DNA of 64,000 nucleotides from Wenyingzhuangia sp. 2_MG-2023. Lineage in GTDB: Bacteria; Bacteroidota; Bacteroidia; Flavobacteriales; Flavobacteriaceae. This document shows positions 1 to 64,000 of this stretch, in pieces. Numbering within the stretch: position 1 is the first letter of the stretch; each line of letters opens with the position of its first letter. The notes below the pieces were generated by a model, which had not been told where the DNA came from, did no database searches, and worked only from the letters and a program-made list of their open reading frames with translations. The position numbers and the translations under genes are program-made. The stretch spans positions 124,001 to 188,000 of the forward strand of contig NZ_JAUOSB010000004.1 in NCBI RefSeq assembly GCF_030548295.1, in the 5' to 3' direction.

Positions 1-519
1 GAATGTCAACGTTGCTAAATCTTTTATAGCTACGGGACCAATAGGAGGTTTTTCACCTGCAGGAGAATATAAAATACTTGAATCTGTCAACCCATATTCC
101 ATAAGAAAGGAAGGTTTCACCTTTTTTGACACCTCTAAAACATGAAAACGAAAAGCAACACCTTTGTTATATGTTCTTATGTAAAGTTTAGCTAAAGTTC
201 CTTCATAATCTAAGGAAAGTTCTAGTTCATTATAAGTATCTTCTATTTCACTAAATTGCCCCCATACAGGATTCCATTTTTTATTTACCTGTTCTATTTT
301 TGTAGCTAAAACACGAACCTTTAAACTTTGTAGAATTGAAATTTCAGAGTCACTAACTAATTCTTTTTCATCATCGTAAAGATGGTATTTTAAAGAACCT
401 TGATGATTCTCTAATACAACTTTAACCAACCCATCAGGAGATTTTATTTCTAACTCTTTGGATTTTGCGCAACTAAATAAAGTGAGTGTAAAAATAATTG
501 CAAATAGTATTTTCTTCAT
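1..519 (-). CDS. GH97-like glycoside hydrolase lipoprotein, N-terminal part (cut by window edge)
   Basis: The frame is open from the ATG at 519 to the first base of the window (173 codons), so the gene continues outside. The start MKKILFAIIFTLTLFSCAKS is a lipoprotein signal with lipobox LFSC. The next residues (KSPDGLVKVVLE, then KYHLYDDEKELV, VWGQFSEIEDTYNEL and KGVAFRFHV) match the N-terminal beta-sandwich of GH97 enzymes (SusB type), which are alpha-glucosidases or alpha-galactosidases. The catalytic TIM barrel is off the window, so retaining versus inverting type and substrate cannot be read. It is the last visible gene on the minus strand of the locus and would act as a periplasmic or surface exo-enzyme. 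The family call comes from motif recall and is fairly secure; the substrate is inferred only from its neighbours. Confidence 0.72.
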   Translation of the reverse strand, partial: MKKILFAIIFTLTLFSCAKSKELEIKSPDGLVKVVLENHQGSLKYHLYDDEKELVSDSEISILQSLKVRVLATKIEQVNKKWNPVWGQFSEIEDTYNELELSLDYEGTLAKLYIRTYNKGVAFRFHVLEVSKKVKPSFLMEYGLTDSSILYSPAGEKPPIGPVAIKDLATLTF

Positions 520-540
520 TATTTTGATGATTGTTTAATT

Positions 541-870
541 TTATTTATTGACAACTGTTATTGCATTCCCTTTTTTATAACGGATTGTATTCGCTCCTTT
601 TAACTCTAATTTTGAAAGTTTCAGCTTACTATGTAGCACTTTAACATCCGCTTTAAACTTATTCTCTTTTTTGACAATATTGATAATTCCATAAGCATAC
701 CTATTAGACCTAAAATATTGACCTTCCAGAGCATTAAACTTCATGACACCCAAAGACACTGTCCCCGCTACCAATACCACATAAAGACATAACTACTTTA
801 TGAACGTAATCTCCTTTATATGTTTTTAAGACAAGCTAATTGTCAACTTTATTTTGAGCAGTGAACTCTA
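541..870 (-). pseudogene. Decayed gene remnant, family not recognised
   Basis: A 79-codon minus-strand frame (541-780) ends 21 bases before the GH97-like start and has a protein-like composition (GQYFRSNRYAYGIINI, then a lysine-rich tail). Upstream, another frame reads coherently as LVLKTYKGDYVHKVVMSLWYW (about 774-836) and stops just where the 79-codon frame opens. Still further upstream that frame has an in-frame TAG near 837. The simplest reading is the 3' end of a gene carrying at least one frameshift (near 780) and one nonsense codon, its 5' part deleted or degraded. It sits between two catabolic genes, so it was probably another member of the same locus. A genuine short ORF is possible, but it has no signal peptide and no known domain. 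Confidence 0.4.
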
Positions 871-980
871 TTAACAATATTTATTCTTTATAATATGTAA
901 ATTGTTTTATACAAAATCTAAAATTAAATTACGAGATAAGAACATACTTCTCATCTTAGGGCTATAAATGTTGCAATGTC

Positions 981-1020
981 TTATGTAAAACGAACGTTTA
1001 ATACACTTCGTTTTACATAA
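981..1020 (-). terminator. Inverted repeat, probable terminator of the sulfatase gene
   Basis: The repeat has perfect 14-bp arms (981-994 and 1007-1020, core GTAAAACGAA) around a 12-base loop, 12 bases past the sulfatase stop codon. There is no U-run on the minus-strand transcript side, so it may work as an RNA-stabilising 3' stem rather than a classical terminator. Confidence 0.5.
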
Positions 1021-1032
1021 AAACACTATTTA

Positions 1033-2451
1033 TTAATTTAACAATGTTTTTCTTTCTTCAGAAAACGTATTTGCTGGTGGTGCTTTTGGCAAAGTCTTTT
1101 GAAACACTTCAAGTTTCTCTGTTAAAGCTTTTACTTTATCTGGATAATCTGCAGACACATCATGTTGCTCTGCCCAATCTGTACTAATATCATACAATTC
1201 TGTGCGGTTCATTTTTTTGTTAGTTAACAATTTCCAGTTTTCATCTTGTACAGCTGCACTTGGCCAAAAATAAGGACGATTACTAGAGTAACGCCAATCC
1301 CAATAAATAGCTTTTTCTCGCTTATATTCTTGTCCTTTTATAGCTGCAACAATACTTTCTCCATCAGACTCGTACCCCTCAGGATATGCTGCTCCTGCCA
1401 ATTCCATAAATGTTGGCAATAAATCTACAGCTGACATTTGAGTTGTTTTATCTACTTTTCCTGCTGGTACTGTACCAGGCCAACGTACGATAAACGGAAT
1501 ACGTACCCCTCCAGCAAATAATGAGCGCTTACGTCCATGAAGCTCTTTGGTTTCTCCTACAGAATAAAACTCACCCATTCCTGGTCCTGTAGAATTGTCT
1601 TCCGTTCTCTTTTTAGTACCTGTTATTTCTGGACCGTTATCTGAAGAAAACAGCACTAAAGTATTGTCATCTATTCCCAATTCTTTTAACGTAGCAAATA
1701 GTTCACCTATACGAGCATCGTATTCGGAAACTACCGCTGCATAAACCTGTTGCTGCTCATCCAAATGCGCATATTTCTCCATGTATTCTGCTTTAGGATA
1801 ATGTGGTGTATGTGTAGCATGAATCCATGCATTGATAAAAAATGGTTTGTCTTTATTACGTTTTGCAAAATCTATTGTTTTGTACAATGTAGAGTCTACC
1901 TGCATTTGATGCAATCTACCCGCAATATTAAAGGCTCCATATTCATCATAACCATATTCCAACGGAGTAGGAGCATCTTTTACATGCGTATTTGTAAGAT
2001 GCCATTTACCAAAATGAGCCGTAGTATAACCAGCACTTTTAAGCATGCGTGGCAACATTGGTGCATTAGGATCTAACCAATCTGGCATGTTTCTTTTGGC
2101 ATGAGATTCTACAGAAGCAAAATGTCCATGTACACTTTGTCTTGCTGGAAATTGCCCCGTTACCATCCCTACTCTACTCGGAGAACAGACAGGGTTAACA
2201 ACAGAAAAGTTTTGAAAATCCAAACCGTCAGCAGCCATTTTATCCAAATTAGGAGTTTCTAAAAACGAACTGCCATGAATTCCTAAATCTTTATACCCCC
2301 AATCATCAGCAAAAATAAAAATGATGTTAGGCTGGTTTTCAGTAATGGTTTCTGTTCCTTTTGTTTCTGTTGAATTTTCTGTTTTATTCTTGCAACTTTG
2401 AAAAGATGTTATTACAATTAAACAGAGTGTAATTAATTTAATAATTTTCAT
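1033..2451 (-). CDS. S1-type (formylglycine) sulfatase lipoprotein
   Basis: This is a 472-residue type I sulfatase that hydrolyses sulfate esters, here probably on a sulfated algal glycan. The N-terminus is a lipoprotein signal with lipobox TSFQSC near residue 20. The metal-binding start FIFADDWGYKDLG and the activation motif C-S-P-S-R (Cys89, converted to formylglycine in active enzymes) are intact. Later conserved blocks are HFGKWHL and SSDNGPE. Length is normal for the family. Cys-type maturation needs an FGE or anSME encoded elsewhere; GldK in this window shares the FGE fold but lacks the cysteines. The gene lies 71 bases after the modular enzyme gene on the same strand, so it is probably co-transcribed. 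The S1 subfamily and the position of the sulfate removed cannot be read from the sequence. Confidence 0.93.
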   Translation of the reverse strand: MKIIKLITLCLIVITSFQSCKNKTENSTETKGTETITENQPNIIFIFADDWGYKDLGIHGSSFLETPNLDKMAADGLDFQNFSVVNPVCSPSRVGMVTGQFPARQSVHGHFASVESHAKRNMPDWLDPNAPMLPRMLKSAGYTTAHFGKWHLTNTHVKDAPTPLEYGYDEYGAFNIAGRLHQMQVDSTLYKTIDFAKRNKDKPFFINAWIHATHTPHYPKAEYMEKYAHLDEQQQVYAAVVSEYDARIGELFATLKELGIDDNTLVLFSSDNGPEITGTKKRTEDNSTGPGMGEFYSVGETKELHGRKRSLFAGGVRIPFIVRWPGTVPAGKVDKTTQMSAVDLLPTFMELAGAAYPEGYESDGESIVAAIKGQEYKREKAIYWDWRYSSNRPYFWPSAAVQDENWKLLTNKKMNRTELYDISTDWAEQHDVSADYPDKVKALTEKLEVFQKTLPKAPPANTFSEERKTLLN

Positions 2452-2522
2452 GATAAATATTTATTTGTTGATTATACTAACTTCTATATTATATGCCTCT
2501 CTCACTAGAAACACATTCTATA

Positions 2523-5500
2523 TTATTTTTTATAGACTTTGAATGTTCTTTGTTCTTTTTCATTCAGAACTTTTACATAATACATTCCCTTTTTTAAAGC
2601 ACTTAAATCCATATTAGATTTGTACGCTTCTTGTTTTAGCAATTGTCCTAAGTTGTTATAAATAAACATCGTTGTTTTTTCATTCGAAATTCCTTTTACG
2701 TATAAGACATCATTTGTAGGATTTGGATAAACAACAATTGCATTGTTATCAAAATCTAGCTCATCATCTAAATTTAGCGTAACTGTACTGGTAGAAATAA
2801 TGATTTTTGGTTTCTCATTATCGCTTAAGGCTGTTTCTTTGCTATAAATACTATTTGTAATAGCAGAATCTTTAGAGATAATTTTAATTGAAATAATCTT
2901 ATTTTCTTCTATCTGAGAAAGAACTGTACTAGTAACATCCCATTCTATGGTTTGACCATTATTAGTAACTGAACCTAAGGATATTTCACTATCTGGAGCA
3001 TTGTTCCAATTGATAGCTGTTTCTGTCCAATTATCATTCGTAATCAAAAAAGCTTCGTAGTTTCTAATTGTTCCAGGAACTTGCTCTAAAGTAAGTATAA
3101 ATTTAGCTGTAGCAACTTCTGAAAGAATGCTTAGATCAAATTTCACAAATGAATCACGATTCAAACTTGAAGAATTATCTCTAACCAATAACTTTACAGC
3201 TCCATAATTATTGGTTGCAAATTTATCCCAAGTATAAGCATCATCGGTAGGATAAATTGTTACACCTGTATCTACAGTTTCTTGTTGAATTGTAATCTCT
3301 TTTTGACCATAAATAGCTGAGCCATCAGTAGCCGTTGCCGCAACAGTAACTGTTCCTAAAGTTTGTGCTGTTAATACTCCCATAGTATTAATGGTAGCAG
3401 TACCTGTTCCGTTGATAACAGACCAATTTATACTTGGATCATCTGCATCAACAGGCAATATTGATGCTTGCATTTGAAGAGTTGCTCCTACCTGAACTGT
3501 GTTTACTCCATTTGGACCAAATACATTAATCGATTTCACTAGAGGTTTCGTTACTACCGTAATAGAAACCAACCCTGACACTCCTGAATTATCCGCAGCA
3601 GTTGCATGTATATAAACCGTTCCGTCATTACTACCTATAAATATACCGTCTGAACTTATAGTACCAGTACCTCCCTCTGGCTCTACTTCCCAAACAACAT
3701 TTTTGATTGATGCATCTTCTGGTAAAACAAAGGCTTCCATTTGTAATTCTTCTCCAATTTCTACAGCAATAGCTCCTCCTATACCTTGTACAGTTACATC
3801 AGTAACCGGATTCAATTCACTCACCATAACTTCTGTTTGTGATGAAATTTCACTACCATCATTAGAAACAGCAGTAACTGTTACCGTACCTGTAGCAACA
3901 CCTGTCAACAAACCATTTTCATCTATAATAGCTGAACCTGTACCATTAGCTACAGACCAAGTCACACTTTGATTAGCCGCATCTTCGGGTAAAACTGACA
4001 CTTCCATTTGAATTGTATTGTTCTCAAAAACCTCTATAGAACCTTCTTCAAAAGACAATGAAGAAACTAATATTGGGCCGTTGATTATAGTGTTAATTTC
4101 TAAAGAATCTAAAGCTGTATTGTATATTCTAAAATCATCCAAATACCCATTATACCCCACCCCTACAACAGCAAAAGTATCACCTGTTGCAATATCTTTC
4201 GGATTTCCTGCAAGCGTAGTTGATGCAATTAAATCACCATCAATATATAGCAATACATCATCCGATTGGGGATTTGGTATACTTGGCAACACCACAGCAA
4301 AATGATGCCAATCAGATGTTAAAGACAAATTATCTCTACCCCACTTATGACCATTTACAGCAACACTAAACTCATTAACGTTTCCTATGATTTGAAAACG
4401 CTCTCCTGTTGCTTCTGTTCCGTAGCTAAATAAACTTCCTGAAGCAGCTGTTGTTTTGAACCATCCTGCAATTGTACGTGCAGCAGCCCCTTTAGGAAAA
4501 TTGCCTATATGATCTGTTATTTTTATCAAGTCCTCATCTCCATCCAATAACAATGAAAAATCTCCTTCTTTGGTTAAAGAATTGTTAAAAGTTGGATTTC
4601 CAACCAAAGTTCCATGATTTTCTCCTATTTCATCATTCAAATTATTTTCAAAAAGATATTGAGAAACGATTCCTGGCACAGGTGGTTCTTCTATTGCATC
4701 TAGATAATTAATTTTTCCTATAACCTCTCCATTAATTTGAAAGTTAATTTCCTTTGAAACATTTAAACTCCCTCCTTCTTCTATCAAAATATTTCTAACA
4801 CTTGCATCTGATGCTACAAGAACAGAATCTCCTGCTTTGATAACTACATCTGCTGTAGATGTTGGCAACGCACCACTAGACCAATTTGATGTATGACTCC
4901 AATAATTATTAGAAGAAGTATCAAATCTGTATTCTTGATTAAAATAAGCTCCAATAGGTCTTGTATACGTTTCGTAATCTGGCTTTTTAGATTGTTGCAT
5001 ACGCTCATCTATTTCTTTAAACATCTCAAACTCTTCTTGTGTAATTGCTCCAGCAGTTACGGTATTTGCCCAACTATGCGCTCCACCAGCATCGGTCAAA
5101 GTTCTTACAAAACGATATGCTTGTTCAACATCAAACAATACAGGAAAAGTTAATTTTGTACTTGTCCAATTTTGACGCATAGGTGTCCAAAAATGTCTTA
5201 ATATTTTTTTACCATTAAAAGTTACCCAAGGCATATTTTTAGTTTCTTCCAAAGTCAATTCCTCGTAAGCCCAAGAGTTTGGTGGTGCACCTGTAGCAAG
5301 TGGTGTAGGATGTCCCGCAGAAAAATCATTATAAGTACCACCTGTAGGCCACAAATCAACTACTTTATGATTTGCATTCACTCCTATACCATTTGATCCT
5401 ACAGTTTTGTCAAAATATTTTTTACCATAATTTACAGTAATCGCAAAGTTTGGGTTCACTGCTTTTAGCATATCTACAAAATTGGTCACCCCACCAGGTA

Positions 5501-6395
5501 GTGATGTAGCATGATCTACCCAGAAACCATCTACCAAACCTAAATCATTAAATCTTTCAACAAAACCCTGACATAGCAGTCTCCATGCTGGCCCTTCAGC
5601 CCCATCAAAATTCTCATCATAATAATTCTTCCATGCTGCTTTATATTCTGCGTTGTTAGGAGTACCTCCTGTTGCAGAAGGACCATCTGACGCAATGTAT
5701 AAAATCACTTTTTTACCACTATTTTTAAAAGCTTGCAGTGCATCAATAATAATTTGTTCATTCTCCTCAGACGGAACAAAATCTGGATGTATTTCATTGG
5801 CAATATCTATATAAGGATGATTTCTTAACGTATAATGATATCCGTGTGCATTGTTTGTTAAATTAGAAATTACATAGCCTACCGTTTTAAGCGTATCTGC
5901 TATTTGCTTTACACCATTACTGTAATTTGCACCCGCAGCCACAACTGCATCTAATTTAGAACCACCTTGCACTGTAAATCGGACTCCCCATTTTCCAGAC
6001 ATCCATGCTGCTGTAGTATCATCTGTAGAAGGTGTTACTTGTTGCACTGTAAATTGCTTGCTATAAGTCGCAACTGTATCTCCTTCTAAATCTTCTATAC
6101 TTCCAACAATGCTAACATGATGGCTCATGTCATGGTCTCGACTTTGCAACACAACATCATATCCTGTTCCGTTCTTAGAAAGTGATAAGTATGATGCGTC
6201 ACTCGTATTTTCTAATGTTAAACTTAGTTGATGTGCTTCATCAACTGTAATTGAGAAATCGTTTTTTATTGAATTTTGAGTATCTCCATCTGCATAAGCA
6301 TGCGTAAGTGTCTGACCAAAAACCGCAGTGCGAAGAAGTAATAAAAACAGTACAAAGAATTTTATTATTGTCTTATTGCTATTTTTTATTTTCAT
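2523..6395 (-). CDS. Large secreted modular glycoside hydrolase, GH107/GH29-like endo-fucanase candidate with LamG, three Big_2, CBM96-like and T9SS sorting domains
   Basis: The protein has 1290 residues. After a signal peptide (1-27) comes a beta-rich segment, then a TIM-barrel-like region (about 125-480). Its VDGFWVDHA (Asp294) resembles the nucleophile strand of GH29/GH107 enzymes, and His401 in LRHFWTP is a possible acid/base. Then follow a small repeat module (about 495-570), a LamG/concanavalin domain (about 577-768), three Ig-like Big_2 repeats (about 772-1040), a CBM96/DNRLRE-type domain (about 1042-1210, with AINWNNAP) and a type A T9SS sorting domain (about 1218-1290, YPNPT then GMYYVKV). 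It should be exported by the T9SS and attached to the surface or released. It starts 8 bases after the GH29 gene, which strongly suggests one operon and a fucose-containing substrate. Accessory domains are clear; the GH107 assignment is inferred from one motif and context. Confidence 0.68.
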   Translation of the reverse strand: MKIKNSNKTIIKFFVLFLLLLRTAVFGQTLTHAYADGDTQNSIKNDFSITVDEAHQLSLTLENTSDASYLSLSKNGTGYDVVLQSRDHDMSHHVSIVGSIEDLEGDTVATYSKQFTVQQVTPSTDDTTAAWMSGKWGVRFTVQGGSKLDAVVAAGANYSNGVKQIADTLKTVGYVISNLTNNAHGYHYTLRNHPYIDIANEIHPDFVPSEENEQIIIDALQAFKNSGKKVILYIASDGPSATGGTPNNAEYKAAWKNYYDENFDGAEGPAWRLLCQGFVERFNDLGLVDGFWVDHATSLPGGVTNFVDMLKAVNPNFAITVNYGKKYFDKTVGSNGIGVNANHKVVDLWPTGGTYNDFSAGHPTPLATGAPPNSWAYEELTLEETKNMPWVTFNGKKILRHFWTPMRQNWTSTKLTFPVLFDVEQAYRFVRTLTDAGGAHSWANTVTAGAITQEEFEMFKEIDERMQQSKKPDYETYTRPIGAYFNQEYRFDTSSNNYWSHTSNWSSGALPTSTADVVIKAGDSVLVASDASVRNILIEEGGSLNVSKEINFQINGEVIGKINYLDAIEEPPVPGIVSQYLFENNLNDEIGENHGTLVGNPTFNNSLTKEGDFSLLLDGDEDLIKITDHIGNFPKGAAARTIAGWFKTTAASGSLFSYGTEATGERFQIIGNVNEFSVAVNGHKWGRDNLSLTSDWHHFAVVLPSIPNPQSDDVLLYIDGDLIASTTLAGNPKDIATGDTFAVVGVGYNGYLDDFRIYNTALDSLEINTIINGPILVSSLSFEEGSIEVFENNTIQMEVSVLPEDAANQSVTWSVANGTGSAIIDENGLLTGVATGTVTVTAVSNDGSEISSQTEVMVSELNPVTDVTVQGIGGAIAVEIGEELQMEAFVLPEDASIKNVVWEVEPEGGTGTISSDGIFIGSNDGTVYIHATAADNSGVSGLVSITVVTKPLVKSINVFGPNGVNTVQVGATLQMQASILPVDADDPSINWSVINGTGTATINTMGVLTAQTLGTVTVAATATDGSAIYGQKEITIQQETVDTGVTIYPTDDAYTWDKFATNNYGAVKLLVRDNSSSLNRDSFVKFDLSILSEVATAKFILTLEQVPGTIRNYEAFLITNDNWTETAINWNNAPDSEISLGSVTNNGQTIEWDVTSTVLSQIEENKIISIKIISKDSAITNSIYSKETALSDNEKPKIIISTSTVTLNLDDELDFDNNAIVVYPNPTNDVLYVKGISNEKTTMFIYNNLGQLLKQEAYKSNMDLSALKKGMYYVKVLNEKEQRTFKVYKK

Positions 6396-6403
6396 AATGA
6401 TTT

Positions 6404-8197
6404 TTATTTGATAGGTTTGATCATAACAGCTTTTAAACTTGATGTTTGGGGATCTCCTTCTACTAAAGAAACGGAGATAGTATGCTTACCAGCTGTTTTA
6501 AATTCAATAATACCCATGTTGTAAAATTGATATTTTTCTGTTGCTGCTTGTTGATTTTGTACCCTAACACCTTCATCGGTTACGGTTTTCCATACCAAAC
6601 GATCATTTCCTTTATAATTTAAATCTAAATAGTAATATCCTGGCTGTTGTACATTTACTGTCCACGTTACTTTACTATCATTATTCCATTCACTTACTTG
6701 GTTTGCATGTTTCCATTCTCCAAATTTCTCCATCCATTTAATTTCACTTTCAACAGCATTCTGAACTTCTGAAAATTCTACACGTAACAAAGCATCAATA
6801 TTTGGATACACTCCTAAAGTTGTATCTACTTTTACTTTTTCAGTCTTGGTTTCTAGTTTAACCTCTATAACGGAGATGAGAGATTCTGAAGATTTAAAGG
6901 GTAGGTCAAAAATTGTCCAATCTTTATTTTTTGTAAAAGAAATTTTCTTGGAACCATTATCACTTAACAATGAAGCTGATGTTATTTTGGCATCAATACC
7001 TGGTAAATATAGCTTACCGTCTTGTGGCCAATCAAAAACAGAGAGGAACAATGAGTTTTCTTGTGTAGTTACATCTCCCCATGGCAATGCATGTTTCCAA
7101 GGAGAAGCTCCTGCATTGTAGACCACTTGTGGATATTTCTCAATCCAATCTCCTGCTTCTTTTAAAAATTTCACTCCAATTTCTGGAATAGCACCATCTG
7201 GCCCTGGACCGACATTAAACAAATAAGTACCACCACGACCCACTGTAGAAATAAGACGATTTAAAATTTCTTTTGGGCTTTTAAAATTGTTATCGTACCA
7301 TGCATAAGACCAAGAATCATTATTTGTATCGCAAGTTTCCCAAAGTCCTTCAATATTTTGTGTAGGCACTTCCATATCTCCGTTGCTAGAATAATCTCCC
7401 ATTCCATGTCCAACCCTGCTACACATCATGGCATTTGGTTGTAACTCTCTAACCATAGTAGCCAACTCTACTACATATTCCTTTTTCATGTCTCCAGGAG
7501 TATCAAACCAAACAAAATCAATTGCTCCATAATTGGTACATATTTCTTTAACTTGTGGCTTGCACTTGTTGTAGAAATAATCTTTAAACTTTGCTTTTTT
7601 TCCATCCTCATCTAACTCAGGCCCACCTGTTGCACCTGGAGTTGTCCAATCTTGGTTATGTGAATAATAGAATCCAAAACTCAAACCTAACTCATGACAA
7701 GCTGCAGATAGTTCTTTCATAGGATCTCTGGCAAAAGGAGTAGCATCTACAATATTAAAATTGCTTACTTCAGAATCAAACATAGCAAAGCCTTCGTGAT
7801 GTTTGCTAGTAATAATAATGTATTTCATACCCGAATTTTTTGCTAACTGGGCAATTTTTTTAGCATCAAAATTTTGAGGATTGTAATCTTCCGCAATTTT
7901 CATATACTCTACTGGTGGAATATCTGCCACTCTTGGGTTCATGATCCATTCACCAATTCCATAGTATGTTTTATCATTCCAAACACCTGCTAACTTAGAG
8001 TACAAACCCCAGTGAATAAACATTCCAAAGTTACCTTCGTCAAACAACTTAGCTTTTCCATTTTTAAGACTTTGAACAGAGACATTTTTCTCCCCCCACA
8101 TCTCACTCATATTTACCTTTTTATCATCTTTTTTTTGAGCACACACAAATGATGCACTCAAAACCATTACCAAACAGTTGATTATGAAATGTTTCAT
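6404..8197 (-). CDS. GH29 alpha-L-fucosidase
   Basis: This 597-residue secreted enzyme (signal peptide 1-20, ending SFVCA) releases terminal alpha-L-fucose by a retaining mechanism. Family blocks are present in order: GMFIHWGLYS, YIIITSKHHEGFAMF, FGFYYSHNQDW and the nucleophile strand DFVWFDTPGD (Asp232), then LFNVGPGPDG. Beyond the catalytic domain (to about residue 360) lie a beta-domain and a C-terminal module (about 470-597, WTVNVQQPGYYYLDLNY) resembling a CBM35-like or GH29-associated beta-sandwich. It has no T9SS sorting domain, so it is probably periplasmic and works on imported oligosaccharides. It is the first gene of the run GH29, modular enzyme, sulfatase. The acid/base residue was not assigned, and exact linkage specificity cannot be predicted. 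Confidence 0.93.
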   Translation of the reverse strand: MKHFIINCLVMVLSASFVCAQKKDDKKVNMSEMWGEKNVSVQSLKNGKAKLFDEGNFGMFIHWGLYSKLAGVWNDKTYYGIGEWIMNPRVADIPPVEYMKIAEDYNPQNFDAKKIAQLAKNSGMKYIIITSKHHEGFAMFDSEVSNFNIVDATPFARDPMKELSAACHELGLSFGFYYSHNQDWTTPGATGGPELDEDGKKAKFKDYFYNKCKPQVKEICTNYGAIDFVWFDTPGDMKKEYVVELATMVRELQPNAMMCSRVGHGMGDYSSNGDMEVPTQNIEGLWETCDTNNDSWSYAWYDNNFKSPKEILNRLISTVGRGGTYLFNVGPGPDGAIPEIGVKFLKEAGDWIEKYPQVVYNAGASPWKHALPWGDVTTQENSLFLSVFDWPQDGKLYLPGIDAKITSASLLSDNGSKKISFTKNKDWTIFDLPFKSSESLISVIEVKLETKTEKVKVDTTLGVYPNIDALLRVEFSEVQNAVESEIKWMEKFGEWKHANQVSEWNNDSKVTWTVNVQQPGYYYLDLNYKGNDRLVWKTVTDEGVRVQNQQAATEKYQFYNMGIIEFKTAGKHTISVSLVEGDPQTSSLKAVMIKPIK

Positions 8198-8240
8198 TAG
8201 ATTTTAATTCAGTTAGATTAATAGATTCTATTGATGTATA

Positions 8241-8279
8241 AAAATCAAAAAACACCCCAGTTTTTAAAAACTGGAGCGT
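8241..8279 (-). terminator. Rho-independent terminator of the TonB-dependent transporter gene
   Basis: On the minus-strand RNA, 8279-8252 folds into a 14-bp stem (ACGCTCCAG pairs with CTGGGGTGT through two G-U wobbles, plus five A-T pairs) followed by a T-rich tract (8251-8241). It separates transporter transcription from the GH29 operon. Confidence 0.8.
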
Positions 8280-8291
8280 TTTTTTGATTGC

Positions 8292-11200
8292 TTAAAATTT
8301 ATATCTTGCTCCAAAAGTATAAACCTGACCTGGAGTACTTAATTGTGTAAACAAAGAAGGGTCATTATTTATATAATCACGTCTATCACTAGCAGTAAGG
8401 TTTTGACAACTAACAGATAATTGTAAATTTTTAGTTACTTCTAAATTTGCACGAACATCTAATCTATCAAAACCATCCGTGTAAGTTACATTAGAACGAA
8501 CATCACTACCTCCACCTATGTTTCTAAGGAAACTACTTCTAGTGTTATAAGCTACACGCATTCCAAATACTTTACCATCATAGTATAAAACAGAGTTTAA
8601 GTTATGTTTTGAAGAACCTGGAAAACTATTATCTACTTCATTAATTTCTTCATCAAACTTGCTATCTACGTACGTATAGTTGGCTTGCACTCCAAAATTT
8701 CTAAAAGAATCACTAATAAAACTTAAAGGTTGTCTAAATCCAAATTCAAATCCGTATAACTGAACTCCTGTAAAGTTTGTTGGAGTTGTAGCATTGAATA
8801 TTTGATTATCAATTCCTGTCGCTTCAGTATCAAAAGAAATATCACCAAAATCAGATAATTCTGATCCAAAAGTTGTTTCGTCAATAATAAAATCATCAAT
8901 TAATTTGTAAAAAGCACTTAAAACAAATGCTCCTCCAGCATGGTTGTACCATTCACCAGTTGCATCAAACTGCCAACTACTAAAAGGTTGTAAGTTAGGA
9001 TTAGATAAAGATGCTGTACCGTTTTGTGAACCTGCATCAGGAGAATCAGGATTGATATAGCTAAGTGTATTGGTTGGTCTTAAGTCTAAATAATCTGGTC
9101 TTGAAACTGTATTTACAGCAGACAAACGCAATTTAAAATCTTCATGTAATTCAAAATTTAAATTTAAAGAAGGAAGAACATCCCATCTGCTAGACGATGC
9201 AGTAGTAGGAACTCCAGCATAATTTATAGGACCTAAAGTTTCTGAAGGGTCAGTTAAAGTAATCGTAGAAAATGCACGTCCTTCTACAGCCCAGTTTACA
9301 GCTCTTACCCCAAAGTTACCCGTAACTGGTAACCCAATAAATTCTGTTTTAAAGTCCATTTGACCATATACAGAAGTAGTAGTTTCATCTAACTCCCATG
9401 AATTTTGAGTTAGTAATGGAAGATCTCCATCAGTAACATCAAACAAATCACCTTCAAAAGAAGAACCTGCAGATCTATTAAACACATCTGGATTGTTTTT
9501 TCTTATTAAAGCATCATTAATAGACAACCAACGATTACTTCCTACAGCATCTCCATTAGCAAAATCTGAACCAAGTGTACCTGTTACATATGTGTCAAAA
9601 AATGTTTGTTCATCAAGATAACCAGCACTCCAAGGTTGACCTGCACCTGCTACTTGAGCTTGTCTACTATTTAAACTATTTGAACTGTAACGCCCTCCTG
9701 CTTTTATGGTTAAACCATCATTTACTTTTTTCTCAACATCAAAACGAACCGCATGATTGTCTCCTTTAAACATGATATCTCTTAAGAATGCATAATCTCT
9801 AATATCTGCATTGGCAACATCATTGGCTGCAGCTTGATCATAACCAAAAACAGCATAGTCACCTGTTAAGTCATAACTTAACGACGGTACATTTATCCAT
9901 GTTTGTGTAAACGTAAGTCTTTGGTCAAATTCAATATTAGAAAGAGAGAAATCTCCTGTTATTTTCCAATCATCTTTTTCCCATTTTAGGTTCAATCCTC
10001 CCATGTAGCTAGATTGTAAATTATCGTATTGTGTTGGTAAAACTGCTGTTCTAGCAGCTGGATTGCTAGAATTAGCTGTATCAAAATTTCTTAACACACC
10101 ATCTACAATATTTAAATCGGCACTAGGAAAAACATTACTTGTTTCAAGTTGAGGGAACAATCTAAATTGATTACGAGTAGATCGGTTGTCAAACTGAGTG
10201 TATAAAACATCTGCAGTAGCTTCAAAATTATCTGTTATTTTCCATTGTATTGTTGATGAAACTCCAACTCTATCTACAGAATTACGTACCGGATTAAATC
10301 TTGTCAATCCAGGAGCTAACACATTATCATGTGTTACATCAGTAACACCATCACCATCTGTATCTTCATTGATACTTTTAGTCTGATATGCCATTACGTA
10401 AGAGTCAAAAGCACGATTTGAACTACTTGTAATAGCAGAAACAACTACTCCAAATTTTTCATCTTTTGACTTAAACCCTAACAACCCACTTAAACGTGGT
10501 TTCAAAGCACTGTTATCTCCATAATTATTAAAATCACCTCTAGCATTTACAACTGCATAATAATTTTTATCACCATAACGTAAAGACAATGGTTTTATCG
10601 TTTGAAAGTCTACAGCTCCCCCTAAACCAGGTTCTATAAGATGTGCTTCAGAAGATTTATACACCATAGCTCCACCTACAATTTCCGTTGGCAATACATC
10701 TAAGTTGAATTGTCTTAATTGATCAATTCCTTCTGATCCTGCTGACAAAGGTGTTCTTCCATTAATGGTTACTTTTACAAATTGAGGTCCCACACCTCTC
10801 ACTGAAACACGATCTCCACCTCCGTTACCAGAGTCATCACGTTCTACCTGTAATCCTGGAACACGTTGTAAAGCATCTGCTATGTTTTCATCGGAATAAT
10901 TTCCAATGTCTTCTGGCGTAATTGCCTCTACAACACTAGTAGCTTCTCTCTTTACTGCAATAGCTCTTTGCTCCGCTCCTCTAAACCCTGTAATAACAAT
11001 TTCATCTAATTGTGCTGCATCTTCTTTTAAAGAAACATTTATAGTTGTTTTACCCCCTATAACAACTTCTTTTGTTTGAAACCCTAAAGAAGAAAATTTA
11101 AGAACGCTAGCATCGTTTGGAATATTAAATTCATAATTCCCATCTATATCACTCACTGTTCCAATACTGGTTCCTTTGACAAGAACCGTAACTCCCAGAA

Positions 11201-11318
11201 CTGGTTGATTTGTTTCATCTACTATATTTCCTACAATATGTTTTTGTTGAGAAAAAACCAAAAATCCATGTAAGGCACATAGTAAAAACAATAATTTGTT
11301 TAGTTTAACTTTTTTCAT
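8292..11318 (-). CDS. TonB-dependent outer-membrane transporter (TonB-Xanth-Caul type, no SusD partner)
   Basis: This is a TonB-dependent transporter of 1008 residues from the ATG at 11318; an upstream ATG at 11378 would add 20 residues before the signal peptide and is unlikely. It has a signal peptide (about 1-23), a carboxypeptidase-D regulatory-like domain (about 26-110, VLVKGTSIGTVSDIDGNY), a plug domain (about 115-260, with NIADALQRVPGLQVERDDSG and RGVGPQFVKVTING) and a 22-strand barrel ending in a terminal Phe. The plug motifs are those of the TonB-Xanth-Caul subfamily rather than SusC. Consistent with that, no SusD-like lipoprotein is present anywhere in the locus. The likely role is import of oligosaccharides made by the neighbouring enzymes. 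It has its own terminator and a long upstream gap, so it is probably transcribed separately under the hybrid regulator. Confidence 0.93.
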   Translation of the reverse strand: MKKVKLNKLLFLLCALHGFLVFSQQKHIVGNIVDETNQPVLGVTVLVKGTSIGTVSDIDGNYEFNIPNDASVLKFSSLGFQTKEVVIGGKTTINVSLKEDAAQLDEIVITGFRGAEQRAIAVKREATSVVEAITPEDIGNYSDENIADALQRVPGLQVERDDSGNGGGDRVSVRGVGPQFVKVTINGRTPLSAGSEGIDQLRQFNLDVLPTEIVGGAMVYKSSEAHLIEPGLGGAVDFQTIKPLSLRYGDKNYYAVVNARGDFNNYGDNSALKPRLSGLLGFKSKDEKFGVVVSAITSSSNRAFDSYVMAYQTKSINEDTDGDGVTDVTHDNVLAPGLTRFNPVRNSVDRVGVSSTIQWKITDNFEATADVLYTQFDNRSTRNQFRLFPQLETSNVFPSADLNIVDGVLRNFDTANSSNPAARTAVLPTQYDNLQSSYMGGLNLKWEKDDWKITGDFSLSNIEFDQRLTFTQTWINVPSLSYDLTGDYAVFGYDQAAANDVANADIRDYAFLRDIMFKGDNHAVRFDVEKKVNDGLTIKAGGRYSSNSLNSRQAQVAGAGQPWSAGYLDEQTFFDTYVTGTLGSDFANGDAVGSNRWLSINDALIRKNNPDVFNRSAGSSFEGDLFDVTDGDLPLLTQNSWELDETTTSVYGQMDFKTEFIGLPVTGNFGVRAVNWAVEGRAFSTITLTDPSETLGPINYAGVPTTASSSRWDVLPSLNLNFELHEDFKLRLSAVNTVSRPDYLDLRPTNTLSYINPDSPDAGSQNGTASLSNPNLQPFSSWQFDATGEWYNHAGGAFVLSAFYKLIDDFIIDETTFGSELSDFGDISFDTEATGIDNQIFNATTPTNFTGVQLYGFEFGFRQPLSFISDSFRNFGVQANYTYVDSKFDEEINEVDNSFPGSSKHNLNSVLYYDGKVFGMRVAYNTRSSFLRNIGGGSDVRSNVTYTDGFDRLDVRANLEVTKNLQLSVSCQNLTASDRRDYINNDPSLFTQLSTPGQVYTFGARYKF

Positions 11319-11760
11319 AAATATTAATATTAGTTGTTTAATTGTGTTAACAAAAGAACTTAAAAACAAGAAAAACAACTTACTGAAATCGATTAATTTC
11401 TTTACTTCATCTATTCTTCACAAAAAACAAAACACTGAAAAACAACAACTTAACAAAAACAACTATTTATTTAAATAAAAACAACATATTACACAGTAAA
11501 AAGACATATCCACAAACTAATTGCTTTTTATATATAAAAAAATCAACAATTCTGTAAAACAAACTACAAAAAAACAAACACCGACTCAGATATTCTTCTT
11601 CACTTTTCAGAAAAATTCTAGAGCAAATATGTTCCTATTTTTACACTAACGTAGAAAAACAACTCGACACCTATTTTAATGTCACGTCAGAAAATTTATC
11701 TTTCATTCTCTAAAAACAAATAATACTTATTTAGTGTGCTATAACAATGGCATATTTAAT
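11319..11760 (-). promoter_or_regulatory. Long non-coding leader/promoter region of the transporter gene
   Basis: About 440 bases without a credible gene lie upstream of the transporter start. The region is A/C-rich on the plus strand (repeated AAAAACAAC) and holds a 14-bp perfect palindrome (11466-11479, TTTATTTAAATAAA). No textbook TAnnTTTG box was seen. By position it should hold the promoter and the binding site of the hybrid regulator; the palindrome is only a candidate, because AT-rich palindromes arise easily here. Confidence 0.35.
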
Positions 11761-11787
11761 AAAATAAGCCCGATACAATATCGAGCT
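11761..11787 (-). terminator. Terminator of the CBM96-like protein gene
   Basis: Minus-strand RNA forms a 9-bp stem (arms 11779-11787 and 11767-11775, one G-U pair) with a CAA/TTG loop and a following TATTTTATT tract. It lies 55 bases past the stop codon. Confidence 0.65.
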
Positions 11788-11841
11788 CATCTTATTATTC
11801 GTTAAATTATATCTTCTTGTTTTAGAAAATATTTCGATTTA

Positions 11842-12663
11842 TTATTTTTTAATAATTCGAAACGTTTTTTGCTCCAAATCATTAGTAACCTTTATATAAT
11901 ACAACCCTGTATTTAACGTTGTCATATCAATCTGTGCATTGTATTCTTCATGCTTCATCAATTTTCCTAAAGCATTATACACACTTATCATTGTTTGCTT
12001 GTTCATCAATCCTCCAATGTAAACACTTGTTGTTGTTGGGTTGTAATAAACAAAAGCCTTATCAATACCTGAATCCGCATTATCACCTATAGAAAGTGTA
12101 GCTTCAGAAACTATCAAACTAGGTTTTTGACTTTCTAAAGTTGCTGTATTTGTACTATAAAAATGACTAGCAACATCCTCTTCTGTAGAAACTATTTTAA
12201 TAGAAATTAGAACTTCACTATTCTCTACATACGTCTTTAACTTGTCAGTAATATCAAATTCAACAGTATTTCCTACATGAACACCAGAAGCAATAGCAGT
12301 TCCAGTAGCAGAGGGAGCATTATTCCATTTGATAAAATTATTTGACCATGTGTTTTCATTATCTACCAAGTAAGCTTCATAACTTCTGGTGGTGGCAATG
12401 GTAGATTCTAAAGTAAGTTTTACTATTGCTAAATTTACATTGTTTAGTGAAGCTATCGGAAATTTTAAATATACTTCTCTAATGTGTGAGCTATTATCTG
12501 TATCATTACTTATAATTAATTTTGAAGATCCGTAATTAATATTTGATTGTGAATTCCAAATATATGAATCATTATTAGCAACAATCGTTGTTTGAGAAAA
12601 GGTTATAAAGCTATGCAATACACATACTGATAATAGAAAGCTTTTAAATGTAATTTTTTTCAT
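11842..12663 (-). CDS. Small secreted CBM96/DNRLRE-like protein with T9SS sorting domain
   Basis: The protein has 273 residues from the ATG at 12663; the longer frame to 12717 only adds residues before the signal peptide. The signal peptide (1-24) is followed by one beta-sandwich domain (about 25-195) of the DNRLRE/CBM96 type, then a type A T9SS C-terminal sorting domain (about 200-273, ending FRIIKK). The domain is clearly related to the CBM96-like module of the 1290-residue enzyme: both have an EAYL/EAFL strand followed by IKWNNAP/INWNNAP. With no catalytic domain it is best seen as a surface-displayed or released glycan-binding protein, possibly substituting for the missing SusD. It has its own terminator. 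Glycan binding is inferred from the family. Confidence 0.75.
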   Translation of the reverse strand: MKKITFKSFLLSVCVLHSFITFSQTTIVANNDSYIWNSQSNINYGSSKLIISNDTDNSSHIREVYLKFPIASLNNVNLAIVKLTLESTIATTRSYEAYLVDNENTWSNNFIKWNNAPSATGTAIASGVHVGNTVEFDITDKLKTYVENSEVLISIKIVSTEEDVASHFYSTNTATLESQKPSLIVSEATLSIGDNADSGIDKAFVYYNPTTTSVYIGGLMNKQTMISVYNALGKLMKHEEYNAQIDMTTLNTGLYYIKVTNDLEQKTFRIIKK

Positions 12664-12811
12664 AAAGTGTGAGTTTTGGGTTTTTATTATTTTCAGAACA
12701 AAAGAACTAGAAAACAACTCAAACTACTTTCTGTAATCAATTCATTACTTTATCACAGCACTTAAAAAACACATCTAAAACATTGATTTACAATAAAAAA
12801 AACATAAAACA

Positions 12812-15800
12812 TTACTTATTCAATTTCTTAAGAAATTCCGAAGGAGAAACACCGTGTAGTTTTTTAAAAGAAGTGGAAAAGTAAGAAGGTGATTCAATTC
12901 CTATTTGATACATAACTTCCGTTACATTAAAACCTTGGTTACTTTTTAATAAATCTGCAGCACGTTGCAATCTAAAATTCCTTAAATACACACTTGGTAT
13001 TTGACCCGTAAGTTGCTTTAAGCGTTTGTAAAAATGAGAAGTACTTAATCCTATTGCTGTAGATAATTCTTCCACCCCAAAACTCGAACTAGAAAGATTA
13101 TTTTCAACAATTTTAATAATATTATTTAAAAATTCTTTATCTCTTATAGAGAGATCAATATCTCCTTGAGGAATAGAACTATTTTTAGAAAAATGTTCTT
13201 TTAATTTAAGTTTATTCTGTATAAGTCTTTCTGCACGTATAGACAAATGCTTTAACGAAAAAGGTTTACTTATGTATTCATCGGCTCCAAACTCTAAACC
13301 TTTGATCAAATTTTCATCATCTCCAAGAGCAGTTAAAAGCAATAAAGGAATATGACAAGTTTCCGGATTTGTTTTAATTTTTTCACACAAAGCAAATCCA
13401 TCCATTTTAGGCATCATCACATCACTTATGATAAGATCTGGCTCTTTTATCTGAATTTTCTCCAATGCCTCAAATCCATTTTTAGCCATTAAAATATTGT
13501 AGTATTTAGATAAAAAACCACTTAAAAATATTTGAAGATCTTCTTCATCTTCAACAATTAGCACCGTTTGTTTAAAAGCCAAGTCTCCATCGTTTTCTTG
13601 GTTTATGGTTTCTGTTTTGTATTCACTCGGCAATGGAACCCAGTCTTTTATATACGACTTACTTGTTGTATCAATTTCAGTAGCAGTATACTCACTAGAC
13701 GTAGAGGGTATAACAACCGAAAATCTAGTTTCTACATCTGGCTCGCTTTTCACCGTAATTTCTCCTTTAAAAAGTTCTACTAGTGATTTACAGAAAGCCA
13801 AACCTATTCCACCTCCACTAACATTTTCTTTATTGTTTCCTAATTGATAAAAACGCTCAAAAATATTATTTAAATCATTTGCTGGAATTCCTTTTCCTGT
13901 ATCAACAACATCAATTCTTATCAACTTCTCTTTTTCCGTATTTATGACATCCGCTTCTATGCTAATACTACCATTAGGTGGTGTGTTTTTAAAAGAATTA
14001 GAAAGAAGATTATACATTATACGCTCTACTTTTTCTACATCTATAACAATTTCTTCATTAGGTGAATTTACTTTATAAAAAAAGTTTATTTCTTTTTCAA
14101 TAGCATAACTCTCAAAAGCTTCGGTAGTAGGGTATATAAAATTACCCAAGGTTACTTTGTTAAGATTTAAGCTAATAAAACCTTGTTCTGCTTGACGAAA
14201 TGTAATTAGCTGATCTACCAAGCTTAAAAGCCTCTTGGTATTTTTTTGAATAATGGCTAAATATCTAGATTGCACCTCATCTTTATTCGCTTGAATAGCT
14301 TGCTCTAATGGTCCAGCTATAAGAGTTAATGGTGTTCTAAATTCATGAGATATATTTGTGAAATAGCGAAATTTCCCTTGATTGATTGTATCTATTCTTT
14401 CTTTATCTAATTGCTCATAAATTAATTTTTGTTTTAACTTTTCATGAAGTATAAAATAAATCATCACCCCTACACAGATAAGAATTATCAATATTATAAA
14501 AATCAAATAGCTCCACCAGGTTTTATACCAAGGTGGCAATATTTTTACTTTTAATTTTTTAATATCCGAACTCCACACCCCATCTCCATTAGCTGCTTTT
14601 ATTTTAAATGTAAAATCACCAGCAGGTAAGTTTGTATATGTTATAACATTTTTACCACTTTCTGATTCTATCCATTCATTATTAAATCCTTCTAATTTGT
14701 ATGCTAGTTTGTTTTTTGCGGGTATAGAAGTATGTTCTACAAATAATTGAAAAGCTACAGATTGTTCATTTTGACTTACAGATATACTTTCTGTTTCTGC
14801 AATTGACTTTTTAAGTATTATTTCATTATTTAATTTTTCACCTATTTTAACTTCTTTATTATTGATAAACAACGAAGTGATTTGTATTTTTGGAAGTGTT
14901 GTATTTTTCTTGATGTTTTCGGGTTTAAAAACAGTCAGGCCATTTAATCCTCCAAAATAATAATAGCCAGATTTTCCTTTGAAATAAGCCCCTTGCCTAA
15001 AGTTGTTCTGAGTCAAACCATCTCTAACATCAAAAACATCAATTTTATTGGTTTTCATATTAAATTTAACCAACCCCATATCTGTACTCATCCACAGGTA
15101 CGTATCATTTTCTGGTATTATACCATAAATAGCATCATCTGGAAGAAAATCATTTTTCCTATAATAATTAACATTTATCGGTTTCCCCTTAGAATCTAGG
15201 GTTATTTTATTAGCACCTCCTCCAAATGTTCCTGCCCAAATATTTCCTTTTTGATCTTCGTATAACGAGAAAACATTAGAATAGCTTAATCTTACATCGT
15301 TCCTTTTATCATCTGATAAAACTCCAGAAATCTTTATTTCTCCATTTTTAAAGGTCCCATACAACAGGCCTTTACTAGTACCAAACCAAAGAATGTCATT
15401 TTTATTTTTTAGTACAGTATGACAAAGATCTCTTTCGTGTAAATTTGTAAATGATGTTACTTTTAATGAAGGTATCTCTTGCTGTTCTATGGTTAACCAT
15501 GGATCTTTAACTACCGTAATTTCCCCTCCTGCAAATATAAAATTATGATCATCTACCTGAAGTATGTCTCTAAACTCCTGTTCTGGAAGCCTCCTACCTT
15601 CTTTCTCAAACTCTAACCTTTTAAACTCTTCTTTAACAGGATTATAAACAAACACTTCTTCATCTGTTCCAAACCAAATTAACCCTTTACGATCTTCATA
15701 AATACACCTAATAGGTATGTCTATTGAGAAAGGAATTTTATTTTTTAAGCTTTTAAACTGTAAATTGTAAACAGATTTTTCAGTAACTTCTGTAGTACTT

Positions 15801-16990
15801 CTTAACAAGTCATTATTGTTGTAAACAGACATCCAAAGCCTACCTTTATTATCTTCTAAAATAGCCGTTATTAGGTTGTCTGTAATAGCATAACTATCAT
15901 AAGGGTTGTGGTAATAATTTATAAATTGCTTTTGAGAAAGATCCAACTTATTAATTCCACCCTGAGCAGTTCCTATCCACAAAACACCATAATTATCTTG
16001 AAAAATAGTGTTGATATGATCACTACTTACACCTAAATCATTTTTCGGATTGTATTGGTAACTTAAAAACTGATCTTCTTCTTCTACATATCTTAAAAGA
16101 CCACTGTTTGTAGTTCCAATCCATACGTTATTACTTGCATCTTGAAACACCGTTTTTACAGACATTGGAGTACTACTTTTCTTAGAAACACCTATGTCAT
16201 AAAACCTCTTGATTACATTAATTCTATTTTCTTCAAGACTTGTTTTAAACAATCCTTTGTCTGTTCCAATCCACAGAATATTTTTGATGCTTTTTACAAC
16301 GGTAACATCTGCATTCTTAAACCTTTTAAGGTTTTTAAAAATTTTAATTCTTAGTTTTTGATTTAGCAACTCATTTTCTTCTAATTCAATTTTTTTTATA
16401 CCAAAATTGGTCGCTAATATCAATTTACGATTTTCAACAAAACTAAAATCATTAATAGTTAAAGTGTTCGGATATTTTACAAGAAGATTCTCTGAAACAC
16501 TCAAACTCCCTGTTTCATAATCTAACAGTTTACAATAGTGCAATCTATTCTCTCCCGAAAACCATATACTCCCATTTGGACCTGTTGTTATATGACTAAC
16601 TTGTAACTTAGACAAAAGCGGCACTGAGTAAAATTTTTCTAGCCAAGGTATGTAAACATCTACTCCTACATTGGTTCCAATCCATAAAACACCATCGCTA
16701 TCGCTATGCAGACTGGTTAAATTATTACTAGAAATATTTCCGTTCGTTTTAGACTGTGTTGTATAAGTCTCAAAATCATAACCATCATATTTTATCAATC
16801 CATTTGGAGTTCCAAACCACAAAAAACCATATTTATCTTGTGCTATTGTATTTATAGTATTCTGATTGAACCCTTCTTTATTAGAAAATCTTTCAAAATT
16901 TTGAGCATAAATCACAAATGAATTTGTTACGAACAGCAGTATTGCTTCTACAACAAATAGAAGTGTTATAAATCTCGTTGGTTTTATCAT
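12812..16990 (-). CDS. Hybrid two-component system regulator (Reg_prop sensor, histidine kinase, receiver, AraC DNA-binding)
   Basis: This is a one-protein sensor and transcription factor of the type that controls polysaccharide loci. The ATG at 16990 gives 1392 residues; the longer frame to 17008 begins with TTG. After the signal/anchor come tandem Reg_prop beta-propeller repeats (to about residue 735, recurring LWFGT and LWIGT), a Y_Y_Y domain (about 740-800), a membrane helix (about 825-850), DHp with ISHEFRTPLT (His near 881), HATPase (VDTGKGIPANDL), a receiver (ISDVMMPKMDG, Asp near 1190) and a C-terminal AraC HTH (about 1285-1392). All catalytic motifs are intact. The periplasmic propeller normally binds an oligosaccharide product. 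It reads toward the CBM and transporter genes, 148 bases from the CBM gene start. Confidence 0.95.
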   Translation of the reverse strand: MIKPTRFITLLFVVEAILLFVTNSFVIYAQNFERFSNKEGFNQNTINTIAQDKYGFLWFGTPNGLIKYDGYDFETYTTQSKTNGNISSNNLTSLHSDSDGVLWIGTNVGVDVYIPWLEKFYSVPLLSKLQVSHITTGPNGSIWFSGENRLHYCKLLDYETGSLSVSENLLVKYPNTLTINDFSFVENRKLILATNFGIKKIELEENELLNQKLRIKIFKNLKRFKNADVTVVKSIKNILWIGTDKGLFKTSLEENRINVIKRFYDIGVSKKSSTPMSVKTVFQDASNNVWIGTTNSGLLRYVEEEDQFLSYQYNPKNDLGVSSDHINTIFQDNYGVLWIGTAQGGINKLDLSQKQFINYYHNPYDSYAITDNLITAILEDNKGRLWMSVYNNNDLLRSTTEVTEKSVYNLQFKSLKNKIPFSIDIPIRCIYEDRKGLIWFGTDEEVFVYNPVKEEFKRLEFEKEGRRLPEQEFRDILQVDDHNFIFAGGEITVVKDPWLTIEQQEIPSLKVTSFTNLHERDLCHTVLKNKNDILWFGTSKGLLYGTFKNGEIKISGVLSDDKRNDVRLSYSNVFSLYEDQKGNIWAGTFGGGANKITLDSKGKPINVNYYRKNDFLPDDAIYGIIPENDTYLWMSTDMGLVKFNMKTNKIDVFDVRDGLTQNNFRQGAYFKGKSGYYYFGGLNGLTVFKPENIKKNTTLPKIQITSLFINNKEVKIGEKLNNEIILKKSIAETESISVSQNEQSVAFQLFVEHTSIPAKNKLAYKLEGFNNEWIESESGKNVITYTNLPAGDFTFKIKAANGDGVWSSDIKKLKVKILPPWYKTWWSYLIFIILIILICVGVMIYFILHEKLKQKLIYEQLDKERIDTINQGKFRYFTNISHEFRTPLTLIAGPLEQAIQANKDEVQSRYLAIIQKNTKRLLSLVDQLITFRQAEQGFISLNLNKVTLGNFIYPTTEAFESYAIEKEINFFYKVNSPNEEIVIDVEKVERIMYNLLSNSFKNTPPNGSISIEADVINTEKEKLIRIDVVDTGKGIPANDLNNIFERFYQLGNNKENVSGGGIGLAFCKSLVELFKGEITVKSEPDVETRFSVVIPSTSSEYTATEIDTTSKSYIKDWVPLPSEYKTETINQENDGDLAFKQTVLIVEDEEDLQIFLSGFLSKYYNILMAKNGFEALEKIQIKEPDLIISDVMMPKMDGFALCEKIKTNPETCHIPLLLLTALGDDENLIKGLEFGADEYISKPFSLKHLSIRAERLIQNKLKLKEHFSKNSSIPQGDIDLSIRDKEFLNNIIKIVENNLSSSSFGVEELSTAIGLSTSHFYKRLKQLTGQIPSVYLRNFRLQRAADLLKSNQGFNVTEVMYQIGIESPSYFSTSFKKLHGVSPSEFLKKLNK

Positions 16991-17146
16991 AAAGCTAGTC
17001 TTAAACAAAATGTAATCGATTTAATGAAAAAGGGAAAATACCCAAAAAAAGTAGTCAAAAAAAGACATTTTACACATTATATTTGACCAATATTCAAATT
17101 TATAAAAATAAGCCTCTTTATCAATATTACAATCGAATGGTTTTTT

Positions 17147-17827
17147 TTACAATTCAAAAACAGAGTCTCTTTCTACCAAACGAACCAATTCTGAAACTTT
17201 ATTTACCTCTAATTTTTTATAAATATTTTTTACATGAGAATGAACCGTTCCGTATGAAATTTTTAAGATACCCGCTACCTCTTTTTGAGTACAACCTGCT
17301 GACAAAAGTTGCACTATCTCTTTTTCTCGAACGGTTAGTTTTTTTATGTTATCTACCTTAGTTGGTCTTGCTCTATTCTGACACACCCCTAACGTAATCG
17401 CATACTTTGGCAGACCTTCTTCTGTTCTGTAGATTGTTTTTGTAACTCCTTGAACATCTTTCCAAGCTTCTCCCTTATATTTTAGTTTATAATCTAACTC
17501 TAAATAACCTCTGCCTCCTTGTTTAAAAAAGAAAAAAGATTTTGCCAATGTGTGTATTGTTGACGGATGTAATAATTGCAAATAATACAAATAGTCTACA
17601 TCTTGAAACCAGTTACTTTTGAACCCATAAAAATCTCTAAAAGAATTATTCAAACATAACGGTTTGTATAATTCTACATCGTGCAACGTAATTAAAAATA
17701 CAGTTTGATTGATTGTTTTTAAAAAAGATTCACATTCATGGATATTATTAAAATCAATATCTGAATGAGCCAACAATTTCTCTACAATGTTATCTAATTC
17801 TTTTTTTAAGACTATTTTTTTTTCCAT
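17147..17827 (-). CDS. PAS-like/LuxR-type transcriptional regulator
   Basis: The protein has 226 residues. The N-terminal two-thirds (about 30-150) has a PAS-like pattern (NNSFRDFYGFKS and LHPSTIHTLAKS), and the C-terminus is a LuxR/GerE helix-turn-helix (about 162-222, LTVREKEIVQLL and YGTVHSHVKNIYKKL). There is no receiver domain with a phosphorylatable Asp, so it is probably a one-component sensor or takes its signal by another route. It diverges from the histidine kinase gene with a 197-base gap containing an 11-bp inverted repeat. It could act on the polysaccharide locus, the kinase-catalase pair or both; nothing decides this. The ligand is unknown. Confidence 0.82.
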   Translation of the reverse strand: MEKKIVLKKELDNIVEKLLAHSDIDFNNIHECESFLKTINQTVFLITLHDVELYKPLCLNNSFRDFYGFKSNWFQDVDYLYYLQLLHPSTIHTLAKSFFFFKQGGRGYLELDYKLKYKGEAWKDVQGVTKTIYRTEEGLPKYAITLGVCQNRARPTKVDNIKKLTVREKEIVQLLSAGCTQKEVAGILKISYGTVHSHVKNIYKKLEVNKVSELVRLVERDSVFEL

Positions 17828-17947
17828 TTGATAAAATCTATTAAATTATCATTTATTTTTTCTACAATAAACCTCTAACACGAAACATATACCCTAAAAA
17901 GGGGATAGATTTTATACCACAATAAATTTATGTTTGCTATAACTATT

Positions 17948-17973
17948 AAAAATCATACATAAGTATGATTTTT
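17948..17973. promoter_or_regulatory. Inverted repeat between divergent luxR and kinase genes
   Basis: The arms are perfect 11-bp repeats (17948-17958 and 17963-17973, core AATCATAC/GTATGATT) around ATAA. The position between two divergent starts fits an operator for the LuxR regulator better than a terminator, although the T-run on the plus strand would also suit an attenuator. No binding data can be inferred. Confidence 0.4.
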
Positions 17974-18024
17974 AGATGATATTTAATTCACACTCAATGT
18001 GTTTATTGTAACAAAGTTTATCAT

Positions 18025-19800
18025 ATGAGATTTTTTTATTGGTTTCTTCTGTTTGCAAATATTGTTTATGGTCAGATTCCATTAGATAAAAATCTTTTTC
18101 ACACAAATACATACAACGACAGTTTGACTATTAATGACGTTGTTCTGTTGGAAAAAAAGGGAGCATTTAAGCATACTTTTAAAAATGAAACCTACAAATA
18201 CCTTATTGGAAAAGAAGCTAATTGGGTTTTGTTAAAAATTCCAAAACAAAATGAAGAACGTTTTTTAAGCATTCAAAATTCACTTTTTGAAGAAATTGAT
18301 TTTTACCTTGTTAACGATTCTATTAAAAAACTAAATCACCACCAAGAATCCTACCGATTTCCGCTTGTAAAAATTAGTACTAGCGACACTCCTTGTCAAT
18401 TATTTATCCGAACCAAAGATGCCAAAAGTTTTAGAACTGAATTTTTAATTAAGGTTTTTACTGTTGATGAGCTTCAAAAAACTAGTCAGGTTGATTATTT
18501 TAACATAGGAGCTTACGTTATTGGGCTTCTTGTTTTATTACTTTCTGCTTCTATTATTTTTCTATACAAACGTCAATATGTTATCCTTTGGTACATGCTA
18601 CACTTGCCAACCTTAATTATAGAATATTTAATTAGTACCGGTACATTTAGTCAATGGTTTGTAGACAATAAAATAATTCTTACTTACGGATTAGATCATG
18701 TATTTATGCTTATCTCTACCTTAGCTTTGTCTGAGTTTTTTCGAAATTTTTATCCTTTTAATAAAAAAACTTTGTTCTGCAAGCACATATACTTTATCGT
18801 TAGTATATGGTGTACAATAGGAATTGTTTTTGCTTTTGTAGATGGTTTTTCTGGCAATATTTACAACGTTGAGTATTATGCTCAAACAGTTCTAAACTAC
18901 GCTTCTTTAATTTCATTAATCATACATTGTATTCTTGTTTATTATCGAGTTATTCCTATTTATTTATTCATAGCCTTTTTACTACCTGTTCTCGGAATTT
19001 TTGCAAATCTTGGTGATTTTAAAGAACAATTTTCAAATCCTAAAATAGTGTACTTTCTTTACCAATCTGTCTATTTAGGAATCTTGATTGAAGTCCTTGT
19101 AATCATATTCTACATCATCAAACAATCTGTAGATGGAGAATTACTTTCTATCAATCTAAAAAAAGAAAACAGTACGCTAAAAAATAATTTTCATGAAGAA
19201 TTATCACTTGTTCAAGAACAACATCAAAATAATTTGATGAGTGACGTACACGATTCTTTTAGCGGATATATTCAAGCTCTAAAACTCAATCTTTTGAGCA
19301 AAACGTTAGACAACGATAAAATCAACGAAATTTTAGATGCCTTTAAAAAAGACTATAAATTTTTATTAAATTCACTATACGTTCCTAATGTAGATTCTGG
19401 CAATTTTGAAATGGCAATAAGCGAATATTGCCAAAAAATGGATCAACTAAGTAGTATTAAAATTTCTTTTAACAGCCACAAAGAAAAAAACCATCTCCCT
19501 CTGAATCAAAATATTGCGAAATTAATTTTTAAAGCAGCTTCAGAACTCACTACCAATTCAATTAAGTTTTCTGAGGGTAGTATTATTGATGTAAATTTAG
19601 CTCTAAATCATGATTATATTGAATTGAATGTGAAAGACAATGGTCTTGGATTTGACCCTAATAAAATTCCAAAAACTTCTTTTGGAATTCAAGGACTTAA
19701 AGAAAGAGTAGGACTCTTAAATGGTAGATTTGCAATTAAAAGTTTTAAAGGAACCTGTGTTTCCATTAACATTCCTTTAAACCAAAAAATTACCGAATAA
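18025..19800 (+). CDS. 7TMR-DISM-type sensor histidine kinase, no partner response regulator
   Basis: This 591-residue membrane kinase has a signal peptide (1-16), a periplasmic domain of the 7TMR-DISM extracellular kind (about 17-158), about seven membrane helices (160-370), a short coiled coil, then a HisKA_3-like phosphoacceptor helix (VHDSFSGYIQALKLN, His409) and an HATPase domain (ELTTNSIKFS, VKDNGLGFD, GIQGLKERVGLL). This architecture normally pairs with a NarL-type response regulator. None is encoded nearby; the adjacent LuxR protein lacks a receiver. The stop codon overlaps by one base the ATG of the next gene, a catalase-like haem protein, so the two are translationally coupled. The signal is unknown. 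Alternative partners would be a distant regulator or the PAS-LuxR protein through non-canonical contact. Confidence 0.88.
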   Translation: MRFFYWFLLFANIVYGQIPLDKNLFHTNTYNDSLTINDVVLLEKKGAFKHTFKNETYKYLIGKEANWVLLKIPKQNEERFLSIQNSLFEEIDFYLVNDSIKKLNHHQESYRFPLVKISTSDTPCQLFIRTKDAKSFRTEFLIKVFTVDELQKTSQVDYFNIGAYVIGLLVLLLSASIIFLYKRQYVILWYMLHLPTLIIEYLISTGTFSQWFVDNKIILTYGLDHVFMLISTLALSEFFRNFYPFNKKTLFCKHIYFIVSIWCTIGIVFAFVDGFSGNIYNVEYYAQTVLNYASLISLIIHCILVYYRVIPIYLFIAFLLPVLGIFANLGDFKEQFSNPKIVYFLYQSVYLGILIEVLVIIFYIIKQSVDGELLSINLKKENSTLKNNFHEELSLVQEQHQNNLMSDVHDSFSGYIQALKLNLLSKTLDNDKINEILDAFKKDYKFLLNSLYVPNVDSGNFEMAISEYCQKMDQLSSIKISFNSHKEKNHLPLNQNIAKLIFKAASELTTNSIKFSEGSIIDVNLALNHDYIELNVKDNGLGFDPNKIPKTSFGIQGLKERVGLLNGRFAIKSFKGTCVSINIPLNQKITE

Positions 19801-20789
19801 TGGTTTTTAACAAAGAAAATCAACAGTTAATTAAAGAAATAGAAGACACTATGTCTAACTATATTTTAAAGACATACAAGAAAGGGAACACCAAGAGAGA
19901 TGCTCATCCTAAAACACATGCTGTTGTAAAAGGATTGTTTCACATCAACCCAGATCTTCCTGAAACATTAAAAATAGGATTGTTCAACAACCCGTCTAGC
20001 TACCAAGCCGTAATTCGTTTTTCTAACGCTAGTCATATTATAAAACCAGATAGCAAGCCAGACATTAGAGGTATTAGCATCAAACTCTTAGGAATAAAAG
20101 GCGATCGTGTAAAAAATTCTATCGAAACAAAGACACAAGACATTTTACTGATGACCCACCCAACTATGCCATTGGGAACTTTAAAAAAATTTCACAACAC
20201 TATAACAAATACCGTTAATACAAACATCCTAAAACGTCTTTTTTGGGTTGTAAAAAACAAAACTCTTTTCAATAAAATAAGACAAGCTGAAAAAACACAC
20301 AATTCACTATCTGACTTGAGTTACTGGAGCACAACAACGTACGCATTTGGGGATAAAATCATCAAATACAAACTAACCCCCAAAGTACATGAAAACAAGA
20401 CATATGCCATTAATCAAAATCCAAATTTCTTAAAAGAACGATTGATTTCGGAACTTACCAACAATGATATTGTTTTTGATTTTTGTGTTCAATTTTACAA
20501 AAATGATACTCTTACACCACTAGATGATATGTCTTTAGATTGGGATGAGACTTTAAATCCTTTTTTAAAAGTGGCCACATTGGTAATTCCTAGTCAAACC
20601 GTAAAAGAACAACCTGAAATAGACAAACTCTTAACTTTTTCATTAACCAACTCTTTATTAGCTCACAAAGCTGTTGGAGAATTGAACGAAGTAAGAATAA
20701 AAATCTATCAAAAATTAGCGCAATTAAGGCACAAACTAAATCATTTAGACCTAAAAGAATTTACTGAAAACGACTACAACAACTTATAA
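19800..20789 (+). CDS. Catalase-superfamily haem protein (y4iL-like; possible hydroperoxide-metabolising enzyme)
   Basis: At 329 residues this is a minimal catalase fold, far shorter than true catalases (about 480 or more). Seen in the sequence are the distal pattern R33-x-x-H36-P-K, the RFSNAS strand, RGISIKLLG (matching RGFAVKF of catalases), YWSTTTYAFG, and a C-terminal R299-x3-Y303 that fits the proximal Tyr ligand helix. The catalase distal-pocket NNTP block is replaced by MTHP, so the distal Asn is probably absent. Catalase-related proteins of this size include coral allene oxide synthase, which turns fatty-acid hydroperoxides into allene oxides. Its gene converges with a cyclooxygenase-like gene, overlapping by 6 bases. 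True catalase activity is unlikely; lipid hydroperoxide chemistry or peroxide sensing are the main alternatives. Confidence 0.8.
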   Translation: MVFNKENQQLIKEIEDTMSNYILKTYKKGNTKRDAHPKTHAVVKGLFHINPDLPETLKIGLFNNPSSYQAVIRFSNASHIIKPDSKPDIRGISIKLLGIKGDRVKNSIETKTQDILLMTHPTMPLGTLKKFHNTITNTVNTNILKRLFWVVKNKTLFNKIRQAEKTHNSLSDLSYWSTTTYAFGDKIIKYKLTPKVHENKTYAINQNPNFLKERLISELTNNDIVFDFCVQFYKNDTLTPLDDMSLDWDETLNPFLKVATLVIPSQTVKEQPEIDKLLTFSLTNSLLAHKAVGELNEVRIKIYQKLAQLRHKLNHLDLKEFTENDYNNL

Positions 20790-22400
20790 TTTTTTGGCCA
20801 CTTTGTTATAATTAAAGCCAACATTACTGTCAACCTCTTCTGTGTAATCTATAATTTCTTTTAACGAACCTATATGGTTGATAATCTTCATTCCGAATGC
20901 ACTAAATGTATTTTCATTGTATACTTGCTCAGACAACAGAGGATTGGTTAATGCATGAGAAAACGCATCTGAGGCAATCATTTGCAACATTAAATCTCCT
21001 AAAATAGGTTTCTCTTCATACATCACATTTTTAGGTGGATCTTGAGCCAAAGCCCCCACTGTTAAATCAACTTTATCAACATCTCCGTTGTACAAAGAAT
21101 TCAACAATGCTAATTGATTTTCATCTTTTGTAATATCTGACATCACCCTTGGTCTTGCTTTTTTAGAACTTTTTACCATAGCTCCTGAAAAATGTTCACA
21201 ATAATCTGCATACGGTTTTAGCTTAGAAGCTCTAGATATAAAAAGCGATGACATTTCTGCATGCATCATAAAATCAGGAGTGTTTGACAAGGTCATTTTC
21301 CCTGCTTTTTGATAAGACAATTGATGAAAAATAGTTTCTAAATTATTGTTTTCGACAAATTGATTGTTGAATCTAAAATGATCTTTAACATCATACACTT
21401 TTCCATCAAAAGAAAAAGAATCAGGAATAAAAGAATGCCATCTATAGAGCAAATTGAATTCTGTAGCTATCCAATTATTTCTATACCAATCTTGCTTGGC
21501 TGCAAACGTAGTATCAAACTCAAAGTGCATCCACTTAAAAGGTTTTAAATGATTTACATAATCTTCAATCACAACTTTAATCAACACCACTATCAGAATA
21601 TTTCTTGTTGTCTGAAAAATTCTTTCATCATTCCATGAGTATTTTTTTTCTAAAGCTCCCGCCACTTTGTTGTGAAATCTCAAAAAAAGCGTATTTATAG
21701 CAACATGAGAAACTGTTGAATTTCCTCTTCCCAACCCTGTAGCATAAAATTTTTTGACTTTTTCTTTATCCTGCCATAGATCATGATAAATATGAGGTAA
21801 GTAACCCACATATTCAATATTTTTAAACTCTGCATCTGCAAATTCTAAATTCTCATTGTACAAATAAGGAGGAAATTCTTGGTTCTTAATGAACTGAGAT
21901 TTTAATCTTCCACCTTTCTTACTTCTTAATGCATCGGTGGTTTGCTTGTTTAAACCATACAATTGGCACAAATCAATTTCATGATTTGAAGTATTTTTAC
22001 GTAGATCATTAAAATCTATTCTAAAAAATGCATCTGTAAACCATTGCGCAAAGCCCATAAACAATACAGAAGTTCTATGGCAAGATTTCATGGGACTTCC
22101 ATTTCTCATAAACACGTTTACCGTATCTTTAATCGACGGCAAATTCAATTGACTTTCGGGTGTTGCAATTGGCAACAATCTATTGTTGTAGGTTTTATCT
22201 CTTAAACTTTGCCAAGAAGTGTAATCGTTCACCTTCCATTTGCTAGGATCTTTAAAATTTGGCATACCATTCTTTCCTTCTATATCCAACACAGGAGCAG
22301 GTTCTGGAGAATACATGCTAAAAGGATAGGGTCTAGACGGTTTGGACTTGACGTTAGAGTTAATGACCTTCCTTGATAAAAATCTATTTATTTTTCCCAT
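20784..22400 (-). CDS. Cyclooxygenase-like animal haem peroxidase family protein
   Basis: The 538-residue protein clearly matches the prostaglandin-endoperoxide synthase/haem peroxidase fold. FNLLYRWHSFIPDSF aligns with the COX segment around Tyr385 and His388, giving Tyr319 (radical Tyr) and His322 (proximal haem ligand). HEIDLCQLYGLN aligns with HGVDLGHIYGDN, and GRLKSQFIKNQEFPP with GKLKYQVLDGEMYPP. In the distal helix, FAQWFTDAFF aligns with FAQHFTHQFF: Gln119 is kept, but the distal His207 equivalent is Asp123. This suggests a dioxygenase that keeps the radical Tyr but has lost ordinary peroxidase chemistry. There is no signal peptide, EGF domain or obvious membrane anchor. It converges with the catalase-like gene and diverges from the YiiX-like gene (34-base gap). 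The residue mapping is a by-eye alignment; the fold is secure, the substrate is not. Confidence 0.85.
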   Translation of the reverse strand: MGKINRFLSRKVINSNVKSKPSRPYPFSMYSPEPAPVLDIEGKNGMPNFKDPSKWKVNDYTSWQSLRDKTYNNRLLPIATPESQLNLPSIKDTVNVFMRNGSPMKSCHRTSVLFMGFAQWFTDAFFRIDFNDLRKNTSNHEIDLCQLYGLNKQTTDALRSKKGGRLKSQFIKNQEFPPYLYNENLEFADAEFKNIEYVGYLPHIYHDLWQDKEKVKKFYATGLGRGNSTVSHVAINTLFLRFHNKVAGALEKKYSWNDERIFQTTRNILIVVLIKVVIEDYVNHLKPFKWMHFEFDTTFAAKQDWYRNNWIATEFNLLYRWHSFIPDSFSFDGKVYDVKDHFRFNNQFVENNNLETIFHQLSYQKAGKMTLSNTPDFMMHAEMSSLFISRASKLKPYADYCEHFSGAMVKSSKKARPRVMSDITKDENQLALLNSLYNGDVDKVDLTVGALAQDPPKNVMYEEKPILGDLMLQMIASDAFSHALTNPLLSEQVYNENTFSAFGMKIINHIGSLKEIIDYTEEVDSNVGFNYNKVAKKL

Positions 22401-22434
22401 TTTTATGTAACTTAACTGCCTTAAATATAAGGAA

Positions 22435-23310
22435 ATGACTTACACCGACCTATCCGAATTTAAAAATCATCTACAATCTGGAGATGTTATTATGCATCAT
22501 GCCCATGGCTTTATTTCCAACACCATTAGAAAATTCAATCGCAGCAATTACAACCATTGTTCTGTATACGACAAAAACGGTTATGTTTATGAATCTGTAA
22601 CTGGAGGAATACAACGAAAAACCGTTGAGGATAGTCTTAAAACACAAAAAACCTACGCAATCAGTATCTATAGATTGAATAGTTCTTCTGAGGATAAAAT
22701 TGTAAAAGTTACTGAAACAATTCAAAATCACTATACTAGCAAAATATATGCGTATAGTCAAATTGGTTATTTAGGAATTCTACTTGCTAGAAAATTTTAC
22801 GGAACAAACAGCAAGTTTCGAAAATACACTTACAAATACTTTTTATATGCTTGTGATTTGTTTGGAAAAATAATGGATCCTTTAAATAAAAATCATACTT
22901 GTTCAGAACTGGTATACAGAGCCTACAAACAAACAGCAAATACTCTTAAAGATCCAGAACTCTACATTGTTTTTCCTTTTGAATCTAGTCCTCTTAATTA
23001 CCACAACACTACTTATCTGCCTGAAAACTCAACAAATTCTTCTAGCAAAAAAGGAATATTAGTTATCATTAACAACACATATAGTTTGATAAAAAAATCG
23101 ATTCCTATATTCTTCAGCGCATCTTTTTTATCTCAAAACGCAACTAGTGACCTCCAAAATATAAAGCAAGAATTAAGTGAAATTCTCACAGAAATAGATA
23201 TTGATAATTTTATAACTCCTGGTGATTTAGAAAAAGCAATCAATCTAGATTTTATTGCAACGTACAAAACAGACAAAAGTGATCGAAAATGTAATTTTTG
23301 CAATTACTAA
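22435..23310 (+). CDS. YiiX/LRAT-like permuted papain-fold hydrolase or acyltransferase
   Basis: This 291-residue protein begins with the permuted NlpC/P60 pattern: LQSGDVIMHHAHG, then NHCSVYDKNGYVYES (His near residue 41) and, far downstream, NHTCSELVYRAYK with the probable nucleophile Cys. In this fold the His precedes the Cys, as in YiiX/YaeF, LRAT and HRASLS proteins; members act on amide or ester bonds, including phospholipid acyl chains. The C-terminal 100 residues are polar and not recognised. There is no clear signal peptide. It diverges from the cyclooxygenase-like gene. A role in releasing fatty acid for that enzyme is attractive but inferred; a peptidoglycan-type hydrolase is the alternative. 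The ATG at 22435 has AAGGA just upstream. Confidence 0.75.
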   Translation: MTYTDLSEFKNHLQSGDVIMHHAHGFISNTIRKFNRSNYNHCSVYDKNGYVYESVTGGIQRKTVEDSLKTQKTYAISIYRLNSSSEDKIVKVTETIQNHYTSKIYAYSQIGYLGILLARKFYGTNSKFRKYTYKYFLYACDLFGKIMDPLNKNHTCSELVYRAYKQTANTLKDPELYIVFPFESSPLNYHNTTYLPENSTNSSSKKGILVIINNTYSLIKKSIPIFFSASFLSQNATSDLQNIKQELSEILTEIDIDNFITPGDLEKAINLDFIATYKTDKSDRKCNFCNY

Positions 23311-23318
23311 AAAACCCA

Positions 23319-24455
23319 CTATGCTTTAAAAAATCGTTTTATCAAATAAAACCACCACCTTTTCTTTAATTTAATAATAGACACAACATCTAGTCCTTTT
23401 CCTTTCTTTTGTTCTGTAATAAGATAAGGTACTGCAAATTCTGTTTCATTTAAGTTTGGAGATTTATAACCATATCTCACATCATTGATATACAGTTCAC
23501 CTGCTATTTCAGAAAAGGAATACCAATTACTCACCACCTTTTTAAACCTACTTATCAAGGCTAAAAATTCAGGATCATCGTACTTTATTAAGTTTTGGTT
23601 TATAGGAACAGAAATAAATTCTATCTCTTTCTTTTTTTGAAAAATAGAATAATACCCTATCAAATATCCTTCTTTTACCCTTACGTTCACTGTCCATAAA
23701 ATAGCATTAAAAAACGTGGGTTTTACCTCTATTTCATAGTAAGTAATTTTTTGAGAAGCTAACTGCTCTTTAAATTTAGGAACAATAAAAATCAACCTTA
23801 AAAGAAACGTAGCTATCAAATACGTTAGAACTAAAATTATGGGTAAATAATTTATTGAACCCACTTCTTCTCCTTGAGTTTTGTTATATACATATTGAGC
23901 GATTATTAACAACTGAGCAACCATTAGAAGTGTTACAACAAAATCCCACACAGAAACACTTTTTGTCTTTAATGCAGTCTTAACAGGATAAAAATAATAG
24001 ACTCCCCAAGAAGTACAAAAATCTAAGGCAACATGAGTTCCTAAAATTAGAAAACAGTATAATGCAATTTCTATAAATGTAGTATTATCAAAATTTTCTA
24101 CCGAAACTATCAAAGAAATTACCATGCTGATCATCAAACTAAAAACTATATGTACAAAAAAGGAATGTGTCCATTTTCTATGTCTCTCCATGTACACAAT
24201 TGTTGAGTGAATTTTCTTATTCATCAAATCAACATCAGGTAAAAATCCCAATACTGCTCCTATCAAAGCTGAAAAAAGGGTCGCCTTTACTTCTCCTACT
24301 CCAACCTCTAATTTGTCTTTAAAAAGCAATACACCTGTTGTTGCTCCTACTGATATATGTGTAAATGGTCCCAAATGCTGCGGTTTTATTTCATTTTTTG
24401 ACAATACGTTAAATATAAAAACATTTACAAAACCTAACACACTGAATGCATTCAC
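23319..24455 (-). CDS. YdjM-type membrane-bound metal-dependent hydrolase
   Basis: The protein has up to 378 residues. The N-terminal 220 residues match the YdjM/DUF457 membrane hydrolase family: THISVGATTG, LPDVDLMNKKIHS, ERHRKWTHSFFVHI and HVALDFCTSWG carry the His and Asp residues thought to bind metal, spaced among about five membrane helices. The remaining C-terminal part (about 225-378) is a soluble beta-rich domain not recognised. The start is unusual: the only in-frame initiators before the THIS motif are GTG at 24455 and a TTG downstream. It lies tail to tail with the YiiX-like gene (8-base gap). In E. coli YdjM is a LexA-regulated gene of unknown reaction; no function can be assigned here beyond the family. 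Confidence 0.8.
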   Translation of the reverse strand: MNAFSVLGFVNVFIFNVLSKNEIKPQHLGPFTHISVGATTGVLLFKDKLEVGVGEVKATLFSALIGAVLGFLPDVDLMNKKIHSTIVYMERHRKWTHSFFVHIVFSLMISMVISLIVSVENFDNTTFIEIALYCFLILGTHVALDFCTSWGVYYFYPVKTALKTKSVSVWDFVVTLLMVAQLLIIAQYVYNKTQGEEVGSINYLPIILVLTYLIATFLLRLIFIVPKFKEQLASQKITYYEIEVKPTFFNAILWTVNVRVKEGYLIGYYSIFQKKKEIEFISVPINQNLIKYDDPEFLALISRFKKVVSNWYSFSEIAGELYINDVRYGYKSPNLNETEFAVPYLITEQKKGKGLDVVSIIKLKKRWWFYLIKRFFKA

Positions 24456-24473
24456 TTTACAATTTACACCTAA

Positions 24474-24505
24474 AAAAGGCTGTTTGAATTTTCAAACAGC
24501 CTTTT
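24474..24505 (-). terminator. Terminator of the purF-like gene
   Basis: The 15-bp perfect arms (24474-24488 and 24491-24505, core AAGGCTGTTTGAA) have a T-tract on the minus-strand side. The hairpin lies 26 bases past the purF-like stop codon and just upstream of the metal hydrolase start. Confidence 0.85.
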
Positions 24506-24530
24506 ACTATATCTTGAAGCTTATGGTTTA

Positions 24531-26405
24531 TTAATAAGCTCTTTTATTATTTCCTTCGTAAAAGTTGATAAACGCTTCATTTACCACTCTTTTCCCTCCA
24601 TCCGTAGGGTAATCTCCAGTAAAATACCAATCTCCTTCATGCTTAGGACATGCAGCATGCAAACCTTCAATTGTTTGGAAAATAATCTGAACTTCAGAGT
24701 TGATTTCAGAAGTTTTTAACATCTCTGAGATTTTTGCAGAAATCTCTTCTGGTTTGAAAGGCTTGTAAATTTCTTTTACGTAGTTTTTTATTCCAGCATC
24801 TTCACCGTTACGTTGTTTTACACACTTGTTGTAAACATCCGTTACAATTTGATACCTTCCTGTTTCTTTCAACAATTCAATAGCCGCTCTAAAGGCAATA
24901 AAATCTCCTAATTTGGCCATATCGATTCCGTAGCAATCTGGATAACGAATTTGAGGTGCTGAAGAAACCACAACTATTTTCTTAGGTTCGGTTCTGTCTA
25001 AAATTTTGATGATACTTTTCTTCAAGGTAGTACCTCTTACAATACTGTCATCAATAATAACAATATTATCGTCTTTTTTAACAATACCATAAGTAACATC
25101 ATAAACATGAGCTACCAAATCATCACGACTATCATCAGACGTAATAAAAGTTCTCAACTTAGCATCCTTGATTGCCAATTTTTCAAAACGAGGTCTAATA
25201 GCTAAAATATCTCCCACTTGTTTTGCACTCAAACCTCTGCCTCCTGCTAATATTTTTTCTGTTTTTTGTTTGTTCAAAAAGTCTTCTGCAGCTTCACACA
25301 TTCCAAAATATGAAGTTTCAGCAGTATTTGGAATGTAAGAAAAAACTGTATTTTCAATATCTCCGTTAATACTATCTACAATTTGAGGAAAAACTCTTAC
25401 TCCTAAATCTTTTCTTTCTTTGTAAATTTCGGCATCACTACCTCTAGAAAAATATATTCTTTCAAAAGAACAAGCTTTTTTCTCTTTAGGCTCTAATACT
25501 TTTTCAACAGAAACCTTTCCGCTCTTTTTTGCAATAATAGCATGTCCAGGTTCTAGTTCTTTAACCTTATCCATAGACACATTAAAAGCTGTTTGAATTA
25601 CAGGTCTTTCAGAAGCAACTACCAAAACTTCATCATCTTTGTAATAAAAAGCTGGACGGATCCCTGATGGATCTCTCATCACAAAAGCGTCTCCATGTCC
25701 TAACAAACCTGCCATGGCATAACCTCCATCAAAACTGCGAGTAGCTCTTTTTAAAATTTTAACCAAATCCACTCTTTCGGCAATAATGGGAGAAGCTTCT
25801 TTTTTGGTATAATCTTCTTTTATTTCTTGGTAAATGGTCTCTACTTGATCATCTAAAAAGTGACCAATTTTTTCCATTACAGTTACTGTATCTGTATTTT
25901 CTTTTGGGTGTTGCCCTAACTCAATCAACTCATCTAATAATTGTTTTGAATTGGTCATGTTAAAATTCCCTGCAACAATTAAGTTCTTATGTCTCCAATT
26001 GCTCTGACGCAAGAAAGGGTGTACATTTTCAATAGAGTTTCCTCCGTAAGTACCATACCTAGTGTGTCCTAAAAATAAGTTCCCTATAAAAGGAATGTTT
26101 TCTTCCAACCAAGCAACATCATCCTTTTTTTCTGGATTTGCTTCTATAGTTTCGCTAATTCTACCATTGATTTTTTTAAAAATATGCTGAATCGGCTGTT
26201 GTTTGTTAGAACGAATTCTACTAATGTATCTGCTCCCAGGGTTTACATTAAATTTGATACTTGCAAAACCGGCACCATCTTGTCCACGGTTGTGCTGCTT
26301 CTCCATTAGTAAATACATTTTATTTACTCCGTAAAAAGCAGTACCATATTTTTCTTTATAATACTCTAAAGGTTTTAGCAACCTCACCATTGCAATACCA
26401 CACAT
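24531..26405 (-). CDS. purF: Amidophosphoribosyltransferase (PurF family, long flavobacterial form)
   Basis: The 624-residue enzyme transfers the glutamine amide to PRPP, the first committed purine step. Met-Cys-Gly-Ile-Ala puts the Ntn nucleophile at Cys2. The glutaminase domain (about 1-290) has NRGQDGAGFAS, GHTRYGTYG and GGYAMAGLLGHGD. The phosphoribosyltransferase half has the PRPP loop VIIDDSIVRGTTLKKS (about 460-475) and VSSAPQIRYPDCYGID. It is longer than the roughly 500-residue standard PurF through insertions and a C-terminal extension. Flavobacteria often carry both a standard and this long form, so a second purF elsewhere is possible and this could be a specialised paralog. It is a single gene with its own terminator. 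The sequence CAAAATTA at 26462-26469 is a possible reverse TAnnTTTG box. Confidence 0.88.
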   Translation of the reverse strand: MCGIAMVRLLKPLEYYKEKYGTAFYGVNKMYLLMEKQHNRGQDGAGFASIKFNVNPGSRYISRIRSNKQQPIQHIFKKINGRISETIEANPEKKDDVAWLEENIPFIGNLFLGHTRYGTYGGNSIENVHPFLRQSNWRHKNLIVAGNFNMTNSKQLLDELIELGQHPKENTDTVTVMEKIGHFLDDQVETIYQEIKEDYTKKEASPIIAERVDLVKILKRATRSFDGGYAMAGLLGHGDAFVMRDPSGIRPAFYYKDDEVLVVASERPVIQTAFNVSMDKVKELEPGHAIIAKKSGKVSVEKVLEPKEKKACSFERIYFSRGSDAEIYKERKDLGVRVFPQIVDSINGDIENTVFSYIPNTAETSYFGMCEAAEDFLNKQKTEKILAGGRGLSAKQVGDILAIRPRFEKLAIKDAKLRTFITSDDSRDDLVAHVYDVTYGIVKKDDNIVIIDDSIVRGTTLKKSIIKILDRTEPKKIVVVSSAPQIRYPDCYGIDMAKLGDFIAFRAAIELLKETGRYQIVTDVYNKCVKQRNGEDAGIKNYVKEIYKPFKPEEISAKISEMLKTSEINSEVQIIFQTIEGLHAACPKHEGDWYFTGDYPTDGGKRVVNEAFINFYEGNNKRAY

Positions 26406-26466
26406 AGTTGTATTTTTTATCGATTAGATTTTACTTTTGTCGTAAAACCATTAATTTTTTGCAAAA

Positions 26467-27387
26467 TTACAAAGAAAATTTCGTTAAGTCTTTAAATTTT
26501 TCCAATCGCTCTAATACTTCAGGTTCTGTAACTTCAGCAATTCGTTTTACTCCAAACTCTTCTACAGTAAACGATGCCAAGTTAGACCCCCAGATTACAG
26601 CATTCTTAATGTTCTCAAAAGACAATTCTCCCTGTTGTGCCAAATACCCTGTAAATCCACCCGCAAAAGTATCTCCTGCTCCTGTAGGATCAAAAACATC
26701 TGCTAAAGGCAATGCTGGTGCAAAAAACATATTTTCTTCATGAAATAATAACGCTCCATGTTCTCCTTTTTTGATGACAACATATTTAGGCCCCATTTCG
26801 TGAATCACTTTTGCAGCTTTCACTAAAGAATATTCTCCACTTAATTGTTGAGCTTCTTCATCATTAATGGTAATCACATCTACCTTTTTCAACAAAGTCT
26901 TCAAGTCATCTAAAGCAATGTCCATCCAAAAATTCATAGTATCTAAAACCACCATTTTCGGTTTTTTAGACATTTGCTCCAATCCTGCATTCTGCACCAA
27001 CGGATGCAAATTTCCTAACATGACAATTTCTGCATCTTTGTACTCTTCTGGCACTACGGGCTTAAAATGCTCTAACACATTCAATTCCGTAACCATGGTA
27101 TCTCTTTTGTTCATATTGGTGTGGTATTTTCCACTCCAGAAAAAAGTTTTCCCATCTTTTACAACCTCTATTCCATCTATATTGATGTTCTTGCTTTTTA
27201 ACAAATCAAAGTGCTCTTGTGGAAAATCGTTTCCAACAACAGACACCAAAGCAGTGTCTACGTTTTTAAAATTACTAGCAGACAGACCTGTATAAGTTCC
27301 TGCACCACCTAAAATTTTATCTGTTTTTCCAAAAGGAGTTTCAATGGCATCAAAAGCCACTGTTCCAATAATTAATAATTTACTCAT
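26467..27387 (-). CDS. PfkB family carbohydrate/nucleoside kinase
   Basis: The protein has 306 residues from the ATG at 27387 (MSKLLIIGTVAFDAIETP), the proper beginning of the ribokinase fold. The longer frame to 27450 adds a Cys-rich stretch lying upstream of the fold and is rejected. GGAGTYTGLSA is the first signature, NDEEAQQLSG precedes the ATP site, and DPTGAGDTFAGGF contains the anion hole and catalytic Asp. It phosphorylates a sugar or nucleoside hydroxyl with ATP; the substrate cannot be told, and adenosine/ribokinase-like and sugar kinases are all possible. It is divergent from sufE with a 104-base gap and is 61 bases from the purF-like gene, which makes a purine or ribose link plausible but unproven. 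Confidence 0.88.
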   Translation of the reverse strand: MSKLLIIGTVAFDAIETPFGKTDKILGGAGTYTGLSASNFKNVDTALVSVVGNDFPQEHFDLLKSKNINIDGIEVVKDGKTFFWSGKYHTNMNKRDTMVTELNVLEHFKPVVPEEYKDAEIVMLGNLHPLVQNAGLEQMSKKPKMVVLDTMNFWMDIALDDLKTLLKKVDVITINDEEAQQLSGEYSLVKAAKVIHEMGPKYVVIKKGEHGALLFHEENMFFAPALPLADVFDPTGAGDTFAGGFTGYLAQQGELSFENIKNAVIWGSNLASFTVEEFGVKRIAEVTEPEVLERLEKFKDLTKFSL

Positions 27388-27436
27388 GTGTTTAATTTCA
27401 AATAAATATGTCATTTTGAATACGCATAGCTTACAG

Positions 27437-27467
27437 TTGTATGCTAGCATTATACTCAGTATCTTTG
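27437..27467 (+). promoter_or_regulatory. Flavobacterial promoter of the sufE operon
   Basis: TTG at 27437-27439, a 20-bp spacer and TATCTTTG at 27460-27467 match the Bacteroidota -33/-7 consensus (TTG, TAnnTTTG). The sufE ATG is 24 bases downstream. Confidence 0.7.
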
Positions 27468-27491
27468 TGCCTGCAAAAGTAAGTTTAAAAT

Positions 27492-27917
27492 ATGACTATC
27501 AAAGAAATACAAGAGGAAATTGTAGAGGAGTTTGCGATGTTTGATGACTGGATGGAACGTTATGAGTATATGATAGAACTAGGAAAATCAATCCCTGTAA
27601 TAGAAAACCAATACAAAACTGACAACAACCTTATCAAAGGATGTCAATCTAAAGTATGGTTGCACTCTGAATTAGAAAATAACAAAATAAAATTTTCTGC
27701 GGATAGCGATGCCATCATCACCAAAGGAATTATTGCTGTATTGTTACGTGTTTTTAACGACCAAGCACCAAAAGAAATTCTAGAAGCTAAAATGGATTTT
27801 ATAGATGAAATTGGTCTAAAAGAGCATTTGTCACCTACTAGAGCCAATGGTTTGGTTTCTATGATCAAACAAATCAAACTGTACGCATTGGGAATGCAAA
27901 GTAAGTTAAACGCTTAA
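27492..27917 (+). CDS. sufE: SufE family cysteine desulfuration protein
   Basis: This 141-residue sulfur acceptor takes persulfide from the SufS cysteine desulfurase and passes it to the Fe-S scaffold. The acceptor Cys51 lies in the typical loop LIKGCQSKVWL, at the same number as in E. coli SufE. The C-terminal helix and overall length are standard. It is the first gene of a plus-strand run with sufT and DUF2480 (11- and 9-base gaps), so Fe-S assembly is the theme of the operon. The scaffold genes sufBCD and sufS are not in this window. Confidence 0.95.
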   Translation: MTIKEIQEEIVEEFAMFDDWMERYEYMIELGKSIPVIENQYKTDNNLIKGCQSKVWLHSELENNKIKFSADSDAIITKGIIAVLLRVFNDQAPKEILEAKMDFIDEIGLKEHLSPTRANGLVSMIKQIKLYALGMQSKLNA

Positions 27918-27928
27918 AAATTAAAAAA

Positions 27929-28249
27929 ATGAATCACGAAGAAACTGTAGAAATAGGAGATAAAATAGTAAATGTTTTAAAAACAATATTTGATCCTGAA
28001 ATTCCTGTAGACATTTATGAATTAGGATTGATTTATGATGTCTTGGTAAATGATAAAAAAGAGGCTAAAATTTTAATGACACTTACGTCTCCAAACTGTC
28101 CTGTTGCAGAAACACTTCCTAAAGAAGTAGAGGACAAAGTTTGTGCCTTGGAAGAAATTGACAGTGCAGAAGTAGAACTAACTTTTGACCCGACTTGGAC
28201 ACAAGACATGATGAGTGAAGAAGCTAAATTAGAATTAGGATTTCTATAA
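27929..28249 (+). CDS. sufT: SufT/MIP18-like Fe-S assembly factor (DUF59)
   Basis: The 106-residue DUF59 protein has DPEIPVDIYELGLIYDV near the N-terminus and the conserved Cys motif SPNCPVAETLP. DUF59 proteins help mature Fe-S proteins (bacterial SufT, eukaryotic MIP18/CIA2). It lies 11 bases after sufE and 9 before a DUF2480 gene. The gene symbol is assigned from family plus context; paaD-like paralogs share this domain, but there is no phenylacetate pathway here. Confidence 0.88.
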   Translation: MNHEETVEIGDKIVNVLKTIFDPEIPVDIYELGLIYDVLVNDKKEAKILMTLTSPNCPVAETLPKEVEDKVCALEEIDSAEVELTFDPTWTQDMMSEEAKLELGFL

Positions 28250-28258
28250 GTTACCGCC

Positions 28259-28759
28259 ATGGATGAAATTGTAAACAGAGTTGCCAATAGCAGCTTGAAA
28301 AATATTGACCTAGAGGATTATTACCCTACAGGAAAACGTGTTTTGTTTGATATTAAAGATTGGTTGTTTGAAGAAATTATTCTAAAAGAAAAAGATTTTA
28401 GAGAAAAAGCAGATAGCTACAATTGGTCTCAACTACAAGACAGTTATGTTGCATTTACATGCAGCGCAGATGCTATTATTCCATCTTGGGCTTACCTGTT
28501 ATTAACCACCAAAGCAAGTAAATTCGCAAAAAAATGTGTGGTTGGAGATTTAAAAATCTTAGAAACCGTTTTGTACACAGAAATTATTTTCAATTTAAAA
28601 ATTGAAGATTTTCAAGACAAACCTATCATTATTAAAGGCTGTGCCAACAAACCTATACCTGAATCCGCTTATACTTTACTGATTCAGAAACTTTTACCGA
28701 TAGCAAAAAACATCATGTATGGTGAAGCTTGCTCTACGGTTCCTTTGTTTAAAAAATAA
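28259..28759 (+). CDS. DUF2480 family protein
   Basis: The 166-residue cytoplasmic protein belongs to DUF2480, a family found almost only in Bacteroidota. FDIKDWLFEEIILKEKDFRE, DAIIPSWAYLLL and the C-terminal KNIMYGEACSTVPLFKK are its recognisable blocks; three Cys residues (near 71, 126 and 160) are present. No function is known. Its fixed place behind sufE-sufT suggests a role in Fe-S cluster assembly, which is inference. There are no membrane segments or signal. Confidence 0.85.
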   Translation: MDEIVNRVANSSLKNIDLEDYYPTGKRVLFDIKDWLFEEIILKEKDFREKADSYNWSQLQDSYVAFTCSADAIIPSWAYLLLTTKASKFAKKCVVGDLKILETVLYTEIIFNLKIEDFQDKPIIIKGCANKPIPESAYTLLIQKLLPIAKNIMYGEACSTVPLFKK

Positions 28760-28781
28760 AACTAAACTAACGCTAACTTTT

Positions 28782-29624
28782 ATGAAAAAAATTATTGCAT
28801 CGGCATTATTACTGTGCTCAATCATTTCCTATTCTCAAGAAAAAGAAGAATCTAATTGGAAAAAAGAAGGTGTTTTTACCTTATTGTTCAACCAATCTGC
28901 TTTTAACAACGATTGGCAAGGTGGTGGTGTGAACAACATTGCAACTAATGGAAGCATCAATTACGATTTTAACTACAAAAAAGACAATGTTGTTTGGGAT
29001 AACAAAATTATGCTTGCTTATGGTTTGACAAAAATTGACGGTTACGACAACTTTCAAAAAACGGATGACAAATTTGAGTTTTCTTCTCTTTATGGTAAAC
29101 AATCAGGGAAATATTGGTTTTATTCTGCTTACGCAAACTTTAAAACTCAATTTGCAGATGGATACAAAAGCTCTGCACAAATTGATAAAATTTCTACATT
29201 CTTTTCTCCTGCTTATTTACAAATAGGTCCTGGTATGTTGTGGAAAAAATCAGACAATTTAAAAATAAACATCACTCCAGCATCTTCTAGAGCTATTTTT
29301 GTAAATAGTGAATTTACTGAAGACGGAAGTGCTTTTGGTGTTGACCAAGGTGAAACTAGTCGTTTTGAACTGGGGGCTAACGTTTCTGCGTACTACAAAA
29401 CCAATATTGTTCAAAATGTAAGCATACAAAACACTTTAAACTTATACGCTAATTACTTAGAAAATCTTGGAAACGTTGATATTGACTACACTTTGAGTAT
29501 TGCCATGAAAATCAACTCATTTCTATCTGCCAACATTATTGCACAAGCTATTTATGATGACAATGCCATTGCTAAGGTACAGGTAAGAGAAGTTTTTGGT
29601 TTAGGATTTAATTACAAATTCTAA
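28782..29624 (+). CDS. DUF3078 outer-membrane beta-barrel-like protein
   Basis: The protein has 280 residues from the ATG at 28782 (signal peptide MKKIIASALLLCSIISYS); the longer frame starting at 28719 runs into the previous gene. After cleavage come NWKKEGVFTLLFNQSAF and NDWQGGGVNNIATNGS, typical of DUF3078, and alternating hydrophobic/polar strands to a terminal KF, as in outer-membrane barrels. The family is common in Bacteroidota and has no defined function. It is 22 bases past DUF2480 and is followed by a strong terminator, so it may be the last gene of the sufE run, though the gap would also allow its own start. Confidence 0.85.
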   Translation: MKKIIASALLLCSIISYSQEKEESNWKKEGVFTLLFNQSAFNNDWQGGGVNNIATNGSINYDFNYKKDNVVWDNKIMLAYGLTKIDGYDNFQKTDDKFEFSSLYGKQSGKYWFYSAYANFKTQFADGYKSSAQIDKISTFFSPAYLQIGPGMLWKKSDNLKINITPASSRAIFVNSEFTEDGSAFGVDQGETSRFELGANVSAYYKTNIVQNVSIQNTLNLYANYLENLGNVDIDYTLSIAMKINSFLSANIIAQAIYDDNAIAKVQVREVFGLGFNYKF

Positions 29625-29644
29625 ATTTAAATTTTTAAAACAAA

Positions 29645-29674
29645 AAATCCCGAGTGTATACTCGGGATTTTTTT
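29645..29674. terminator. Bidirectional terminator between DUF3078 and hflX
   Basis: An 11-bp perfect GC-containing stem (29645-29655 and 29660-29670, AAATCCCGAGT/ACTCGGGATTT) with GTAT loop is flanked by A-run and T-run, and so can serve both converging genes. Confidence 0.92.
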
Positions 29675-29677
29675 GTT

Positions 29678-30901
29678 TTAGGCCATCTTGTTTCCATCGT
29701 TATCATATTCTGAATACAAATAATTGTTGTACGGAAAACGCTTGGCATGAATTTCTCGAACTTTTTCAAAAACCAATTCTTTAAAATCCTCCATATTATC
29801 TTTGTTCAAAGCAGATATGAATACACAATCTTCTTGCATTTTAGACATCCAAGAATTTTTCAACTCTTCTAAAGTATAGTGTTTTTCCGTTTTTTCGGTC
29901 ATCAAATCATCATCATCAATAGATTGATAAGTGTAACTATCAATCTTATTAAACACCATTAATGTGGGCTTATCATCACTTTCTATTTCTTTTAAAATAG
30001 TATTTACAGAATTGATATGATCTTCAAACGTTGGGTGTGAAATATCCACCACGTGCAATAACAAATCTGCTTCTCGTACTTCGTCCAACGTAGATTTAAA
30101 AGATTCTACCAACTGTGTGGGTAACTTTCTGATAAAACCAACCGTATCTGTCATTAAAAAAGGAACATTCTTAATTACTACTTTTCGTACGGTAGTGTCT
30201 AAAGTTGCGAATAGTTTATCTTCTGCAAACACTTCACTTTTACTAATTACGTTCATCAACGTAGATTTCCCAACATTGGTATATCCTACCAAAGCAACAC
30301 GAACCATTTGTCCACGATTTTTTCGTTGGATGGCCATTTGTTTGTCAATGGTAATTAATTTCTTTTTCAACAAAGAGATCTGATCCCTTACAATACGTCT
30401 ATCCGTTTCAATCTCAGTTTCACCAGGACCACGCATCCCGATTCCCCCTTTTTGCTTGTCCAAATGCGACCATAATTTGGTCAACCTTGGCAACATGTAT
30501 TCACATTGAGCCAATGCTACTTGCGTACGAGCATAGCTAGTTTCTGCTCTTTGAGCAAAAATATCTAAAATCAATGTTGTTCTATCTAAAATTTTGGTAT
30601 CCAACACTTTTTCAACATTCCTTAACTGTGCTGGCGATAATTCATCATCAAAAATTACGGTACCAATGTCATGCGTATCTATGTACACTTTTACATCTTC
30701 CAACTTACCCGTACCAATAAATGTTTTAGGGTGTGGTTTTTCTAATTTTTGGACAAATCTTTTCACCGCAACTCCACCTGCGGTAGTTACCAAAAACTCC
30801 AACTCATCTAAATACTCTGTAGACTGAGCTTCGTCTTGATGTTGTGTAATGACACCCACCAATACTGTTTTCTCTGAGGTTACTTTCTTTTCATCTATCA
30901 T
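29678..30901 (-). CDS. hflX: HflX ribosome-associated GTPase
   Basis: This 407-residue GTPase binds the 50S subunit and rescues stalled or heat-damaged ribosomes. An N-terminal HflX domain (about 20-195) precedes the G domain with GYTNVGKSTLM (G1), DTVGFIRKLP (G3) and FNKIDS (G4); GGIGMRGPGETEIETDR is the family linker signature. The ATG at 30901 is chosen because an upstream in-frame ATG (30916) lies just outside a clear promoter -7 box at 30906-30913. It is a single gene facing the DUF3078 gene tail to tail. Confidence 0.95.
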   Translation of the reverse strand: MIDEKKVTSEKTVLVGVITQHQDEAQSTEYLDELEFLVTTAGGVAVKRFVQKLEKPHPKTFIGTGKLEDVKVYIDTHDIGTVIFDDELSPAQLRNVEKVLDTKILDRTTLILDIFAQRAETSYARTQVALAQCEYMLPRLTKLWSHLDKQKGGIGMRGPGETEIETDRRIVRDQISLLKKKLITIDKQMAIQRKNRGQMVRVALVGYTNVGKSTLMNVISKSEVFAEDKLFATLDTTVRKVVIKNVPFLMTDTVGFIRKLPTQLVESFKSTLDEVREADLLLHVVDISHPTFEDHINSVNTILKEIESDDKPTLMVFNKIDSYTYQSIDDDDLMTEKTEKHYTLEELKNSWMSKMQEDCVFISALNKDNMEDFKELVFEKVREIHAKRFPYNNYLYSEYDNDGNKMA

Positions 30902-30905
30902 AATA

Positions 30906-30933
30906 CAAAGGTACATAATTCCCGCAGTATCAA
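30906..30933 (-). promoter_or_regulatory. Flavobacterial promoter of hflX, nearly leaderless
   Basis: On the minus strand, TTG (30933-30931), a 17-bp spacer and TACCTTTG (30913-30906) match the consensus. The start codon ATG at 30901 follows the -7 box by only four bases, so the transcript would be leaderless or nearly so. Confidence 0.65.
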
Positions 30934-31043
30934 TAGCATCTGTTTCTTTTACAAAACACCTTTATTTACATAGGTATAATAACACAACTTTGTTTGAAAA
31001 TTTTCAGTAATAAAGATATCTTTACGTTCCAAAAACACCACCT

Positions 31044-31991
31044 GTGGAAGATGACAACTTATTTTCAATTGCCTTTTACAATACCGAAAACCTATTTGAT
31101 TATAAAGATGACAAACATACTTTAGACACAGACTATACACCTAGCGGACGTAAAAAATGGGGACATTATCGTTACCAACACAAAATCAATAAAATTGCCA
31201 AAGTTATTTCTAAAATTGGTACTGACAATTGCATGTTTCCTCCTGTTTTGGTTGGACTTGCCGAAGTAGAAACCAAACAAGTGGCTATTGACATTATTCA
31301 CAGCGAAACGTTGAGGTATTTAAACTATGACTGTGTGCATTACGATTCTCCCGACGAAAGAGGTATTGATGTTGCTCTTTTGTACCACAAAGATTTTTTT
31401 GAATTGACCTCATCAGAAGCCATTCCCGTTCAAGTATTTGAAACCAACGGTGTAAAAGATGATACCAGAGATATTTTATATGTTCAAGGAAATCTCTACG
31501 GAGAATTGACTCATATTTTTGTCAATCACTGGCCGTCGAGAAGAAAAGGGATTGATAAAACTTATTTGAAAAGAATTGCGTTGGCCAATATTTTGACCTA
31601 CAGAATGGATTCTATTTTACAAAATGATCCTAATGCAAAAATTATTATTATGGGGGATTTTAACGACGATCCTACTTCTGATAGTATTGCAAAACACATT
31701 GTTTCTGATCAAATTAAAAACCCAATGACATCACTTTTAACCCCAAAACAGGGGAGCATGGTACACAATGGAGTTTGGCATTTGTTCGATCAAATACTCT
31801 ACAGTAGTTCTTACCTAACCTCTGATGGAAATAAATTTGTAAGTGCCAAAATTTACAACAAAGATTTTTTAACAGATTGGACAGGTAGAAACAAAGGAGA
31901 ACCTTTAAGAACTTACATTGGTAAATTTTACAGAGGTGGTTTTAGCGATCATTTTCCTGTATATTCCCTTTTTCAAAAAAGCAAATGCTAA
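31044..31991 (+). CDS. Endonuclease/exonuclease/phosphatase family protein
   Basis: The 315-residue protein has the EEP fold (DNase I-like): AFYNTENLFDYKD with the metal-site Asn/Glu, VGLAEVET, HWPSRRKG, MGDFNDDPTSD and a final SDHFPVY with the catalytic Asp-His. It hydrolyses a phosphodiester or phosphomonoester; nuclease and lipid phosphatase members cannot be told apart here. The start is GTG (31044), with no ATG or TTG between it and the upstream in-frame stop at 31011. Homologs usually begin at about this point, so it is accepted. There is no signal peptide, so it should be cytoplasmic. It is head to head with hflX. Confidence 0.85.
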   Translation: MEDDNLFSIAFYNTENLFDYKDDKHTLDTDYTPSGRKKWGHYRYQHKINKIAKVISKIGTDNCMFPPVLVGLAEVETKQVAIDIIHSETLRYLNYDCVHYDSPDERGIDVALLYHKDFFELTSSEAIPVQVFETNGVKDDTRDILYVQGNLYGELTHIFVNHWPSRRKGIDKTYLKRIALANILTYRMDSILQNDPNAKIIIMGDFNDDPTSDSIAKHIVSDQIKNPMTSLLTPKQGSMVHNGVWHLFDQILYSSSYLTSDGNKFVSAKIYNKDFLTDWTGRNKGEPLRTYIGKFYRGGFSDHFPVYSLFQKSKC

Positions 31992-32268
31992 AAAGCTCTT
32001 AAAAACACAGATCATTAAACCCCACGTATTCACCGTTTATTCATACAAATTTTTATATCAATAGTAGAACTACTTCTAAAACACATCTGTTACGAAATTA
32101 AATTTAAGCTTTTTCACATATCATTTACTCCGTTAGAAGACTCCTAAAACGAGAATCTTGATAACTATTAAAAAATAAATTTTAAAAAATAACGTTCTTT
32201 TTGTAACAAAAACTATAAATCTCTCGTATTTAGATAGACACATTATAGTTTAACAAGTAGAAAAGTAG
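31992..32268 (+). promoter_or_regulatory. Non-coding region upstream of rpoD
   Basis: 277 AT-rich bases have no credible ORF, tRNA or strong hairpin. The rpoD promoter should lie here, but no exact TAnnTTTG box was found; TATTTAGA near 32226-32233 is a weak candidate. Confidence 0.3.
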
Positions 32269-33132
32269 ATGAGACAACTTAAAATTACCAAGCAGGTTAC
32301 CAATCGTGAAACCGCATCTTTGGATAAATATTTACAAGAAATCGGAAAAGTAGATTTGATTACTGCCGATATGGAGGTGGAATTAGCACAACGTATCAAG
32401 GCTGGAGATCAAGCGGCATTAGAACGATTGACCAAAGCTAACTTGCGTTTTGTGGTATCTGTTGCTAAACAATACCAAAACCAAGGGTTGACATTACCAG
32501 ATTTAATCAACGAAGGAAACTTAGGATTGATTAAAGCTGCAAAACGTTTTGATGAAACTCGTGGTTTTAAATTTATCTCTTATGCTGTATGGTGGATTCG
32601 TCAATCTATTTTACAAGCATTGGCAGAACAATCTCGTATTGTACGTTTGCCATTGAACAAAATTGGTTCTATCAACAAAATCAATAAAATGTACGCTTTC
32701 TTAGAGCAAGAAAACGAACGTCCTCCATCTGCAGAAGAAATTGCTAAGAAATTAGACATGACTGTGAACGATGTAAAAGAGTCTATGAAAAACTCTGGTC
32801 GTCACGTATCTATGGATGCTCCATTGATTGAAGGTGAAGATTCTAATTTATACGATGTCTTAAATTCTGGAGAATCTCCAAATCCTGACAGAACGTTGTT
32901 ACACGAATCTTTAAAAGTAGAGATTGAGCGTGCTTTAGAAACCTTAACTCCTAGAGAAGCAGACGTGGTACGTTTGTACTTTGGATTGGGGGAACACCAA
33001 CCTATGACTTTAGAAGAAATTGGAGAAACTTTTGATTTGACACGTGAACGTGTTCGTCAGATTAAAGAAAAAGCAATCCGTAGATTGAAACACACTTCTA
33101 GAAGTAAAATTTTAATGACCTATTTAGGTTAA
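32269..33132 (+). CDS. rpoD: Primary sigma factor RpoD/SigA (Bacteroidota short form)
   Basis: The 287-residue housekeeping sigma lacks region 1.1, as usual in Bacteroidota. It shows region 1.2 ([14 protein letters not shown]), region 2 ([16 protein letters not shown], then [13 protein letters not shown] and [14 protein letters not shown]), region 3 ([14 protein letters not shown]) and region 4 ([16 protein letters not shown], then [22 protein letters not shown]). This form reads the TTG/TAnnTTTG promoters seen elsewhere in the window. It is followed 22 bases later by rpe in the same direction, ending at a terminator beyond rpe. Confidence 0.97.
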
Positions 33133-33154
33133 TCAAAACACCTTATAAAAATAG

Positions 33155-33811
33155 ATGAGTAAATTAGTAGCTCCTTCGGTATTAGCTGCCGACTTTGCCA
33201 ACATCCAACGTGATGTGGAAATGATCAACAACAGTGAAGCAGATTGGTTTCATATTGATATTATGGACGGTGTTTTTGTTCCTAACATTTCTTTTGGAAT
33301 GCCTGTAATGAAAGCCATTAAAAAATACGCAACCAAACCGATGGATGTGCATTTGATGATTGTTGATCCTGATAGATACATCAAGACATTTAAAGATTGT
33401 GGTGCCGATATTTTAACTGTGCATTACGAAGCTTGTACACACTTGCACAGAACCATTCAAGCAATAAAAGCTGAAGGTATGCAAGCAGGTGTTGCTTTAA
33501 ATCCACACACACCTATTTCTGTTTTAGAAGATATTATTCAAGATTTAGATCTAGTTTGTATCATGAGTGTAAATCCAGGTTTTGGAGGTCAATCATTTAT
33601 TGAAAACACCTACACCAAAGTACAACAGTTGAAAAATTTAATCATTTTTAAAGGTTGCGCTACTAAAATTGAAATTGATGGTGGTGTAACAGATAAAAAC
33701 GCAAACAACTTGGTAGAAGTTGGTGCTGATGTATTAGTAGCTGGTAGTTACGTTTTTGGTGCAGAAGACCCAATTGCCACTGTTAAAAATTTAAAAGAAA
33801 TGATCAATTAG
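33155..33811 (+). CDS. rpe: Ribulose-phosphate 3-epimerase
   Basis: The 218-residue TIM barrel interconverts ribulose-5-phosphate and xylulose-5-phosphate in the pentose phosphate pathway. The motifs HIDIMDGVFVPNISFG, MDVHLMIVDP, MSVNPGFGGQSFI and EIDGGV carry the metal ligands and catalytic Asp residues. It follows rpoD closely and precedes a terminator; a transaldolase-family gene from the same pathway comes next. Confidence 0.96.
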   Translation: MSKLVAPSVLAADFANIQRDVEMINNSEADWFHIDIMDGVFVPNISFGMPVMKAIKKYATKPMDVHLMIVDPDRYIKTFKDCGADILTVHYEACTHLHRTIQAIKAEGMQAGVALNPHTPISVLEDIIQDLDLVCIMSVNPGFGGQSFIENTYTKVQQLKNLIIFKGCATKIEIDGGVTDKNANNLVEVGADVLVAGSYVFGAEDPIATVKNLKEMIN

Positions 33812-33835
33812 TCAAAAACTGATCTTCTATTTCAT

Positions 33836-33874
33836 AAAGCTCTTTAAAATTTATTTAAAGAGCTTTTTTTATTT
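33836..33874 (+). terminator. Terminator of rpoD-rpe
   Basis: 13-bp perfect arms (33836-33848 and 33854-33866, AAAGCTCTTTAAA) with loop ATTTA are followed by TTTTATTTT, 25 bases past the rpe stop. Confidence 0.9.
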
Positions 33875-33962
33875 TACAAAATCTTAATATGTTTCCCATC
33901 AAATTCATTTCTATTCTATGGATTGAATTTCTATATTTACTAGGAACAATAAACTCAATAAA

Positions 33963-34613
33963 ATGAAATTTTTTATAGATACTGCCAACTTAGATCAAAT
34001 TGAAGAAGCACAAGCATTGGGGGTTTTAGACGGTGTAACTACCAATCCTTCTTTAATGGCTAAGGAAGGAATTAGTGGAGAAGCTAACATATTTAATCAT
34101 TACAAGGCTATTTGCGAATTGGTAGATGGTGATGTAAGTGCCGAAGTACTTTCTACGGATTTTGATGGAATGGTAAAAGAAGGAGAAGCTTTAGCTGCTT
34201 TACACCCACAAATTGTTGTAAAGCTTCCAATGATAAAAGATGGAATAAAAGCGTGTAGGTATTTTAGTGCTAAAGGAATTAAAACCAATGTAACTTTAGT
34301 GTTTTCTGTAGGTCAAGCATTGTTAGCTGCAAAAGCAGGTGCTACGTATGTATCTCCTTTTATTGGTCGTTTGGATGATATTTCTACTGATGGACTACAC
34401 TTAATTGGTGAAATTAGAGAAGTATACGACAACTATTTCTTTGAAACTGAAATTTTAGCAGCCTCTGTTAGACACACTATGCACATTGTAGATTGTGCTA
34501 AAATTGGAGCAGATGTAATGACAGGACCTTTGTCTGCTATTGAAGGATTGATGAGACATCCCTTAACAGATAGTGGTTTGGCTAAGTTTTTAGAAGATGC
34601 TAAAAATTTATAA
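33963..34613 (+). CDS. fsa: Transaldolase/fructose-6-phosphate aldolase family
   Basis: The 216-residue small transaldolase (TalC/FSA group) starts MKFFIDTANLDQIEEA and carries GVTTNPSLMAKEG, the Schiff-base Lys87 in VVKLPMIKDG, NVTLVFSVGQALLAAKAGA and SPFIGRLDD. It moves dihydroxyacetone units or cleaves fructose-6-phosphate; sequence alone does not separate transaldolase from FSA activity. Its neighbourhood with rpe supports the pentose phosphate pathway. Confidence 0.92.
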   Translation: MKFFIDTANLDQIEEAQALGVLDGVTTNPSLMAKEGISGEANIFNHYKAICELVDGDVSAEVLSTDFDGMVKEGEALAALHPQIVVKLPMIKDGIKACRYFSAKGIKTNVTLVFSVGQALLAAKAGATYVSPFIGRLDDISTDGLHLIGEIREVYDNYFFETEILAASVRHTMHIVDCAKIGADVMTGPLSAIEGLMRHPLTDSGLAKFLEDAKNL

Positions 34614-34628
34614 ACCGCACTTTTTCAT

Positions 34629-34660
34629 AAAAAAAGCGACTCTTTGGAGTCGCTTTTTTT
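34629..34660. terminator. Bidirectional terminator between fsa and the DUF2797 gene
   Basis: GCGACTC (34636-34642) pairs with GAGTCGC (34647-34653) around TTTG, flanked by seven A and seven T. The right flank touches the DUF2797 stop codon at 34659-34661. Confidence 0.92.
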
Positions 34661-35453
34661 ATGCTATTTCTATACTTACTTTATAACCTTCATAAGACCT
34701 TACATTAAAAACTTTTCCGTCTTCAAAAATCAGATATTGACCTTTGACTCCAATCAATTTTCCTTGGTAAAAATTTTCTTTTTCTAAATTTAAACTCCCC
34801 ACTTTTATTGGATAATTTTCAACTGGATAATTGAATTCTAACACAAGATCTTCATGTACATAATATTGTTGTACCTCTTCTGGCAAATAAGCTTTTAACT
34901 GCTCTTTAATTGCAATCAAATCTTCTTCAACTACATCATTTTTTAACATCTTTTGCCAACTAGTCTTATCACTCACAAATTCCTTTAAGGCAACTTCTGT
35001 GATTCCTGCCAAAAATCGATTCGGTGTTTCTACAAAAACAATTGCTTTGTTGGCTCCTTGATCTATCCACCTGGTTGGTATTTGACTTTTTCTTGTAACC
35101 CCAACTTTTACATTGCTAGATAGAGCCAAATATACAATGTGTGGTTGTAATTGAGCTTTTTCTTCATAAGCCAAATCCCTATCCTCAATACCCAAATGAG
35201 CTTTACTTAACTCAGGTTTCATTACCCAATCTGCAACACCGGGTTGTTCGTAAAAACATTCATAACAGTGTCCTTGTCTAAATATTTTTTTTTCTTTGCC
35301 ACAGCACAAACATTGATATCCTACAAAGGTAATTGCTACCGATTTGTCGATAATTTGATTCAAATGCAACACGTGGTTTTCTGTATTTAAATAATACTGA
35401 ACTTGATTTGTGTTTTCCGTGGTCATTTTGGTTAATACTCCCTGATATTTCAT
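34659..35453 (-). CDS. DUF2797 family zinc-ribbon protein
   Basis: The 264-residue protein has a Cys-rich N-terminal segment (about 48-72, C-x2-CG and GHCYECF) that looks like a zinc ribbon, then a DUF2797 body with KAHLGIEDRDLAYEE, KVGVTRKSQIPTRWIDQGA and a terminal beta-domain. The GVTR...RWIDQGA block resembles a GIY-YIG-like core. The role is unknown; nucleic-acid binding is a reasonable guess from the zinc ribbon. It stands alone between a terminator and the divergent GH3-type gene. Confidence 0.8.
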   Translation of the reverse strand: MKYQGVLTKMTTENTNQVQYYLNTENHVLHLNQIIDKSVAITFVGYQCLCCGKEKKIFRQGHCYECFYEQPGVADWVMKPELSKAHLGIEDRDLAYEEKAQLQPHIVYLALSSNVKVGVTRKSQIPTRWIDQGANKAIVFVETPNRFLAGITEVALKEFVSDKTSWQKMLKNDVVEEDLIAIKEQLKAYLPEEVQQYYVHEDLVLEFNYPVENYPIKVGSLNLEKENFYQGKLIGVKGQYLIFEDGKVFNVRSYEGYKVSIEIA

Positions 35454-35517
35454 AGAAAAAAACTAAATTAGATCAATCAAAGATATTGAATTTAACCCGC
35501 AATTAGTATAACAATCT

Positions 35518-37032
35518 ATGACATTGCCAATAATAAACTCTATTATTTCCTGGTTTTTAAAAAAACGAAAACATCAGATAGAATTGTTCTTAAAATATCC
35601 TGTGGAAGTTCAAAACGAACAGTTAATCAAACTTTTAACTGCTGCAAAAAAAACAAGCTACGGAAAGAAACATCATTTTAAAAAAATAAAAAACTACCAA
35701 GATTTCAAAACTCGAGTTCCATTGGTAAATTATGAAGCATTGAGTCCGTATATAGAAAAACAAAGAACAACCAACAAAAGTGTTCTTTGGGACAACAAAA
35801 TAAAGTGGTATGCCAAATCTAGTGGTACCACAAACGCAAAAAGTAAGTTTATTCCCGTAAGTGAAGATGCCATAAAACTATGCCATTTTAAGGGTGGAAA
35901 AGACATGCTTACTTTGTTTTGCAACAACAATGAAGATGCAAAATTATTCACGGGTAAAAACTTACGTTTAGGAGGCAGTAGTGCTGTATATGAGGACAAT
36001 GATGCTTATTTTGGTGATTTATCTGCTATTATTATAGAGAATTTACCTTTGTGGGCAGATATGAGTAGTGCTCCCAAACAAGAAACTGCATTGATGTCTG
36101 AATGGGAGTCTAAAATGGATGCAATTATCAAAGAAACCGTTGGTGAAAACATTACAAGTTTGGCAGGTGTTCCTTCCTGGATGTTGGTTTTATTAGAAAG
36201 AGTTCTGCTACATACTGGCAAAAAAAACATCTTAGAAGTATGGCCTAATTTAGAGGTCTATTTTCATGGAGGAGTCAATTTTTCACCTTACAAAGAGCAG
36301 TACAAAAAATTAATCCCTTCTGATAAATTTAAGTATTACGAAACCTACAATGCTTCTGAAGGATTTTTTGCTATCCAAGATCAGAACCACTCTAGTGATT
36401 TATTACTTATGCTTGATTATGGTATTTTCTACGAATTTATTCCGATGGACGAATACCGAAGTGTACACTCCAAAACAATTTCTTTGTCTGAGGTTGAAAT
36501 TGATAAAAACTACGCTCTAGTAATTACAACCAATGCAGGATTGTGGAGATACATTATTGGTGATACTATTAAATTTACCTCTCTAAAACCACATCGAATT
36601 AGGATTACAGGAAGAACCAAACACTTTATCAATGCATTTGGTGAAGAATTGATTATTGAAAACGCAGAAGAAGCTTTAAAACATGCTTGTGCCAAAACTC
36701 AAGCACAAATAAAAGATTACACCGCAGCACCTGTTTTTATGCAAGAGAATAACAAAGCAAGACATGAATGGTTGATTGAATTTGACACTTCTCCAAATTC
36801 AATAGAGATTTTTAGCACCGAACTAGACAATGCTTTGAAAAAAATAAATTCAGATTACGAAGCAAAGCGCTATAAGGACATGACTTTGATCAAACCTCTT
36901 ATTACTATTGCTCAAAAAGATTTATTCCACGATTGGTTGAAAAGCAAAAACAAATTAGGAGGTCAACACAAAGTACCAAGATTGTTTAACGATCGAACTT
37001 TTATAGACGAAATAGGTAAATTTAAACACTAA
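35518..37032 (+). CDS. GH3 auxin-responsive promoter family acyl-adenylating enzyme
   Basis: The 504-residue protein belongs to the bacterial branch of the GH3 family (plant acyl-acid amido synthetases). The adenylation motifs AKSSGTTNAKSKFIP (P-loop-like), YETYNASEGFFAIQD and GLWRYIIGDTIKF are present. The expected reaction is ATP-dependent activation of a carboxylic acid and coupling to an amine. The bacterial substrate is unknown. It converges with the fused acyltransferase gene, with a 4-base overlap of the two 3' ends; both act on acyl groups, but common function is only a guess. Confidence 0.9.
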   Translation: MTLPIINSIISWFLKKRKHQIELFLKYPVEVQNEQLIKLLTAAKKTSYGKKHHFKKIKNYQDFKTRVPLVNYEALSPYIEKQRTTNKSVLWDNKIKWYAKSSGTTNAKSKFIPVSEDAIKLCHFKGGKDMLTLFCNNNEDAKLFTGKNLRLGGSSAVYEDNDAYFGDLSAIIIENLPLWADMSSAPKQETALMSEWESKMDAIIKETVGENITSLAGVPSWMLVLLERVLLHTGKKNILEVWPNLEVYFHGGVNFSPYKEQYKKLIPSDKFKYYETYNASEGFFAIQDQNHSSDLLLMLDYGIFYEFIPMDEYRSVHSKTISLSEVEIDKNYALVITTNAGLWRYIIGDTIKFTSLKPHRIRITGRTKHFINAFGEELIIENAEEALKHACAKTQAQIKDYTAAPVFMQENNKARHEWLIEFDTSPNSIEIFSTELDNALKKINSDYEAKRYKDMTLIKPLITIAQKDLFHDWLKSKNKLGGQHKVPRLFNDRTFIDEIGKFKH

Positions 37033-38804
37033 TTCTCTATAGTCACATCTTTCAAGATTGGCTCAATAGTACTTCTAGGAATGTCACTAATTCTCATAAA
37101 AATCAATGCATCAATAGCATCGTTAAAATCATGATCAACATTGTAAGCAACAAACTTTGCATTTTGTTTTATGTATTGTTTGATCAACACAGGCAATCGC
37201 AATTTATCACCTTCTACTTCTTTGATAATAGCATCTAATTTTTTCACTTCAGGCCCTACAAAACTTTCCATGTACCGTTTTTCACTTACTGTTAAATCAA
37301 CTTTAAATGGATTTTTAGAGGTAACATAAGGTGTAATATCAGCGTTACTGTAGTAATTTTCCAAGAAACTCATCATTAAGGATTTTGAATAATTGGTAAA
37401 CAAATTACTTATTGTAGCTCCTCCCATTAAGTATTCATATTGTGGATATTTAATAGTAACCGCAGCAATTCCTCTCCACAACAAGAAAAGAGGCATCGGT
37501 TTTTGTTGGTATTCAGGAACAATAAATGCTCTTCCCATTTCTATAGTCTTGGGTAATTTCTCATCCATCTCTTTTGAAAAATTAAAAAAGGTAGAAACAT
37601 AAAAACTCTTAAAACCATTGCGTTTAAAAATCTCTTCTCCCAATCCCATTCTATAAGCCCCTACAAATCTTTCTTCCTCCGTATTCCAAAGAATCAAATG
37701 GTGGTAATAACTGTCAAACTTATCCGTATCAGACTTTTTATTGGTTCCCTCTCCAATCAACCTAAATGTAATTTCTCTAAGCCTTCCTATTTCTTGCATC
37801 AGATTAGGAATGTTATCTGCTTTTGTTAAAAAAACCTCGTATTCATTAGAAACAAACAAACGTTTTTTAAGCGTGCGAATACCTTCTATTTCATTACAAA
37901 TATCCTGGTGATTTTTTGGTGAGGCAATTTCTTTAGCTTTCTTTTTTAAATGTGTTCTATACTCATTGATTTGTTTTCTTTTCCTCAAAAAAGATTTAGA
38001 CAGTAAATACGTTTTTTCTCTCAAGAAATTCTTTAAAACTTCTAAATCATCAATGGCTTTGATTTCCTTTGGTTTGATTGGAGTACCAATTTTCACATGA
38101 ATGATTTGCTTACGCTTATTACCTAGCTCTGAAGGTAATTTTAGGGTTCTAAGCACTCCACTTATACTTGACAATCTATAAAACCAAGGACTATTTTTTG
38201 CATGAAAATAAATAGGAAGTACAGGAACGTTGGCTTTTTTAATCAATTTGATAGCTCCATCTTCCCACTTACTATCTACATAAATATTTTTTTCTTTCAA
38301 AGTAGAAACTTCTCCAGCAGGAAATATCCCCAAAGGGTTTCCTTGCTCCAAATGCTTTAAAGCAGCAATCAGTCCTTTTACACTAGACTTTTGATCTTTT
38401 CTATCTTCAAAAGGATTGACAGGCATTATATGAGAACTTATAGGCTCAAGCTTTTGTAATAAAAAATTTGCGATAATTTTATAGTCATCCCTAACGCTTA
38501 ATAAAATCCTAAGCAAAATAGCACCGTCAATTCCCCCTAACGGATGATTTGAAATGGTGATAAAAGCATCACCTCTAGGTATTTTCTCTAAATCAGATTC
38601 TGAAACATGAAAATTGATATCATATTCATCTAATAGACTATTCAAAAAATGCAAAGCAGTTTTGTTTTTATGTCTATCATACACCTTATTCACTTTGTTT
38701 AGTTGTGTTAAGAACATAATAAGTCTACCCACTAAATTTCCAAGTAAAGGAACTTTATCTAATTTTAACAGAACTTCAAAATCTTTTGCATTTACTAACG
38801 ACAT
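37029..38804 (-). CDS. Fused PlsC-type O-acyltransferase and GNAT-type N-acyltransferase (OlsF/GlsF-like aminolipid synthase)
   Basis: The protein has 591 residues from the ATG at 38804 (a longer frame begins with TTG). The N-terminal half (about 60-270) is a lysophospholipid acyltransferase with NHPLGGIDGA (H-x4-D) and FPAGEVST. The C-terminal half (about 320-530) resembles hemolysin/OlsB-type N-acyltransferases (LREITFRLIGEG, VGAYRMGLG, IEMGRAFIVPEYQ). Such fusions make ornithine or glycine lipids in one polypeptide: the GNAT half attaches a 3-hydroxyacyl chain to the amino acid, and the PlsC half esterifies the hydroxyl. Which amino acid is used is not visible. It is downstream of gldN but separated by a terminator. 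Confidence 0.82.
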   Translation of the reverse strand: MSLVNAKDFEVLLKLDKVPLLGNLVGRLIMFLTQLNKVNKVYDRHKNKTALHFLNSLLDEYDINFHVSESDLEKIPRGDAFITISNHPLGGIDGAILLRILLSVRDDYKIIANFLLQKLEPISSHIMPVNPFEDRKDQKSSVKGLIAALKHLEQGNPLGIFPAGEVSTLKEKNIYVDSKWEDGAIKLIKKANVPVLPIYFHAKNSPWFYRLSSISGVLRTLKLPSELGNKRKQIIHVKIGTPIKPKEIKAIDDLEVLKNFLREKTYLLSKSFLRKRKQINEYRTHLKKKAKEIASPKNHQDICNEIEGIRTLKKRLFVSNEYEVFLTKADNIPNLMQEIGRLREITFRLIGEGTNKKSDTDKFDSYYHHLILWNTEEERFVGAYRMGLGEEIFKRNGFKSFYVSTFFNFSKEMDEKLPKTIEMGRAFIVPEYQQKPMPLFLLWRGIAAVTIKYPQYEYLMGGATISNLFTNYSKSLMMSFLENYYSNADITPYVTSKNPFKVDLTVSEKRYMESFVGPEVKKLDAIIKEVEGDKLRLPVLIKQYIKQNAKFVAYNVDHDFNDAIDALIFMRISDIPRSTIEPILKDVTIEN

Positions 38805-38836
38805 ATTCAAACAATTAATTCATAGCTTACAAGAAT

Positions 38837-38872
38837 AAAAAAAAACTTCCAGTATTACTGAAAGTTTTTTTT
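38837..38872 (-). terminator. Terminator of the gldKLMN operon
   Basis: On the minus-strand RNA, AAACTTTCAGT pairs with ACTGGAAGTTT (one U-G) around a 3-base loop and is followed by a run of U. It lies 24-60 bases past the gldN stop. Confidence 0.85.
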
Positions 38873-38896
38873 ATGTATTCATTAAGAAATTGTAAT

Positions 38897-39793
38897 CTAA
38901 TAGGTCCACATATCAGATTCTAAGTCTCTTATTTCGTTTTTAATATCTTCAGCTTTTCTTAATTGTAATAAAGATTTTGGTTCATATTCACTTATGCTTC
39001 TATTTCCAAACATGTTTTCTTCTTTGATAATTACAGAAGAAAAATCTCTTGTATTCAAAATATAATCATACGAAGCGCTTTGTGCAGCAAAACCAGTTTT
39101 GATTGGATAAGTGTTGTGTAAAACTTCTCTTGCATTTGGATAAAACACCCAAAACAAAGGATAAATTGCATCATCTATGATATCATCTCTACCGATTGTT
39201 TGAACATCGGGAGCCATGGGTGCAATAGCTAACAAACGATAGGTCATTTGTCCTGACAATTTATTGAAGTACCAAATACCTTTTACCTGATAAGATTGTA
39301 TATCTTGAGGAGTGATGAAGTTCTTATCAACATATTCACTAATGTCTGTTTCTCCTTCATTTAGTAAATCATACCCATAACTTGCAGTATCAACACGTAC
39401 TAATTTCTTTTCTATTTCAGAAAGAGGTAATTTATTTACAAATTGAGAATCTTCATAGATTTCAGTAATTTCTCCATTTCTAATGTTATTCAACAAATTT
39501 GAAAATAAAGACTTGCTACCTAATTGATCATCATTTACAGGATAATACAATCTAAAGTTTTTCTTTTGGTACAAATCAATAGTTTCCCAAACAACTTTAG
39601 ACCATAAAATATCTCTTTCATCCACATATGCATATGGTAAAGGTTTGTCATTATCTACACGAATTCGCTCTTCTGACTTTACACCAATCTGTGATGCTTT
39701 TGTAGCATTCAACAAACCAAAGTTAGTTTGCGAAAAACTTATGGTCGTAACTATTAAAAATAAAAACGTACTAAATACTCTATAATTCTTCAT
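38897..39793 (-). CDS. gldN: GldN, type IX secretion/gliding motility protein
   Basis: This 298-residue periplasmic protein has a signal peptide (MKNYRVFSTFLFLIVTTISFS). The GldN domain is seen in RILWSKVVWETIDLYQKKN-like block (DERDILWSKVVWETIDL), FRLYYPVNDDQLGSKSLFS and VFYPNAREVLHNTYP. It forms a ring with GldK under the outer membrane, coupling the GldLM motor to the secretion pore. It is the last gene of the operon, 7 bases after gldM, and has its own terminator after it. Confidence 0.96.
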   Translation of the reverse strand: MKNYRVFSTFLFLIVTTISFSQTNFGLLNATKASQIGVKSEERIRVDNDKPLPYAYVDERDILWSKVVWETIDLYQKKNFRLYYPVNDDQLGSKSLFSNLLNNIRNGEITEIYEDSQFVNKLPLSEIEKKLVRVDTASYGYDLLNEGETDISEYVDKNFITPQDIQSYQVKGIWYFNKLSGQMTYRLLAIAPMAPDVQTIGRDDIIDDAIYPLFWVFYPNAREVLHNTYPIKTGFAAQSASYDYILNTRDFSSVIIKEENMFGNRSISEYEPKSLLQLRKAEDIKNEIRDLESDMWTY

Positions 39794-39800
39794 TTCAATA

Positions 39801-41360
39801 TTAATTAGAAATTTCTACACTAATAGGTAACACTTCTTTCAGCTTATAAGATGAGTTACCAACAATTGCTGCTCTAATTCCAAAGATAGTAACTATATCA
39901 CCTCTCTTGGCAGATTCTATAGCTTTTTGAGCTTGAGAATTCATTCTACCTCCATTAACGATAACTGTTGTTTTTCCAGGAACTTTTACTTTAAAACTTT
40001 GTACTCTTAAGGTCAAGTCAAAAACAAAATCTGGTAATCCAGCACCTACAGATGACTTAGCCAAACTTGTTTTAGGCATTTTAATACTACCATATTCTCC
40101 TCTAATACTAGCCATAGCCTGAGGAATGTCTTTAATCCTAAAGGTAACAGGGTCAGATTTAACTTGTTCTCCACTATCTGCCGTACCTACAACATTTATG
40201 GTTACCGTTTTACCTGTTCCAGGTTTTAATATATAATTAGTACCACTTTTTTGTGACAAACCAGGAGCACTTGCTTTTACTTTTGTTGGGCTAATACCAG
40301 GAATTGTAACTGTAATAGGATTTTCTAATCCTCTATACACTACATTCATTTTATCAGCAGATACAATTGCTTGGTTAGAAGCAGCAACTACAGAATAGTT
40401 ACTTTCAATTGGCACTAAAATTTCTTTTCCATTTTCTTTAAAAACAAATTCTCCAACAATAGGTCTATCTCCTACATTTCCCGCTCGAAAGCTGTAACTT
40501 ACCATTCCTCCTTTAAAGTTTTTATTTAAATCAATGTTACTTCCATTAATTTTTACTTTATGTGGCACTTTGGTATCATCCTTACTTGCTAAAAAAACTT
40601 CTGCTTTAACCTCACTACCAGGACTGTACGTGCTTTTATCCAACCTTACAAAAGCCTTCAACTGTGTTGCAGACGAAGCTTCTTTTAATCTTCCAGATAA
40701 TGCTGCTGTTAATGATTCATTTTCAATATTCAACACTGCATTTTCCATACTAGACAAAATAGCAATGGTTCCAATAGTAGGAATTCCTTTGAAATTGTAA
40801 TCTAACCAAGGTTTTTTTGGACCTTCTTTAGACGCTACTGGTGATGTATCAAAACTTGCATTTAGTTGATTTACAATGGCACTATTACCACCAACCAACT
40901 TTGTCATTTGATTTTTATATTCGTCTACAGCTGCTACAAATTTATCACCTGCTGGTTTGTTACCTTCACCACCAAACAAAAATTCATCCATCAAATCACC
41001 TTTTCCCATTTCAGAGGCTGGTAATTTACCAGTTTCTGGTTCAATAGGATTTGCTTCCTTTATCACATTTTTTAAAATTTCAATTTCAGAAATAAATTTC
41101 TGAGTAACTTCTTCAACTTGTTTTGCAGTTTTATATGTTTTTTCATATTGAGCTGGATTTTCAACACTCATTCTCTGAAGATCCGCTAAAGTAGCTTTGT
41201 TTTTCTCTACTCCTTGTTCTATTGCATCTTCAGATCTTTCGTACATCTTTCCGAATGCCTCCATAACCTCTACTGATACCTGCATTGCCAAAAGGGCTAA
41301 TAATACAAGATACATCAGGTTAATCATTTTCTGCCTAGGGCTTAATTTTCCTCCTGCCAT
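39801..41360 (-). CDS. gldM: GldM, type IX secretion motor shaft
   Basis: The 519-residue inner-membrane protein starts MAGGKLSPRQKMINLMY, followed by its single membrane helix (about 15-36). The long periplasmic part is the four-domain shaft that crosses to GldKN. With GldL it forms the proton-driven rotary motor of the T9SS and gliding. Length matches the family. Spacing is 38 bases after gldL and 7 before gldN. Confidence 0.97.
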   Translation of the reverse strand: MAGGKLSPRQKMINLMYLVLLALLAMQVSVEVMEAFGKMYERSEDAIEQGVEKNKATLADLQRMSVENPAQYEKTYKTAKQVEEVTQKFISEIEILKNVIKEANPIEPETGKLPASEMGKGDLMDEFLFGGEGNKPAGDKFVAAVDEYKNQMTKLVGGNSAIVNQLNASFDTSPVASKEGPKKPWLDYNFKGIPTIGTIAILSSMENAVLNIENESLTAALSGRLKEASSATQLKAFVRLDKSTYSPGSEVKAEVFLASKDDTKVPHKVKINGSNIDLNKNFKGGMVSYSFRAGNVGDRPIVGEFVFKENGKEILVPIESNYSVVAASNQAIVSADKMNVVYRGLENPITVTIPGISPTKVKASAPGLSQKSGTNYILKPGTGKTVTINVVGTADSGEQVKSDPVTFRIKDIPQAMASIRGEYGSIKMPKTSLAKSSVGAGLPDFVFDLTLRVQSFKVKVPGKTTVIVNGGRMNSQAQKAIESAKRGDIVTIFGIRAAIVGNSSYKLKEVLPISVEISN

Positions 41361-41398
41361 AAAATATAATTTTTAAAATTCTTAATTATAACAGTTCT

Positions 41399-42067
41399 TT
41401 ATTTTGATCCCATTGCAGACAACATACCACCATAAACAGTATTCAATGAAGAAATATTTTTTGAAAGTGCATCCATTTGCTTTGTCAACTCTTCAGATTT
41501 TTGAGACACAGAATTCACCAATTTAGATTGATTTTCTAGCACTTCCATTTGAGACTTCTGTACTTTAGTCATACTCTCTTCTTGTGTTGAATACATCGCA
41601 TTTATTTTTTCTAAATGGTTTGCAGCAGAAGTAATCTCTTTGTTGTATTTAGTTGTATCCGCAACAGCTCCTGAACTATCTCCAATTTGCTTAGCAGCAG
41701 CAGAAAGGTTATTCATACTTGTTGTTAACTTATTAACGACACCTGCATCTAGCTTAGCAGCAGCTAACATATCGTCAATTTTTTTAGTTAAGATACCTTC
41801 AGGTGTTTCTTTCTCTTTTTCTTTTTTCATAGACTTGCTTCCTCCAGCTAACTCAGGATATACTAAAGACCAGTCTAATTCATCTTGTGGTAATGGTTCA
41901 AATGCAGATATAACGAAAATAAAGGCTTCAGTACCCAATCCTAAGACCAACATTTCTGATGATCCTTCCCAGTGCATTAACTTAAACAAAGCCCCTACAA
42001 TTACTACAGCCCCTCCAATACCATAGGCCATTGCCATAAATTTCTTAAATCCTTTTGAATGTAACAT
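41399..42067 (-). CDS. gldL: GldL, type IX secretion motor stator
   Basis: The 222-residue inner-membrane protein has two membrane helices near the N-terminus (about 9-29 and 36-55), with the polar HWEGSSE between and in them, then a cytoplasmic coiled-coil-rich tail. GldL forms a pentamer around the GldM dimer and converts proton flow to rotation; glutamates in the helices are needed. The order and spacing within gldKLMN are standard. Confidence 0.97.
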   Translation of the reverse strand: MLHSKGFKKFMAMAYGIGGAVVIVGALFKLMHWEGSSEMLVLGLGTEAFIFVISAFEPLPQDELDWSLVYPELAGGSKSMKKEKEKETPEGILTKKIDDMLAAAKLDAGVVNKLTTSMNNLSAAAKQIGDSSGAVADTTKYNKEITSAANHLEKINAMYSTQEESMTKVQKSQMEVLENQSKLVNSVSQKSEELTKQMDALSKNISSLNTVYGGMLSAMGSK

Positions 42068-42107
42068 AGCTAATAAATTTTTATTCTTAAATTGTTTTGT
42101 TTAGTTT

Positions 42108-43481
42108 CTAGTTTTCTGCTCTAATGTCTCCTAAGTAATCTTGTACAGTTCTAAAACCAATGTAACTTTTAGAAGAGTCAGCATATTCGTAATCTTGCGT
42201 ACTTACTTCTAAAAAGTAAGCAATATCTTTCCAAGAACCACCTCTTATGATTTTTCTTTTATTTGCAGGGTCATCTACATTTACATTTAAAGATGACGTA
42301 ACGTAAGTACTTGTTATATTGTATGCATTTGATGTCCATTCAGAAACATTTCCTGCCATGTTATACAATCCATAATCATTTGATGGAAAAGACTTAGACT
42401 CAACGGTATAAATAAAACCATCTGCACCAAAGTCATTTCTTTTTGGTTTGAAATTCGCTAAATAATATCCAGCTTTATCAGTAACATAAGGACCTCCCCA
42501 TGGATATTTCCCATTTTCAATTCCTCCTCTTGCTGCAAACTCCCACTCTGCCTCTGTTGGCAATCTAAATTCTGGTGCTTGTATTCCTGATTGAGAAGAT
42601 CTTAAATAATCGTTTTTCTTTTTAGTTCTCCAATTACAAAAAGCTTTTGCTTGATTCCAACTTACCCCTACAACAGGATATTTTTCAAAAGCAGAATGCC
42701 AAAAGTAATTGCTTACCATTACATCATTATGAGAATACTCAAAGTCTTTTGCCCACACAGTAGTATCTGGGTAAACATTGATATCTACAGCATCATTAAT
42801 TTTTTTCTTTCCATCGACAAGATCTAAATTACTCTTGTGACTAGATAAATAAGAATACTTTAAAAATTCTACGTCAAAAACTCTTTTTTCACCAACATCT
42901 TCACTAGGCAAATACATCTGATCCATTACCTCTGCATACGCTTCATCAGGATATTCATTGATGTCCCAAATGATAGGCACATCCCAATTTAATGGGGAAG
43001 TTCCTAAATGATTTCTACTTAAAGAACCATAGGTATTCAACATGTACTTTTGATACGGTGTAATTTTATCTGAATCTACATCGATACTTAAATCCAAATA
43101 TTTATAGTCAGCGATTGAACCTTGTCTACTTTCACCCTCTATAGAAGTTGATGTTTCTGCAAACATTGCCAATTCTGTTCTTACAATAGAATCTCTAACC
43201 CAATAAACAAATTCTTTGTATTCACTGTTTGTTATTTCGGTGTCATCCATAAAAAATTCTTTTACTGATACACTTTTAGGAGACATTTTAAATGCTTCCC
43301 ATCTGTTTTCTTCAGTCTTCCCCATAGTAAAAGTACCACCAGGAATTAAAACCATACCAAAAGGTCTCTCTGCAAACCAAGATTCAGACTTAGCCCCTAC
43401 AAGTTCACCTCTATCACTAAATAATTTACCACAACTTACTAATGATGTTGCTATTAAGGATAAGAAAAGTATTTTCTTCAT
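42108..43481 (-). CDS. gldK: GldK, type IX secretion outer-membrane ring lipoprotein
   Basis: The 457-residue lipoprotein has lipobox SLVSC (Cys17). It has the formylglycine-generating-enzyme fold (FGMVLIPGGTFTMGKTEE, then RLPTEAEWEFAARGG, GNVSEWTSNAY and IRGGSWKDIAY), but the Cys residues used by true FGE at the end are absent, so it is structural. With GldN it makes the periplasmic ring of the T9SS. It is the first gene of the operon. On the minus strand TAAGTTTG (43581-43574) is a possible -7 box, though its nearest TTG is only 14 bases away. Confidence 0.96.
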   Translation of the reverse strand: MKKILFLSLIATSLVSCGKLFSDRGELVGAKSESWFAERPFGMVLIPGGTFTMGKTEENRWEAFKMSPKSVSVKEFFMDDTEITNSEYKEFVYWVRDSIVRTELAMFAETSTSIEGESRQGSIADYKYLDLSIDVDSDKITPYQKYMLNTYGSLSRNHLGTSPLNWDVPIIWDINEYPDEAYAEVMDQMYLPSEDVGEKRVFDVEFLKYSYLSSHKSNLDLVDGKKKINDAVDINVYPDTTVWAKDFEYSHNDVMVSNYFWHSAFEKYPVVGVSWNQAKAFCNWRTKKKNDYLRSSQSGIQAPEFRLPTEAEWEFAARGGIENGKYPWGGPYVTDKAGYYLANFKPKRNDFGADGFIYTVESKSFPSNDYGLYNMAGNVSEWTSNAYNITSTYVTSSLNVNVDDPANKRKIIRGGSWKDIAYFLEVSTQDYEYADSSKSYIGFRTVQDYLGDIRAEN

Positions 43482-43598
43482 ATTATTTTATTGTTGTATC
43501 TTCTTAACTATAGAATTTGGTGTAAACTTAGAAAAAAAATCTAATTAAGCAATAAAACTATTAGACCATATTTCAAACTTAACCTAATCTTAAGACAA

Positions 43599-44759
43599 TT
43601 AACTTAAATCCATTTTTTTACAAGCATTGAACCACCTATCTGGTATTTTCTGTTCTATTGCATTTAAATAATCCTCGTGTGAACAAGGAATCAACACATG
43701 TCTTTTGTATTTACTCTGCGTATTTACATCTACTTGCATCCACCATCTCAAACTTTTATCACTTTGATAAAAACAAATAACTTCGTTTTCAAAAGGAACT
43801 AAATATTTATAATACGAATCTTTAAATCCGTATGGATAATCATTCGTTCTTAGTGAGAATCCTTCTATAAAGTACCAAATCATTTGAGAAATTAATTTCC
43901 CTGTTTGACCATTTTGATCAAAAATAGGATTGTATTCATAAATCCCAAAAGAGGTTACTTTATCACTAATTCCAGCATATCTTGCTAGGGCACAAATATC
44001 ATCTCCATACAATCCATTTGGATTTGCATTTCCATTACCTGGTGCCTCACTCGCTCTTACAGCCCCAATATCAATTCCAACAATATCAGCATCTCTCATT
44101 ACAGGTTCTGCAATTGTTAAATCTTTCAAAACACCCACTCTATGAGCCTCAAAACTCAACTTTTCTATCAATAAAATCTCTTCTGAAGAGTTGTAATATG
44201 TTTGATATCCTAAATTAGCATAATTGAACAAGTTACAAGGCTCTTCTAAAATTATTTTACTCAAAAAGGAATTTGAACTCAACTCCTCTTCTTCATTTCC
44301 AAAATTGAACTTAGGACTCACAACAGCCAAATTAACCGTTTGATCCAATTGACTGTAGGCTTTGTAATTTGCATAAATCAAATCTTGACCGCCTCCAATT
44401 ATAATTGGCAAAATATCATTTTTCAACAAGAAAGAAACTGTTTCTTTGACAGCATAATAAGTGTCTTTTATTAGATTTCCTGCTTTAATTGTTCCCAAAT
44501 CTGCAATTGAAACTGTCCAATTTCCTGAATGTAGCCTGTACAATTCTTTTCGAATTTCACTTGCTCCAACACCTGTTCCCTCATTATTTATAGATGCTCT
44601 ACTTTCTTGAACATCAAAAATAGCCAACTTAACACCTTCTAACACGGGAAACTCCTGCCCTTCTATGTTTTTAATCAACAGACTCTCAAAAACACTACTT
44701 TCCGAATTGTTTTGTTGCAAAACACTTTCCGAAATTGGAGTGAAAAATTCTTGAATCAT
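43599..44759 (-). CDS. Arginase/formimidoylglutamase-fold protein with degenerate metal site
   Basis: The 386-residue protein has the ureohydrolase layout, but each metal motif is altered. Where active enzymes have GGDHS it reads GGGQDLIYAN; where they have DAHxD it reads VVSPKFNFG; and the SxDxDxxDP motif is VGIDIGAVRASEAPG. Automatic annotation calls such proteins formimidoylglutamase, but most Mn ligands are missing, so it is probably a pseudoenzyme. It lies between gldK (117 bases) and topA (6 bases) on the same strand, so it is likely co-transcribed with topA. No hut genes are near. Its function is unknown. Confidence 0.8.
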   Translation of the reverse strand: MIQEFFTPISESVLQQNNSESSVFESLLIKNIEGQEFPVLEGVKLAIFDVQESRASINNEGTGVGASEIRKELYRLHSGNWTVSIADLGTIKAGNLIKDTYYAVKETVSFLLKNDILPIIIGGGQDLIYANYKAYSQLDQTVNLAVVSPKFNFGNEEEELSSNSFLSKIILEEPCNLFNYANLGYQTYYNSSEEILLIEKLSFEAHRVGVLKDLTIAEPVMRDADIVGIDIGAVRASEAPGNGNANPNGLYGDDICALARYAGISDKVTSFGIYEYNPIFDQNGQTGKLISQMIWYFIEGFSLRTNDYPYGFKDSYYKYLVPFENEVICFYQSDKSLRWWMQVDVNTQSKYKRHVLIPCSHEDYLNAIEQKIPDRWFNACKKMDLS

Positions 44760-44765
44760 ACTCCT

Positions 44766-47294
44766 TTATTTTTTCTTTGTTGTTTTTGCTGCTGGTTTCT
44801 TAGCCACTGTTTTTTTAGCTGGAGCTCGTTTTTTAGCTGGAGCTTTCTTTTTAGGAGCGTTTTTTTCAATAATATCTTTCACTTCTTCTAAAGTAAGCGC
44901 AGGTGCATCTATTGTTTTTGCCAACTCAATTTTTGTCTTCCCTTTAATAATATTATGCCTCCCCCAACGTGCTTTCTCAACTCTAATCCCTTCATCTTCC
45001 CAATTGTGAACAACTTTTTCAATCTCTTTTCTCTTTTTGTCTTCAATCAGTGTAACAATATCATCATCTGACAAATTATCAAAATCATACTTTTTGTTCA
45101 CATTGATAAACATTCCGTTCCATTTGATAAAAGGACCAAAACGACCTACTCCTTTCTGAACAGGCAAGTCTTCATATTCTGCAATTGGAGCATCTGCTTT
45201 TATTTTTGCCTCTATCAGTTCTACGGCTCTATCAAAATCTACAGACATAGGATCTTCTCCTCTCTCTAAAGAAACATACATAGCTCCGTATTTGATATAA
45301 GGACCAAAACGACCGTTAGAAACAACCGCTTCTTCACCTTTATATGCTCCTAAATTTTTAGGCAACAAAAACAAATCTAAAACATCTTCTAAAGTAACCG
45401 TTCCTAAATTTTGCTCTTTTAACAAACTAGCAAACTCTTTTTCTTCGTCTTCTGGATCACCAATCTGAGCCAAAGGACCAAATTTACCCAAACGCACCAA
45501 AACTGTTTTACCTGATTCTGGATGCTTTCCTAAAATACGTTCTCCACTTTCTCTTTCAGCATTTTCTGCAACATCTTTTACAACAGTATGGAATCCTTGA
45601 TAAAATTCTTTGATCATTCCAATCCACTCCTCATTTCCTTCTGCAATCTCATCAAACTGCGCTTCTACTTTTGCTGTAAATCCGTAATCTAAAATTTTCT
45701 CAAAATGCGCAACTAGAAAGTCGTTTACAATATTTCCGATATCCGTTGGAACCAATTTTCCTTTATCAGAACCTACTTTTTCTGTTAAGGTTTTAGAAAC
45801 AATTTCATCATTTTGCAAAACAAACTGTTCATAACCTCTTTCTACTCCCTCAATAGTTCCTTTCTCTACATAACCTCTTCTTAAAACAGTAGAAATTGTA
45901 GGTGCATAAGTAGAAGGTCTACCTATTCCTAATTCTTCTAGTTGCTTTACCAAAGATGCCTCAGTAAAACGATAAGGTGCTTTTGAAAAACGTTGTGTTG
46001 CTGTAATATATTCATGTTCTAAAACATCACCAACGGTTAAGCGTGGTAACATTCCATCTTGCTCTTCATCCTCATTATCTGTTCCTTCTAAATATACTTT
46101 TAAGAAACCTTCAAACTTGATCATTTCACCGTTTGCAGTAAAAATCTTAGTATTTTTATCATTTTCAATTTTCACGTTTGTACGTTCCAATTGAGCATCA
46201 CTCATTTGAGAAGCTAATGTTCTTTTCCAAATCAAATCGTACAATCTATTTTGATCGTATTCTTGATGAATTTCATGAAGTGTCATGTCTGTAGGACGAA
46301 TGGCCTCATGTGCTTCTTGTGCTCCTTTAGACTTAGTATTGTAATTTCTTGGCTTGCTATATTCTGCTCCATAAGAAGCTGTAATTTCATCTGCTGCTAA
46401 TTTTTTAGCTTCTTCAGATAAGTTTACACTATCCGTTCTCATGTATGTAATAATACCCGCTTCGTACAAACGTTGTGCAACGGTCATGGTTTTAGAAACA
46501 GAAAAACCTAATTTCCTAGCTGCTTCTTGTTGCAATGTAGAGGTTGTGAACGGTGCTGCTGGAGATTTTTTTGCAGGTTTGGTTGTTAAATCTGCTATTT
46601 TAAACGCTGCTCCCACACATTCCTTTAAAAACTTTTCTGCCTGTTCTCTTTTTTCAAATGCTTTGGGCAAAGTTGCTTTGAATTTTTTTCCTTCATCATT
46701 AAAAAATTCCGCAACCACTTTGTAACTAGCTTCTGTTACAAATTCTAAAATGCTTCGTTCTCTTTCTACAATCAAACGAACTGCTACAGATTGAACTCTA
46801 CCTGCAGAAAGTCCAGCTTTAACTTTTCTCCACAAAACAGGAGACAATTCATACCCTACAATTCTATCTAAAACTCTACGAGCTTGTTGAGCATCTACTA
46901 GATTGTAATTAATTTTTCTAGGATTTTCAACCGCTTTTAGAATTGCTGTTTTGGTAATTTCATGAAAAACAATACGCTTTGTATTATCTTCACTCAAATT
47001 TAGCTGTTCTTTTAAATGCCAAGCAATAGCTTCTCCTTCTCGATCCTCATCACTTGCTAACCAAACAGTGTCTGCTTTTTTTGCTAAACTTTTCAACTTC
47101 CTAACAACCGTTTTTTTATCATCTGAAACCAAATAGGTAGGTGAAAAATCGCCATCTACGTCAACTCCCAATCCGTTAGAAGGCAAATCTGCGATGTGTC
47201 CAAAACTCGATTCTACTTGAAAATCTTTTCCTAAAAATTTCTCAATTGTCTTAGCCTTTGCTGGTGACTCTACGATTACAAGATTGCTTGCCAT
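44766..47294 (-). CDS. topA: DNA topoisomerase I
   Basis: This type IA enzyme relaxes negative supercoils. It has 842 residues from the ATG at 47294; the earlier in-frame start at 47336 overlaps a reverse TAnnTTTG-like element at 47334-47341. Its first residues, MASNLVIVESPAKAKTIEKF, open the Toprim domain. The catalytic Tyr284 lies in GIITYMRTDSVNLS, and DEDREGEAIAWHL is the Toprim acidic motif. The C-terminus has three small repeats with GRFGPYIKYG-type motifs in place of Cys zinc fingers, then a basic Lys/Ala/Pro tail of about 35 residues, probably a DNA-binding tail. Confidence 0.96.
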   Translation of the reverse strand: MASNLVIVESPAKAKTIEKFLGKDFQVESSFGHIADLPSNGLGVDVDGDFSPTYLVSDDKKTVVRKLKSLAKKADTVWLASDEDREGEAIAWHLKEQLNLSEDNTKRIVFHEITKTAILKAVENPRKINYNLVDAQQARRVLDRIVGYELSPVLWRKVKAGLSAGRVQSVAVRLIVERERSILEFVTEASYKVVAEFFNDEGKKFKATLPKAFEKREQAEKFLKECVGAAFKIADLTTKPAKKSPAAPFTTSTLQQEAARKLGFSVSKTMTVAQRLYEAGIITYMRTDSVNLSEEAKKLAADEITASYGAEYSKPRNYNTKSKGAQEAHEAIRPTDMTLHEIHQEYDQNRLYDLIWKRTLASQMSDAQLERTNVKIENDKNTKIFTANGEMIKFEGFLKVYLEGTDNEDEEQDGMLPRLTVGDVLEHEYITATQRFSKAPYRFTEASLVKQLEELGIGRPSTYAPTISTVLRRGYVEKGTIEGVERGYEQFVLQNDEIVSKTLTEKVGSDKGKLVPTDIGNIVNDFLVAHFEKILDYGFTAKVEAQFDEIAEGNEEWIGMIKEFYQGFHTVVKDVAENAERESGERILGKHPESGKTVLVRLGKFGPLAQIGDPEDEEKEFASLLKEQNLGTVTLEDVLDLFLLPKNLGAYKGEEAVVSNGRFGPYIKYGAMYVSLERGEDPMSVDFDRAVELIEAKIKADAPIAEYEDLPVQKGVGRFGPFIKWNGMFINVNKKYDFDNLSDDDIVTLIEDKKRKEIEKVVHNWEDEGIRVEKARWGRHNIIKGKTKIELAKTIDAPALTLEEVKDIIEKNAPKKKAPAKKRAPAKKTVAKKPAAKTTKKK

Positions 47295-47412
47295 ATCTCT
47301 CTCTTCCTTATTTTTTAGTACTCTATTTTGCGACAAAAGTAGGGAGAAAAATTAAAACGATCATTTATATTCTTGTATTTAAGATTTTCTTAACCACATA
47401 TATTCTGACATC

Positions 47413-47445
47413 TTGTCATAAAATACAATATTTATTGTAAATTTG
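47413..47445 (+). promoter_or_regulatory. Flavobacterial promoter of miaB
   Basis: TTG at 47413-47415, a 22-bp spacer and TAAATTTG at 47438-47445 match the consensus; the miaB ATG is 22 bases downstream. Confidence 0.65.
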
Positions 47446-47467
47446 CATCCCTAGAAAATCACAAAAA

Positions 47468-48925
47468 ATGAGCAGAGTTACAACAGAAGAAAAGATTATT
47501 GATGCAAACAAACAAGGACATCCCCTTTCTACTGATTATAAAGAAGGTAACACTAAAAAGCTTTATATAGAAAGTTATGGTTGCCAAATGAACATGAATG
47601 ATAGCGAGATTGTTGCTTCTATCTTGTCTGAAAGTGGTTACAACACAACATTAAATTTAGAAGAAGCTGATTTGGTAATGGTTAACACTTGTTCTATTCG
47701 CGAAAAAGCAGAACAAACTATTAGAAAACGTCTTCAAAAATACAATGCCATCAAAAAAATAAATCCTAGTATGAAAGTTGGGGTTTTAGGATGTATGGCA
47801 GAACGTTTGAAATCTAAGTTTTTAGAAGAAGAAAAAATTGTGGATTTGGTGGTTGGACCCGATGCTTATAGAGATTTGCCCAACTTATTAGAAGAAGTTA
47901 ACGAAGGTAGAAATGCTGTAAACGTTCTTTTGTCTAAAGAAGAAACGTATGCCGATGTATCTCCAGTTCGATTAAATTCTAATGGAGTTTCCGCCTTTGT
48001 CACCATTACTCGTGGTTGTGATAATATGTGTACTTTTTGTGTTGTGCCTTTTACGCGAGGACGAGAAAGATCTAGAGACCCACAAAGTATTATTTCTGAA
48101 ATTAAAGATTTACAAACTAAAGGATATAAAGAAATTACTTTATTAGGGCAAAATGTTGATAGTTACCTTTGGTATGGTGGTGGACTTAAAAAAGATTTTG
48201 ACAAAGCTAGTGACATTGCTCAAGCTACTGCCGTTGGATTTGCAGATTTATTAAAAATGGTGGCTAGTAATTTTCCTGAAATGTGGGTGCGTTTTTTCAC
48301 CAACAACCCACAAGACATGGATATTGAAGTATTGCATGCCATGGTAAAATATCCAAACATCTGTAGGTATTTACATTTGCCTGTACAATCTGGAAGCACT
48401 ACTGTGTTAGAACGCATGAACCGCCAACACACGCGTGAAGAGTACATGGAGTTGATAGACAAAATCAAAACTTTATTGCCAGATTGTGCTATTTCTCAAG
48501 ATATGATTATTGGTTTTTGTGGTGAAACAGAAGAAGAACACAAAGACACTCTATCTTTAATGGAATATGTAAATTATGACTATGGATTTATGTTTTCTTA
48601 CTCTGAAAGACCTGGAACTTTGGCTGAGAAAAAATTTCCAGATGATGTACCAGCAGAAACTAAAAAAAGACGTTTGCAAGAAGTGATTGATTTGCAAAGA
48701 AAAATGAGTCTTGCCAACACCCAAGCTTATCTTGGTAAAACTGTAGTTGCTTTGATTGAAAGCAATTCTAAAAAATCCGATCAGCATTGGATGGCTAGGA
48801 ACTCTCAAAACTATGCGATTGTTTTTCCAAAAGGAGAAAATCAAAAACCAGGAGACTTTGTGAAAATTAAAATTACTGATTGTACTTCTGCAACATTGCT
48901 AGGAGACTATGTAAGTCATTCTTAA
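47468..48925 (+). CDS. miaB: tRNA-2-methylthio-N6-dimethylallyladenosine synthase MiaB
   Basis: This 485-residue radical-SAM methylthiotransferase modifies A37 of tRNAs reading UNN codons. The N-terminal UPF0004 domain has ESYGCQMNMNDSE, and later VNTCSIREKA and LGCMAERL supply Cys for the auxiliary cluster. The radical-SAM motif is CDNMCTFC, followed by PFTRGRERSR. A TRAM domain ends the protein. It has a good promoter of its own. A sigma-54 activator follows 21 bases later in the same direction. Confidence 0.97.
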   Translation: MSRVTTEEKIIDANKQGHPLSTDYKEGNTKKLYIESYGCQMNMNDSEIVASILSESGYNTTLNLEEADLVMVNTCSIREKAEQTIRKRLQKYNAIKKINPSMKVGVLGCMAERLKSKFLEEEKIVDLVVGPDAYRDLPNLLEEVNEGRNAVNVLLSKEETYADVSPVRLNSNGVSAFVTITRGCDNMCTFCVVPFTRGRERSRDPQSIISEIKDLQTKGYKEITLLGQNVDSYLWYGGGLKKDFDKASDIAQATAVGFADLLKMVASNFPEMWVRFFTNNPQDMDIEVLHAMVKYPNICRYLHLPVQSGSTTVLERMNRQHTREEYMELIDKIKTLLPDCAISQDMIIGFCGETEEEHKDTLSLMEYVNYDYGFMFSYSERPGTLAEKKFPDDVPAETKKRRLQEVIDLQRKMSLANTQAYLGKTVVALIESNSKKSDQHWMARNSQNYAIVFPKGENQKPGDFVKIKITDCTSATLLGDYVSHS

Positions 48926-48946
48926 ATTATCATCAAAAAAACAATT

Positions 48947-50185
48947 ATGGAATCTGTTCAAGTAATCAAACAGCGTTTTGGAATTATAGGTAACGATCCT
49001 CAACTCAATAGATCTATCGAAAAAGCTACACGTGTAGCTCCTACCGACATTTCCGTTTTGGTGATTGGTGAAAGTGGTGTGGGTAAAGAAAGTATTCCTA
49101 AAATTATTCATTCCCTATCTCACAGAAAGCACAACAATTACATTGCGGTAAACTGTGGTGCTATACCAGAAGGAACTATTGATAGTGAATTGTTTGGACA
49201 CGAAAAAGGAGCTTTTACAGGTGCCAACAACTCGCGTAAAGGATATTTTGAAGTAGCCGATGGAGGAACTATTTTTTTAGATGAAGTTGGTGAATTGCCA
49301 CTAACCACACAAGTACGTTTGTTGCGTGTTTTAGAAAATGGGGAATTCATCAAAGTAGGTTCTTCGGATGTTCAAAAAACAAATGTAAGAATTGTAGCTG
49401 CTACCAATGTAAAAATGATAGAGGCTATTAAAAAAGGACGGTTTAGAGAAGATCTTTATTACCGACTTAGTACCATAGAAATAGAATTGCCTCCACTAAG
49501 AAACAGAAACGAGGACATTCATTTGTTGTTCAGAAAATTTGCTTCGGATTTTGCCCAGAAATACAAAATGCCTACCGTAAGGCTAAACGAAGAAGCTATC
49601 GATTTGTTATTGAGATACCATTTTCCTGGGAACATTCGACAATTGAGAAATATAGCCGAACAAGTTTCTATCATTGAAGAAAATAGAAACATTACCGCAA
49701 CAGTCTTAAAAAATTACTTACCAAATCTAAGCAGCTCTTCTCTTCCTATGGTTGTAGAAGAATCTAAATCTTTTAGTACCGAAGAAAAATCTGGGTTGTT
49801 AAAAATGATTTATGAATTAAGAACTGAATTAAACGAACTGAAAAAGGTTACTCTTAATTTAATGCATGGTAATAAGGATAGAGATTCTGAAAGTTTTTTA
49901 AATACTTCTTCTCAGCCCAAAGCAATTGCTCCAGCACCTGTTACAAAACCAAATTCTAGTTTGATTTCTTATCAAAGTAAACCTGAGATTGAAGAAGATT
50001 TAGACGATGAATATTCTTTTATTGAAACCATTGAGGAAGATGAAAATCTATCTTTACAAGACAAAGAAATTGAAATGATTAAAAAATCATTGGAACGCAA
50101 TAACAACAAGCGAAAACTAGCCGCTAAAGAATTGGGAATCTCGGAACGAACTTTGTATAGAAAAATAAAACAATACAACTTATAA
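48947..50185 (+). CDS. Sigma-54-dependent transcriptional activator without receiver domain
   Basis: The 412-residue AAA+ activator has Walker A GESGVGKES, the sigma-54 contact loop EKGAFTGANN, Walker B GGTIFLDEVGEL and FREDLYYRLSTIEIELPPLR; the C-terminus is a Fis-type HTH (LERNNNKRKLAAKELGISER). There is no N-terminal receiver, PAS or GAF domain, so activity is probably set by expression or a partner. A flexible acidic linker (about 270-370) separates ATPase and HTH. It stands between miaB and lptE. Targets are unknown; envelope genes next door are a guess. Confidence 0.92.
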   Translation: MESVQVIKQRFGIIGNDPQLNRSIEKATRVAPTDISVLVIGESGVGKESIPKIIHSLSHRKHNNYIAVNCGAIPEGTIDSELFGHEKGAFTGANNSRKGYFEVADGGTIFLDEVGELPLTTQVRLLRVLENGEFIKVGSSDVQKTNVRIVAATNVKMIEAIKKGRFREDLYYRLSTIEIELPPLRNRNEDIHLLFRKFASDFAQKYKMPTVRLNEEAIDLLLRYHFPGNIRQLRNIAEQVSIIEENRNITATVLKNYLPNLSSSSLPMVVEESKSFSTEEKSGLLKMIYELRTELNELKKVTLNLMHGNKDRDSESFLNTSSQPKAIAPAPVTKPNSSLISYQSKPEIEEDLDDEYSFIETIEEDENLSLQDKEIEMIKKSLERNNNKRKLAAKELGISERTLYRKIKQYNL

Positions 50186-50215
50186 TTTATATTTGCCATC
50201 AAACACATTTAGTAT

Positions 50216-50725
50216 ATGTTACACAAAATTTTATCTAGAATTGCTGCTATTTTAATTCTTTCTATAACTATTAGTTGTGGTATTTATAGCTTTACAGGAG
50301 GTGATACAGGAGATGCTAAAACCATTCAAATTGATTTTTTCAACAACAATGCCCAATTGATTGAACCAACATTAAGTCAAGAATTCACCATCAATTTACA
50401 AGACTTTTTCATCACACAAACCAATCTAAATTTAGTAAAAACTGGTGGAGATTTGCAATTTGAAGGAGAAATTACTCGCTACACCATTACTCCAATGTCT
50501 GCCAATGCAGATCAAGGAGCTTCCCAAAATAGGTTGACCATAGAATTCAATGTCCGCTTCTACAACAAAGCTGATGAAACCAAAAACTTTGAAAAAAGAT
50601 TTAGTCACTTTTACGATTACGATGCTGATGTAATTTTACAAGGAACTGGATTAGACACTGCTTTTGAAGAGATTTTTGAAAGAGTGAACCAAAACATATT
50701 TAACGCTTCGGTAGCCAACTGGTAA
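50216..50725 (+). CDS. lptE: LptE-like LPS assembly lipoprotein
   Basis: The 169-residue lipoprotein has lipobox TISC (Cys near 21) followed by GIYSFTGGDTGDAKTIQI, the usual beginning of flavobacterial LptE. The fold (two helices on a beta sheet) is supported by the alternating pattern and by FEKRFSHFYDYDADV. LptE plugs LptD and delivers LPS to the outer leaflet. It is 30 bases after the sigma-54 activator and 6 before the TPR-like gene. The name rests on family resemblance to Bacteroidota LptE. Confidence 0.85.
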   Translation: MLHKILSRIAAILILSITISCGIYSFTGGDTGDAKTIQIDFFNNNAQLIEPTLSQEFTINLQDFFITQTNLNLVKTGGDLQFEGEITRYTITPMSANADQGASQNRLTIEFNVRFYNKADETKNFEKRFSHFYDYDADVILQGTGLDTAFEEIFERVNQNIFNASVANW

Positions 50726-50731
50726 AAAAAT

Positions 50732-51463
50732 ATGCACAATACTTTTACACAAGCCGTTAAAACAAAAAACACCAAAGACATAGGCATCAGTCAATTGGAA
50801 CAGATTGCTGATGCCTATCCTTATTTCTCTCTTGCAAAAACTATCTTACTAAAAAAATACCATTCTTCAGAGCATTTTAAATACAACCACACTTTAAAGA
50901 ATGTAGCTGCACATACTATAAGTAGAGATGTTTTGTTTGATTTTATCAATCTTTTAGAAGAAGAAAAAGAACAACCATCAAACCCAAGTGTTGCAAAAAC
51001 GGTAAAGAATACAATTTTTAACCTAAAAAAAGAAGTTGTTGATCATAGCTCTACAACAACTCTTAACACAGAAACTCCGTTTGAATTTACTTCATCAGAA
51101 AAACACAGTTTTCAACAATGGTTGCAATTGAATCATCAAAAACCAATTGCTAGAAATACACCAAAAGCAAAACCTTTAGAGCCCAAACTAGACATTATTG
51201 ACCAATTTATTTTAAACAATCCTAAGATTTCACCTGTTAAAAAAACAGAAACTCCTAAGAAAAATTTGTCTCTTAAAAAAAGTGATGATATCAACACAAA
51301 CCAGTTAATGACAGAAACTTTGGCCAAAGTTTATATCGCACAAAAGAAATACAATGATGCCATTCAAGCCTATAAAATTTTAAGTTTGAAATATCCAGAA
51401 AAAAGTAGTTTCTTTGCAAACCAAATAGAAAGAATAGAAATATTACAAACTCATAAATCATGA
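50732..51463 (+). CDS. Uncharacterised protein with C-terminal TPR-like helices
   Basis: I do not recognise a named family for these 243 residues. The N-terminal part (1-90) is helical, the middle (about 90-185) is polar and low in structure, and the C-terminus (about 200-240, KVYIAQKKYNDAIQAYKILS) is one TPR-like helix pair. There is no signal or membrane helix. It sits between lptE (6 bases) and secG (ATGA overlap, 4 bases), so it belongs to an envelope/secretion operon; an adaptor role is a guess. Confidence 0.7.
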   Translation: MHNTFTQAVKTKNTKDIGISQLEQIADAYPYFSLAKTILLKKYHSSEHFKYNHTLKNVAAHTISRDVLFDFINLLEEEKEQPSNPSVAKTVKNTIFNLKKEVVDHSSTTTLNTETPFEFTSSEKHSFQQWLQLNHQKPIARNTPKAKPLEPKLDIIDQFILNNPKISPVKKTETPKKNLSLKKSDDINTNQLMTETLAKVYIAQKKYNDAIQAYKILSLKYPEKSSFFANQIERIEILQTHKS

Positions 51464-51825
51464 CATACAACTTATTGTTAATTCTAATTATGGTAGTGGC
51501 TGTGCTACTTATATTAATTGTACTAGTACAAAACCCTAAAGGAGGAGGATTGTCTTCATCTCTAACAGGTGGAAGTGGTTCTACTATTGGAGGAGTACAA
51601 AGCACTAACAACTTTTTAGACAAAGCTACCTGGACGTTAGCAATTACTTTATTAGCCTTGATTTTATTATCTAGTCTTGCAATTCCTAGAGATCAATCTA
51701 GTCAATCTGAATTACAAGAGACTATTCAACAAAGAAATGAAGTAGCTCCATCTGAAGAAGATGCTGCACAAATTGAAGATATTATTAACAATACTCCTCA
51801 AGAAGAAAACAAAAAAGAAGAATAG
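51460..51825 (+). CDS. secG: Preprotein translocase subunit SecG
   Basis: The 121-residue protein has two membrane helices (about 4-23 and 55-78). The conserved loop LVQNPKGGGLSSSLTGGSGS between them is the SecG signature. An acidic C-terminal tail (about 85-121) is longer than in E. coli. It assists SecYEG translocation. The start overlaps the previous gene by 4 bases, and a strong terminator follows. Confidence 0.95.
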   Translation: MTYNLLLILIMVVAVLLILIVLVQNPKGGGLSSSLTGGSGSTIGGVQSTNNFLDKATWTLAITLLALILLSSLAIPRDQSSQSELQETIQQRNEVAPSEEDAAQIEDIINNTPQEENKKEE

Positions 51826-51850
51826 TTTAAACAAAACATATTTAAATTAT

Positions 51851-51889
51851 AAAAATGTCATCATGTCACTCATGATGACATTTTTTTTT
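51851..51889 (+). terminator. Terminator after secG
   Basis: 15-bp perfect arms (51851-51865 and 51871-51885, core ATGTCATCATG) with loop TCACT are followed by a run of T, 26 bases past the stop. Confidence 0.95.
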
Positions 51890-51899
51890 AAAACAAATG

Positions 51900-51940
51900 A
51901 CATTCTCAGATTGGCATACTTTTCGAATATGCATGAATGT
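51900..51940. promoter_or_regulatory. Interrupted inverted repeat upstream of groES
   Basis: ACATTC (51900-51905) and GAATGT (51935-51940) flank GCATA-9-TATGC (51914-51932). The 9-base spacer equals that of the CIRCE heat-shock operator, but the arm sequences do not match CIRCE. It is a candidate operator for heat-shock control of groESL and nothing more. Confidence 0.3.
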
Positions 51941-51972
51941 AAATTATAAACACATTTAAATAATATATTATT

Positions 51973-52248
51973 ATGAGCATTAACATTAAACCATTAGCTG
52001 ATCGAGTTTTGGTAGAGCCAGCTCCAGCAGAAACAAAAACTGCTTCTGGATTAATTATTCCAGACTCTGCAAAAGAAAAACCATTAACAGGTACTATAGT
52101 AGCTGTAGGTAATGGAACCAAAGACAATCCTATCACTGTAAAAGTAGGAGATACTGTATTGTACGGAAAGTATGCAGGTACTGAATTGGCTTACGAAGGA
52201 AACGATTATTTAATCATGAGAGAAAGCGACATATTCGCGATTATCTAA
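51973..52248 (+). CDS. groES: Co-chaperonin GroES
   Basis: The 91-residue protein has the full GroES pattern: [14 protein letters not shown], then the mobile loop ([20 protein letters not shown]) and [14 protein letters not shown]. It caps the GroEL chamber. The ATG at 51973 follows a terminator and an inverted repeat; groEL begins 19 bases after its stop. Confidence 0.97.
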
Positions 52249-52261
52249 TTTAAAAAACTGA

Positions 52262-53899
<1,638 letters not shown>

Positions 53900-53927
53900 G
53901 TCAAACTCTGATATTCTCATAAATTAA

Positions 53928-53962
53928 AAACGCTTCAAATTTAATTTGAAGCGTTTTTTTAT
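53928..53962. terminator. Terminator between groEL and the LysM glucosaminidase gene
   Basis: 13-bp perfect arms (53928-53940 and 53944-53956, AAACGCTTCAAAT) with a 3-base loop have a T-run on the right and As on the left, so it can act for both converging genes. Confidence 0.9.
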
Positions 53963-53983
53963 ACCTGTTTTAAAAATCAAGAA

Positions 53984-55012
53984 TTACTTTATTCTTAGTT
54001 CTTGCCCTATGGAAATATCATTAGACCTTAAGTCATTCATTTTTTTCAATGCATCAACTGTCAATCCATATTTTTTAGAAATAGAATACAACGTTTCTTT
54101 TTGCTGTACAATGTGATGATTTTTCAATTCTGAATTTGTTTTTAACCTTAACACATCTCCTTTATGAATGGTATTGTCAGACAAGTGATTTAACTCTTTC
54201 AGTTCTTCAACTGAAACTCCATATTTTCTAGAAATAGAATACAGCGTATCCTCATCTTCTACCGTATGCGTGTCATATCCAAAACCATTTTCTTCTTCAT
54301 GAACAACAACTACTTTTACAGGACTTTCTTCTTTTCTATCATCAATAATAGTAACCAAGTCTACTTTTCCCTTTAACACCATTTCATCGTACTCATCCAA
54401 ATTATACCTCTCTATATAACTAATCAACTTGTTTGGGTATTTTGGATCCGTTGCATAACCCGCTTTTTTCAATCCTTTTGCCCAACCTTTGTAATCTCCT
54501 TTTCTCAATGTAAATAAATCCGCATACCTAGACCTTGTTGTCAAAAAAAGAGAATGATCTTTATAAGATGTAGATGCATATTCGTATTTTCTAAAACATT
54601 CCCCTTTTTTATCATCATCATGAGTCACACGTTCTCCCTCCCAACCAACATGACATTTGATTCCAAAATGATTGTTAGATTTTCTAGCCAAGTTACTTGT
54701 TCCACTACCTGATTCTAAAATCCCTTGTGCTAAGGTAATACTTGCGGGAATCTTATATTTATGCATCTCTTCCATTGCCATGGGAGCAAATTTCTCTACG
54801 TAAGCCAACGTGGTTTCACTTAAATACGTTTTAGATTTTTTTTTGGTTTGATTGATGACTTTTTCTACCTCTTTCTCCACTTCTTTTGTGGGAACCACCT
54901 TTACTTCTGTTCCTTTATTTGTGGTTGTAGACCTTTTACTTGATACTACTTTTTTACTAGAACCACAGGACGCTAGCAATAAAATCACCCCAAAAACGAA
55001 GACTTTTCTCAT
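53984..55012 (-). CDS. LysM-containing glucosaminidase lipoprotein (GH73)
   Basis: The 342-residue lipoprotein (lipobox LLASC, Cys16) probably cleaves peptidoglycan glycan strands. A basic linker is followed by a GH73 domain (about 70-210) with ITLAQGILESGSGTSNLA, whose Glu is the likely acid, and FGIKCHVGWEGE. Two LysM domains follow (about 245-290 and 298-341, each with TLYSISRKYG or TLYSISKKYG), which bind peptidoglycan. Its ATG overlaps by 4 bases the stop of the upstream PLP-enzyme gene, so the two are co-translated. Confidence 0.93.
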   Translation of the reverse strand: MRKVFVFGVILLLASCGSSKKVVSSKRSTTTNKGTEVKVVPTKEVEKEVEKVINQTKKKSKTYLSETTLAYVEKFAPMAMEEMHKYKIPASITLAQGILESGSGTSNLARKSNNHFGIKCHVGWEGERVTHDDDKKGECFRKYEYASTSYKDHSLFLTTRSRYADLFTLRKGDYKGWAKGLKKAGYATDPKYPNKLISYIERYNLDEYDEMVLKGKVDLVTIIDDRKEESPVKVVVVHEEENGFGYDTHTVEDEDTLYSISRKYGVSVEELKELNHLSDNTIHKGDVLRLKTNSELKNHHIVQQKETLYSISKKYGLTVDALKKMNDLRSNDISIGQELRIK

Positions 55013-55929
55013 AAAATTATACGTTTGTTTTTTTGTTTTAATCGTAGGTTTACACCTTCTATTCCTTGCAAACCGCCTGTGTGAATTGCTAAAATTTTAT
55101 CTCCTTGTTCAAATTTCCCTTTTTGAATTTCTTTTAAAATTCCAAACAACATTTTTCCTGTATATATGGGATCTAAAGCAATGGCTGTTTCTTTTTTAAA
55201 CTCGTTTATAAAAGTAATTAATTCCTCGGTTATTTTTCCATAACCTCCAAAATGATAGTCAGAAATGACCTTCCAATTGCTTTTATTTGGCTGTAGCGAT
55301 TTGATTTCATCAACAATCCAATTCCCTTTAAGCGCAGGAAACACCATAACTTTTTGAGCAATTGAACTAGAATTGATAACACCTGTTACCGTTCCTCCAG
55401 TTCCCATAGCACAAGCAATGTGTGTAAAATCAGCATCTGCATCTGTGAGTATTTCTTCACACCCCTTAATCGCTAAAAGATTGGTTCCTCCTTCTGGTAA
55501 AAAATAACTATTGGGAAATTGATTTTCCAACTCCATTAAAAATGAACTTTCTTTTTTTTGTTGATACTGAGATCTAGTAACAAACAGAAAATTCATTCCA
55601 AATTCATATGCCTTTCTCAAGGTAGGGTTCTGACTCAATGTTTTGTGTAAATCCACTCCCAATTCTTCACCACGAATTACACCAACAGTCGTAAATCCGT
55701 ATTCTTTACCCGCAGCCGCTGTGGCTAAAATGTGATTGGAATAAGCTCCACCAAACGTTACAAAACTTTGCTTGTTTTGTTTTTTAGCTTCTTGTAAATT
55801 GTATTTTAGTTTCCTGAATTTGTTTCCCGAAATAAAAGGATGCAACAAATCTTCTCTTTTTACATAAAGCTCTACTTCTTGCTCTTTTAAAATAGGTAAA
55901 TGAATTTGTATGTTTTGGGAAGTACTCAT
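55009..55929 (-). CDS. PLP-dependent D-cysteine desulfhydrase/ACC deaminase-like enzyme
   Basis: The 306-residue fold-type II PLP enzyme shows KREDLLHPFISGNKFRKL, with the PLP Lys in SGNKFRKL, then FGGAYSNHILATAA and GTGGTVTGV. The family deaminates D-cysteine or 1-aminocyclopropane-1-carboxylate; the exact substrate is not visible, and D-amino-acid ammonia-lyase activity is most likely. It is the first gene of a two-gene unit with the LysM glucosaminidase; D-amino acids from peptidoglycan would link them, which is inference. Confidence 0.87.
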   Translation of the reverse strand: MSTSQNIQIHLPILKEQEVELYVKREDLLHPFISGNKFRKLKYNLQEAKKQNKQSFVTFGGAYSNHILATAAAGKEYGFTTVGVIRGEELGVDLHKTLSQNPTLRKAYEFGMNFLFVTRSQYQQKKESSFLMELENQFPNSYFLPEGGTNLLAIKGCEEILTDADADFTHIACAMGTGGTVTGVINSSSIAQKVMVFPALKGNWIVDEIKSLQPNKSNWKVISDYHFGGYGKITEELITFINEFKKETAIALDPIYTGKMLFGILKEIQKGKFEQGDKILAIHTGGLQGIEGVNLRLKQKNKRIIL

Positions 55930-56094
55930 TTATCTTATATCCACCTTTTTATTTTTTGACACACAATCTTGTCTAAAAAATCACTACATCTATTATCACT
56001 TATTCTTATGCAAATCTAGATAACCAAACAAAAAACCATATCAAAGTAGAGTAGAAAACCAAACCTTTAGAATAGCATTCCTAACACAAACGAT

Positions 56095-58014
56095 CTATCC
56101 TTCTTTTGATGCAATTTCATCATCCAACTCAAACAGTTCCTCAGTAAAAGCATCTAACTCATTTTTTTTAGATTGATACGTTTCAAAAAAAGTTCCATCA
56201 GCAGCATGTTTTTCATAATCTTCTGCCAACTGATCGTCCATTTTTTTGATTTCGTTTTCCAAATCACCTATTTGGCGTTCTAGCTTACTCAATCTATTTT
56301 TCATCTTCTTTAATTCTTTCTCTTCTTCCCTACTTAGTTTTCCAGATTTTTTCTCAGTTGATTTTTCCGAAACCACAACTGTTCTTTTTTCTGCTTCACG
56401 CATGTCTTCCAACTTGTGTTCTGCTAAAAAATAATCCAAATCTCCCAAATACTCTTTGATGACCTTGTCTTTAAAATAAAATACTTTCTCGGTCAATCCT
56501 TGTAAAAAATCACGATCATGAGAAACCAAAATCAACGTTCCTTCAAATTTTTCTAAAGCCTGTTTCAACACATTTTTAGAAGCAATATCTAAATGGTTGG
56601 TAGGCTCATCCATCACCAAAACATTAAAAGGCTCTAACAACATTTTACACAATGCCAATCGGTTTCGTTCCCCTCCAGACAATACTTTTACTTTTTTATC
56701 TACATCATCTCCCCTAAACAAAAAAGAACCTAACATATCACGAACTTTTGCTCTATTTCCATCATTCGCAGCATTTTCCATGGTGTCCAATAAAGTAATT
56801 TCACCATCCAAATGTTCTGCTTGATTCTGTGCAAAATATCCAATTTCTACATTGTGCCCCAACTTTAAGTGTCCCGTATAATCCGTTTCACCCACCATCA
56901 TTTTTGCCAAGGTAGATTTCCCTTGGCCATTTTGACCTACAAAAGCAATTTTAGAACCACGCTCTATCAACATTTCTACATTAGACAATACGTGTTTCTC
57001 TCCATAACTTTTAGACACATCCTCTGCTTCTACAACTATTCTACCTGGTTCTTTAGACAACGGAAAACGAACATTCATCACCGCATTGTCTTCACCATCT
57101 ACCTCAATTCTTTGTACTTTATCTAACTGCTTGATAAGCGACTGTGCCAAAGACGCTTTGGTTGCTTTGTATCGAAAACGCTCAATCAACTCCTCTTTGG
57201 CTTTGATTTCTTTTTCCTGGTTTTTTTGAGCCTGCATTTGTTTTTCGCGAATTTCATCTCTTAACAACATGAATTGAGAATACGACTTTTTGTAATCGTA
57301 AATCTGCCCCAAAGAAATTTCAATAGTTCTGTTGGTCACATTGTCTAAAAACATTTTATCGTGAGAAACCAATACTACTGCCCCTGCATAATTTCTTAAA
57401 AAATTCTCTAACCAGATGATGGATTCAATGTCCAAGTGGTTGGTAGGTTCATCTAACAACAAAATATCATTTTGCTGTAATAAGAGTTTTGCCAGTTCAA
57501 TACGCATTCTCCAACCTCCAGAAAAAGTATCTGTCAACTTGTTAAAATCTGCTCTCTGAAAACCCAACCCTTGTAAAATCTTTTCGGTTTCTCCTTGATA
57601 ATTGTAACCTCCTAACAGTTCGTAACGTGTGGTTTTTTCTTCTAAGTCGTGAATTAAATTAGTGTAATACTCACTCTCATAATCAGTTCTTTCTGCAAGC
57701 TCTCCATTGATTTTTTCAATTTCTACTTCTATCTTTTTAATCTCTTCAAAAGCCTGATAAGCCTCTTCTAAAATGGTTCTTCCTGGAACAAAGTCAATAT
57801 CTTGACGTAAAAACCCCATCTGAATATCTTTATCAAAAGCCAAGGTTCCACCATCGCTCGGAAGATCTTTAGACAAAACCTTTAATAAAGTAGACTTACC
57901 CGCTCCATTTTTTCCTACCAACCCTACTCTATCACCTTTTTCTAATTTGAAAGTTATTCCCGAAAAAAGATCAGTTCCATTAAAAGTGACCGTTAAATTA
58001 TGTACGTTAACCAT
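56095..58014 (-). CDS. ABC-F family ATPase
   Basis: The protein has 639 residues from the ATG at 58014. Two ABC domains are complete: Walker A GKNGAGKSTLLK and GQNGQGKSTLAK, signatures SGGWRMRIELAK and SGGERNRLALCK, and Walker B with LLLDEPTNHLD and LVMDEPTNHLD. A basic linker lies between, and the C-terminus (about 540-639) is a coiled coil as in Uup. There are no membrane segments. ABC-F proteins act on the ribosome; this one looks like the housekeeping Uup/YheS-like kind rather than a resistance protein. It is a single gene. Confidence 0.93.
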   Translation of the reverse strand: MVNVHNLTVTFNGTDLFSGITFKLEKGDRVGLVGKNGAGKSTLLKVLSKDLPSDGGTLAFDKDIQMGFLRQDIDFVPGRTILEEAYQAFEEIKKIEVEIEKINGELAERTDYESEYYTNLIHDLEEKTTRYELLGGYNYQGETEKILQGLGFQRADFNKLTDTFSGGWRMRIELAKLLLQQNDILLLDEPTNHLDIESIIWLENFLRNYAGAVVLVSHDKMFLDNVTNRTIEISLGQIYDYKKSYSQFMLLRDEIREKQMQAQKNQEKEIKAKEELIERFRYKATKASLAQSLIKQLDKVQRIEVDGEDNAVMNVRFPLSKEPGRIVVEAEDVSKSYGEKHVLSNVEMLIERGSKIAFVGQNGQGKSTLAKMMVGETDYTGHLKLGHNVEIGYFAQNQAEHLDGEITLLDTMENAANDGNRAKVRDMLGSFLFRGDDVDKKVKVLSGGERNRLALCKMLLEPFNVLVMDEPTNHLDIASKNVLKQALEKFEGTLILVSHDRDFLQGLTEKVFYFKDKVIKEYLGDLDYFLAEHKLEDMREAEKRTVVVSEKSTEKKSGKLSREEEKELKKMKNRLSKLERQIGDLENEIKKMDDQLAEDYEKHAADGTFFETYQSKKNELDAFTEELFELDDEIASKEG

Positions 58015-58026
58015 ATGTAACAATTG

Positions 58027-58059
58027 TTGCTTATATCAAAAAAATAGGAATTATATTTG
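58027..58059 (+). promoter_or_regulatory. Flavobacterial promoter of the DUF983 gene
   Basis: TTG at 58027-58029, a 22-bp spacer and TATATTTG at 58052-58059 match the consensus; the leader to the ATG at 58136 is about 70 bases. An opposite-strand TACTTTTG (58118-58111) may serve the ABC-F gene. Confidence 0.55.
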
Positions 58060-58135
58060 TATACACAAATCTGAGACCTACACTGTATTATCTCTGTATT
58101 AAGAGTGATGCAAAAGTACCATAAATATAACTATC

Positions 58136-58525
58136 ATGTTTACAAAAGAAAGCAAACTCTACAGCATCTTTACTTCTAAATGTCCACAATGTCATGAAGG
58201 AGCGTTTTTTGAAAACAAGTTCTCTTTCAACGTTCTAAAAACGACACAAACCAAAAGTCATTGCCCAAAATGCAACTTAAAATACATGAGAGAACCCTCT
58301 TTCTTTTATGGAGCTATGTATGTAGGTTACGGATTGAGCGTTGCTTTAGCTGTAGCGTTGTACATTATTAGTGTCGTGTTTTTAGGACTGACTATGCGAG
58401 AAAGTTTGTTTGTAATTGCCATAGGTCTATTCGCATTAGCTCCTTGGAGTTTGCGTATTTCTAGAGTTATATGGATTCACTTATTCATCAAATACCAAAA
58501 AGACGAAAGCCTAAGAAAAAAATAG
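58136..58525 (+). CDS. DUF983 family zinc-ribbon membrane protein
   Basis: The 129-residue protein has two CxxC-type pairs (SKCPQCHEGAFF and HCPKCNLKYM, about 17 and 46) that probably bind zinc, then EPSFFYGAMYVGYG and two membrane helices (about 62-85 and 90-112). The family is widespread in Bacteroidota and Alphaproteobacteria with no fixed function. It converges with the coiled-coil protein gene (2-base gap). Confidence 0.88.
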   Translation: MFTKESKLYSIFTSKCPQCHEGAFFENKFSFNVLKTTQTKSHCPKCNLKYMREPSFFYGAMYVGYGLSVALAVALYIISVVFLGLTMRESLFVIAIGLFALAPWSLRISRVIWIHLFIKYQKDESLRKK

Positions 58526-58527
58526 TT

Positions 58528-59229
58528 TTACTCTATAATTTCACCATTCATCAACTTAACAATTACTACATCTCGTAATTTCAAATCATACAAAACAATT
58601 CTTAGGTATTTTGCTTCTTCAAACGTTGGAAAATTACCTAACACGTAATGGTTCAATCCATCTTTTTTAATTTTTTGAACTTCTGATGTAAAATGAATGT
58701 CTAAGTCTTTGTAAACACCTATTTGAACTCCATAAGTAACAACGTCTGTTTGAGCTATTTCTTTACTATCTTGTTCTACAATTGGTTTTGGTGTTTTTAC
58801 TGTTTCTTCCGTTTTTACAGCAGTAGCAGCAACTTTTGTTGCTCCTGCATCTTTTTTGCCGTTAAAAAAAGCGTAGGTTCCCCCTAAACAAATCAACATT
58901 AAAAGAACTCCTACAACTACAGCTGCTTTTAATTGATTGTTTTTAGTCTTAATTTTTTCGACATGATCTTGTTTTAGTTCTTCCAAACCTATACATTCTG
59001 ACTGTAATGAAGTAAGCTTATCTTCTACAGTAACAAGTTCTTTTCCCAAAGCAGAAATCTGGGTTTCTAAATCTAAGTTCTTATGCTTAAGCGTAGAAAC
59101 TTGATTTTCCATAGTCAAACGCTCTTCTTCAAGACTTGAAATTTGTTCTTTCAATTTTGAACATTCTTGTTCTAGACTTTCAATTTTATCATTGAATTCT
59201 ATAAACTCATCCTCACTTATAAATGGCAT
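58528..59229 (-). CDS. Coiled-coil, single-membrane-helix protein with SPOR-like C-terminus
   Basis: Of 233 residues, 8-95 are a heptad-rich coiled coil, a membrane helix follows (about 101-120, AAVVVGVLLMLICLGG), then a low-complexity linker (Ala/Thr/Lys) and a C-terminal domain (about 165-225, TYGVQIGVYKDLDI and YVLGNFPTFEEAKYL) of the SPOR kind. SPOR domains bind denuded glycan strands at the division septum. The topology would place the coil in the cytoplasm and SPOR in the periplasm. The gene is 11 bases after the FAD oxidoreductase gene on the same strand. A cell-division role is inferred. Confidence 0.8.
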   Translation of the reverse strand: MPFISEDEFIEFNDKIESLEQECSKLKEQISSLEEERLTMENQVSTLKHKNLDLETQISALGKELVTVEDKLTSLQSECIGLEELKQDHVEKIKTKNNQLKAAVVVGVLLMLICLGGTYAFFNGKKDAGATKVAATAVKTEETVKTPKPIVEQDSKEIAQTDVVTYGVQIGVYKDLDIHFTSEVQKIKKDGLNHYVLGNFPTFEEAKYLRIVLYDLKLRDVVIVKLMNGEIIE

Positions 59230-59240
59230 AGTTGTAATGT

Positions 59241-60281
59241 TTAATTAAATCTTTCTATGTTAACTTCAATTGGCAATGGTTCTTCATTTTCCAAATGAGC
59301 ATATAATTTTTTTGCTAAGGTTGGAGCTATCATAACTCCTCTTGTTCCCAATCCGTTAAAAATAATTATATTCTGGTGAATAGGATGCTTTCCTACCAAC
59401 GGTCTTCTATCTTTTACGGTAGGCCTTATTCCTCCAAACTGGCTGATTACTTCATAAGGCACCTCTAGCATGGTTTCTAATTTTTCTAACAGTTCTTTCT
59501 TCCCTTTTTCTGTTGCCTCTGTGGTCTTGTCTGCCCAATTGAACGTAGCTCCCACCCAATACTTATCATCTCCAACAGGCAACACAAACAATGCTGATTT
59601 TATTTGTTGTGTCAGCTTTAGTTCTGGTGCTTTTATAAACAACATTTCTCCTTTGGTTCCTCCTAACGGTAAATCTTTGAAATATGGATTTTTTTTAATT
59701 CCATATCCTTCTGCAAAAATAATTTTCTTAGCCGTAATATCATTATAAACTACACTTTCTATATCAACTTTTAAATCTTCGTGTACAAAAGGAATTTCTA
59801 AAAAGAGTCCTTTGTTTTTTAAATACGCTGTATAGTCATCTAAAACTTTATTAATTAGAACACGTCCAGTTCCTTTTACTTTTCCAAAGCCTTCAAAATG
59901 CTGAATTCCCTTAATTTTTTCTTTTAAAATTTTAGGTTCTAAATGTTTTTCTAGCAAAGGTTTGTCACAAGCCAAAAACCAATTATTCTGATCTTTTATG
60001 GTTTTAAAAACTTTTAATGTTTCAAAAAAAGTCAAATAACTCCCTCCTAATTTATCTGATAAATCCTTATAAAAAGGAAATAAATTTTCTAATTGCTCAT
60101 CTGCATTCCAAACAGGCGTAAAACGTTTCAGAATAACAGGATTAAAAACTCCTGCCGCCACACGAGACGAAACTTGTGACGAGTCATTTATAACCACAAA
60201 AGAACGACCTTTGTCTTCTAATTCTTTGACCATGGCCATTCCAGCCAGCCCAAAACCTACGATAATATAATCTACTTGCAT
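59241..60281 (-). CDS. FAD-dependent oxidoreductase (DAO family)
   Basis: The 346-residue enzyme starts with the dinucleotide motif IIVGFGLAGMAMVKEL. The body carries SSRVAAGVFNPVILKRF, GGTKGEMLFIKAP and the C-terminal FAD-site FNGLGTRGVMIAPTLA. It belongs to the D-amino-acid-oxidase/MnmC-like group that oxidises amines; the substrate is not visible. It is coupled to the coiled-coil gene downstream and is head to head with the lacI-type gene (117-base gap). Confidence 0.87.
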   Translation of the reverse strand: MQVDYIIVGFGLAGMAMVKELEDKGRSFVVINDSSQVSSRVAAGVFNPVILKRFTPVWNADEQLENLFPFYKDLSDKLGGSYLTFFETLKVFKTIKDQNNWFLACDKPLLEKHLEPKILKEKIKGIQHFEGFGKVKGTGRVLINKVLDDYTAYLKNKGLFLEIPFVHEDLKVDIESVVYNDITAKKIIFAEGYGIKKNPYFKDLPLGGTKGEMLFIKAPELKLTQQIKSALFVLPVGDDKYWVGATFNWADKTTEATEKGKKELLEKLETMLEVPYEVISQFGGIRPTVKDRRPLVGKHPIHQNIIIFNGLGTRGVMIAPTLAKKLYAHLENEEPLPIEVNIERFN

Positions 60282-60342
60282 GCTACAAATTTACAATTTT
60301 AAGAAATCGTAGTATATTAAATTACAACTTATTAATTATGAG

Positions 60343-60350
60343 TATATTTG
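60343..60350 (+). promoter_or_regulatory. Possible -7 box for the LacI-type gene
   Basis: TATATTTG matches the TAnnTTTG consensus 48 bases ahead of the ATG at 60399, but no TTG at the right distance upstream was seen. Confidence 0.3.
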
Positions 60351-60398
60351 TTATTGGAACAAGATTTTACACTATTATTTTGCACCTTTTTTTAACTT

Positions 60399-61448
60399 AT
60401 GAAGAAAAAACTAACCATTAAAGACATTGCCAAAGAGCTAAACGTTTCTATTTCTACGGTTTCTAAAGCCTTAAATGACAGCCATGAAATAGCAGATGTT
60501 ACCAAAAAGAGAATACAAGCTTATGCAAAAGAATTTAAATACAAACCCAATTTTAATGCTCTTAGTTTAAAAAATAAAAAAACTAAAACCATAGCTGTTC
60601 TTATACCGAACATGCTAAAATATATTTATGCACAAGTTTTTAATGGAATAGAACAAGTAGCTAACGAGCTAGGTTATAAAATAATCACCTGTGTTTCTAA
60701 CGAAAAAACAAGCAAAGAGATTGAGATTTTAGAAATGTTATCTAACGGTAGCATTGATGGGTTCATCATCTCTCCTGCTCTAGAAACTAGCATCAATAAA
60801 GATTATGTACACTTTCAGAACATTATAGAAGAAGGATTTCCTATTGTAATGTATGATAGAGCCCCTAAAGAATTGGACTGTGACAAAGTTGTGATTAAAG
60901 ATCATAAAGCAACCTATAATGCAGTGGAACACCTAAAAAATACAGGATGTAAAAACATTGCTTTTATCTCTACTCATACAAAACTTGCCAGTACAAAAAA
61001 AAGGAAAAAAGGATACATAAAAGCTTTGGAAGAATTTGGTTTGGACATCAATCGTGAAATTATGATTGACATGACTGGAATTCACTACAAAGAATACGAA
61101 AAGATATTGACACCTATTTTGGAAAAACACAAGATAGATGGTGTTATAACCACCAATGAAGCTACGGGAATTGCCATTCAGAAAGTAGCTCAAAAATTAG
61201 GGTACAAAATACCCGAGAATTTCTCAGTAATTGCGTTTTCTAATGGAATTTTGGCAAGACATGCCAGTCCACAAATGACTACCATCAGTCAACACGGTGA
61301 AAAAATGGGAGCCAAAGCTGCCAAATTATTGATTCAACGAATTGAAAACGAAAATGAAACTCTTGAATACGAAACCAAAATTATTCAAACAGATTTGGTG
61401 ATGAGAAATTCTACAAAAAAATTCTTGAAACTAAATTACAACGTATAA
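60399..61448 (+). CDS. LacI-family transcriptional regulator
   Basis: The 349-residue protein has an N-terminal HTH (TIKDIAKELNVSISTVSKAL, then SHEIADVTKKRIQAYA), a hinge (YKPNFNALSLKNKKTKTIAV) and a periplasmic-binding-like effector domain to the end (VLIPNMLKYIYAQ, DGVITTNEATGIAIQK). It would repress or activate sugar-catabolism genes in response to a sugar. There are no sugar genes next to it, so its target is elsewhere. It is transcribed on its own. Confidence 0.95.
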   Translation: MKKKLTIKDIAKELNVSISTVSKALNDSHEIADVTKKRIQAYAKEFKYKPNFNALSLKNKKTKTIAVLIPNMLKYIYAQVFNGIEQVANELGYKIITCVSNEKTSKEIEILEMLSNGSIDGFIISPALETSINKDYVHFQNIIEEGFPIVMYDRAPKELDCDKVVIKDHKATYNAVEHLKNTGCKNIAFISTHTKLASTKKRKKGYIKALEEFGLDINREIMIDMTGIHYKEYEKILTPILEKHKIDGVITTNEATGIAIQKVAQKLGYKIPENFSVIAFSNGILARHASPQMTTISQHGEKMGAKAAKLLIQRIENENETLEYETKIIQTDLVMRNSTKKFLKLNYNV

Positions 61449-61518
61449 TTTTTTGTGCTTTTCATCGACATCCCAAATTACAGCACTAAATTTTGAATAA
61501 AAAAACAGTTAAAATATT

Positions 61519-61914
61519 ATGAGATTTCATACACGAAAATGGGTTAAACCCGAAGACTTAAATGCCAATGGAACTTTGTTTGGAGGTAAACTATTAGCCT
61601 GGATTGACGAAGAAGCTGCACTGTACTCTATCATACAATTAGAAAACAACAGAGTAGTAACCAAATACATGTCTGAAATTAATTTTTTAAGCTCTGCCAG
61701 ACAAGGTGATATTATTGAAATTGGAATTGAAGTCGCAAAATTTGGAGGTTCTTCTTTGACCTTAAACTGTGAAGTACGTAATAAAATGACCCGAGAAACC
61801 ATTATTAGTGTTGACAATATTATTATGGTAAACCTAGGAGAAGACGGCAAACCTAAAGCTCACGGTAAAACCGAAATAGAATTTGTAAAAGACAGATTAA
61901 AAGCAGCAAATTAA
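61519..61914 (+). CDS. Acyl-CoA thioesterase, hotdog fold
   Basis: The 131-residue cytoplasmic hydrolase (YciA/BACH group) has NANGTLFGGKLLAWIDEEAA with the catalytic Asp/Glu helix, EINFLSSARQGD, FGGSSLTLNCEV and a C-terminal helix. It hydrolyses acyl-CoA; chain-length preference is unknown. It faces yqeY across a bidirectional terminator. Confidence 0.92.
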   Translation: MRFHTRKWVKPEDLNANGTLFGGKLLAWIDEEAALYSIIQLENNRVVTKYMSEINFLSSARQGDIIEIGIEVAKFGGSSLTLNCEVRNKMTRETIISVDNIIMVNLGEDGKPKAHGKTEIEFVKDRLKAAN

Positions 61915-61938
61915 AAAAACAACATCCTCTCAACAATA

Positions 61939-61969
61939 AAAAACCGCATCAATCGATGCGGTTTTTTTT
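61939..61969. terminator. Bidirectional terminator between the thioesterase gene and yqeY
   Basis: 10-bp perfect arms (61941-61950 and 61955-61964, AAACCGCATC) with loop AATC, flanked by A and T runs. Confidence 0.92.
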
Positions 61970-61990
61970 ATAAAGAACTTAATTATTTCA

Positions 61991-62440
61991 TTAAGACAAT
62001 AACTGTTTAATCACTACCGAAATTGCTTTTCCATCTGCTTTTCCAGCAAATTCTTTTGAAGCTACTCCCATCAACTTCCCCATATCTTTAATAGAAGATG
62101 CTCCCGTTTCTGAAATTAATTTTGTCAAGGCAGCTTTCAATTCATCCTCGGTCATTTGAGTTGGTAAAAATTGAGAAATCACCTCTGCTTGAGCCAATTC
62201 TGGTTCTGCCAAATCTGCCCTACCTTGTTCCGTGTATAAAACAGCAGAATCTCTACGTTGTTTTACCAACTTTTGTAAAATTTTAAGCTCTGTATCCGCT
62301 GTTAAATCTTCTTTAGCTCCACTTTCTGTCTGTGCTAATAAAATGGCAGACTTAACCGCTCTTAATGATTCTAATGCAACTGTATCTTTGGCTTTCATAG
62401 CTTCTTTCATTTTAGCCATGATCTCTTGTGATAAACTCAT
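61991..62440 (-). CDS. yqeY: GatB/YqeY domain protein
   Basis: The 149-residue protein has the YqeY pattern: LSQEIMAKMKEAMKAKD, LESLRAVKSAILLA, EQGRADLAEPELAQAEVI, FLPTQM, and KDMGKLMGVASKEFAGKADG. The domain is the tRNA-binding tail of GatB; free YqeY may have a tRNA-related role. In Bacteroidota it is commonly placed behind ftsZ, as here, though one extra gene intervenes. Confidence 0.94.
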   Translation of the reverse strand: MSLSQEIMAKMKEAMKAKDTVALESLRAVKSAILLAQTESGAKEDLTADTELKILQKLVKQRRDSAVLYTEQGRADLAEPELAQAEVISQFLPTQMTEDELKAALTKLISETGASSIKDMGKLMGVASKEFAGKADGKAISVVIKQLLS

Positions 62441-62551
62441 TTTTATTCTATTTAGTTGATTGAACTATAAAAGTATTAAAAAAAACCAACTCAGAGGTTT
62501 AGTTTTTCACTCGTTGTTTTTTTATAGAAAACACTTATCACATACAAACTA

Positions 62552-62959
62552 TTACAGCGGAGAATAATAAAGAAGTTCCATTTTCAACAACTTTTCTTCT
62601 TTTAGAAAAACTTCCAATTCTACAGCATCAAAATCTTTGGTTGATGAACCCATTCTTAAGCCTTTCGGGTTTTTATCTATATAGTATTCATCATTATTCA
62701 AATCTTTTAAAATACTATTGATTACAGCTACATCTGCAACTCTTCCTTTTATGATTGATTGAATATTATCTTTACAAAAACGTTCAATATCAAAATTTTC
62801 AGAATCTTCAATAGTAATATTAAAATCATATTTAAACCCATAATGACTTTCTCCAACAATCTCTTTAGCAACAAATACTACAGAAGTTATCTTTGTATTT
62901 TGTGAATTCAATCCTTGTATTGTCAACACAAGAAATACTTTTAAAAACAAATTCCTCAT
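62552..62959 (-). CDS. Small secreted protein of unknown function
   Basis: These 135 residues match no family that I recognise. The first 20 residues (MRNLFLKVFLVLTIQGLNSQ) are a signal peptide, and the mature part is acidic and probably one alpha/beta domain (VVFVAKEIVGESHYGFKYD, ERFCKDNIQSIIKGRVADV, then DKNPKGLRMGSSTKD). It has a single Cys. It lies between ftsZ and yqeY, where most relatives have no gene, so it is likely a recent lineage-specific addition. Confidence 0.6.
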   Translation of the reverse strand: MRNLFLKVFLVLTIQGLNSQNTKITSVVFVAKEIVGESHYGFKYDFNITIEDSENFDIERFCKDNIQSIIKGRVADVAVINSILKDLNNDEYYIDKNPKGLRMGSSTKDFDAVELEVFLKEEKLLKMELLYYSPL

Positions 62960-63015
62960 TTATATTTTTAAAGATAAATATAAAACAACTATTGTGGCAG
63001 AATGAAATAAAGTCA

Positions 63016-63044
63016 AATAAAAAACCCAACCTTTTGGCTGGGTT
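63016..63044 (-). terminator. Terminator of ftsZ
   Basis: On the minus strand AACCCAGCC pairs with GGTTGGGTT (one G-U) around AAAA, followed by a T-rich tract. It lies 24 bases past the ftsZ stop. Confidence 0.85.
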
Positions 63045-63067
63045 CTCACTACTTATTTTAGTTTTCA

Positions 63068-64000
63068 CTAATCTACATTGTCATGTAAAAAAGAATTGTT
63101 TTTTCTAATAGTCACTTCGTTGTCTTTTACTTCTACAGAAGTTCTAGACATTTTATCTACATCTTGTTTGGAATGCAAATCCAAGCCCAAACGTTTGTAC
63201 GCAGGTTCCTTCTCAATATCTTCTATCAAATCTTCATTAAAGGCTGCATTTTTAAAACGATGACTGTATTGTTTAAAAGTACTTTTTCTCTTATCGGTTG
63301 TTTTTCTCAATTCAGAAATGGTCAAATTCAACGGAGAAACCTGCTCTGTATCTTCTGAAGAGTTTACAGGAGCAACTCTCGTTTCCTTCTTCATTTCAAG
63401 CCTAATTTCTTCTGCTTCGTTTACCTTAGTTTCTTCAACCCTATGGACTCTTGGAGAAGAAGAGTTTTTAATTGTAGGCTGAACATCAAAATCATTCAAC
63501 GTGTACCTTTTTATCCCTAAATCATCCTCTTTCACCAATTCTTGAGCTTCTTTCTTCTCGGCAACTTTCTCTATTGTTTCATCCTCCAATACATAAACTT
63601 TTCTCTCTGGAGTTTTATGCTCTACTTTTTCATGAACAACTTCTTCAGCTCCAAAAACAGGAATATCCATTATATTCAATACCTCTTCTAAAGAATCTGC
63701 CTTAATTTCTTCAGGATCTACTACTGGTAAATCATATAAACTAACCGTTTCAGGTTGTTTTTTAACCTCAACAACCTGATGTACTGGCAAATCAAAAACA
63801 TTAAGCTGCACTTCTTCTGTTTTTTCTTCATCTTCTATAGAAGAAAACAAATCCAAAGTAACATCATTGATGACAAAATCATCTTCTTCTACAGTTTCTG
63901 TTTCAAAATTAGGTTCCTCTACCTTTTCAAAATCAACAGGAATATTTTCAATTTCACTCGTTGTTTTGATCAATACATGATCTATTTCTTTATTTAATAC
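63068..64000 (-). CDS. ftsZ: Cell division protein FtsZ, C-terminal tail (cut by window edge)
   Basis: The frame is open from the window edge at 64000 to the stop at 63068 (310 codons); the apparent start at 63973 is an in-frame TTG and not real. The visible part is the disordered linker and the C-terminus of flavobacterial FtsZ: EIEKEPAYKRLGLDL and the final NNSFLHDNVD are recognised. The GTPase core lies outside. The linker is very long, Glu/Lys/Val-rich, and carries a repeated D-[LI]-P-V motif. FtsZ polymerises at mid-cell to organise division; the C-terminal peptide would bind FtsA and other partners. The identification rests on the tail only, with supporting context from yqeY downstream. 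Confidence 0.85.
   Translation of the reverse strand, partial: VLNKEIDHVLIKTTSEIENIPVDFEKVEEPNFETETVEEDDFVINDVTLDLFSSIEDEEKTEEVQLNVFDLPVHQVVEVKKQPETVSLYDLPVVDPEEIKADSLEEVLNIMDIPVFGAEEVVHEKVEHKTPERKVYVLEDETIEKVAEKKEAQELVKEDDLGIKRYTLNDFDVQPTIKNSSSPRVHRVEETKVNEAEEIRLEMKKETRVAPVNSSEDTEQVSPLNLTISELRKTTDKRKSTFKQYSHRFKNAAFNEDLIEDIEKEPAYKRLGLDLHSKQDVDKMSRTSVEVKDNEVTIRKNNSFLHDNVD

Follow-up and report, generated by a model that had tools for sequence, protein, structure and literature searches.

A probable locus for oxylipin formation by a bacterial 10S-type dioxygenase, with a sensor kinase and a YiiX-type enzyme, in flavobacteria

Why would a flavobacterium keep genes for a catalase-like haem protein, a cyclooxygenase (COX)-like protein and a YiiX-type papain-fold enzyme side by side, and could they together form oxylipins? 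To our knowledge, bacterial oxylipin formation has been described in few cases, and its purpose is mostly open. The roles of oxylipins in prokaryotes have been called largely unidentified (PMC5155153; here and below, papers given by PMC number are cited from excerpts). The stretch of DNA analyzed here, hereafter the window, comprises 64,000 nucleotides of Wenyingzhuangia sp. 2_MG-2023. Taken together, these genes resemble a compact, switchable production line for oxidised fatty acids. From sequence comparisons we consider it likely that the locus forms oxylipins, belongs to the bacterial 10S-dioxygenase type and is regulated by a two-component system.

The original prediction had named three genes, and all three open reading frames are in place (Table 1), with profile and PDB matches bearing out their family names. 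It had also staked itself on a conserved neighborhood, and the group indeed recurs in five other loci, which argues against a chance grouping. The three genes are conserved together, but the set as drawn was too small, having missed the adjoining 7TM sensor kinase and YdjM-like gene. The kinase stop codon and the start of the catalase-like gene overlap by one base (TAATG). No RNA element reached its gathering score between positions 16500 and 25000.

Table 1. Features of the locus, in window coordinates.
Feature	Length	Position	Strand	Basis
LuxR-type regulator, divergent from kinase, membership uncertain		17147..17827	-	GerE 6e-16
7TMR-DISM sensor histidine kinase	591 aa	18025..19800	+	PF07696, PF02518
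Catalase-related haem protein	329 aa	19800..20789	+	PDB 3e4w match, haem residues
COX-like haem dioxygenase, bacterial 10S-DOX type	538 aa	20784..22400	-	PF03098, mouse COX-2
YaeF/YiiX-like permuted NlpC/P60 (papain-fold) enzyme	291 aa	22435..23310	+	PF05708, YaeF, 2if6
YdjM-like membrane protein	378 aa	23319..24455	-	PF04307 1.4e-20

The COX-like protein belongs to the peroxidase-cyclooxygenase superfamily (PF03098, E = 3.7e-33, 115.3 bits against a Pfam cut-off of 25). Its best PDB relative is mouse COX-2 (6.1e-42), with 30% identity to a COX-2 fragment. Tyr319-Arg-Trp-His322 aligns with COX Tyr385/His388 (catalytic Tyr and proximal His), Tyr281 corresponds to Tyr348, and the fold family, Gln203 and Trp387 are likewise shared with mammalian COX-1/COX-2. 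In contrast, Asp123 stands at the position of the distal His207 (Asp in 14 of 14 clade loci), Ile475 and Ala479 align with Gly526 and Ser530, and no Pfam match to an EGF domain was found in the protein. Identity as a strict COX or prostaglandin synthase was rejected on the residues at 207, 526 and 530, despite the conserved Tyr385/His388 pair, and the same three replacements make COX-type endoperoxide chemistry appear unlikely. The clade counts exclude nine distant Bacteroidota peroxidases (L006-L014), for which the MAFFT column for residue 207 was not trusted; five of the nine were scanned, and all five carry Q-x-x-D/A-H. In L015, the frame of the Methylobacterium dioxygenase was taken to begin at base 8001, which lies upstream of the annotated start at 8241.

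The closest characterised relative is itself a bacterial dioxygenase. In Nostoc punctiforme, a COX-like linoleate 10S-dioxygenase (10S-DOX; B2J5P4) and a catalase-related 10S-hydroperoxide lyase are the products of neighboring genes known to work together (Brash et al., 2014, via PMC13049297, PMC9579011, PMC9410191). The same excerpts give 10S-DOX a length of 542 aa, C18 fatty acids as substrates, a helix F143-t-d-s-F corresponding to F205-t-h-q-F of COX, and a terminal motif I483-G-x-D-A-F-x-Q-A. Our comparison with Nostoc was made against these published motifs, and in the dioxygenase tree the cyanobacterial member is an Acaryochloris relative (39% identity). The window protein, of similar size (~540 aa), has the distal helix F121-T-D-A-F125 and the terminal motif I475-A-S-D-A-F-S-H-A, keeping F-T-D-x-F with its Asp and I-x-x-D-A-F. 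By motif it also shares the Asp at the His207 position and the equivalents of Tyr385, Tyr348 and His388; Arg225 takes the place of Val291, where ten of 12 aligned sequences have Arg and the two from Ruegeria have Asn, and a separate catalase-related gene adjoins (19800-20789). Unlike the Nostoc system, the window locus lies in Bacteroidota and includes a 7TM sensor kinase and a YiiX-type enzyme, often joined in such loci by a YdjM-like gene and a response regulator. The earlier statement that no bacterial system of this kind had been described is thus wrong for the dioxygenase/catalase-related pair, two of the three genes. The Nostoc pair at the same time provides a precedent for the proposed dioxygenation and hydroperoxide conversion, and by analogy the pathway idea of acyl release, dioxygenation and hydroperoxide conversion appears sound. 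What is already known is the pair, from a cyanobacterium; what is new is the pair plus a YiiX-type gene and a 7TM sensor kinase, a set of which no description was found among the papers listed on oxylipin dioxygenases of flavobacteria, on 7TMR-DISM proteins in connection with oxylipins, on gene clusters for oxylipins in bacteria and on operons with catalase-related genes.

Other known systems couple the same kinds of protein by fusion. In the coral AOS-LOX and HPL-LOX fusions and a cyanobacterial catalase-LOX fusion, a catalase-related protein is likewise coupled to a fatty-acid oxygenase, but that oxygenase is a fused lipoxygenase, whereas the window has a COX-like haem enzyme encoded by a separate gene (PMC5617202, PMC11719350). 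The DOX-CYP fusions of fungi (linoleate diol synthases and related enzymes) share with the window a COX-like dioxygenase and a second haem protein handling the hydroperoxide, the fungal partner being a fused P450 and the window partner a catalase-fold protein (PMC13049297). Between these two arrangements stand three rhizobial relatives (L017, L019, L020), in which an unfused cytochrome P450 gene adjoins the dioxygenase gene (three of eight plasmid loci, or 3/14 clade loci).

The catalase-like protein matched PDB chain 3e4w (1.9e-5), a minimal catalase from Mycobacterium avium subsp. paratuberculosis. No Pfam family matched it at 1e-3, and its relatives straddle the Pfam catalase cut-off of 25 bits (L041, 21.5; L015, 28.8; L021, no match). 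R33, H36, R73, Y303 and R310 occupy the haem positions of catalase and coral allene oxide synthase (cAOS) and are invariant in 7/7 aligned sequences; with its distal His, proximal Tyr in R-x-x-x-Y and three haem Arg, the protein falls within the catalase-related family. The distal Asn of catalase and cAOS is apparently replaced by Thr112, a position placed by eye against human catalase, whereas Asn is found in this column in L041 and L042. Thr66 of cAOS corresponds to Ala35 (cAOS haem-residue list from PMC5617202). The predicted structure, built from three sequences, has a mean pLDDT of 39, too low for a fold to be read from it. A catalase-fold gene lies beside the dioxygenase gene, or is separated from it by the YiiX-type gene, in 10 of 14 clade loci.

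A haem-peroxidase superfamily member next to a catalase fold would also suit defense against lipid peroxides or H2O2, with both proteins detoxifying, the YiiX-type enzyme removing damaged acyl chains and the kinase sensing oxidative or envelope stress; the C-terminal half of the kinase resembles LiaS and UhpB kinases, with scores that fall far short of the cut-offs. We regard such a role as improbable, given that Asp has taken the place of the COX-type distal His of peroxidase catalysis throughout the clade while the oxygenase Tyr is kept, that the partner is a P450 and no catalase in the rhizobial loci, and that the closest characterised relative is a dioxygenase working with a hydroperoxide lyase. 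For an oxylipin-forming locus, a dioxygenase that has lost the distal His and has its haem partner encoded separately suggests that two activities held by COX in one protein are split here: the dioxygenase is probably unable to reduce its own product in the manner of COX, and the catalase-fold partner would take over the hydroperoxide.

The YiiX-like protein scored below cut-off with PF05708 (3.8e-5, 24.2 bits against 27; 30.4 for the L041 relative) and far below it with the NCBIfam model YaeF (3.8e-8, 32.8 bits against 279), and its profile matched the YiiX structure 2if6 (1.3e-4). His41 and Cys156 stand in permuted order, His before Cys, and are invariant in 6/6 sequences. We know of no link between YiiX or LnsA and an oxygenase. 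E. coli YiiX (2if6) and S. aureus LnsA, which the excerpts describe as the likely acyl-transferring half of LnsAB, share this permuted NlpC/P60 fold and His-Cys order; the window enzyme differs in its longer C-terminal part. The crystal structure of YiiX holds a fatty acid in its active site, and cleavage of fatty acid-amino acid amides has been proposed for YiiX-type enzymes (PMC3142127), while phospholipase activity has been shown for a permuted NlpC/P60 protein (PMC12994826). Family membership thus makes an acyl role plausible for the window enzyme. The proposed amide cleavage would also suit a secondary metabolism in which the haem pair modifies a substrate other than a fatty acid (a polyketide, terpene or lipoamino acid) that the papain-fold enzyme attaches or sets free, and catalase-fold proteins do occur in other contexts, such as LodA-type oxidase fusions. 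With C18 fatty acids as the substrates of the closest characterised relative, we rate this the least probable of the readings considered here. The YdjM-like gene is present in four of six flavobacterial loci. The structure model of its product (pLDDT 60; no Foldseek match at 0.001) is too weak to use, and we claim no phospholipase role for it.

The window kinase is a 7TMR-DISM histidine kinase by PF07696 (25.4 bits, cut-off 22) and PF02518 (35.4 bits, cut-off 26.4). Its PF07695 score of 24.6 bits lies below the cut-off of 29, which the scanned L041 and L042 kinases exceed. A kinase homologue lies next to the catalase-related gene in L003, L004 and L042, is separated from it by a response regulator in L041, and in the L005 genome is found on the facing contig, L064. 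A response regulator often accompanies the flavobacterial loci. None lies beside the window kinase, and the nearest orthologue, ~43 kb from it, adjoins another 7TM kinase; L042 has no match to that regulator. The LuxR-type regulator has a 56% identical homologue near the Wenyingzhuangia locus (L003 13347-14003); we read its N-terminal part as PAS-like, although no model matched.

In all six flavobacterial loci, one of them split over two contigs, the dioxygenase/catalase pair is accompanied by the YiiX-type gene and the 7TM sensor kinase. The same members are kept in two different gene orders (the YiiX-type gene being co-directional with the dioxygenase gene in L041 and L042), which indicates more than inherited synteny. 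Among the flavobacteria, the tree of the dioxygenases is compatible with that of the catalases, with a support of only 85/89 in the catalase tree for the pair formed by the window and Wenyingzhuangia sequences. The carriers are a few marine bacteria. Most flavobacteria are without the locus: among 299 family genomes, one has it, the genome that the window comes from, and five, again including that genome, have the catalase profile. The catalase-bearing stretches of the other four (L056-L061, six stretches, L061 ending at a contig end) have no match at 1e-2 to the window or L041 YiiX-type enzyme or kinase. In two family genomes (L057, L058) the catalase is part of a long frame for which a fusion to a lipoxygenase had been expected; both proved to be LodA-type oxidase fusions. 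A fatty-acid desaturase is encoded in 5/5 genomes with the locus and also in 5/14 control genomes. Beyond the flavobacteria, a catalase-fold gene adjoins the dioxygenase gene in four of the eight plasmid loci inspected and a P450 gene in three, with neither partner within 8 kb of the Acaryochloris dioxygenase (L016); none of the eight has a match to the kinase or YiiX-type enzyme.

This rare and patchy distribution, including absence from a same-genus genome in which the purF flank is conserved, would fit a conflict or cell-death module releasing a membrane-damaging or signaling oxidised lipid when triggered, comparable to defense systems with lipases and caspase-like effectors. In L041, 4 bp are shared between the dioxygenase gene and a gene whose product matches EAD11 at the borderline (25.7 bits against 26) and SAVED_CHAT weakly; after it come a second EAD11 gene and a gene with a weak match to caspase. 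The caspase link is confined to one of six loci, however, and five window proteins scanned with PADLOC gave no match at 0.01, and we judge such a module very unlikely.

For an oxylipin-forming locus, the following sequence of events may be envisaged. A membrane signal would activate the kinase and a LuxR-type response regulator and so place the locus under control. The YiiX-type enzyme would take an acyl chain from a lipid or an acyl-amide and release it or pass it on; the Tyr319 radical of the dioxygenase would take an allylic hydrogen and add O2, yielding a fatty-acid hydroperoxide (near C10 if the chain has 18 carbons and the enzyme resembles that of Nostoc), which the catalase-related protein would cleave or isomerise. 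A bolder reading, drawn from the fixed company that these genes keep, is of a whole lipid-signaling circuit in which an acyl-releasing enzyme, a COX-like dioxygenase and a hydroperoxide-converting catalase relative are joined by a seven-helix membrane receptor kinase, which would sense either the oxylipin or the released fatty acid and act back on the locus. We put this forward tentatively and think it rather unlikely; if true, it would be a bacterial counterpart, in layout, of the animal series of phospholipase, COX, isomerase and 7TM receptor.

A fixed set of dioxygenase, hydroperoxide partner, enzyme of a lipid-acting type and membrane sensor would give genetic access to the timing of oxylipin formation in a bacterium and to the lipid that serves as its source. 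Hydroperoxides are processed by catalase-fold proteins in coral AOS-LOX and by P450s in fungal DOX-CYP (PMC5617202, PMC13049297), and the exchange of the catalase-fold partner for a P450 in rhizobia means that both partner types, fused to oxygenases in corals and fungi, are seen in living bacteria. This clade may therefore help to trace the origin of the coral and fungal pathways.

The window belongs to a draft genome of 3.98 Mb (G000), presumably of a member of the Flavobacteriaceae, judging by the named relatives. Four genes of the locus are packed closely in mixed orientations. The kinase and catalase-like genes overlap by one base, the catalase-like and COX-like genes converge with a 6-base overlap, and the COX-like and YiiX-like genes diverge, their start codons 34 bases apart.

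Genes of the locus and its surroundings (window coordinates)
Gene	Position	Strand	Remark
LuxR-type regulator	from 17147	-	
Sensor kinase	18025-19800	+	7TMR-DISM and HATPase domains (Pfam)
Catalase-like gene	19800-20789	+	
COX-like gene	20784-22400	-	
YiiX-like gene	22435-23310	+	
YdjM-like gene	23319-24455	-	PF04307 match
purF	beyond YdjM-like gene (after 24455)		name is our own reading

The COX-like protein matches PF03098 (E = 3.7e-33) and mouse COX-2 (6.1e-42; 30% identity across the aligned part). In alignment with the latter it retains Gln203, Tyr348, Tyr385, Trp387 and His388, while the distal His207 is replaced by Asp123, Gly526 by Ile, Ser530 by Ala and Val291 by Arg (R225). Asp occupies the His207 position in all 14 clade loci examined, and the Val291 position holds Arg in 10 of the 12 relatives aligned and Asn in the remaining two, both from Ruegeria. 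A minireview describes the linoleate 10S-dioxygenase (10S-DOX) of Nostoc punctiforme as a 542-aa protein with a distal helix F143-t-d-s-F, versus F205-t-h-q-F in COX, Arg in place of Val291, and I483-G-x-D-A487-F-x-Q-A as its terminal motif (PMC13049297); the window counterparts are 538 aa, F121-T-D-A-F, I475-A-S-D-A-F-S-H-A and R225. Given this agreement in residues, length and motif with the published Nostoc features, the basis of the comparison, we place the protein as a putative dioxygenase of the bacterial 10S-DOX type rather than a COX proper. All 12 aligned dioxygenases share an Arg-Pro pair close to the N-terminus (R23-P24), and our guess is that R23 might be the counterpart of COX Arg120.

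The catalase-like protein matched no Pfam family at 1e-3; PDB chain 3e4w, which we take to be a minimal catalase, matches it at 1.9e-5. The coral allene oxide synthase has haem residues R64, R102 and R360, distal T66, H67 and N137, and proximal Y353 (PMC5617202). Counterparts here are R33, R73, R310, A35, H36 and Y303, the last within R299-x-x-x-Y303, so that the distal T66 differs in being A35. R33, H36, R73, R299, Y303 and R310 are invariant in all 7 aligned sequences. Thr112 apparently replaces the distal Asn, as placed by eye against the human catalase sequence, and Asn is present in this column in the two relatives from an Aquimarina-group genome (L041 and L042 of G741). The protein should bind haem, and may cleave, isomerise or reduce a hydroperoxide.

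A bacterial pathway built on such a pair, that of N. punctiforme, was reportedly described by Brash in 2014. There, 1-octen-3-ol is formed from linoleic acid, by way of the 10S-hydroperoxide, by the joint action of a COX-like 10S-dioxygenase and a catalase-related hydroperoxide lyase (PMC9579011, PMC9410191), and the original prediction's statement that no bacterial system with this combination had been described has to be withdrawn for the pair. A sensor kinase and YiiX alongside the pair were not described among the listed literature matches, drawn from open-licence papers.

The YiiX-like protein scores below the Pfam and NCBIfam cut-offs; its permuted residues, His41 followed by Cys156, are invariant in all 6 sequences. 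The YiiX crystal structure holds a fatty acid at the active site (PMC3142127), phospholipase activity has been shown for one permuted NlpC/P60 protein (PMC12994826), and LnsA, which shares this permuted fold, probably provides the catalytic half in a lipoprotein acyl transferase (PMC7387801).

A contig scan of genomes found three relatives, one in Wenyingzhuangia aestuarii (L003, 70%) and one in each of two uncultured Aquimarina (L004 and L005, 55-56%), all with the catalase, COX-like, YiiX and YdjM genes arranged as in the window; the kinase gene is next in series in L003 and L004. The L005 contig ends within the catalase gene, the remainder of which lies with an adjoining kinase gene (55% identical) on the facing contig end of that genome (L064), where the catalase piece has three in-frame TAA codons and its longest open frame spans 227 aa. 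G741 has two further copies, L041 and L042 (dioxygenase identity 39-40%). There the genes for the kinase(s), catalase, YiiX and dioxygenase are co-directional with few-base overlaps or gaps, except for 29 bases from kinase to catalase in L042; in L041 a response regulator separates kinase and catalase genes. Also in L041 (10483-14095), the gene that shares a 4-bp overlap with the dioxygenase gene has a borderline match to EAD11 and weak ones to CHAT/caspase, and further on lie another EAD11 gene and a gene with a weak PADLOC caspase match.

The neighbourhood of dioxygenase, catalase and YiiX genes, originally predicted to form an oxylipin locus, is thus conserved in all 6 flavobacterial loci (5 genomes), each of which also has the kinase, one of them across two contigs. 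Since this membership recurs in two gene orders, we argue that the four are functionally tied. YdjM is present in 4 of the 6, and a response regulator lies inside or adjoins the locus in 4 (L003, L004, L005 and L041). In the window's contig, the response-regulator orthologue lies some 43 kb away from the kinase, beside a second 7TM kinase (L039 3603-8465); that stretch also carries relatives of two envelope genes near the W. aestuarii dioxygenase locus (L003 14033-16285). Within the flavobacteria the trees of dioxygenase and catalase are compatible, with the window and Wenyingzhuangia sequences paired (support 85/89 in the catalase tree, without L005) and the G741 copies together outside.

The locus is rare. 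Across overlapping genome draws, only the window's own genome had a dioxygenase match, both among 299 genomes of the family and, at 1e-40, among 395 of the order; PF03098 was found in 10 of 395 phylum genomes, only the own genome falling in this clade by identity. The genus of L004 has full-length matches in 3 of 66 genomes, plus two partial, weaker ones, and that of L003 a match in 1 of 6. The sole same-genus genome listed (G228; L063, G228:C1:934000-953000) retains the purF flank (77-92% identity), whereas on the other side it lacks the locus and has different genes, marking one edge of an accessory segment. We therefore regard the locus as accessory.

Beyond the flavobacteria, a tblastn search of plasmids yielded 12 records, of which 8 were inspected (H2, H6, H7 and H8 were left aside). 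In 4 of the 8 loci the dioxygenase has a catalase-fold gene as its neighbour (Methylobacterium currus, Paracoccus yeei and two Ruegeria, both of the last annotated hypothetical). A P450 adjoins it in 3, identified by annotation in Sinorhizobium medicae and in Rhizobium etli (whose Pfam match is below cut-off) and by Pfam in R. gallicum. On these rhizobial plasmids it lies directly upstream (L019 6619-9536, L020 6610-9512, L017 6619-9536; the frames overlap in L017 and L019), an arrangement that parallels the fungal DOX-CYP fusions in unfused form. The Acaryochloris locus has neither partner within 8 kb of the dioxygenase. At 1e-2, none of the 8 had a match to YiiX or the kinase of either the window or L041. 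The core pair is widespread, and kinase and YiiX are seen only in flavobacterial loci.

Other gene associations were also observed. On the P. yeei plasmid (L018 5045-9521), genes for a RoxA-like cytochrome c (PF21419, 1.2e-19), a catalase-family protein and the dioxygenase are consecutive. LodA-type oxidases (PF17990, PF18417) with an N-terminal catalase-related domain occur in L057 (5057-8275) and L058 (6831-10001), each followed by a gene that reads as flavoprotein-like. In L056 (7506-13022) and L061 (5004-7134), a catalase-related protein extended at its C-terminus is encoded near a patatin-type phospholipase; in L056 this extension has a Polyketide_cyc2 match below cut-off, and a DyP peroxidase gene lies between.

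Gene content, intact catalytic residues and linkage are established by sequence. In the proposed mechanism, the YiiX-type enzyme would release or deliver an acyl chain, Tyr319 of the dioxygenase would carry out radical dioxygenation, the catalase partner would convert the resulting hydroperoxide, and the two-component pair may control the locus. Desaturases are encoded in all 5 locus-bearing genomes (and in 5 of 14 control genomes); therefore, the unsaturated substrate is possibly endogenous, with food-derived fatty acids a possible alternative source.
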